Assembly (NCBI GenBank): GCA_937872065.1
Contig: CALMRA010000264.1
Location: 1-33,354 of the forward strand
Source of the DNA: an uncultured Eubacteriaceae bacterium
Lineage (GTDB): Bacteria > Bacillota > Clostridia > Eubacteriales > Eubacteriaceae
Direction: 5' to 3'
Length of the DNA stretch: 33,354 nt
Under the pieces are notes generated by a model that searched no databases, was not told the DNA's origin, and saw only the letters and a program-made list of their open reading frames with translations. The translations under genes were made by a program, and so were the position numbers. Position 1 is the first letter of the stretch, and each line of letters opens with the position of its first letter. This document shows positions 1-33,354 of this stretch, in pieces.

Positions 1-60
1 TCTATACGGCATGTATGAAAATGAGCGCAAAAGCCGAAGCAGGACGAACCTGAAAAGTGA

Positions 61-98
61 AAGACTGCCGTGCAGAACTACGCGGCAGTCTTTTTTTT
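61..98 (+). terminator. Rho-independent terminator of an off-window plus-strand gene
   Basis: A 10-bp perfect stem (61-70 with 83-92) and a 12-nt loop are followed by a run of eight T (91-98). It would end transcription of a plus-strand gene lying mostly left of the window. One plus frame closes with TGA at 51-53, just before the stem, but too little is visible to identify that gene. I see nothing else in 1-244. Confidence 0.75.
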
Positions 99-244
99 AA
101 TGATCCAAATCAGAAATTCAATGTTCGAAAATATTCAGCATTCCGTGCAGAAGCGCCCTCGAATAACAGTTCCGCGTACTCAGTCTGACTGCTTCCTCTC
201 CAGCTTCCTCATTTACTTTTACTTTTACCGGTCAACTGCTTCCT

Positions 245-1255
245 TCAGTATCGAATCACGACGTTAAGTGCATTCTCCGTATCCGCCGCGGTTTCGATCG
301 CCTGCGGCAGCTCTTCCCATGGAAATTCGTGGGTGATAATGCTCTCGATATCCCAGACACCGGATTCCATGATGGTCATCACATCCTTCACGTCTTCCGG
401 AAAATAGCCGCCCGATCCGATCAGCGCATGCTGTGCGAAGGTCATATTCAGGATATCCACAGGCCGCTTTCCCGCAAGAACCGCAACGACCACCATCCGG
501 CTGACGATCTTCCCCATCGACTGATAGGTTTCAAGGATCGATTCCGCTCCCGCCGCGTCAATTTAGATATCGACATCCGCAGTCAGGCCGGCAAGACCCG
601 GAGCTTCTCCGAAAAAGCTGCTTGCAGCTTCCTTAAGATCCTCGTTTCCGTTATTGCAGACTTCAAAGCCGAGGGCCGCCGCCTTTTCAAGCCTGAAGTC
701 GGACGTGTCACAGATCATCACTCTGCCGCATCCAAAATATTTCAGCGCGATCGCCGCGGCAATTCCGATGGTCCCCGCACCGAATACAATCGCATTCTCT
801 CCTGCCTTCGGCTCCGCTCGTCTGGCAGCTCGGCAGCCGACAGTAAAGGGCTCGATCAGAGCCGCTTCCCGGTCGCTGATCTTCTCGCTCACCGGATAGA
901 CCTGGCAGTTAAGCCTTGCATCCGGTATCAGTACATATTCCGAAAATCCGCCAACCGTTCCTGCCCTCCCGGGATCTCCCTTTGCAAGTCGCGGATACGG
1001 GTAGACCCGGTCCCCGATCTTGATATCCTGAACATCCTTCCCGACCTGAACGACCTCAGACACCATTTCATGCCCGAATTCGCCGCCGGGCGTCACACGA
1101 TGTCCGGTTTCCGGACCGTGCATATAAACCGCGACATCCGTACCGCAGATGCTGGCATAGATATTTTTTACGACGATATCGCTGTCTCCTGCTGCCGGTG
1201 CTGGAAGCTCTGTCAAATCGATACTTTTCTGTCCGTTATAAATTGCTGCTCTCAT
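245..1255 (-). pseudogene. Zinc-type medium-chain alcohol/polyol dehydrogenase, interrupted by an in-frame TAA
   Basis: Read through one stop, this is a 336-codon medium-chain dehydrogenase of the sorbitol/threonine dehydrogenase type, which oxidises alcohols with NAD(P). The first part (1255-566, 230 aa) has the catalytic-zinc Cys37 in SICGTD, GHE at 61-63, Glu135 in IEPF and the Rossmann motif GAGTIG at 159-164. A TAA at 563-565 follows DVDI. The same frame then resumes with IDAAGAESIL and runs to a normal end at 245. Family members usually have a residue such as Tyr here, so TAT or TAC to TAA is the likely lesion. The four-cysteine structural zinc lobe is absent. A good ribosome site (GAGGG) precedes the ATG. 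The rest of the frame is intact, so the lesion is recent or a sequence error. The 230-aa product would lack part of the cofactor domain. Substrate unknown. Confidence 0.8.
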
Positions 1256-1357
1256 AAATCCCTCGCATCAATGTGTCTTATCGCATTTAGCATAGCAGAA
1301 CGATTCTTCTATTGTGTTTGAGATTTGTTTCAAAATTGTTTACTCCACGTAATGCAG

Positions 1358-1395
1358 AAAAAAAACTGCCGTTCAGATTACTCTGAAACGACAGT
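1358..1395 (-). terminator. Terminator of typA
   Basis: On the minus strand the arms 1395-1382 and 1377-1365 form a 13-bp stem with one bulge and one G-U pair. The loop is 4 nt and eight T follow. It lies 23 nt beyond the typA stop codon. Confidence 0.85.
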
Positions 1396-1417
1396 CTCAT
1401 AAAGTTCGTTAATTCAA

Positions 1418-3238
1418 TTAGTTTCTTCTGGCTCTGCGTCTGTCAAGCTCGGACAGGATCTTTTTACGGATCCGGATATCGTCCGGTGTGACTTCGACGA
1501 GCTCGTCGTCTTCGATAAATTCGAGGGCTTCTTCAAGGGAGAAGACTCTCGGTTCGATCAGCTTGAGCGCATCGTCGGAACCGGAAGCACGGACGTTGGT
1601 CATCTTTTTGTTCTTAGTCGGATTGACCTGAATATCGTCCGATTTGTTGTTGATCCCGATGATCATCCCTTCGTAGACAGGAGTCGCCGCCCTGACGAGC
1701 ATCGTTCCGCGATCGGACAGGTTGTACAGCGAGTATGCCATTGTTTCCCCGGAGAACGAAGAAACGAGCACGCCGTTCTGACGTCCCGGAATTTCTCCGA
1801 AGTAGGGTTCGAAGTCGATAAAGCGGCGGACCAGCGTTCCTTCTCCGTGAGTATCGTTGATGAATTCATTCTGGTATCCGAGAAGACCGCGCGTCGGAAC
1901 ATGGAATTCGACCCGCGTCCAGCCCTGGTCCGAATGCATTCCGACCATCGTACCTTTTCTGATATTCAGTTTCGAGATAACCGTTCCCGAATACTGATCC
2001 GGAACGCTGATGATGACTTCTTCGACCGGTTCGAGCTTATGGCCGTTTTCGTCTTTGTGAAGGATAACCTCCGGCTTCGATACGCCGATTTCATAGCCTT
2101 CGCGGCGCATGTTTTCAAGCAGAATCGACAGATGAAGTTCGCCTCGTCCCGAAACCTTATAGCCTTCGGTCGTATCCGGCAGCGGTTCTACCTTCATTCC
2201 GACATTGACTTCAAGTTCCTTTTCAAGACGCGCCTTCAGATGTCGGGTCGTGACAAACTTGCCGGACTTGCCGGCAAACGGCGAGGTGTTGACCAGGAAG
2301 TTCATTGACAGCGTCGGTTCTTCGATTTCGATCATTTCCATCGGTTCAACCTGGTTGACTTCACCGATCGTTTCCCCGATCATAATATCCGGAATACCGG
2401 ATACGACGGCGATATCACCGGCTTTTGCTTCCTTGACTTCGACACGGGACAGACCGCGGTATACGAATACCTGGCCGATCTTGACCTTTTCGTATTCACC
2501 GCTGCGCTTGTAGACTTCGAGATGTTCCCCTGCCGTGATGGTCCCAGAAGATACACGGCCGATTCCGAGACGTCCGATATAGTCGTCGTATGCAAGCGTA
2601 GAGACCTGCATCTGCAGAGGTTCGAGGGACAGGTCTTCCTTTTCTCCGACATGTTCGATAATCGTTTCGAACAGCGGAGTCAGATCCTGGCTGTCGTCGT
2701 CCAGCTCACGCTTCGCGATGCCCTGCTTTGCGACCCCGTACAGGATCGGAAAATCGAGCTGTTCGTCATTCGCGCCGAGCTCGACAAACAGGTCGAATAC
2801 TTCGTCGACAACTTCTTCCGCGCGCTGGTCCTTCTTGTCGATCTTATTGATAAACAGGATCGGTCTGAGGCCCTGTTCGAGAGACTTGTTCAGTACGAAA
2901 CGTGTCTGCGGCATCGGGCCTTCGGAAGAGTCGACAAGCAGAATAACGGTATCGACCGTCTTCAGTATACGTTCCACTTCAGACGAGAAGTCCGCGTGCC
3001 CCGGTGTGTCGACAATGTTTATCTTGATGTCGTTGTGCATGATCGAACAGTTTTTCGAATAGATCGTGATTCCGCGTTCGCGTTCCAGATCGTTCGAGTC
3101 CATGACGCAGTCGACAACCTGCTGATTTTCTCTGAACACGCCGCTCTGAGCAAGAAACGCATCGACTAGCGTCGATTTGCCGGCATCGACGTGTGCGATA
3201 ACCGCAATATTAATGATCTGCTGATTTTTTTCTGACAT
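1418..3238 (-). CDS. typA: Translational GTPase TypA/BipA
   Basis: This 606-aa ribosome-binding GTPase of the EF-G/LepA superfamily acts on the 50S subunit and helps assembly and growth under stress or cold. Visible motifs are the P-loop AHVDAGKST (15-23), the switch I region with [15 protein letters not shown] as G3 and NKIDK as G4. EF-G-like domains II, III and V and the BipA C-terminal domain follow. The reading frame is open upstream to a TTG at 3262. I place the start at the ATG at 3238 because the family motif begins just after MSEKNQQ and the length then matches the usual ~607-615 aa. It stands alone between terminators at 3298-3323 and 1358-1395, so it is probably monocistronic. Confidence 0.97.
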
Positions 3239-3297
3239 AGAACCTGCTTTCAAATAATCCAAAATTACTGCCGTCAGGACAGTTTATTTTTATCTTT

Positions 3298-3323
3298 AAA
3301 AAAACCCCGATATGAATTCGGGG
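3298..3323 (-). terminator. Terminator downstream of the acidic membrane protein gene
   Basis: On the minus strand a 6-bp G+C-rich stem (CCCCGA with TCGGGG) and a 7-nt loop are followed by seven T. It separates the acidic membrane protein gene from typA. Confidence 0.8.
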
Positions 3324-3416
3324 TCTTGCAATTACATACTTTATTATTATACGCCTGTAAAGGCCTGTTGAAAACTGTTAGCAAATCTGAAAGCGTAATC
3401 AGATTCACTAAAAGTT

Positions 3417-4634
3417 CTATTGAGCTTGAGCAGTATCTCCGCCCTGGCCGCCGCCGCCTGTTTCAGCACCGCCGCTGTTCGAATCAGCCGCTCCGTTCTG
3501 AGATCCGTTTGATTCGGTCGTATCTGGCGTAGCATTGTCACCGGTTCCGCTGTCTGTTGTTTCACTGTCTGTATAATCGGTATTGTCGGAATCAGTTTCA
3601 TTGTCGTAATAGCCGTTGTCTGTCGAGCTGCTTGATGAGCTCGAATCAGAAGACGTACTGCCTGACGAGCTGGAGCTTGAAGAGCTGCTCGTTGAAGTCG
3701 TATCACGATCCGTCGGCTGAACGACAGTCGTAGACGAGGATGAGTCAGTCGAATCTGTCGAAGGCTTGATCGATTCTGTCTGAAGAAGACTCGCGTCTCG
3801 CTGAGCCGACTGATAAGCGTTGTAGCCGAGCACGCTCACGACAGCCAGACAGCAGACCGCGATCACAGCAAGCAGAATTTTAAAGCGTTTAGACAACGAA
3901 TGATGTCCCTTTTTTCTGGCTGCTTTCGGCGTCTTTGCTTTTCTCCCGGAAGCAGCGGCCGTTTCGTCCGCTTCTTCTGTGTCATCATCTTCCGGTCCGT
4001 CTATAAAAATCGCGTCCAGCGGAGCCGTTTCAAATCTGGTTTCATCCTGTACCGGAGATTCCGGCTTATCTTCATCCGTGAAGATGGATTCGACATTTTC
4101 CGGCATCGGCGTAGTCAGATCAGACTCAGGAGCAGAGACCGGACCGGTTTCCCAGCTCCCGCTGCTGTCAATATCAGTCAGCGCAGACAGAACCTGAGTT
4201 TCATCTGTCGGCATATCGGGAATGATACCGGTTATATCATCATCTGCGAGGATACCGCCGAATGCGGAAATCTCCGCGGTGTCCTGCGCTCCGGGCAAAG
4301 AGTCTTCTTCCTGTTTTGATCCTACATAAGAATCGTCAAGCTTTCCTGTGTCCGCGAGAAACTGGAAAAATTCAGTTTCCCTGTCACTCAGGTTATCCTC
4401 GTTGATTCGTTCTTCATCAGAATCGAATTCTGCCGCGAAGCCGTCCAGAACATCTTTATCGAACAGACTTTCATCGTCCGCTTCCCGCGTATCTGAATCA
4501 TTATCCGGTCCGAGATGGATCTCTTCAAAGTCGGAGGTATCGAATAGTTCGTCGGCAAAAATATTTGTATCGTCTTTTCTTGTATCTTCTTTTTTCGTCA
4601 CATTAAGCTGCCTTTCTACATGCTGCGAGAGCAT
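3417..4634 (-). CDS. Acidic, serine-rich single-pass membrane protein of unknown function
   Basis: I do not recognise a family. The 405-aa frame has four parts. Residues 1-225 are strongly acidic and probably disordered. Residues ~228-252 are Lys/Arg-rich. Residues ~253-273 form one hydrophobic segment (ILLAVIAVCCLAVV). A C-terminal tail of ~130 residues is made almost only of Ser, Thr, Asp, Gly and Asn, with runs of up to nine Ser. The charge flanking the helix suggests an N-inside, C-outside protein with an acidic cytosolic arm and a spacer-like outer tail. No LPXTG motif or recognisable enzyme domain is seen. Two starts are possible: ATG at 4634, or GTG at 4601, which has the better ribosome site (AAAGG, 9-nt spacing). 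The gene is divergent from a TetR regulator, so that protein could control it; this is inference. The outer tail resembles that of surface-anchored or cell-wall-spanning proteins. Confidence 0.75.
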   Translation of the reverse strand: MLSQHVERQLNVTKKEDTRKDDTNIFADELFDTSDFEEIHLGPDNDSDTREADDESLFDKDVLDGFAAEFDSDEERINEDNLSDRETEFFQFLADTGKLDDSYVGSKQEEDSLPGAQDTAEISAFGGILADDDITGIIPDMPTDETQVLSALTDIDSSGSWETGPVSAPESDLTTPMPENVESIFTDEDKPESPVQDETRFETAPLDAIFIDGPEDDDTEEADETAAASGRKAKTPKAARKKGHHSLSKRFKILLAVIAVCCLAVVSVLGYNAYQSAQRDASLLQTESIKPSTDSTDSSSSTTVVQPTDRDTTSTSSSSSSSSSGSTSSDSSSSSSSTDNGYYDNETDSDNTDYTDSETTDSGTGDNATPDTTESNGSQNGAADSNSGGAETGGGGQGGDTAQAQ

Positions 4635-4696
4635 TCTTGACGCCTATGGTCTATTAAGAGTCATTAAAATCCAGTCTGCCTTTTATATCACTTTAT

Positions 4697-4724
4697 AGTA
4701 TACCCTGTTTTTTTAAAAGAGCAA
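4697..4724 (-). promoter_or_regulatory. Possible sigma-A promoter of the acidic membrane protein gene
   Basis: On the minus strand TTGCTC (4724-4719), a 16-nt spacer and TATACT (4702-4697) resemble -35 and -10 boxes. The 5' UTR would be about 55-90 nt, depending on the start codon. The remaining 4635-4919 interval is A+T-rich and shared with the divergent TetR gene. I could not pick a clear plus-strand promoter in it. Confidence 0.4.
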
Positions 4725-4919
4725 GCGCCTGTAATCGGCCGCATAACTCGGAATCGTATCTTTAGTTATATTTTTATAAAATATGGCCGTCAGGTAAATT
4801 TTAATTGTTATTCTGTACTGAAAACTACATTTTTTGTCTCTTTGTATTTTAAAAGGCGCGTATTCTGTATTAAAATAGAGGAAGATAAACGAAACAAATT
4901 TGAAATCAGGTGTAATGTA

Positions 4920-5525
4920 ATGAATAAAAAACCTTTGGACAGACGGGTCAAACGGACCCGAAGCAATTTGAGAGCCAGCATCACCCGCCTGATCTATCAG
5001 AAACCAGTCAACGAGATCACGGTCCGGGAGATATCTGAAGGTGCGGATATCAACCGTGCAACGTTCTATCTGCATTATAAAGATGTTTACGATATGATTG
5101 ACCGAATCGAAAACGATATGTTTGAAGAATTCGAAAAGATCGTAACCTCTCATGCGCCGGAGGATTTTAAAGAACAGCCGTTCCTGATCCTGAATGATAT
5201 TTTTTCATTCCTTAAAGACAACGCGGACATGTGCGCGGCTCTGTTATCACCGAACGGCGACATCGCCTTCGTAAACAAGCTCAAGAACGTTCTCCGGGAT
5301 AAATGCTATTCCGACTGGGAAAAGCTGTATCATACCGACAAGCAGGTGAATTTCGCTCCGTATTACAACTTTATCATTTCAGGAGCTATCGGTCTTCTCA
5401 CCTACTGGCTCAACAACGATATGAAGGAATCACCGGAAGAAATGGCAACGCTTGCGGAAAAAATGATTATTAACGGAATTTCCGTCCTTGAGGATCCGGA
5501 ACCGGCGTCGACGCCTGTATCCTGA
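4920..5525 (+). CDS. TetR/AcrR-family transcriptional regulator
   Basis: This 201-aa regulator has an N-terminal helix-turn-helix at about residues 30-55, with the TetR signature ITVREISEGADINRATFY followed by HYKD. The all-helical C-terminal part would bind a ligand and dimerise; it looks like the TetR_C_7 type seen in DhaS-like regulators. The frame is open to an ATG at 4842, but I choose the ATG at 4920. AGGTG lies 8 nt upstream of it, and it leaves a normal short basic tail before the helix-turn-helix. The gene is divergent from the acidic membrane protein gene across ~285 nt, a common arrangement for a regulator and its target. Ligand and operator are not evident. A terminator follows at 5575-5600. 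Confidence 0.93.
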   Translation: MNKKPLDRRVKRTRSNLRASITRLIYQKPVNEITVREISEGADINRATFYLHYKDVYDMIDRIENDMFEEFEKIVTSHAPEDFKEQPFLILNDIFSFLKDNADMCAALLSPNGDIAFVNKLKNVLRDKCYSDWEKLYHTDKQVNFAPYYNFIISGAIGLLTYWLNNDMKESPEEMATLAEKMIINGISVLEDPEPASTPVS

Positions 5526-5574
5526 ACTGATCCCGCAGTTTTCAGACAGCATCACCCTCTCATGCTCTCATCGT

Positions 5575-5600
5575 AAAGCACCCCGCGCGGGTGCTTTTTT
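5575..5600 (+). terminator. Terminator of the TetR gene
   Basis: The stem GCACCC/GGGTGC is extended by AAA/TTT, has a 5-nt loop and ends in six T. On the opposite strand the T tract is poor, so it is assigned to the plus strand only. Confidence 0.85.
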
Positions 5601-5657
5601 ATGTCCGTAATATTTTGATCTGGCGGTCTTTTTTATGCTTCAGCAAGTATCCGGATG

Positions 5658-6083
5658 TTATTTCTCAAAATCAAACAGATTGAGACCGATCTCTTCAGAA
5701 TAGCTCCGGTCGACGCGGCCTTCGATCACTGTGATCACGATTTCTGCCGTCGCGCTGATATAAGCTTCACTCAGATGACCCCCGAAAACACTGCCGTTCT
5801 CGTCGCCGGCCGCCAGATGCAGATGCGCATAATAGCCATTATCCATCGTACTTACTGTCCCGCCAAGAGAGACAATCTCATAAACACCGGTAAAACTGTT
5901 CCCCTTAAATTCTTTCGTCTGAGTATTGAACACTCCGCAGGTAAAGTCACTGACTGCTCCGAGACCGGTTACGGCAGCGAGCCGGACTCCTTCTTTCACG
6001 GAGACCGCCTTCAGCTGTTCCAGAATCTCTTCGCCTTTATCAAGCCGCTGGACGATCGTATTTCCAAAGCGTTTATATTCCAT
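5658..6083 (-). CDS. PPC/DUF296 domain protein
   Basis: This 141-aa protein is a stand-alone PPC (DUF296) domain, a fold found in bacterial trimeric proteins and, fused to AT-hooks, in plant nuclear proteins. The family core is present: a VRLAAVTGLGAV strand-turn near 33-44, the histidine pair H87 and H89 (AHLHL), and GGHL at 101-104. These three histidines cluster in known structures and may bind a metal. The bacterial role is not established; there is no AT-hook here and DNA binding should not be assumed. It has a strong ribosome site (AGGAG) and starts 21 nt after the SDR gene, so the two are probably one transcript. I see no clear minus-strand terminator after it. Confidence 0.88.
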   Translation of the reverse strand: MEYKRFGNTIVQRLDKGEEILEQLKAVSVKEGVRLAAVTGLGAVSDFTCGVFNTQTKEFKGNSFTGVYEIVSLGGTVSTMDNGYYAHLHLAAGDENGSVFGGHLSEAYISATAEIVITVIEGRVDRSYSEEIGLNLFDFEK

Positions 6084-6104
6084 ATCAAATCTCCTTATTA
6101 TCTG

Positions 6105-6860
6105 TCAGTCTGATTTCTTCATCTGCGCCGTGAAAAACGTCTTGATTCCGCTGGGAACCAGGCGGATCAGCTTGTTCATCATTCCGGGTACAATCACGCC
6201 GCATCCGGCTCTGAGACCTCTCCATCCGGCTCTGGCGACGCTTTCCGGAGACATCGCCCAGACCGGCGTGTCCATTCCTTCTTTCTCGAAGAACCGGGTC
6301 CGCGTCGTTCCGGGACACAGCGCGCTCACCTGCACGCCTCTGCTTTTCGCTTCGTACCTGAGCGCCTTCGTATAGCTTAAGACATAGGACTTGCTTGCGA
6401 AATAGCTACCGGTATACGGACCGGGATTGAAGGCACCCGTGGAAGCGATGTTCAGAATCTTTCCGCTGTGCTTCTGATACATCTGAGGCAGAAAAAGCTT
6501 GCACAGCTCCGTCGGTGTGATCACATTAAGCGTGAGCATCCGCTCGTCCTTATCCAGCGGGATCGTCTCGGCCGGACCGATGGTTCCGAAGCCGGCGTTA
6601 TTTACGAGACAGACGACGTCGAGACCGCGTTTCTCCACCTCACCATACAAGCCCTCTGCCGATCCGGGCACGCTCAGATCCTGTACCAGCGCAACGACGT
6701 TCACCGGAAACTCGGACTCAAGGCTTTTCTGCGCCGTTTTAAGCCGATCTTCGTTTGAACCGACGATAATCAGCGAATAACCGTCACCGGCCGCGCATCT
6801 CGCAAGTTCGAAGCCGATCCCGCCGGCTGCGCCCGTCACAAGCGCATATTTATTATCCAT
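6105..6860 (-). CDS. Short-chain dehydrogenase/reductase (SDR), classical type
   Basis: This 251-aa cytosolic NAD(P)-dependent oxidoreductase has TGAAGGIG at 9-16 for cofactor binding, NNAG at 87-90, Ser140, and the catalytic pair Tyr153 and Lys157 in SYFASK. PG at 183-184 follows. The pattern resembles the DltE/YqjQ-like subgroup of classical SDRs, whose substrates are mostly unknown. Asn36 after the second beta strand, rather than Asp, leans toward NADP but is not decisive. It is the first gene of a pair with the PPC protein. A TATAAT at 6925-6920 upstream could be its -10 box, but no good -35 box accompanies it. Confidence 0.92.
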   Translation of the reverse strand: MDNKYALVTGAAGGIGFELARCAAGDGYSLIIVGSNEDRLKTAQKSLESEFPVNVVALVQDLSVPGSAEGLYGEVEKRGLDVVCLVNNAGFGTIGPAETIPLDKDERMLTLNVITPTELCKLFLPQMYQKHSGKILNIASTGAFNPGPYTGSYFASKSYVLSYTKALRYEAKSRGVQVSALCPGTTRTRFFEKEGMDTPVWAMSPESVARAGWRGLRAGCGVIVPGMMNKLIRLVPSGIKTFFTAQMKKSD

Positions 6861-6969
6861 TTATGATCTCCGTAATTTTCTGATCTTCAGATTTGTTTTT
6901 AAACCGTTATGACGATCATATTATAATTCTAATGTATAAAGAATAGCAGATCTCTCATAAGTTATCCTG

Positions 6970-6998
6970 TTGATTGAAAACGGGCTTTCATGTATAAC
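6970..6998 (+). promoter_or_regulatory. Sigma-A-type promoter of the small membrane protein-GT8 unit
   Basis: TTGATT (6970-6975), a 17-nt spacer and TATAAC (6993-6998) give near-consensus boxes. Transcription would begin near 7005, about 30 nt before the start codon at 7034. Confidence 0.65.
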
Positions 6999-7033
6999 TG
7001 TAAACATAATCTAGAAATGACGAGGTTGCCGAA

Positions 7034-7396
7034 TTGAGCAGCAGAAAAGAAAAGAAACAGAATCAGCAGAAGAAGGCGGAACAGGCAAAGGCAGATCAGA
7101 CTGCCGGGGAAACAAAGGAACCGAAAAAATTCTCTTCCTGGATTCCGCTGGGAGCGACCCTCGGACTCGCATTCGGCTATACCGCCGGACACTGGTTTAT
7201 CGGACTGGTGATCGGACTGGCTTTCGGCATCGGCTACGATGTGCTGCTGCATAGAGCGGATAAAAAGCATGACGAGGAAGCCGCGAAGGCCGCGGAGGAA
7301 GAATGGCAGAAAAAGGAAAGAGCCGAGCAGAACCGTCAGAATCAGATAAACAGTGCGAAGTCCGGCAGTAAAAAGTCAGGGAAGAAGAAATCGTGA
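7034..7396 (+). CDS. Small basic membrane protein with Gly-rich hydrophobic hairpin
   Basis: This is a 120-aa protein of unknown function. Residues 1-32 are highly charged (Lys, Glu, Gln). Residues ~36-72 form two glycine-rich hydrophobic stretches (LGATLGLAFGY and GLVIGLAFGIGY) separated by a short turn. Residues 73-120 are charged, helix-forming and lysine-rich at the end. This suggests a membrane hairpin with both ends in the cytosol. The start is a TTG with GAGG 9 nt upstream; no in-frame ATG fits. The end overlaps the GT8 start by GTGA, so the two are translationally coupled. Similar small proteins are usually annotated only as hypothetical. Confidence 0.8.
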   Translation: MSSRKEKKQNQQKKAEQAKADQTAGETKEPKKFSSWIPLGATLGLAFGYTAGHWFIGLVIGLAFGIGYDVLLHRADKKHDEEAAKAAEEEWQKKERAEQNRQNQINSAKSGSKKSGKKKS

Positions 7397-8235
7397 ATCT
7401 TCTGTTCTCTCTCAATAAAGGATATGTCGATACGTTTCTTAACTGCCTGATCTCGATCGAACGAAGCGGCGGCGCGGATCACTATGATATCTACATCCTG
7501 AATTCAGATTTTGACAGACAGACCGAACAGATTGTCCGAAGACACGGAAAAAAATCTGTTTTCCATTTTGTCCATGTGGATCCCGCCCTGTTTGACGGTT
7601 TTCCCGAATTTAAGCGCTATCCCAGGCAGATCTACTACAGGATTATCGCGCCTCTGCTGCTGCCTGAAGATCTGGACCGCATTCTGTATCTGGACGCGGA
7701 TATCGTCGTCATCAACCCGCTCACCGGCCTGTACAATGAAGATTTTGAAGGCAACTGGTATATCGGATGCACCCACGCGAATCTGTTTCTCGAACTGATC
7801 AACAAGATACGCCTGGGGGTCGTGGACGATGCGCCCTATATTAATACCGGCGTCATGATGTTCAATCTTGAGAAGCTTCACGGTCAAATCGATATCGCAA
7901 AAATCAGGAATTACGTCTGCAGCCGGAAACAGAGCTTCCTGCTGCCCGATCAGGATATTATTTTCGGGATGTACGGAACGAAGATCAAGCTCGTCGATAC
8001 GGTGATTTACAACCTGAGCGACCGGATGCTGATGTTTTATAACTCCGATCCCTCGAACAAGCCCATCGACCTGCGCTGGATACGTCAGAATACGGTCGTC
8101 GTCCACTACTGCGGACGGAACAAGCCGTGGAAGAAAGGTTATTCCGGCCTTCTCGGAACCTTTTATTACGAGCTCATGCTAAGCCTGTCCGCTCCGCCCG
8201 TCCCGACAGAAACGGCAGAAAAGACAGAAGAATAG
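7393..8235 (+). CDS. Glycosyltransferase family 8 protein
   Basis: This 280-aa GT-A-fold retaining glycosyltransferase of family GT8 (galactosyl/glucosyltransferases of the LgtC/GspA type) uses a nucleotide-sugar with Mn2+. Diagnostic motifs are an N-terminal LLFSLNKGYV strand, the metal-binding DAD at 101-103 (YLDADIVV), NTGVMMFN at 151-158, PDQD at 185-188 and the C-terminal HYCGRNKPW at 238-246, whose His is a metal ligand in family structures. The start is GTG, overlapping the previous stop by 4 nt. There is no membrane segment, so it is cytosolic or peripheral, possibly held at the membrane by the coupled upstream protein; that is inference. The acceptor is unknown; a surface glycan is the usual case. 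A strong terminator follows. Confidence 0.93.
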   Translation: MNLLFSLNKGYVDTFLNCLISIERSGGADHYDIYILNSDFDRQTEQIVRRHGKKSVFHFVHVDPALFDGFPEFKRYPRQIYYRIIAPLLLPEDLDRILYLDADIVVINPLTGLYNEDFEGNWYIGCTHANLFLELINKIRLGVVDDAPYINTGVMMFNLEKLHGQIDIAKIRNYVCSRKQSFLLPDQDIIFGMYGTKIKLVDTVIYNLSDRMLMFYNSDPSNKPIDLRWIRQNTVVVHYCGRNKPWKKGYSGLLGTFYYELMLSLSAPPVPTETAEKTEE

Positions 8236-8260
8236 ACCGCAATTCCATCCGAACTAACAA

Positions 8261-8299
8261 AAAGCCCGTCAGTTTCCCAAAAGCTGACGGGCTTTTTTT
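8261..8299 (+). terminator. Strong terminator after the GT8 gene
   Basis: A perfect 12-bp stem (8261-8272 with 8284-8295) is followed by seven T. A T tract is also present on the minus strand, so it may act in both directions as a back-up for rpsI. Confidence 0.92.
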
Positions 8300-8335
8300 C
8301 TGATCTGCGATTGCCGAATATTGTCAGATACATAC

Positions 8336-8368
8336 AAAAAAACCCCGGAAGCTTTCGCTTTCGAGGTT
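8336..8368 (-). terminator. Terminator of rplM-rpsI
   Basis: On the minus strand a 12-bp stem with one mismatch and one G-U pair closes a GAAA tetraloop and is followed by seven T. It starts 18 nt after the rpsI stop. Confidence 0.88.
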
Positions 8369-8385
8369 TGATTTCGAGTATGAAA

Positions 8386-8781
8386 TTATCTCTTCGAGAA
8401 CTGCGGTGCTCTACGAGCCTTCTTCAGACCGTACTTCTTACGTTCGGTCATTCTGGAGTCACGTGTCAGGTAGCCTGCTCTCTTCAGTTCCGGGCGGAGA
8501 TTCGGATCCGCTTCGATCAGAGCGCGGGCGATACCAAGACGGATCGCGCCGGACTGGCCTGTGAATCCGCCGCCGTGAACGTTAACGATCACGTCGAACT
8601 GATTTTCAGTGCCTGTCAGTGTAAGCGGCTGCTTCGCAACCATCTTAAGCGTATCAAGTCCGCCGAAGAAGTCATCCAGCGTGCGGCCGTTGATCATGAA
8701 CTTGCCGTCTCCCGGAAGGAGTCTTACGCGGGCAACTGAAGTCTTTCTTCTGCCTGTTCCGAAATACTGTACTTTCGCCAT
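8386..8781 (-). CDS. rpsI: 30S ribosomal protein S9
   Basis: S9 (131 aa, usual ~130) is a 30S head protein whose C-terminal tail reaches toward P-site tRNA. The family N-terminus [16 protein letters not shown] and the basic C-terminus ending in FSKR are both present. It starts on the A of the rplM stop codon (TAATG), so it is coupled to rplM. The pair ends at the terminator at 8336-8368. Confidence 0.98.
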
Positions 8782-9236
8782 TATTTAGTCCTTCCTGTCG
8801 TGAGTTCGAGTTTTTCCGGCTGCTGCGCTTCATGCGGATGTTCCGGTCCCGCGTAAACTTTGAGCTTGCTGAAAACCTGAGAAGCAAGCTTGTTTTTCGG
8901 GAGCATACCCTTGACAGCGTGTTCGACGACCAGTTCCGGTTTCGTCTGCATCATTTTTCTGTAGGTCGTTTCCTTACGTCCGCCGAAATAACCGGAATGT
9001 GTCACGTAAGTTTTCTGATCCAGCTTTTTGCCTGTCAGTTTAACCTTGTCTGCATTCACTACGATTACGTAGTCACCGCAGTCTACGTGCGGTGTAAAGC
9101 AGGTCTTGTCTTTTCCTCTTAAAATTGTAGCGATCTGCGTCGCGAGACGGCCGAGAATCTGGCCTTCAGCATCGACCACATACCATTTGCGTTCGATGTC
9201 CTGCGCTTTCGCAGAAACTGTTGCGTTGGAATTCAT
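8781..9236 (-). CDS. rplM: 50S ribosomal protein L13
   Basis: L13 (151 aa, usual ~142-150) is an early-assembly 23S rRNA-binding protein. The core [18 protein letters not shown] and the HSGYFGG...Y stretch near 80 are clear. The first dozen residues form an N-terminal extension before the conserved [15 protein letters not shown] lies 6 nt upstream of the ATG. It is co-transcribed with rpsI from its own promoter at 9318-9346 and possibly also by read-through from truA. Confidence 0.98.
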
Positions 9237-9263
9237 CCCATACTCCTTTAATTAAATTGGATT

Positions 9264-9309
9264 CCGAACAAGTGGGAGGTGTTCGGACGGGGGCTAGTCC
9301 TTCCGGACG
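9264..9309 (-). promoter_or_regulatory. Candidate L13 autoregulatory leader
   Basis: The ~75-nt 5' UTR between the rplM promoter and its ribosome site holds a 7-bp stem CCGAACA/TGTTCGG (9264-9270 with 9280-9286) and a short GTCC/GGAC stem (9297-9300 with 9305-9308). L13 leaders of this size are known ahead of rplM in Firmicutes. The assignment here rests on position and hairpins, not on a consensus match. Confidence 0.4.
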
Positions 9310-9317
9310 TCCTTCAT

Positions 9318-9346
9318 ATTTTATAACAGTCAAAACACACTGTCAA
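9318..9346 (-). promoter_or_regulatory. Sigma-A-type promoter of rplM-rpsI
   Basis: On the minus strand there is a perfect TTGACA (9346-9341), a 17-nt spacer and TAAAAT (9323-9318). The -35 box overlaps the truA stop codon. Transcription would start near 9311. Confidence 0.8.
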
Positions 9347-10158
9347 AGTATTTCTGAATGTTTTTGAGAATCCCATTCAGGATCCTCCGGATACAGCACG
9401 CGTGTCAGACACAGCCCCTGGGGAGGCGCGGTAATACCCGCATCCCCGCGGCTGCGGCTGACGAGACTTCGCCTGACCTGTTCGATCGGGATCTTCCCGG
9501 TTCCCGCCTGCACGATCGTTCCTGTCAGGATACGAACCATATTGTACAGGAACCCGTTCCCTTGAAATCGAAGCGTAAGGAGCGGACCTTCGCGTTCGAT
9601 AAAGATATCGTCTATCCGTCGAACGGTCGTCTTAACGCTGCTTCCGCTCGATTTATAAGCATTGAAATCATGCGAGCCGGTCAGAATATCCGCCGCCTCG
9701 CGCATCAGCTTCATATCGGGATCGCAGTGAAAGCGCCAGGCGTATTCCGCATAAAACGGAGAGGCCTGCTCGCCGAGCCATACCTGATAGGTGTAGATCT
9801 TGCCCAGGGCAGAGTATCTCGGATGAAAATCCGTCGAAGCGGCGGCGCTGCGGTTGATCCGTATATCGTCCGGAAGCCGCGTATTCATCGCATATGCGAG
9901 CCGGTCCCCCGGAATCGTGCTGATCCCGGTAAGCAGAGCTCCCTGAGCCTGCGCGTGCACGCCGGCGTCTGTCCGTCCCGCGCCGATAATTTTCGCGTCA
10001 CGAATCCCGATCCCGGCCGCCGCTTTAAGCAGCTGCGCTTCGATCGTATCGGCGTTCGGCTGAATCTGCCAGCCTGCGTATGCCGCTCCCTTATACGAGA
10101 CCTCCAGGCGATATCTGACGATACCGGAATCCTGGGGCGTACTCATCCCCGAAGCCAT
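9343..10158 (-). CDS. truA: tRNA pseudouridine(38-40) synthase TruA
   Basis: TruA converts uridines 38-40 in tRNA anticodon arms to pseudouridine. The protein is up to 271 aa (usual ~245-270). The catalytic Asp64 lies in GRTDAGVHA, and the N-terminal SYKGAAYAGWQ and C-terminal FLYNMVRILTG family motifs are present. Two starts are possible: ATG at 10158, inside ecfT, or ATG at 10146, which makes an ATGA overlap with the ecfT stop. The second looks more natural, but neither has a clear ribosome site. It is the last gene of the ecfA1-ecfA2-ecfT-truA chain. I see no terminator before the rplM promoter. Confidence 0.97.
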   Translation of the reverse strand: MASGMSTPQDSGIVRYRLEVSYKGAAYAGWQIQPNADTIEAQLLKAAAGIGIRDAKIIGAGRTDAGVHAQAQGALLTGISTIPGDRLAYAMNTRLPDDIRINRSAAASTDFHPRYSALGKIYTYQVWLGEQASPFYAEYAWRFHCDPDMKLMREAADILTGSHDFNAYKSSGSSVKTTVRRIDDIFIEREGPLLTLRFQGNGFLYNMVRILTGTIVQAGTGKIPIEQVRRSLVSRSRGDAGITAPPQGLCLTRVLYPEDPEWDSQKHSEIL

Positions 10159-10973
10159 GTCGGAAGCACGTCAAGGGGAAAATAGCGGCTTCCCCACAGT
10201 ACGGCGATCATGATAAACATCGCGGTGTAGGTGATCACATCCCGGCGTTCGTATACGAGCTGCTTGAGACGCGTACGTCCCTTGCCGCCTCTGTAGCATC
10301 TGGCTTCCATCGCGACTGCCAGCTCATCCGCGCGTCTGAACGCCGAAACGAACAGCGGAACGAGAATCGGCACCAGCGCCTTTGCGCGCTGAATCAGTCC
10401 GCCAGTATCGAGCTGCGCGCCTCTGGCCTTCTGAGCCTTCATGATTTTCTGCGTTTCATCGAGAAGTGTCGGGATAAAACGCAGCGCGATACTCATCATC
10501 ATCGCCAGCTCGTGGGCGTATTTTCTGATTCCCGGCATGACGTTCATGCATGCTTCCATGCCGTCCGTCAGGTCGATCGGAGACGTCGTCAGAGTCATCA
10601 GACTCGTTCCGACGACGAGAAAGACGAGACGGATCGCCATTTTGACGGCCGTATCGACCCCCTGCTTCGTGATCTGCAGGAAGCCCCAGGACCAGATTAC
10701 ATCACCTTGAGTCATAAACATATTGAGTATGACAGTCAGGACGATAATAAAGATGATCCCCTTAAGTCCCTTAAAAACGTAGCGGACCGGAATCTTCGAG
10801 GTGACGAGCATGACGACCAGCAGAACTCCCGCGGCCAGATAGCCCCAGAAGTTGTTGATCACAAACAGCATGACGATGTACGCCGCTGTAAAGACGATCT
10901 TCGTTCGAGGATCGAGACGATGGATAAACGAATCGGTCGGATAGTACTGGCCGATCGTGATATTCTCAAACAT
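10143..10973 (-). CDS. ecfT: ECF transporter transmembrane component EcfT
   Basis: EcfT (276 aa) is the membrane scaffold of energy-coupling-factor transporters. It links the two ATPases to exchangeable S-components that bind vitamins or metal ions. Several hydrophobic helices are visible (about 28-58, 70-90, 112-130, 200-212 and near the C-terminus). The two cytosolic coupling motifs are KARGAQ at 182-187 and MEARCYRG at 222-229. It overlaps ecfA2 by 8 nt and truA by 3 or 16 nt. No S-component gene is in the window, so this is a shared energising module whose substrates are set by genes elsewhere. Confidence 0.97.
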
Positions 10974-11874
10974 CAGCGTCCCCCGTTTCCTGAGCGCTGG
11001 CCAGCGACGGGTTCTGATCGTGCAGCTCCAGTACCCGGGTGATCTCGTCGACAGCGCCTTCTACCGTGAAGATACTGTCGTTGATTTCCAGATACGTCTC
11101 TTTAAGCCTCTGCATCAAATACGTTACTTCAGGCGCCGCAAGACCGATTTCTTCGATATGCTTCGTATGCTTGAAAACCTCTGCCGGCGTATCGAAGTAT
11201 TCGATATCGCCGTCGTTCATCACGATAATCTTATCGACAAGCTTTCCGACATCTTCCATGCTGTGCGATACCAGTATGACGGTGATGCCGCGTTCATCGT
11301 GAAGCTTTTTGATCTGTCCGAGTATCTCGTCCCGTCCGGCAGGATCAAGTCCGGCAGTCGGTTCGTCAAGGATCAGCACGGTGGGCTCCATCGCGAGAAT
11401 TCCCGCGATGGCGACACGGCGCATCTGTCCGCCGGAAAGCTCGAAGGGACTTTTGTCCTTGACTTCGTCAAAGTCGAGCCCGACATTCTCGATCGCTTCC
11501 CGTACACGGTCGTCGATTTCCGTCTCGTTCAGGCCGAGATTTCTCGGGCCGAAGGCCACATCCTTCGCAACGGTCTCTTCGAACAGCTGATGCTCCGGAT
11601 ACTGAAACACCAGACCGATCCGCAGGCGCAGCTTGTACAGCTCATCCTTCTTCTCGTTGAAGATATCCCGTCCGTCCACATAAACCGTACCCGAGGTCGG
11701 CTCCAGAAGACCGTTCAGATGTTGAATGAGTGTCGATTTGCCGGACCCTGTATGTCCGATCAGCCCGACAAAGCATCCGTCTTCTATTTCCAGGTTGATA
11801 TCCTTCAGGGCTCTGTATTCGAACGGAGTCCCCTTGGCGTAATCATGACCCAGATGTTCTATTTTAATCGGCAT
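10966..11874 (-). CDS. ecfA2: ECF transporter ATP-binding protein EcfA2
   Basis: This 302-aa ABC ATPase is the second member of the EcfA pair. Walker A is GHTGSGKST (40-48), the Q-loop lies near 91 (FQYPEHQLF), the signature is LSGGQ (146-150) and Walker B is VLILDE (166-171). PTAGLDP follows, and the H-loop is in VSHSMED. It carries the C-terminal extension typical of EcfA proteins. It overlaps ecfA1 by 16 nt and ecfT by 8 nt, so the subunits are translated in concert. Confidence 0.96.
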
Positions 11875-12713
11875 ATTGCCTCCGCAGTTTCTTTGACATC
11901 GAGAAGATTGTCCGGGAGGTCAAAGCCTTTCTGCCGCAGTCCGTGGGCAACCGCGGTCATCTGCGGGACGTCAAGTCCGATCGCTTTAAGCTCGTCAACA
12001 TGAGAAAACACCTCGCGCGGCGTCCCCTGCATGACGATCTTTCCTTTATCGAGAACGACAATCCGGTCCGCGTCGATCAGCTCGTCCATATAGTGAGTGA
12101 TGTGCAGAACCGTCATATGATTCTCGCGGTTGAGCTTTTTGATTGTCTTCATGACTTCCGCCCGGCCGCTCGGATCGAGCATCGCTGTCGGTTCGTCAAA
12201 GATAATGCATTCCGGCTCCATCGCGAGGATCCCTGCGATCGCAACCCGCTGCTTCTGCCCGCCGGACAGATTGTGGGGTTCTTTTTTCTTAAAAGCCGAC
12301 ATGCCCACCGTTTCAAGCGATTCATCCACACGCCTTCTTATTTCCCCGGGAATAACACCCAGATTTTCGGGACCGAAGGCCACGTCTTCTTCGACGATCG
12401 TCGCGACCAGCTGGTTATCGGGATTCTGAAAGACCATACCTGCAGTCTGTCTGATATCCCAGGTAACCTGCTCGTCTTTTGTATTCAGCCCTTTAACAAG
12501 TACATCGCCTTTTGTCGGAAGTATTATCGCGTTGAGCAGCTTGGACATCGTGGATTTACCGCTACCGTTGTGTCCGATCACGCCGACAAACTCGCCCTTT
12601 TGTACGTCAAGGGAGAGGCCGTCGAGCGCGAGACTGCCTTCTTCGTTTTCTTCTCCGGAAAAATACTCGAAGCTGACGTCTTTTAATGAAAGTATTGGCT
12701 GTTCTTTATTCAT
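11859..12713 (-). CDS. ecfA1: ECF transporter ATP-binding protein EcfA1
   Basis: This 284-aa ABC ATPase pairs with EcfA2 on EcfT. Walker A is GHNGSGKST (47-55), the Q-loop is at FQNPDNQLV, the signature is LSGGQ (149-153), and Walker B CIIFDE (169-174) is followed by PTAMLDPSG. The H-loop lies in ITHYMDE. It resembles EcfA2 throughout, including a shared GILAMEP stretch, as expected for these paralogues. It begins 71 nt after rplQ, but a terminator-like hairpin (12744-12776) lies in that gap. I see no good promoter or strong ribosome site between the hairpin and the ATG. Confidence 0.96.
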
Positions 12714-12743
12714 ATCGTTTCTGCGAATCTGTTCGTAAACCTG

Positions 12744-12776
12744 AAAAAAGGATTAAGCCTGAGCTCAATCCTTTTT
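12744..12776 (-). terminator. Terminator after rplQ
   Basis: On the minus strand a 13-bp stem (12776-12764 with 12756-12744) with one G-U pair has a GGATTGAG/CTTAATCC core and A/T flanks. It begins 8 nt beyond the rplQ stop. It closes the alpha operon or attenuates read-through into ecfA1. Confidence 0.75.
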
Positions 12777-12783
12777 CGTTTTA

Positions 12784-13128
12784 CTAGACTAATTCGATAA
12801 CTGCCATTTCAGCAGCGTCGCCGCGTCTCGGGCCTGTCTTATAGATGCGTGTGTAACCGCCGGCACGTTCCGCATAGCGGGGTCCGATCGTTTCAAACAG
12901 ATCCTGTACGACAGCCGGCTTTGTGATGAACGCTGCAGCCTGACGTCTTGCGTGAAGATCGCCGCGCTTGCCCAGCGTGATCATTTTTTCGGTTGTGCGT
13001 CTCAGCTCCTTCGCTCTGGTAACGGTCGTTTCCATACGGCCGTTTTCCAGCAGCGCAGTGGTCATGTTTCTGAGCATAGCCATACGCTGGTCGGTCGGGC
13101 GGCCGAGTTTTCTATGTCCTGAAGCCAT
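12784..13128 (-). CDS. rplQ: 50S ribosomal protein L17
   Basis: L17 (114 aa, normal bacterial length) lies near the exit tunnel on the 50S subunit. The start [20 protein letters not shown] and the central VTRAKELRR are family hallmarks. It is the last gene of the alpha operon, 3 nt after rpoA, and is followed by a terminator. Confidence 0.98.
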
Positions 13129-13131
13129 TCT

Positions 13132-14091
13132 TTACTCCTTATTCGTATCGTCGTCCTGAGCAAGAGACAGCCCCATACCCGCAAGCTTGCTCTTAATTTC
13201 ATTAAGAGACTTGCGGCCCAGGTTTCGGACCTTGATCATGTCCTCTTCTGTCTTCTGCGTCAGCTTTTCGACTGTATCTATATTCGCTCTTCTCAGGCAA
13301 TTGCTGGAACGAACGGAAAGTTCGAGTTCCTCAATTGACATTTCACGAATGCGTTCCGTTTCCTTGCCTTCTTTTTCAACCATCGTGTCCACGGTTTTCG
13401 CAGAATCGGTCAGATCGATAAAGAGCGCAAGGTGATCATTCATGACTTTTGCAGCCAGCGAGAGCGCTTCTTCCGGCTGAGTTGTTCCGTCAGTCCACAC
13501 CTCAAGCGTAAGCTTGTCAAAATCGGTAATTTTGCCGACACGAGTATTTTCTACAAGGAAGTTGACTTTCTTGATCGGAGAAAATATCGAATCAATGGGC
13601 AGCGTACCGACAGGCATGTTCGGATATTTATTTTTTTCCGCCTGAACATAGCCGCGTCCTTTTTCAAGGCGCATTTCCATGTTGAGCTTGGCTCCGGCGG
13701 CAAGTGTGGCGATATGAAGGTCAGGATTCAGGATCTCGATATCCATATCGGTGATGATATCACCGGCAGTGATTTCCCCTTCGCCTTCCGCTTCGATACG
13801 GATGGTTTTGGGTTCGTCGGAATCCATCTTCGCAGCCAGATTTTTTAAGTTGAGAAGAATCTCGATCACATCTTCACGAACTCCGGGAATAGTGGAGAAT
13901 TCGTGCTGAACGCCTTCTATACTGACGGATGTGACAGCCACTCCGGGAAGAGAAGACAGCATGATCCTTCTGAGGGAATTGCCGAGCGTGGTACCATAGC
14001 CTCTTTCGAGCGGTTCCACGACAAATTTGCCATATTTATCGTCATCCGATCGTTCTACAATGTCAATGACCGGTTTTTCAAATTCTATCAT
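13132..14091 (-). CDS. rpoA: DNA-directed RNA polymerase subunit alpha
   Basis: This 319-aa subunit nucleates RNA polymerase assembly through its N-terminal domain ([13 protein letters not shown] near 35-50). Its C-terminal domain contacts UP elements and activators ([11 protein letters not shown] and [13 protein letters not shown]). The frame is open further to 14124, but the ATG at 14091 follows GGAGGG at a good distance and begins with the usual MIEFEKP. It sits in the typical place between rpsD and rplQ. Confidence 0.99.
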
Positions 14092-14154
14092 TGTACCCTC
14101 CAATTTATTTGTCTGTATTCCCATACGAGGGCGATCTTAACTCCGAACAAACAC

Positions 14155-14784
14155 TTATTTGGAGTATAATTCGACGATAAGATGTTCTGCGATCTCGATA
14201 TCGATATCGTCACGGGTAGGCATGTTCACGACTGTCCCGCGCAGGTTTTCCATATCAGCGGAAAGCCACGGTACGATCGCTCTGCTTTCTGTCGATTCGA
14301 CGATTTCCTTGAACTTCGGCGATTTTCTGCTGGATTCGCGGACTTCGATCACATCGCCGGTCTTGACGCGGTATGACGGGATATCGACCTTCTTGCCGTT
14401 GACGGTGAAATGACCGTGATTGACGAGCTGGCGGGCTTCTTTTCTGGAGACCGCATAGCCAAGACGATAAACAACATTGTCGAGACGTTCTTCGAGGACC
14501 ATCAGCAGGTTTTCACCCGTGATGCCCGGACGCTTTTCAGCGAGTTCGAAATAATGTCTGAAGGGTTTTTCCAGAACGCCGTAAAGACGTTTGACCTTCT
14601 GCTTTTCACGAAGCTGCAGTCCGTATTCGGAAAGTTTCGTTCTGCGCTTGCTCTGCGGGCCCGGCGGAGTCGGACGCTTTTCGAACGCGCACTTATCCTT
14701 CGAGTAGCAGCGGTCACCTTTTAAATAAAGCTTACAGCCTTCGCGTCTGCACTGACGGCAGCTCGCTTCTGTGTTTCTTGCCAT
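14155..14784 (-). CDS. rpsD: 30S ribosomal protein S4, zinc-binding form
   Basis: S4 (209 aa) nucleates assembly of the 30S body and lines the mRNA entry site. The N-terminus has cysteines at 9, 12, 17, 26 and 32, giving the zinc-binding form of S4. An S4 RNA-binding domain follows ([13 protein letters not shown] and the [12 protein letters not shown]-like stretch). Its location between rpsK and rpoA is typical of Clostridia; in Bacillus rpsD lies elsewhere. In several bacteria S4 represses its own operon; no S4 leader is evident here. Confidence 0.98.
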
Positions 14785-14803
14785 ATATTCGTTACCCTCT
14801 CAA

Positions 14804-15196
14804 TTACACTCTTCTGCGTTTCGGCGGACGGCATCCGTTATGGGGGATGGGCGTAACGTCACGAATGACGGTAACGTCCAGACCGGCAGCCTGAAGCGCT
14901 CTGATCGCAGCTTCACGTCCGGAACCTGGTCCCTTGACGTTGACTTCGACCGTTTTGAGTCCGTGTTCCATCGCCAGCTTGGCTGCGTGTTCCGCAGTCA
15001 TCTGAGCTGCGTAAGGCGTGCTTTTTCTTGAGCCTCTGAAGCCCATTTCGCCTGCGCTCGCCCAGCTCAGAGCATTGCCCTGCATATCGGTGATGGTAAC
15101 AATTGTATTATTGAAAGAAGATTGAATATGGGCCGTGCCGCGTTCGATATTCTTTTTGACTTTTCTTTGTCTTTTGCGGATAACTTTTTTAGCCAT
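14804..15196 (-). CDS. rpsK: 30S ribosomal protein S11
   Basis: S11 (130 aa) forms part of the 30S platform beside the mRNA exit channel. The stretches [15 protein letters not shown] and [17 protein letters not shown] and the C-terminal [13 protein letters not shown] are diagnostic. It lies 11 nt after rpsM and 19 nt before rpsD. Confidence 0.99.
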
Positions 15197-15207
15197 CTAT
15201 CAACCTC

Positions 15208-15576
15208 CTACTTGCTTTTTCTTCCGACAGTCTTTTTCGGACCCTTGCGTGTACGTGCGTTCGTCTTGGTCTTCTGACCGCGAACGGGCAGACCTCTTCT
15301 ATGACGAGTTCCGCGGTACGATCCGATTTCGATCAGACGTTTGATATTCAGGTTCACTTCGCGGCGAAGGTCACCTTCAACCGTTACATTTTCGTCGATA
15401 GCCGCTCTGAGTTCGTTGACTTCAGATTCGGTCAGATCTTTAACGCGCGTGTCCGGATTGATATTGAGGTCCTTGAGCAGCTTCTGTGCTGTCGGGCGTC
15501 CAATACCGTAAATGTAAGTCAGGCCGACTTCTACTCGCTTATCGCGGGGAAGGTCGACACCGGCAATTCTTGCCAT
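15208..15576 (-). CDS. rpsM: 30S ribosomal protein S13
   Basis: S13 (122 aa) lies in the 30S head and forms bridges with L5 and the 50S subunit. [22 protein letters not shown] at the start, the YGIGRPTAQ helix-hairpin and the basic tail [16 protein letters not shown] are all present. GGAGG precedes the ATG. It is separated from rpmJ by an unusually long, hairpin-rich gap. Confidence 0.99.
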
Positions 15577-15616
15577 AAATAAAATTCCTCCGTAAATTAA
15601 TCATGTGAATATGATC

Positions 15617-15766
15617 TGGAGCGTACAAACTGCTCCGCTCCATGTCCGGCAGATCACCGGCGGTGCCGGTGCAGCAGATCTGCGCCTCATCTATTTAATG
15701 AACACGGGTTTATAGCCGCGGCCGTGTTCTTGTTTTCTGCATAGAAAACTGCGGGATAACCCGCAG
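15617..15766 (-). promoter_or_regulatory. Structured segment of four hairpins between rpmJ and rpsM
   Basis: Four inverted repeats follow one another in minus-strand order. The first (15766-15749) is CTGCGGG/CCCGCAG with loop TTAT, followed by TTTTC, directly after the rpmJ stop. The second (15729-15700) is an 8-bp stem. The third (15683-15649) is a 7-bp outer stem with a 6-bp inner stem. The fourth (15642-15617) is a 7-bp stem. The first looks like a weak terminator or attenuator. The rest may be a leader or processing site for rpsM-rpsK-rpsD-rpoA-rplQ. Confidence 0.5.
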
Positions 15767-15767
15767 C

Positions 15768-15881
15768 TTAGCCTTGTCTCTGTTTATGTTTCGGATTTTC
15801 GCAGATGACCATAACGCGGCCATTGCGCTTAATGACTTTGCATTTTTCGCAGATCGGTTTTACTGACGGTCTTACCTTCAT
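15768..15881 (-). CDS. rpmJ: 50S ribosomal protein L36, zinc-binding form
   Basis: This short gene encodes a 37-aa L36, the normal length, beginning [15 protein letters not shown]. Its zinc ribbon has Cys11, Cys14, Cys27 and His32, so it is the cysteine-containing form. L36 organises 23S rRNA near the A-site region late in 50S assembly. GGAGG lies upstream of the ATG. It follows infA by 21 nt, its usual place. Confidence 0.98.
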
Positions 15882-15902
15882 TTCAGATCCTCCTTCGATA
15901 AA

Positions 15903-16127
15903 TCAACGGCCTTTTCCACGCCAGACAATCCGGCCCTGGTTCAGGTCGTACGGGGAGAGTTCCATCATGACACGGTCGCCGGGCAGAATACGAATATAAT
16001 TCATCCGCAGTTTGCCTGAAATATGCGCCATGACTTGATGCCCATTCTCTAATTCTACTAAAAACTTCGTGTTAGGTAAAGCCTCAAGTACTTTTCCTTC
16101 CACTTCAATTACATCTTTTTTAGCCAC
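15903..16127 (-). CDS. infA: Translation initiation factor IF-1
   Basis: IF-1 (74 aa) is a single S1/OB-fold domain that occupies the 30S A site during initiation. [20 protein letters not shown] and the C-terminal [14 protein letters not shown] are typical. The start is a GTG inside the end of the KOW gene (8-nt overlap), with AAGGAG 7 nt upstream. Confidence 0.98.
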
Positions 16128-16452
16128 GTTTAGTCTCCTTTGGAATGTCAGCGGCGCAGACAGGCTGCGTTTGTTCCTTTTCGCTCTCGTTCCAGGCTTC
16201 GAGCGCCTTTCTGAGTTCGGCGTTGCTCACCTTTTCTCCGGAGCGGAGTCTGCTTTCGATTCCGGCTGCAGTTTTACTGGTTTTCGCCAGATGCATGATC
16301 TTCTTCTTCTTCGGGGCAGATATTTTCCTAAGTCTGCCGTCGCAGACGAGAACGTGGCTTTCGTCCACAATACCCGTAACTACGAGGAAAAGACCTTTGT
16401 CGCGGCCTGCAGTCGACCGGACAATCTGACCGGGCTTGAATGAATTCATCAT
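16120..16452 (-). CDS. KOW-domain RNA-binding protein (L14e/L6e/L27e-like)
   Basis: This 110-aa protein has one KOW motif at about 7-25 ([19 protein letters not shown]), followed by a basic patch [10 protein letters not shown] (46-55) and a helical C-terminus. It belongs to the group named for archaeal and eukaryotic ribosomal proteins L14e/L6e/L27e (COG2163), found between map and infA in many Firmicutes. It probably binds rRNA or the ribosome, but its role is not established. It overlaps map by ATGA and infA by 8 nt, so it is tightly coupled to both. Confidence 0.88.
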
Positions 16453-17204
16453 TCCCCTCTGAGTGTCAGAATTTCCGGTGCTCCCTCTCCGGTTATCACG
16501 ATTGTATTCTCGTAATGAGCCGACAGGGAACCGTCCGTCGTCACGACCGTCCAGTCGTTCGGAAGAACTTCAACATCCCAGCCGCCCGCGTTGATCATCG
16601 GTTCGACAGCCAGACACATACCGCGCACCAGGCGCGGTCCTCGTCCCGGTCTCCCGAAATTGGGAACCGGCGGATCTTCATGCATCTGTCTGCCTATTCC
16701 GTGACCGACATAATCGCGGACAACTGAAAAGCCGAATCTTTCGGCGTACTCCTGTACACCGTGTGAAATGTCTGACAGACGGTTGCCGACTCTGGCCTTG
16801 TCGATGCCTTCAAAGAACGACTGACGCGTCACATCGATAAGCTTTTGAGCTTCATCCGAGATCTGTCCGACAGCATGTGTTCTTGCAGCATCGCCGACGA
16901 AGCCGTCAAGCGTCGCTCCGAGGTCGACGGAAATAATATCGCCTTCTTCAAGACGGGTTCCGTCCGGAATCCCGTGAACAACCTGCCCGTTTATTGACGA
17001 GCAGATCGATGCGGGAAAACCCTGGTAATTCAGAAACGTCGGATAAGCTCCGGCCTTTCTGATGTACTCTTCCGCTATGCGGTCGAGCTCCAGAGTAGTT
17101 ATACCCGGTTTTACGTGTTTCGCAAGCATCTCGTGACAATCTGCAACAAGAAGTCCCGCTGCACGCATTTTTTCTATTTCTTTGTCAGACTTTATAATAA
17201 TCAT
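16449..17204 (-). CDS. map: Methionine aminopeptidase, type I
   Basis: This 251-aa cytosolic metalloenzyme removes N-terminal methionine from new proteins. The metal ligands are all present: Asp94, Asp105, His168 (GHGIG), Glu201 (AVEPM) and Glu232 (YENTI), with substrate-site His77. There is no N-terminal zinc-finger extension, as expected for type Ia. It follows adk by 10 nt and overlaps the KOW gene by 4 nt. Confidence 0.98.
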   Translation of the reverse strand: MIIIKSDKEIEKMRAAGLLVADCHEMLAKHVKPGITTLELDRIAEEYIRKAGAYPTFLNYQGFPASICSSINGQVVHGIPDGTRLEEGDIISVDLGATLDGFVGDAARTHAVGQISDEAQKLIDVTRQSFFEGIDKARVGNRLSDISHGVQEYAERFGFSVVRDYVGHGIGRQMHEDPPVPNFGRPGRGPRLVRGMCLAVEPMINAGGWDVEVLPNDWTVVTTDGSLSAHYENTIVITGEGAPEILTLRGE

Positions 17205-17214
17205 ATAGTGTGCC

Positions 17215-17859
17215 TTATTTATCTAAAGCAGCAAAAATTCTCTTTTCGACTTCTGCCGGTGTTCCGACAGCATCGATTGTATCCAGGATGTTCTTGCTCC
17301 TGTAATAAGTGATCAGAGGTGCGGTTTCTTTTTCATAAACTTCAAGTCTGGTCTTTACTGTATCTTCGGTGTCGTCGCTGCGCTGGATAAGCTCAGTGCC
17401 GTCCTTGTCGCAGTGACCTTCAGTCTTCGGAGGATTGGTATACACGTTGTATACCGTTCCGCAGCTTGGGCAGCTGCGTCTTCCGCTCACTCGTGAAACG
17501 ATCAGATCGAGCGGAACCTCGAGATTGACCGCCGCATTGAGCTGGCAGTCATTTTCCGAGCAGTACTTCCAGAAGGCTTCCGCCTGCGGAATTGTCCTCG
17601 GAAAGCCGTCGAGGAGAAAACCGTTGTCGCAGTCCGGTCTCTGCACTCTGTCTTCGACGAATGCGATGACCAGCGAGTCCGGTACGAGTTCTCCCTTATC
17701 CATGTAAGCTTTTGCTTTCAGACCGAGTGGAGTTCCCTGGCCCACATTTTCTCTGAACAGATCGCCTGTCGAAATGTGGGGAATGCCGTAGTGGCCGGCG
17801 ATCGCTTTCGCCTGTGTTCCTTTTCCGGCTCCGGGAGGTCCCAGTAAAATTATTCTCAT
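17215..17859 (-). CDS. adk: Adenylate kinase, zinc-lid type
   Basis: Adenylate kinase (214 aa) interconverts ATP + AMP and 2 ADP. The P-loop GPPGAGKGT (7-15), the AMP-binding segment and DGFPRT (84-89) are present. The long LID domain carries Cys130, Cys133, Cys150 and Asp153, the same three-Cys-plus-Asp zinc site known from Bacillus subtilis Adk. It lies 28 nt after secY, in the standard Gram-positive order. Confidence 0.99.
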   Translation of the reverse strand: MRIILLGPPGAGKGTQAKAIAGHYGIPHISTGDLFRENVGQGTPLGLKAKAYMDKGELVPDSLVIAFVEDRVQRPDCDNGFLLDGFPRTIPQAEAFWKYCSENDCQLNAAVNLEVPLDLIVSRVSGRRSCPSCGTVYNVYTNPPKTEGHCDKDGTELIQRSDDTEDTVKTRLEVYEKETAPLITYYRSKNILDTIDAVGTPAEVEKRIFAALDK

Positions 17860-17887
17860 TACAGATTCTCCAGAAAGTGAATCAATA

Positions 17888-19144
17888 TTATTTCAGAAAG
17901 CCTGAGTGCTGACGCATGGTCATTTCCGATTCGAGCTGTTTCACCGTATCGAGCGCAACGCCTACAATGATGAGCAGCGAGGTGCCGCCGAACTGCATGC
18001 TTACGCCGAGCAGGTTGCCGGCAATAATCGGAATGATTGCGATAGCCGCCAGGAAGATGCCGCCGAACAGCGTCAGGCGGTTCATGATCTTGGTCAGATA
18101 ATCGCTCGTCGGTTTTCCGGGACGGATCCCGGGGATATAGCCGCCCTGTTTTTTCAGGTTATCGGCAATATCGTACGGACTGAAGGTAACAGCCGTATAG
18201 AAATACGTAAACGCGAGGATCAGGATAACGTACAGAATTGTCGTTGTCCATGTCCCCCATGCGAGGTATTTCGAAACCCACTGTGCAAAGCCGGACGACG
18301 GGAAGAAATTCGCGATCGTAGCCGGGAACAGTGTGATTGAAGTTGCAAAAATGATCGGGATAACGCCGGCCATATTGATGCGCAGAGGAATGAACGTGCT
18401 CTGTCCGCCGTACTGCTTGCGTCCGACGATTCTCTTCGCATACTGAACCGGAATTTTTCTCTGTCCTTCGGTAATCGCTACGACACCGACAACAGCCGCT
18501 ACGATACAGATGATCAAAAGAAGCAGCTGGATGATGTTGATCGTACCGATCTGAAGATATTCGTACATCGTGCTGATCGCAGACGGGATTCTTGATACGA
18601 TACTGATGAAGATGATCAGCGAAATACCGTTGCCGATCCCGTTTTCAGTGATCAGGTTCCCGATATACATCAGCAGCGTCGTACCTGCAGTGATGATAAG
18701 AACGACCGTAAAGACAGTAAGGAACGTCTTTTCGGTTAAGATGTCGCCCCAGGACAGCGTAAGACCCAGACCCTGAATAACCGCAAGTGCGATCGTCAGG
18801 TAGGTCGTATACTGCTGAATCTTTTTCCGTCCTTCTTCACCCTCTTTTGACAGATTTTCAAGAGCGGGAATCGCGAAGGTCAGAAGGTTCATAATGATCG
18901 AAGCGTTGATATACGGCGTGATGCCCATCGCGAATATCGTAAAGTTCGAAAAGTTACCGCCTGAGAGGATGTCAAATAATCCGAATATTCCGCCTTCGCC
19001 TACGAGTGACTGCAGCTGCGCTGTATCGACAAACGGGACCGGTATATAGGTCCCGAGTCGGTAGATCAGGAGAAGGAGGAGCATATAGATGATTTTACGC
19101 CTCAGATCAGGGATGCCCCATGCTTCTCTTAGCGTTTTAATCAT
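17888..19144 (-). CDS. secY: Preprotein translocase subunit SecY
   Basis: SecY (418 aa) is the channel subunit of the SecYEG translocon in the cytoplasmic membrane. Ten hydrophobic segments can be followed. Family stretches include YRLGTYIPVPFVD near the first helix, GITPYINASIIMNLL and the PTSDYLTKIMNRLTLFG loop before the final helices. It starts 1 nt after rplO, as is common in the spc operon. Confidence 0.99.
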   Translation of the reverse strand: MIKTLREAWGIPDLRRKIIYMLLLLLIYRLGTYIPVPFVDTAQLQSLVGEGGIFGLFDILSGGNFSNFTIFAMGITPYINASIIMNLLTFAIPALENLSKEGEEGRKKIQQYTTYLTIALAVIQGLGLTLSWGDILTEKTFLTVFTVVLIITAGTTLLMYIGNLITENGIGNGISLIIFISIVSRIPSAISTMYEYLQIGTINIIQLLLLIICIVAAVVGVVAITEGQRKIPVQYAKRIVGRKQYGGQSTFIPLRINMAGVIPIIFATSITLFPATIANFFPSSGFAQWVSKYLAWGTWTTTILYVILILAFTYFYTAVTFSPYDIADNLKKQGGYIPGIRPGKPTSDYLTKIMNRLTLFGGIFLAAIAIIPIIAGNLLGVSMQFGGTSLLIIVGVALDTVKQLESEMTMRQHSGFLK

Positions 19145-19145
19145 C

Positions 19146-19589
19146 TTAGATTACCTCGGTCTTTCCTCCCTTGGAAAGGATCTTTTCTTCAGCAGATTTG
19201 CTGATCTTGTTAGCTTTAACCGTAAGCTGCTTTTCAAGTTCGCCGTTTCCGAGGATCTTGATGCCTGCCTTCGGCTTGCTGACGATCTTCATTTCGAGGA
19301 GCAGTTCCGGAGTTACTTCCGTACCGTCTTCGAATACGTTAAGCGCGTCGACATTGACGATCGCGTATTCTTTCTTAAACCTAGCGTTTGAGAAACCGCG
19401 CTTCGGCACACGACGTGCCAGCGGCATCTGGCCGCCTTCAAAGCCCGGGCGAACGCCGCCGCCTGAACGTGACTTCTGTCCGTCCTGGCCTCTGCCGGCT
19501 GTCTTGCCCTGTCCGGTCGCGGTACCGCGGCCTTTACGCTTCGGGGCTCTTCTCGAACCTTCCGCAGGTCTTAAAGTATGGAGTTTCAT
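19146..19589 (-). CDS. rplO: 50S ribosomal protein L15
   Basis: L15 (147 aa, normal length) is a late-assembly 50S protein with a long flexible basic N-terminus ([36 protein letters not shown]) and a globular C-terminus. It begins on the A of the rpmD stop (TAATG) and ends 1 nt before secY. Confidence 0.98.
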
Positions 19590-19777
19590 TACGCCTCCTG
19601 TTCTTTCACGTCGAGCATGAAGTCGATCTTGTTGACCATGCCGCGGATTGTCGGCGTATCATAATGTTCGACCGTCTGTCCGATCTTCTTCAGCCCGAGA
19701 GCCTTGACGATCTTGCGCTGACTTTCGTTGCGTCCGATCATGCTTCTCTTTAAAGTGATTTCAAGTTTCTTCGCCAT
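19589..19777 (-). CDS. rpmD: 50S ribosomal protein L30
   Basis: L30 (62 aa, usual ~60) is a small 50S protein with an alpha/beta fold. [20 protein letters not shown] and the [15 protein letters not shown] stretch are typical. It lies 9 nt after rpsE and overlaps rplO by 1 nt. Confidence 0.97.
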
Positions 19778-19786
19778 AACGGTCTC

Positions 19787-20293
19787 CTAACCTAAAATCT
19801 CTGCGTGCGTCTTGCCGCGCTTCTTCGCGACTTCTTCAACGGTCGTCAGGCCCTTGAGCCCTGCCATCGTCGCGTTTACCATGTTGCGGGCGTTGTTCGA
19901 ACCCAGCGACTTGGTACGGATATCTTTGATTCCCGCCAGTTCGCAGATCGCACGGACCGCGCCGCCGGCGATAACGCCGGTACCTTTTCCGGCAGGCTTA
20001 AGCAGAACGTGTCCTGCTCCGTCCACGCCGTTAATCTGGTGGGGGATCGTCGTTCCGTTAAGCGGAACGGTGATCATATTCTTTTTCGCAGATTCGATAC
20101 CCTTGCGGATCGCATCCGGAATTTCCATCGCTTTGCCCTTGCCGACTCCGACATGGCCTTCACCGTCGCCTACGATAACAAGACAGCTGAAACGGAAGTT
20201 ACGTCCGCCTTTAACTACCTTGGTGACACGGTTAATCGCGACTACTTTTTCCTGAAGATCCAGGGTATTCGGATCAAAATCTTTTTTTGTCAT
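19787..20293 (-). CDS. rpsE: 30S ribosomal protein S5
   Basis: S5 (168 aa) acts in decoding fidelity at the 30S mRNA entry. The double-stranded RNA-binding-like N-domain ([19 protein letters not shown]) and the [12 protein letters not shown] loop are clear. The frame opens with TTG-ATG; I place the start at the ATG (20293) because GGAG then lies 8 nt upstream. Confidence 0.98.
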
Positions 20294-20308
20294 CAATAGT
20301 ACTCCTGC

Positions 20309-20677
20309 TTAGAACTTCAGTCCGCCTTCGCGCGCACCGTCTGCTAATTCCTTAACACGACCTGTGTACACGTAGCCGCCGCGGTCGAAGACCACTTCCG
20401 TGATGCCTGCGTCGACAGCTTTTTTAGCAACTGCCTGACCGACGGCTTTCGCCGCGTCTTTTCCGGCACCGGATTCGACGGCCGCTTTCACTTCAGGTTC
20501 GAGAGTGGAAGCAGCGACGATTGTAACGCCTTTTTCATCGTCGATGATCTGAGCGTACATATTCTTATTGCTCCGGAAAACACACAGGCGCGGGCATTCG
20601 CCGGTTCCGGCGATCTTTCTGCGTACGCGGCTGTGTCTTCTCAGACGAAGAGCGTTTTTGTTCGGTTTTTTAATCAT
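20309..20677 (-). CDS. rplR: 50S ribosomal protein L18
   Basis: L18 (122 aa) binds 5S rRNA and joins it to the 50S central protuberance. The basic N-terminus [15 protein letters not shown] and the ending [20 protein letters not shown] are family hallmarks. It lies 42 nt after rplF, one of the longer gaps in this part of the cluster. Confidence 0.98.
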
Positions 20678-20719
20678 TAAGATTATCCTTTCTTACCTGT
20701 CAGGCATGGCCTTCAAGCA

Positions 20720-21253
20720 TTAACCGGTCTTACCGACCTTGCGTCTGATATGTTCGCTTGCGTACTTGATACCATGTCCCTTGTAAGGTTCCGGCGGACG
20801 TTTCGCACGGATGTTCGCGGCATGTGCGCCGACAGCTTCCTTGCTGATGCCCTTGACGATAACCTTGACGGGACCGTCTGTTACCGTTTCAATTCCTTCG
20901 GGATCTTCCATTTCAACCGGGTGGGAATAGCCGAGGTTCATAACCAGCTTATTTCCCTTCTTTTCGGCTCTGTAGCCGACGCCGGAGATTTCAAGCGCTT
21001 TTTCGAAGCCCTGGGTAACGCCGGTAACCATATTGGCGATCAGCGCACGAGTCAGGCCGTGAAGCGACTTGTTCATTTTAATATCGTTCGGACGAGTAAC
21101 GAGTACTTCCGAATCGGTGATTTCAATGGTCATGTTCGGATGGAACTCGCGTGTCAGTTCGCCCTTCGGGCCTTTGACTGTAAGCGTGTTGCCGTCCTGA
21201 GTTACTGTAACGCCGGCCGGGATTACGACCGGAGCTCTGCCTATTCTTGACAT
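20720..21253 (-). CDS. rplF: 50S ribosomal protein L6
   Basis: L6 (177 aa, normal) sits near the GTPase-associated centre of the 50S subunit. [17 protein letters not shown] at the start, the two repeated alpha/beta domains and the C-terminal [12 protein letters not shown] are diagnostic. It lies 12 nt after rpsH. Confidence 0.99.
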
Positions 21254-21265
21254 TTTGCTTCCTCC

Positions 21266-21664
21266 TTACCAGACGTAGCAGAGAACTTCTCCGCCTACGC
21301 CGGCTTTACGGGCTTCCTTATCGGTAAGAAGTCCCTTGGAAGTCGAAATAATGGCGGTTCCGAGACCGTTGAGGACCTTCGGAACTTCGTCGCTGCCTGC
21401 GTAAACGCGAAGGCCCGGCTTGCTGATGCGCTTGATGCCGGCGATAACCTTCTCTTTTTCAGGTGTATATTTCAGAGTGATCTTTCTTATACCCTGCTTG
21501 TCGTCTTCCTTAAAATCGACCTTGGTAATGTATCCTTCATTAAGAAGGATCTCAGCGATCGACTTTTTAATATTTGAAGCCGGAATCTCGACGGTTTTCT
21601 TGTTCGCAGCACTCGCATTACGAATGCGTGTGAGCATATCCGCGATCGGATCAGACATTGTCAT
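21266..21664 (-). CDS. rpsH: 30S ribosomal protein S8
   Basis: S8 (132 aa) binds 16S rRNA helix 21 in the 30S body. In E. coli it represses the spc operon by binding mRNA near rplE; I see no proven equivalent here. [15 protein letters not shown] and the C-terminal [20 protein letters not shown] are typical. AGGAGG lies 8 nt before the first ATG, which supports this start over the ATG two codons later. Confidence 0.98.
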
Positions 21665-21687
21665 ATTTAGTACCTCCTGTAATCCGC

Positions 21688-21873
21688 TTACCAGCTGGCT
21701 TTGCGTACGCCCGGGATTTCTCCCTTATAAGCCATTTCCCTAAAACAGATCCTGCAGATACCAAATTTTCTGAGGTAGCCGTGCGGACGGCCGCAGATTC
21801 TGCAGCGATTATATTCGCGTGTAGAATATTTCTGCTTTTTGGCCTGTTTTTCTTTCATTGCCTTTTTAGCCAT
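21688..21873 (-). CDS. rpsN: 30S ribosomal protein S14, zinc type Z
   Basis: This is the short zinc-binding S14 (61 aa) with Cys24, Cys27, Cys40 and Cys43 in [20 protein letters not shown]. It assembles late in the 30S head. Gram-positive bacteria often carry this form in the spc operon and sometimes a second, zinc-free copy elsewhere. Confidence 0.98.
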
Positions 21874-21883
21874 GTATAACCCC

Positions 21884-22423
21884 TTATCTGCTGTACGGTA
21901 AGCCGAGAAGTCTCAGCAGTTCGTGAGCTTCTTCGTCTGTTTTTGCCGTTGTAACGAACATGATGTCCATCCCGCGGATCTGGTCGATCTTATCATAGTC
22001 GATTTCCGGGAAGATGAGCTGTTCTTTAACGCCGAACGCATAGTTTCCGCGGCCGTCAAAAGATTTGTTTGACAGACCCTGGAAGTCGCGGACACGCGGA
22101 AGAGCGACATTGAAAAGCTTGTCGATGAATTCGTACATCTTTTCCTGTCTGAGCGTGACCTTAGCGCCGACATTCTGTCCTTCACGGACTTTGAAGTTCG
22201 CGACGGATTTTTTCGCCTTTGTGACCAGCGGAGCCTGTCCGGTGATCTGCGCGAGATCGCCTACGGCCGCTTCGAGGCCCTTCGCGTTATCCTTGCAGTC
22301 TCCCAGACCCATGTTGACGACGACCTTTTCGAGCTTCGGAACTTCCATGATGTTCTTGTAGCCGAATTTTTCCTGCATAGCCGGAACAACATCGGTCGTA
22401 TATTTTTCTCTTAATCTGTTCAT
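21884..22423 (-). CDS. rplE: 50S ribosomal protein L5
   Basis: L5 (179 aa, normal) binds 5S rRNA and contacts S13 across the subunit bridge. Typical stretches are [32 protein letters not shown] and the P-site loop region [20 protein letters not shown]. It lies between rplX and rpsN, as usual. Confidence 0.99.
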
Positions 22424-22441
22424 ATATGCCTCGATTCCGGT

Positions 22442-22765
22442 TTAGTCAAGAACCTTGCCGCACTTCTTGCAGACACGGACCTTAGAACCGTCTTCGTTAA
22501 TCTGCACGCCGGTGCGAACGCCCTTGCCGCAAGCGTCGCAGTACAGAAGAACAGTCGACGCGTCGATCTTGCCTTCCGTTTTAACGATGCCGCCCTGCTG
22601 CATCGCCTGTGACGGCTTTTTATGTTTCGTCAGGATATTTACGCCTTCGACACGGATACGGCCTTCAGACGGGAACGCTTCGATAACCGCTCCCTTAGCG
22701 CCTTTATCCTTGCCGGAGATCACCTGAACGGTATCTCCCTTTTTTACATGAAGCTTATTTGCCAT
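22442..22765 (-). CDS. rplX: 50S ribosomal protein L24, with zinc ribbon
   Basis: L24 (107 aa) is an assembly-initiator protein at the tunnel exit. The KOW motif is at the N-terminus (KKGDTVQVISGKDKGAKG). The C-terminal half carries a zinc ribbon, Cys76, Cys79, Cys99 and Cys102, as in many Clostridia but not in Bacillus. It lies 12 nt after rplN. Confidence 0.98.
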   Translation of the reverse strand: MANKLHVKKGDTVQVISGKDKGAKGAVIEAFPSEGRIRVEGVNILTKHKKPSQAMQQGGIVKTEGKIDASTVLLYCDACGKGVRTGVQINEDGSKVRVCKKCGKVLD

Positions 22766-22777
22766 TGGATCTCCTTC

Positions 22778-23146
22778 TTAAAGAACTTCCGGAGCCAGAG
22801 AGACAATCTTCATGTACTTTTTGTCTCTGAGTTCTCTGGCAACAGGTCCAAAGATACGTGTTCCGCGGGGTGTCTTGTCATCCTTGACGAGGACTGCAGC
22901 GTTCTGGTCGAACTTGATGTACGAACCGTCGTCTCTGCGTACGCCAGTCTTGCTGCGTACTACGACAGCCTTGACTACATCGCCTTTTTTGACATCACCG
23001 CCCGGAGCAGCACTTTTAACGGAACATACGATCTCGTCTCCGATATTTGCGTATCTGCGTCCCGAACCTCCGAGAACGCGGATGCACAGTAGTTCTTTTG
23101 CGCCGGTGTTATCGGCGACTTTTAATCTGCTTTCCTGCTGAATCAT
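22778..23146 (-). CDS. rplN: 50S ribosomal protein L14
   Basis: L14 (122 aa, normal) lies at the subunit interface next to L19. [28 protein letters not shown] and the C-terminal [24 protein letters not shown] regions identify it. It follows rpsQ by 27 nt. Confidence 0.99.
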
Positions 23147-23173
23147 CAGAAATGCCTCCTTATAGTGCGCCGA

Positions 23174-23428
23174 TTAAAGGGCTTTTTCAACGATTTCCAC
23201 GAGTCTCCATCTCTTGTCCTTGGACAGGGGTCTCGTTTCCATGATTTTGACCGTATCTCCGATATGGCACTGATTGAGTTCGTCATGTGCCTTAAATTTT
23301 GTTGTTTTCTTGAATCGCTTGTTGTAGATCGGGTGTTTAACAAAAGTTTCAACCGCTACGACGATGGTCTTGTCCATTTTGTCGCTAACAACATGACCGA
23401 TTCGAGTCTTGCGTTCGTTTCTTTCCAT
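23174..23428 (-). CDS. rpsQ: 30S ribosomal protein S17
   Basis: S17 (84 aa) is an OB-fold primary binder of the 16S 5' domain. [20 protein letters not shown] and [17 protein letters not shown] are typical. It lies 13 nt after rpmC. Confidence 0.98.
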
Positions 23429-23441
23429 CTATAACCCTCTC

Positions 23442-23642
23442 TTACGCATTGGTCTGAGCTTCGCGCTCACCCATAATGGTCTTCACACGCGCGTAGGTCT
23501 TCTTGACCTCGCGGATGCGCATCGGATTTTCGAGCTGACCTGTAGCATGCTGGAAGCGAAGATTAAATAATTCTTCTTTAAGCTCGCCAAGCTTGCTTTC
23601 AAGTTCTGGTGTACTTAATTCTCTTAATTCTTTTGTCTTCAT
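23442..23642 (-). CDS. rpmC: 50S ribosomal protein L29
   Basis: L29 (66 aa) is a two-helix protein at the tunnel exit that helps dock trigger factor and [23 protein letters not shown] and [19 protein letters not shown] are typical. It overlaps the rplP stop by 1 nt (TAATG), so the two are coupled. Confidence 0.98.
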
Positions 23643-24106
23643 TACTTACCTGCTTCCGAAGCCTGTGCTTCCTTCGCTGCGGCTTCCTCTGCCTGCTGGT
23701 CGGCTTTGGAGACGAATTTTGTCCTGATCGGCAGTTTGTGCTGCGCAAGACGCATCGCTTCCTTCGCTGTTTCCTCAGGGATACCGGCGATTTCAAACAT
23801 TACGCGGCCCGGCTTAACGACGGCTACCCAGTATTCGGGAGCCCCTTTACCGGAACCCATACGTGTTTCAGCCGGTTTGGCTGTTACGGGCTTGTCAGGG
23901 AAGATTTTAATCCAGACCTGACCGCCTCGCTTGATGTAACGAGTCATTGCGACACGGGCCGCTTCGATCTGAGCTGAAGTGATCCAGCCAGGTTCCAGCG
24001 CCTGAATCCCGTATTCGCCGTATGTGATCTTTGTGCCGCGGGTAGCTTTACCCTTCATGCGGCCTCTGTGTACTCTTCTGCGTTTTACGCGTTTCGGCAT
24101 TAACAT
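23642..24106 (-). CDS. rplP: 50S ribosomal protein L16
   Basis: L16 (154 aa) lies at the A-site side of the 50S central protuberance. [19 protein letters not shown] and the [19 protein letters not shown] stretch identify it. It is about 10-15 residues longer than usual because of an Ala/Glu/Gln-rich C-terminal tail ([18 protein letters not shown]). AGGAGG precedes the first ATG. Confidence 0.98.
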
Positions 24107-24130
24107 GGTGTTTTTCCTCCTGCAGCGCGC

Positions 24131-24859
24131 TTATCGGGCGTCTTTCTGACCGTCGTTCTTCGGTCCTCTTTTTCTCGGCTTGCGCTTCGGTTCGTCCTTC
24201 GCATCCGGAACCGCAAGAACGTCTTCGCGGCCTGTCAGGATTTCTCCCTTGTTGACCCAGACTTTGATGCCGAGCTTTCCGTATGTCGTGTCCGCTTCCG
24301 CGAAACCGTATCCGATATCGGCACGAAGTGTCTGCATCGGAACGTTGCCCTGAGCGTAATGTTCGCTTCTCGCGATTTCAGCACCGTTGAGACGGCCGGC
24401 AACCGAGGTTTTGATACCCTTCGCGCCTGCGCGCATCGTACGCTGCATCGCCTGCTTCATCGCGCGTCTGTAAGAAATTCTGCGTTCGAGCTGGCCCGCG
24501 ATGTTTTCCGCGATAAGCTGAGCGTCCATGTCGATGTTCTTAACTTCGATGATATTGATGAAGACTGTTTTGCCCGTCATCTTTTCGAGTTCAAGACGGA
24601 GCGCTTCGATACCCGCGCCGCCGCGTCCGATGATCATACCCGGCTTTGCCGCGAAGATATGGATGCGGATCTTGTTACCGAAACGTTCGATAACGATCTT
24701 GGAGATACCCGCCTGATACTGGCTCTTTTTGATGTAATTACGGACCTTCTGGTCTTCGACCAGGTAATCGGCGAAATCTTTATCGTTGGCATACCATTTG
24801 GCATTCCAGTCCTGGATTACGCCTACTCTTAATCCGTGTGCGTTAACTTTCTGACCCAA
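24131..24859 (-). CDS. rpsC: 30S ribosomal protein S3
   Basis: S3 (242 aa) has a KH-domain centre ([20 protein letters not shown]) and a C-terminal domain that forms the mRNA entry helicase with S4 and S5. A Lys/Arg-rich tail of about 20 residues extends the C-terminus. The start codon is TTG, with GGAGG 8 nt upstream; [13 protein letters not shown] is the expected N-terminus. Confidence 0.98.
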
Positions 24860-24871
24860 AAACGGTACCTC

Positions 24872-25207
24872 CTATTCCTGTTCTTTCAGTACTACTGTGA
24901 TGTGGGACGTTCTTTTCTTGATCGGGAACGCGCGGCCCTGGGGACCGGCCTTCCATCTCTTCATCGTCGGGCCCTGATTTGCAAAAATCTGGTCCACATA
25001 CAGGTTTTCCGGATTCATACCGTAGTTGTTTTCCGCGTTCGCAAGCGCCGAACGGACAACCTTGTCCGTGATGCGGGCTGCTTTGTTAGGTGTAAGCGCG
25101 AGGATTGAAAGCGCTTCGCCGATAGCCTTGCCGCGAATTGTGTCCGCGACCAGCTTCGCTTTTCTCGAGGAGACGCGGACGTATTTTGCTGTTGCTGTTG
25201 CTTCCAT
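24872..25207 (-). CDS. rplV: 50S ribosomal protein L22
   Basis: L22 (111 aa) has a globular domain on the 50S surface and a beta hairpin lining the peptide tunnel, the hairpin altered in some macrolide-resistant mutants. AKYVRVSSRKAKLVADTIRG and the hairpin segment GPTMKRWKAGPQGRAFPIKK are typical. It lies 9 nt after rpsS. Confidence 0.99.
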   Translation of the reverse strand: MEATATAKYVRVSSRKAKLVADTIRGKAIGEALSILALTPNKAARITDKVVRSALANAENNYGMNPENLYVDQIFANQGPTMKRWKAGPQGRAFPIKKRTSHITVVLKEQE

Positions 25208-25216
25208 GTTCCTCTC

Positions 25217-25495
25217 CTATTTCAGTTTCGTCTTGCGGTCGCCGGCATGACCTCTGAAGGTTCTTGTCGGGGCGAATTCGCCAAGCTTATGTCCAACCAT
25301 GTCTTCCGTGCAGTATACCGGAACGTGTTTTCTTCCGTCGTGTACTGCGATGGTGTGACCGACCATCTGCGGGAAAATCGTGGAGCTTCTGGACCAGGTC
25401 TTGAGAACTTTCTTCTGACCTGATTCGTTCATCTCTTCGACTCTCTTAAGCAGCTTTTCGCTGACGAAAGGTCCTTTTTTTAAAGATCTGCTCAT
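25217..25495 (-). CDS. rpsS: 30S ribosomal protein S19
   Basis: S19 (92 aa, normal) lies in the 30S head beside S13. [19 protein letters not shown] and [18 protein letters not shown] are diagnostic. It follows rplB by 12 nt. Confidence 0.99.
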
Positions 25496-25507
25496 TTATA
25501 TCTCCTG

Positions 25508-26341
25508 TTACTTCGCGTTTCTGCGTCTTACGATATATTTATCGGAAGCCTTTGTCTTCTTGCGGGTCTTGTAACCGAGTGCCGGTTTACCCCAGGGGGT
25601 AACAGGGCCGGAGCGTCCGATCGGGGCGCGTCCTTCACCACCGCCGTGCGGATGGTCGTTCGGGTTCATAACAGAACCGCGGACTGTCGGACGGATACCC
25701 ATGTTCCGCTTTCTTCCCGCCTTGCCGAGGCGCACGTTCTGATGATCAAGGTTGCCGATCGTTCCGATGGTCGCCTTGCAGTTCAGATGGATTCTGCGCA
25801 TTTCGCCTGACGGAAGTCTTAATGTCGCGTAATTGTCTTCCTTAGCCATCAGCTGAGCTGAAGCGCCGGCCGTACGTACGAGCTGAGCGCCCTTGCCGGG
25901 CTTCATTTCGATATTATGTACGGTGGTACCGACGGGGATGTTTCTCAGCGGCAGGCAGTTGCCGGTTTTGATATCCGATTCCGGACCCGATACGACGACG
26001 TCGCCGTCCTTAAGTCCGAGCGGAGCGATGATATATCTCTTTTCGCCATCAGCGTAGCTGAGCAGCGCGATATTGGCAGTTCTGTTCGGGTCGTATTCGA
26101 TCCCGACAACCTTAGCCGGAACGCCGTCCTTATCGCGCTTGAAGTCGATAATACGGTATTTACGCTTCGAACCGCCGCCCTGGTGACGGACTGTGATGCG
26201 GCCAGTGTTGTTTCTGCCGGCTTTTTTCTTGACCGGTTCGAGCAGCGACTTTTCCGGTTCGGTCTTCGTTACTTCTTCATAAGTGTTGACACTCATGTTA
26301 CGGCGTCCAGGGGACGTCGGGTTATATTTTTTAATCGCCAT
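25508..26341 (-). CDS. rplB: 50S ribosomal protein L2
   Basis: L2 (277 aa, normal) supports the peptidyl-transferase centre and subunit joining. [20 protein letters not shown] near the N-terminus and [16 protein letters not shown] near residue 230, including the conserved histidine, are clear. It follows rplW by 23 nt. Confidence 0.99.
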
Positions 26342-26364
26342 GTCTGTTTCTCCTGTTCGCTCGC

Positions 26365-26655
26365 TTATACGCCTTCGAAGAACTCGATCGGCTTGCTTTC
26401 CGGAGTCAGGGTAACAACCGCTTTCTTCCAGTTCTTGCGGCGGCCTTCGAAACGGCCGGTGCGCTTAAGCTTGCCTTTCATGTTAAGTGTATTGACACCC
26501 ATAACATCTACTCCGAAGATTTCTTCGACAGCCTGTGCAATTTCGATTTTGTTCGCATCTCTGGAAACTTCGAAAGTGTACTTGTTCTTCTGGCTTTCAG
26601 TCGTCGAACGTTCGGTTATGATCGGGCGGATGATGATATCTCTTGCGTTTTTCAT
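26365..26655 (-). CDS. rplW: 50S ribosomal protein L23
   Basis: L23 (96 aa) forms the chaperone-docking site at the tunnel exit. [13 protein letters not shown] at the N-terminus and [20 protein letters not shown] in the loop are typical. It overlaps rplD by 4 nt (ATGA). Confidence 0.98.
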
Positions 26656-27275
26656 TTCGCGTATACCTCTTCGATCTTGTCAAGTGCATCCTTGGTCAGA
26701 ACGAGGCAGTCATACTTGAGCATGTCGTAAACGTTGAGTTCTTCAACGGTGGTCGTATGAACCTTCGGAATGTTGTTCGAAGAGCGGAGAACGAATTCGT
26801 CCTTGACAGGCGTAACGATCAGAGCCTTCGGCGCGTTGATAGCGTCGAGAACGGCGATCATTTCCTTCGTCTTCGGTACATCGAAGCTGAGCGCGTCGAG
26901 AACACGAAGTTCGTTGTTCAGGACCTTGTCCGAGAATACGGAGCGCATAGCCAGGTTTCTGACTTTCTTGTTAACCTTCTGGCTGTAGTCGCGGGCTTTC
27001 GGTGCGAAAACGACACCGCCGCCCTTCCACAGCGGAGAAGAGTTTGTGCCGGCGCGGGCGCGGCCTGTGCCCTTCTGTCTCCAGGGCTTTCTTCCGCCTC
27101 CGCGTACTTCGGCGCGGGTCTTGGAACCTTTCGTTCCCTGACGTTTGTTGGCGAGCTGAGCGACAACAACCTGATGAACTACAGGTTCGTTCGGTTCGAT
27201 ACCGAAGATTTCTTCGCTCAGTTCCGCAGAGCCTACTACGTTGCCCTGCTTATCAAAAATATCTGTCTTTGGCAT
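26652..27275 (-). CDS. rplD: 50S ribosomal protein L4
   Basis: L4 (207 aa) reaches into the peptide tunnel. In E. coli it also represses the S10 operon by binding its leader. [20 protein letters not shown] and [15 protein letters not shown] form the tunnel loop. It starts 20 nt after rplC. If this organism regulates its S10 leader by a ribosomal protein, L4 is one candidate; this is inference. Confidence 0.98.
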
Positions 27276-27295
27276 GTTAGTTCCTCCTCTACGGC

Positions 27296-27925
27296 TCAGG
27301 ATTTCACGCTGCTCTTGACAACGACAACAGAACCTCTCGGTCCCGGTACCGCGCCCTTGATGAGCAGGATGTTTTCATCGGGATCGACGTCGACGACTTC
27401 AAGATTAAGAGCCGTTACGTTTTTGTTCCCCATCTGGCCTGGAAGCTTCTTTCCCTTAGGTACTCGTGAAGGATACGCTGAAGCACCCATCGAACCCGGG
27501 CTTCTGTGATACTTGGAGCCGTGAGCCATCGGGCCTCTGTGCTGTCCGTGACGCTTGATAACGCCCTGGTAGCCTTTACCTTTCGACTTGCCGGAGATAT
27601 CTACTTTGTCTCCCGCTTCGAAGGTGTCGGCCTTGACGACCTGACCCGGTTCCATTGACATCGCGTCGTCGAGCTTGAATTCTCTGAGAACTCTTGCAGG
27701 AGCAGCGCCGTACTTTTCAAGGTGACCGGCTTCAGGCTTTGAGATCTTCGACGCTTGTACTTCGTCGAAGCTCAGCTGTACGGAACAGTAACCGTCGGTT
27801 TCTTCCGTCTTTTTCTGAACGACCGTGCAGGGACCTGCTTCAACGACGGTAACAGGGATAACCTGTCCCTTATCGGTGAAGATCTGGGTCATACCGAGCT
27901 TGCGGCCGATAATCGCTTTTTTCAT
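27296..27925 (-). CDS. rplC: 50S ribosomal protein L3
   Basis: L3 (209 aa, normal) is an assembly initiator whose loop reaches the peptidyl-transferase centre. KKAIIGRKLGMTQIF at the start and the GQHRGPMAHGSKYHRSPGSM loop identify it. GGAGG precedes the ATG. A 96-nt gap with two inverted repeats separates it from rpsJ. Confidence 0.99.
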   Translation of the reverse strand: MKKAIIGRKLGMTQIFTDKGQVIPVTVVEAGPCTVVQKKTEETDGYCSVQLSFDEVQASKISKPEAGHLEKYGAAPARVLREFKLDDAMSMEPGQVVKADTFEAGDKVDISGKSKGKGYQGVIKRHGQHRGPMAHGSKYHRSPGSMGASAYPSRVPKGKKLPGQMGNKNVTALNLEVVDVDPDENILLIKGAVPGPRGSVVVVKSSVKS

Positions 27926-28021
27926 TATTTCCTCCGTTTTATTAGTGGATCACATTGTGATCATAATAGAACAGTCAGAGTAATTCTGACAGATCTGTTA
28001 CTTGGGGTTCCAGTCGTCAGA

Positions 28022-28330
28022 CTAGAGCTTGATTTCAATGTCGACGCCTGCAGGCAGGTTAAGGCGCATCAGCGCGTCTACCGTCTTGGGCGTGGGATTG
28101 AGAATATCGATCAGACGCTTATGCGTGCGCATTTCGAACTGTTCTCTGGAGTCCTTGTATTTGTGGACAGCTCTGAGAATCGTAATGATTTCCTTGTCAG
28201 TCGGGAGCGGGATCGGACCTGAAACATCTGCGCCTGTTTTCTTCGCAGTGTCTACAATCCGTTCTGCAGACTGATCAAGAAGCTGATGATCGAATGCCTT
28301 TAATCTGATTCTAATTTTTTGCTTTGCCAT
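28022..28330 (-). CDS. rpsJ: 30S ribosomal protein S10
   Basis: S10 (102 aa, normal) is a 30S head protein that also acts as NusE in transcription antitermination complexes. [20 protein letters not shown] and [20 protein letters not shown] are diagnostic. AGGAGG lies 9 nt before the ATG. It is the first gene of the supercluster, behind a promoter at 28627-28655 and a ~290-nt leader. Confidence 0.99.
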
Positions 28331-28620
28331 ACCATAATCCTCCTGGAATAATATTTCTCAGATTCTGGTACGTCCGCCGCATCAACCCACCCGGGCGTTT
28401 CACTCTGTCTCTATAAAAAAAGCTGATCGCTCAGCAGGTTCCGCCTGTAAAGCCCGGCGTTATTGAAGATGAAGCCAGTCAAAACTGAGTTCATCAGTGC
28501 TTTTTATAGAGACATCCGGTGTGTCCAGCAGCTTCCGTCCGATTCGAGATCGTGACTTCTCCGCGGAAATTACCTGAATTAGTAACAGCAACTTCCCGCA
28601 TCATCGTAGTACAGCCAACT
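28331..28620 (-). promoter_or_regulatory. Long structured leader of the S10 operon
   Basis: About 290 nt separate the predicted transcription start (near 28620) from rpsJ. The leader holds a 22-nt imperfect inverted repeat (28514-28493 and 28427-28406). Between its arms lie a CAGT/ACTG hairpin, a CGCC/GGCG hairpin and a terminator-like element at 28435-28415. I found no convincing coding frame in it. Confidence 0.7.
28415..28435 (-). terminator. Terminator-like hairpin inside the S10 leader (possible attenuator)
   Basis: On the minus strand GCTGA-GCGA-TCAGC, a 5-bp stem on a GNRA tetraloop, is followed directly by seven T. The stem is short, so strength is uncertain. Its 3' half and T tract are also the distal arm of the 22-nt inverted repeat, so the two structures exclude each other. 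Confidence 0.5.
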
Positions 28621-28626
28621 TGACAT

Positions 28627-28655
28627 ATTATACATGAAAAAAAGACCCTCTGCAA
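28627..28655 (-). promoter_or_regulatory. Sigma-A-type promoter of the S10-spc-alpha cluster
   Basis: On the minus strand TTGCAG (28655-28650), a 17-nt spacer and a perfect TATAAT (28632-28627) form the boxes. The -35 box lies in the loop of the preceding degV terminator hairpin, and the spacer contains that terminator's T tract. Confidence 0.75.
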
Positions 28656-28664
28656 GGTCTTTTT
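28637..28664 (-). terminator. Terminator of the degV gene
   Basis: The stem AAAAAGACC/GGTCTTTTT with an 8-nt loop is followed by a T tract, 25 nt after the degV stop. It is nearly symmetrical and overlaps the S10 promoter. Confidence 0.85.
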
Positions 28665-28688
28665 CATTTACATTTTACATTATTTTCA

Positions 28689-29618
28689 TTATTTACACTG
28701 AGCGAAATCGGGTATCTCTCCGCCGCAGGTGATTCCGCTTTCACGGATAATCTGATTCGGATCCCTGTCCCAGAAATAGATGCCTGTTCCTGTCACTCCG
28801 AGGTGTGCCGCCAGGACCGTTCCGATCTGTGCTTCCTCGAATTTTGAGATCCCTTCGCTGCGCGCGATCGCTTCCATCCGGTTCGTAAGCGGACGGCAGG
28901 TTTCTTCGTCGACGATGGCGATTCCGACCTTCTGATCCCGGTATTCGCTCAGGAGCTCTTCGAGTCTGCCCTGGATGATGGACAGCGCCTTCTTGTCTCC
29001 GCGAACCTTGCCGATAACCTTCAGAACGCCCTCGTCAACATCGATGACGGGACGGATCTTCAGAATATCTCCTACATATGCGGCAGCTCTGCCGATACGT
29101 CCTCCGCGGCTTAGCCATTTCAGATTCTGCATCGTAAACAGAAAATGAACATGAGGCCGGAAAGCGTAGGCGGCCTTCTCCAGCTCGTCCAGTGTCGCGC
29201 CGTGATCGATAAGCTTTAGCAGCTGGGCTGCGACAAGTCCGATGGGGCCGCCGGACTGGAGCGAATCGACGATGACACAGTTGAAGTCCGGATATTCTTC
29301 CTTTACTTCCTTGAGGATCATCCGGCCGAGTTCATACGTGCCTGACAGCTTCGACGTGAACGAAAGATACAGTACGTCGTTCCCGGCTTTCGCCTGCTCA
29401 GTGAAGTAGTTTCTGAAATCCTCCGGGAGGACCTGCGAGGTTGTGGGCATAATGCCCTCTTTGAGCATCTCGTTGATCTCGTCTATCGTGATCTCCGTTT
29501 TATCTCTGAGGCTCGTTCCGTCCTCGAGGACAACGTTGAGCGAGACCATATCCATATTCGGATGGGTCTGAAGGTCGAGAGGCATGTCGCACATACTGTC
29601 TGTTAATAATCTGAGCAT
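28689..29618 (-). CDS. DegV-family fatty-acid-binding protein
   Basis: This 309-aa cytosolic protein is of the DegV family, whose members bind a fatty acid between two domains. Members such as FakB deliver it to the kinase FakA. The N-terminal LLTDSMCDMPLDL, the MPTTSQVLPEDF motif (TSQ) and the SGTYELGRMILKE motif near 88-100 are typical. SRGGRIGRAAAYVG near 169-182 and the C-terminal LGVTGTGIYF region follow. No fakA-like gene is in the window and the bound lipid is unknown. It stands alone between terminators. Confidence 0.93.
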   Translation of the reverse strand: MLRLLTDSMCDMPLDLQTHPNMDMVSLNVVLEDGTSLRDKTEITIDEINEMLKEGIMPTTSQVLPEDFRNYFTEQAKAGNDVLYLSFTSKLSGTYELGRMILKEVKEEYPDFNCVIVDSLQSGGPIGLVAAQLLKLIDHGATLDELEKAAYAFRPHVHFLFTMQNLKWLSRGGRIGRAAAYVGDILKIRPVIDVDEGVLKVIGKVRGDKKALSIIQGRLEELLSEYRDQKVGIAIVDEETCRPLTNRMEAIARSEGISKFEEAQIGTVLAAHLGVTGTGIYFWDRDPNQIIRESGITCGGEIPDFAQCK

Positions 29619-29654
29619 AGGCTGTTCCGTTTCTAATTGTCTAGTGAATCAAAC

Positions 29655-29678
29655 GAGCCGCAGACTGCTCTGCGGCTC
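29655..29678 (-). terminator. Terminator of serC-serA-DUF1015
   Basis: On the minus strand a perfect 9-bp stem GAGCCGCAG/CTGCGGCTC with a 6-nt loop is followed by a weak T tract (GTTTGATTC). It lies about 65 nt after the DUF1015 stop. Confidence 0.65.
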
Positions 29679-29743
29679 AGGTTCAATCTTTATAGTACAG
29701 TATAACGCGCATTCGTATTTCCGACAACTCAGCCTGCGTCTGT

Positions 29744-30979
29744 TCAGGAAAGTTCGTGAATGAACAGTCCGCTGCGAAGCTTCGGTTCGAACCACGTGGA
29801 TTTCGGGGGCATCAGAAGCCCCGCGTCCGCGATGCCCATAAGCTCCTCAATAGAGGTCGGGTAAAGCGAGAACGCCGCGGTCATATCCGTCTTCGTTCTT
29901 CGTTCCAGTTCTTCGAGTCCGCGTATTCCGCCTACGAAATCAATCCGGTCGTCCGTACGGGGATCGCCGATTCCGAGAAGGGGCGCCAGCATATTGTCAT
30001 ACAGCACCGATACGTCGAGTGCCCCGACAGGATCCTCCGACAGGAATTCAGGCCGGACTGTCATCCGGTACCATTTTCCGCCGAGACAGAGTCCGAATTC
30101 ACCCTTCTGCTGAGGTCTTACCGCTCCCTTTTCCAGGCTGACTTCAAAGCGCTCCTGTGCCTGATCGAGGAATTCTTCTTCGGTCAGTCCGTTCAGATCT
30201 CTGACGACGCGGTTGTAGTCGAGAATCTTGAGCTCGTCGTCCGGAAACAGGACGCACAGGAAATAGTTGAATTCTTCATCGCCCGTCCAGCCGGGATTCT
30301 GTTCCCGTCTGAGTTTCGCGACCTTGACAGCCGAGGCACAGCGGTGATGACCGTCCGCGATGTACAGGTTAGGAACCTGACCGATCGCCTTGACGAGTCC
30401 CGCAACTGCGTTTTCATCGTTGACGAGCCAGACACGGTGACCGATACCGTCTTCCGACACGAAGTCGTAGAGCGGCTCCGCCTGTTTCTGCTGCTCGATG
30501 ATCACGGCTGCATCTTCATTGCGTCTGTAGCTCAGGAAGATCGGTCCGGTGTTCGCGTCGCAAGCGTCGACGTGTCTGATACGGTCGCGTTCCTTTTCTT
30601 CACGAGTAAGCTCGTGCTTCTTGATCACACCCGAATCGTATTCGTCCACCGAGGCCGTACCGACGAGTCCCGTCTGAGACCGGCCGTTCATCGTCAGTTC
30701 ATATATATAGAAAGAAGGTGATTCTTCCTGTTCCATCATGCCGTGTTCGAGGTAGCGTCTGAGATTCTCTCCCGCCTTTTCGTAGACGGCGTCGTCGTAG
30801 GTTCCGACTTCATCCGGCATCGTCGTTTCCGCACGGTCTACCGTCAGAAAGGAATCAGGATTCCTGCGCACCACTTCCGCAGCCTCTTCGCGGTTGTAGA
30901 CATCGTAGGGCAGCGCGGCGATTTTCTCCGCCTGTCCCCGTACGGGTCTGACCGCTCTGAAGGGTCTTAACACTGCCAT
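29744..30979 (-). CDS. DUF1015 protein with DGHHR motif, linked to serine biosynthesis
   Basis: This 411-aa cytosolic protein belongs to the DUF1015 family. The start VLRPFRAVRP and ALPYDVYNREEA near 22-33 are family hallmarks, as are KKHELTREEKERDR (120-133) and IADGHHR with DGHHR at 209-213. A DGHHR-type motif is also used by SerK, the ADP-dependent free-serine kinase of the ParB/sulfiredoxin-like fold, so a phosphoserine/serine reaction is a reasonable idea. It starts on the A of the serA stop (TAATG) and is the last gene of serC-serA-DUF1015, the place where a phosphoserine phosphatase gene would be expected. I regard family membership as firm and activity as inference. Confidence 0.88.
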   Translation of the reverse strand: MAVLRPFRAVRPVRGQAEKIAALPYDVYNREEAAEVVRRNPDSFLTVDRAETTMPDEVGTYDDAVYEKAGENLRRYLEHGMMEQEESPSFYIYELTMNGRSQTGLVGTASVDEYDSGVIKKHELTREEKERDRIRHVDACDANTGPIFLSYRRNEDAAVIIEQQKQAEPLYDFVSEDGIGHRVWLVNDENAVAGLVKAIGQVPNLYIADGHHRCASAVKVAKLRREQNPGWTGDEEFNYFLCVLFPDDELKILDYNRVVRDLNGLTEEEFLDQAQERFEVSLEKGAVRPQQKGEFGLCLGGKWYRMTVRPEFLSEDPVGALDVSVLYDNMLAPLLGIGDPRTDDRIDFVGGIRGLEELERRTKTDMTAAFSLYPTSIEELMGIADAGLLMPPKSTWFEPKLRSGLFIHELS

Positions 30980-32145
30980 TATTTCAGGATCCTGACGCGT
31001 GTCACGCCTTTAATCTTATACAGATCTTCCTTGACCTTCGCGCCGATCGGTGAATCGACGTCAATCATCGTGTAAGCGAAGTTGCCGCGGTTCTTGTTGG
31101 TCATATCCGAGATATTAATATTGTCGTTAGCCAGTATGGTCGTGACCTGCGCGATCATGTTCGGTACGTTATGATGGCAGATCGTAATTCTGCCTACATT
31201 ATCCATTCTGCCCATATCGACATCCGGATAATTGACTGAATGCACGATGTTGCCTTCTGTCAGATAGTCGATCATTTCCTGAACCGCCATTACGGCGCAG
31301 TTTTCTTCGCTTTCCGGAGTCGACGCGCCGAGATGCGGCACATTGATCGTATTCGGAAGCGCAAGGGTTTCTTCGTTCGGGAAGTCCGTCACGTAAACCG
31401 CTACTCGTCCGTCTTCGAGAGCAGTTTTGAGCGCCGCGTTGTCAACCAGTCCGCCGCGCGCGAAGTTAAGCAGGCGCAGGTCCTTTGCCTGGCTGAGCAG
31501 ATCTTCGTTGACGATATTTTTTGTTTCTTCCATATAAGGAAGATGGAGGGTTACATAGTCACAGTTTGCGAAAACACCTTCGAGACTCTTCGCACGCTTA
31601 ACCTTGCGTGAAAGTCCCCATGCGTTTTCGATTGAGATATACGGGTCGTAGCCGTAAACGCGCATGCCGAGATCCACCGCCATATTGGCGACGAGAACGC
31701 CGATTGCGCCCAGACCTACGATACCGAGCTTCTTGCCTGCGAGCTCGGGACCCGCGAACTGACTCTTGCCTTTTTCGATCGCTTTCGCAACATCGACATC
31801 CTGATCCGGAAGTGTCTTCGCCCAGGCAATCCCGTCATTGAGCTTTCGTGAAGCCAGGAGAAGACCCGCAGCGACAATTTCCTTTACCGCGTTCGCATTC
31901 GCGCCCGGTGTGTTGCAGACGACGATTCCGGCTTCCGCACATTTTTCCAGCGGAATGTTGTTGACGCCGGCTCCCGCGCGTCCGATAAATTTAACGGAAC
32001 GCGGAATTTCCATGTCGTGCAGATTTGCAGAACGTACGAGAATCGCATCCGGATTTTCGATATTATCGCCGACTTCAAAATTGTCGGGAAGCAGTCTCAG
32101 TCCCTTTTTAGAGATCTTGTTCAGTGTCAGTACTTTGTAATTCAT
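30979..32145 (-). CDS. serA: D-3-phosphoglycerate dehydrogenase, ACT-domain form
   Basis: SerA (388 aa) oxidises 3-phosphoglycerate to 3-phosphohydroxypyruvate with NAD+, the first step of serine synthesis. The Rossmann motif GLGAIG is at 144-149, the catalytic Arg230 is in NFARGG and His271 is in PHLGAS. A C-terminal ACT domain (~317-388) suggests feedback control by serine. There is no intervening allosteric substrate-binding domain, so it is the shorter type. An AAGGA ribosome site precedes the ATG. It overlaps the DUF1015 start by 1 nt. Confidence 0.96.
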   Translation of the reverse strand: MNYKVLTLNKISKKGLRLLPDNFEVGDNIENPDAILVRSANLHDMEIPRSVKFIGRAGAGVNNIPLEKCAEAGIVVCNTPGANANAVKEIVAAGLLLASRKLNDGIAWAKTLPDQDVDVAKAIEKGKSQFAGPELAGKKLGIVGLGAIGVLVANMAVDLGMRVYGYDPYISIENAWGLSRKVKRAKSLEGVFANCDYVTLHLPYMEETKNIVNEDLLSQAKDLRLLNFARGGLVDNAALKTALEDGRVAVYVTDFPNEETLALPNTINVPHLGASTPESEENCAVMAVQEMIDYLTEGNIVHSVNYPDVDMGRMDNVGRITICHHNVPNMIAQVTTILANDNINISDMTNKNRGNFAYTMIDVDSPIGAKVKEDLYKIKGVTRVRILK

Positions 32146-32258
32146 GATATCCTTTCTTGCCGCAGCCAGAGCCGGCCTTCTAATCTACTCCCCCGGTTAA
32201 CTGCGCCCAATGCTGGAACAGCCTCAGGCTGTCCGTTCTTAACGATCGGTACGCCGAT
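32146..32258 (-). other. serC-serA intergenic spacer with a hairpin
   Basis: This 113-nt gap holds an inverted repeat GGACAGCC/GGCTGTTCC (8-9 bp with a 3-nt loop, about 32213-32232) without a following T tract. It is not a standard terminator. It may stabilise or tune the ratio of serC to serA mRNA; no promoter stands out. Confidence 0.4.
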
Positions 32259-33347
32259 TCAGCTGTTTTCTTCTTCGAATTTTTTCATAAACGCGATAAG
32301 CGCTTCGACGCCTTCTTTAGGCATCGCATTGTAAATGCTCGCGCGCATTCCGCCTACCGTTCTGTGACCCTTCAGGTTCACGAGACCGGCTGCCTCCGCT
32401 TCCTTAACGAATTTCGCTTCGAGATCCTTGTCTCCGATAACGAAAGGGACGTTCATCAGCGAACGATCTTCCGGAACGACAGTTCCCTTGAACATTTTGC
32501 TGTTGTCGAGATAATCATAAAGCATCTGCGATTTTTCTTTATTGATCGCTTCCATGCCTTCGACTCCGCCGTGTTCCTTGACCCAGTCGAATACGAGACC
32601 GCAGATGTAGATGCTGTAGCACGGCGGGGTGTTATACAGCGAGCCCGCGTCCGCCTGTGTCTTCCAGTCCAGCATAGTCGGCGTATCTTCGCGCGCGTTT
32701 CCGATCAGATCCTTGCGGATCGCCGCAACGACAACGCCTGCCGGGCCCATGTTCTTCTGTGCGCCTGCGTAGACGACACCGAATTTGCTGATGTCGAAGA
32801 CTTCCGACAGAACCAGCGATGAGAAGTCCGCTACCAGCGGGATATCTCCGGTATCCGGAATTTCGTCAGGCTTGAAGCGCGTACCGTAAATCGTGTTGTT
32901 CGCGCAGATGTAGACATAGTCCGCATCGTCTCTGAAGTCTTCGCGAGTCGTCTTCGGAATATACGTGAACGTCTTATCCGCCGATGAAGCGACAGCTTTC
33001 GCGTCGCCGTAGCGCTGTGCTTCCGCCAGCGCTTTTTTCGCCCACTGACCGGTTACGATGTAATCCGCTTTTCCGCTCTTATTCATCATGTTGAGCGGAA
33101 TGGCCGAGAACTGCTGAGATGCGCCGCCCTGGAGAAAGAGGATTTCATAATTCTCCGGAATGTGCATCAGCTCTCTGAACATATCGCTCGCGTGATCGAT
33201 GATTCCCTGGAAAGCTTTCGAGCGGTGGCTCATCTCCATCACGCTCATACCGGTGCCTTCGTAATCCAGCATTTCGTCTGCTGCTTTCTGCAGCACTTCT
33301 TCCGGCAGCTGTGACGGACCTGCCGAGAAGTTGTAAACTCTGTTCAA
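32259..33347 (-). CDS. serC: Phosphoserine aminotransferase
   Basis: SerC (362 aa) transfers an amino group from glutamate to 3-phosphohydroxypyruvate, giving O-phosphoserine, and uses PLP. The N-terminal NFSAGPSQLPEEVL, the HRS at 41-43, GGAS at 74-77 and the PLP-binding Lys198 in AGAQKNMGPAG are clear. The start is TTG at 33347, right after an in-frame TAG, so the frame cannot extend. The ribosome site and promoter are off the window edge. Confidence 0.97.
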   Translation of the reverse strand: MNRVYNFSAGPSQLPEEVLQKAADEMLDYEGTGMSVMEMSHRSKAFQGIIDHASDMFRELMHIPENYEILFLQGGASQQFSAIPLNMMNKSGKADYIVTGQWAKKALAEAQRYGDAKAVASSADKTFTYIPKTTREDFRDDADYVYICANNTIYGTRFKPDEIPDTGDIPLVADFSSLVLSEVFDISKFGVVYAGAQKNMGPAGVVVAAIRKDLIGNAREDTPTMLDWKTQADAGSLYNTPPCYSIYICGLVFDWVKEHGGVEGMEAINKEKSQMLYDYLDNSKMFKGTVVPEDRSLMNVPFVIGDKDLEAKFVKEAEAAGLVNLKGHRTVGGMRASIYNAMPKEGVEALIAFMKKFEEENS

Positions 33348-33354
33348 CTAGTTT

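Follow-up and report, generated by a model that had tools for sequence, protein, structure and literature searches.

The leader of the S10 operon in Escherichia coli is controlled by L4 and combines a terminator hairpin with translational control in one leader (PMC10931766), while the L10(L12)4 attenuator upstream of rplJL in Bacillus subtilis exemplifies ribosomal protein control through conditional termination (PMC10931766). For the Firmicutes, Eckert and Weinberg (2020) list an established S10 ribosomal protein leader (r-leader) with numerous examples in the Clostridia, credited to Yao et al. 2007 (PMC7247131), and a further candidate r-leader, the rpsJ motif RLC-47-1, has been described from the rpsJ 5'-UTR of three genera of Peptostreptococcaceae (PMC11109978). 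In the literature surveyed no ligand is established for the widespread S10-Clostridia leader, and a transcriptome paper on Eubacterium limosum leaves rpsJ, ribosomal proteins and leaders unmentioned. The leader analysed here resembles that of E. coli in being long, structured and associated with the S10 operon, although the Rfam scan does not support homology. It differs from the B. subtilis L10(L12)4 leader, which has an antiterminator and an anti-antiterminator, neither of which was found in the window leader. RLC-47-1, compared by description, is likewise a predicted rpsJ 5'-UTR leader in the Clostridia, reported from a different bacterial family, whereas the S10-Clostridia leader (RF03136) has in common with the window both the P2/P3 core and the place directly upstream of rpsJ.

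The window, by which we mean the whole analysed stretch of 33,354 nucleotides, carries on its minus strand degV (28689-29618), a short intergenic region and rpsJ (28022-28330). The open reading frames 3' of rpsJ were named from their translations as rplC, rplD, rplW, rplB, rpsS, rplV, rpsC and rplP (products read as L3, L4, L23, L2, S19, L22, S3 and L16), an L4-like frame thereby being part of the operon. A -35 element (TTGCAG, 28655-28650), a 17-nt spacer and a -10 element (TATAAT, 28632-28627) place the putative transcription start near 28621-28620 (minus strand), and the rpsJ 5' UTR, as read from the sequence, spans about 290 nt from approximately 28620 to 28331 on the same strand. The features of the locus are:

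28627..28655, minus strand: likely promoter, from the sequence; most relatives have TATAAT in the corresponding position ahead of the leader
28535..28612, minus strand: S10-Clostridia r-leader core (RF03136), from cmscan; the only match in the genome
28599-28563, minus strand: helix P2 of the core
28556-28548 / 28545-28537, minus strand: helix P3 of the core
28528..28532, minus strand: predicted 5' strand of P4 (GCUGC), from the own-versus-cross duplex test on 36 leaders
28501..28514, minus strand: arm 1 of the long helix (UGUCUCUAUAAAAA), 14 pairs; identical in the congener L003 and unique in the genome
28422..28435, minus strand: terminator-like hairpin (GCUGAGCGAUCAGC), -5.6 kcal/mol; forms alongside the long helix (P=0.925)
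28415..28421, minus strand: seven-U tract, 19-20 nt 5' of the conserved block, a position common to many genera
28406..28419, minus strand: arm 2 of the long helix (UUUUUAUAGAGACA), overlapping the U-tract, from pairing and comparison with L003
28391..28401, minus strand: conserved block GAAACGCCCGG (consensus GAAACACCCGG), from a weight matrix
28376..28380, minus strand: predicted 3' strand of P4 (GCGGC), from the own-versus-cross duplex test
28361..28372, minus strand: 5' strand of the start-codon helix (CGUACCAGAAUC), from the duplex test; pairing P 0.87-0.95
28339..28345, minus strand: ribosome-binding site (CAGGAGG), lying largely within the loop that the start-codon helix closes, from sequence and folding
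28328..28338, minus strand: 3' strand of the start-codon helix (AUUAUGGUAUG), including the rpsJ start codon, from the duplex test and folding
28022..28330, minus strand: rpsJ (ribosomal protein S10), first gene of the S10 operon, from the open reading frame and its translation

The promoter overlaps the end of the preceding transcription unit: the -35 element of rpsJ sits within the terminator hairpin of degV (AAGACC..GGTCTTTTTTT, window 28664-28627, minus strand), and the promoter spacer is the U-tract of that terminator. The same overlap occurs in Acetobacterium-like relatives (AACGCTTGCCAAAGGCGTTTTTTT..TATAAT, for example L012 and L017).

A preliminary description had taken this region for an S10-operon regulatory leader, and this is borne out by a match upstream of rpsJ to the S10-Clostridia ribosomal protein leader of Rfam (RF03136; 28612-28535, minus strand; 32.9 bits, E 4.4e-5). 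The match covers positions 1-81 of the 81-position model and ends about 205 nt upstream of rpsJ, beyond which the S10-operon genes follow; it was obtained in a scan at relaxed threshold and falls short of the curated gathering score (35.1) by 2.2 bits. The same relaxed scan gave no credible match in the leader to any other Rfam family. RF03136 matches occur in 39 of 40 Eubacteriaceae genomes, 32 of them above the cut-off, where E-values refer to one genome each and the weakest matches of the family (such as G007 and G009) could be chance. They were further found in 57 of the 67 genomes of the order and in 221 of the 391 genomes sampled from the class, and the controls with a match include Bacillus subtilis and Lactococcus lactis. 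A 21-nt motif of the leader has, among named genomes, matches only in Eubacterium, Pseudoramibacter and Eubacteriaceae bins, which places the window's genome in the Eubacteriaceae. Leaders of one genus of the family (g3; G021, G022, G023) align clearly yet score only 19-26 bits, which means that the RF03136 gathering score misses real members in the Eubacteriaceae, the window included. The window leader is therefore no orphan; it belongs, with slight divergence, to the known family and is an ordinary though informative example of it. Leaders of this family are widespread and stand ahead of a large essential operon.

One structure of the leader is a long-range helix. Its two 22-nt arms (28514-28493, TGTCTCTATAAAAAGCACTGAT, and 28427-28406, ATCAGCTTTTTTTATAGAGACA; minus strand) form 14 Watson-Crick pairs plus one G.U and, past a 2-nt internal loop, five further pairs (CUGAU/AUCAG), with a duplex energy of -21.6 kcal/mol; the preliminary description was thus right about the arms and the perfect 14-bp helix (28514-28501 with 28419-28406), and its extension of four pairs is to be corrected to five. 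None of 200 dinucleotide-shuffled versions of the leader held a perfect inverted repeat longer than 10 bp, a length reached in three. A repeated or mobile hairpin was considered as its source and rejected, arm 1 (GTCTCTATAAAAAG) being single-copy in the genome. The terminator-like hairpin (GCUGA-GCGA-UCAGC, a 5-bp stem, with U7 at 28435-28415) is also present as described, with a stability of -5.6 kcal/mol that is unremarkable for its own sequence when compared with shuffles (p about 0.15).

These two structures had been proposed to exclude each other, the long helix removing the terminator and the reverse, and this does not hold. The minimum-energy fold of 28620-28331 contains the 14-bp helix together with the complete terminator stem; forcing the stem carries zero cost (-91.0 with or without), and the partition function of the full leader gives P = 0.9994 for the long helix and 0.925 for the terminator stem. 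The sole part of the long-range pairing that is incompatible with the stem is the 5-bp extension. What the long helix does is bring the U-tract into pairing with an A-tract, and the order of transcription bears on how this is to be read: arm 2 extends to 28406, past the end of the U-tract at 28415, and in transcripts ending between 28421 and 28413 the long helix is impossible, the terminator stem then having a probability of 0.53-0.74. Because the long helix needs bases transcribed after the U-tract, it is no classical antiterminator.

Comparison with relatives, based on 36 different leaders that cover nine Eubacteriaceae genera, leads to the same view. The arms occur only in the two species of the window's genus and are absent from the other eight genera, and as they are identical in both species they are conserved without covarying. 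In L003, the one congener compared, the terminator stem (AGCUG/CAGCU) forms the inner part of a continuous stem of 20 bp. Weaker outer helices surround the hairpins of two genera (g2 and g8), that of g2 with A- and U-runs on opposite sides, and are lacking in the remaining genera; short hairpins stand in other genera where the window's genus has the long duplex. Given the confinement of the arms to one genus, and outer helices that are weaker or missing elsewhere, the long helix is a local addition to a hairpin arm that varies between genera. Its 14 bp extend this arm outward through an A-tract:U-tract pairing in the window's genus alone, and do not make an antiterminator; a misleading claim about the leader is thereby removed.

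The RF03136 model ends before four elements that we describe here, namely P4, the hairpin domain, the GAAACACCCGG block and the start-codon helix, although these parts may already appear in published figures of the family. P4 joins a 25-nt stretch around the P3 end with 31 nt downstream of the GAAACACCCGG block. Its mean duplex energy in the 36 leaders is -16.8 kcal/mol for a leader's own strands versus -10.6 kcal/mol for cross-genus combinations, and in 27 of the 36 no cross-genus partner matched the leader's own, which identifies P4, at the level of sequence comparison, as a covarying helix predicted to enclose the terminator-like hairpin domain. The window's version of P4 (GCUGC/GCGGC) is short, and folding of the single sequence predicts it weakly (P 0.06), so that its assignment there rests on homology. 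The GAAACACCCGG block is present in 101 of 105 leaders by weight matrix. The start-codon helix (CGUACCAgAAU/AUUaUGGUAUG in the window, CGUACCUAAAU/AUUUAGGUAUG in most relatives) has CCA/UGG in the window's genus versus CCU/AGG in most relatives; the window's own strands reach -12.7 kcal/mol, against -7.4 kcal/mol for cross-genus pairs. Most genera of the family have such a helix, and in the own-versus-cross duplex test it is missing from g3 and g6. Outside the families f1 and f2 (L069-L083, L104, L109, L119, L120), an RBS-proximal hairpin stops before the RBS and leaves the start codon unwrapped, for example UCGUACUU..AAGUGCGA AAGGAGG.

Terminator-like hairpins recur at a fixed place in this domain across the class. 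With each genus represented by a single leader (60 genera from 27 families), hairpins at least as stable as -5 kcal/mol with a U-tract directly after them were found in 29 genera versus 7.2 expected from dinucleotide shuffles, and at dG <= -8 in 23 versus 2.6, figures to be read with the caution that genera are not independent, that the hit-bearing genera were picked from the best-scoring matches, not randomly, and that the definition of a terminator is our own and was relaxed once following an initial pass. The U-tract starts 18-19 nt before the GAAACACCCGG block in 19 of the 29 hairpin-bearing genera. No terminator-like signal was seen in the sampled leaders of families f2 and f5, and among those of f31 one genus only has such a hairpin. 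Acetobacterium-like leaders (g2; L007-L023, L025) keep the hairpin position and the spacing before the block; an A-run substitutes for the post-hairpin U-run, and the U-run is on the 5' side. In g3 and g6 a U-run is present without a stable hairpin at it. Taken together, the A-run of g2 and the U-runs without stable hairpins in g3 and g6 mean that termination cannot be an output shared by the whole family. An A-run at the U-run position is likewise seen in f5 leaders (L058, L098, L100, L101, L103).

We consider it quite probable that the window holds an S10-operon leader of the RF03136 family in which a protein-responsive core acts through a downstream hairpin, the start codon or both. With established r-leader biology as our guide to the ligand, the direction of control and actual termination (PMC7247131, PMC10931766), autogenous control by a protein of the S10 operon is likely by analogy. 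The P2/P3 core would most likely bind an operon-encoded protein when this is in excess over rRNA. P4 encloses the variable hairpin domain, which in most genera of the family carries a U-tract and has the look of a weak intrinsic terminator, and 3' of this domain come the GAAACACCCGG block and then the helix in which the rpsJ start codon is predicted to pair. Binding of the protein would be expected to lower expression through termination at that hairpin, through continued pairing of the start codon, or through the two combined. As a tentative extension, the S10-Clostridia leader in general could be a dual-output device larger than its 81-nt core, comprising a terminator-like hairpin and a start-codon helix; that a single r-protein-binding domain drives both within such a device, lineages keeping one or both (the A-tract of Acetobacterium being an example), is equally a suggestion about which we are doubtful. 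The part left out of the Rfam model gains a testable picture, including a fixed-spacing hairpin that recurs across the Clostridia.

Several other explanations were weighed against the reading of a protein-responsive leader with a hairpin output, a start-codon output or both. Purely translational control, with a ligand that strengthens the start-codon helix and a U-tract hairpin serving just as a structural arm of the P4 domain, is possible, if clearly the less expected outcome: the helix is well predicted in the window and held by most genera of the family, and Acetobacterium-like leaders preserve the hairpin and its spacing with an A-run for the U-run, but this reading would leave unexplained the roughly four-fold excess over chance of hairpins with U-tracts at a fixed place (29 versus 7.2 genera) and the loss of the start helix in g3 and g6. 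Attenuation as such, the mechanism first put forward, stays plausible given a hairpin at a position enriched in the class; its two-state form, with the long-range helix as an antiterminator excluding the hairpin, is very improbable, since apart from the existence of both 22-nt arms and the overlap of the 5-bp extension with the 3' half of the terminator, the evidence speaks against two alternatives: helix and hairpin co-form (P 0.999 and 0.925), L003 has a single continuous stem, the helix requires RNA downstream of the release site, and eight of the nine genera of the family lack it.

The extended hairpin could instead serve in processing or stability, for example as an RNase III site, and its length (14 bp here, rising to 20 uninterrupted bp in L003) and the conservation of the arm sequences but not the loop would suit such a role, which we nonetheless regard as improbable because the long duplex is found in one genus alone, with short hairpins elsewhere. 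Least probable of all is attenuation by a leader peptide: a small reading frame with its ATG at about 28488 is open and terminates in the U-tract (MNSVLTGFIFNNAGLYRRNLLSDQLFL), but it comes without a ribosome-binding site or a run of one codon, and most of it lies in a stretch absent from the congener L003.

Two further candidates for interactions of the leader were rejected. Mimicry of rRNA, assessed by local alignment at the level of sequence only and against loci of a relative that include flanking DNA, gave leader alignments to the 23S and 16S loci no better than shuffles, and by this method no similarity to 23S or 16S rRNA names a ligand. Pairing between the GAAACACCCGG block and the terminator 3' arm, which reads CCGGGUUUU in many families, fails as a general alternative structure, the duplex energy being -9.1 for a leader's own strands versus -8.7 for cross pairs at a median rank of 0.39; the Lachnospiraceae-like family f31 and genus g4 were the only stand-outs. 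In most families other than f31 a pairing between a CGUGU segment and the block was not found. In f31 leaders (L069-L083) this upstream segment pairs with the block ACACACGG, and one of them, L075, displays a compensatory-looking change, ACGCGCGU with ACACGCGU.
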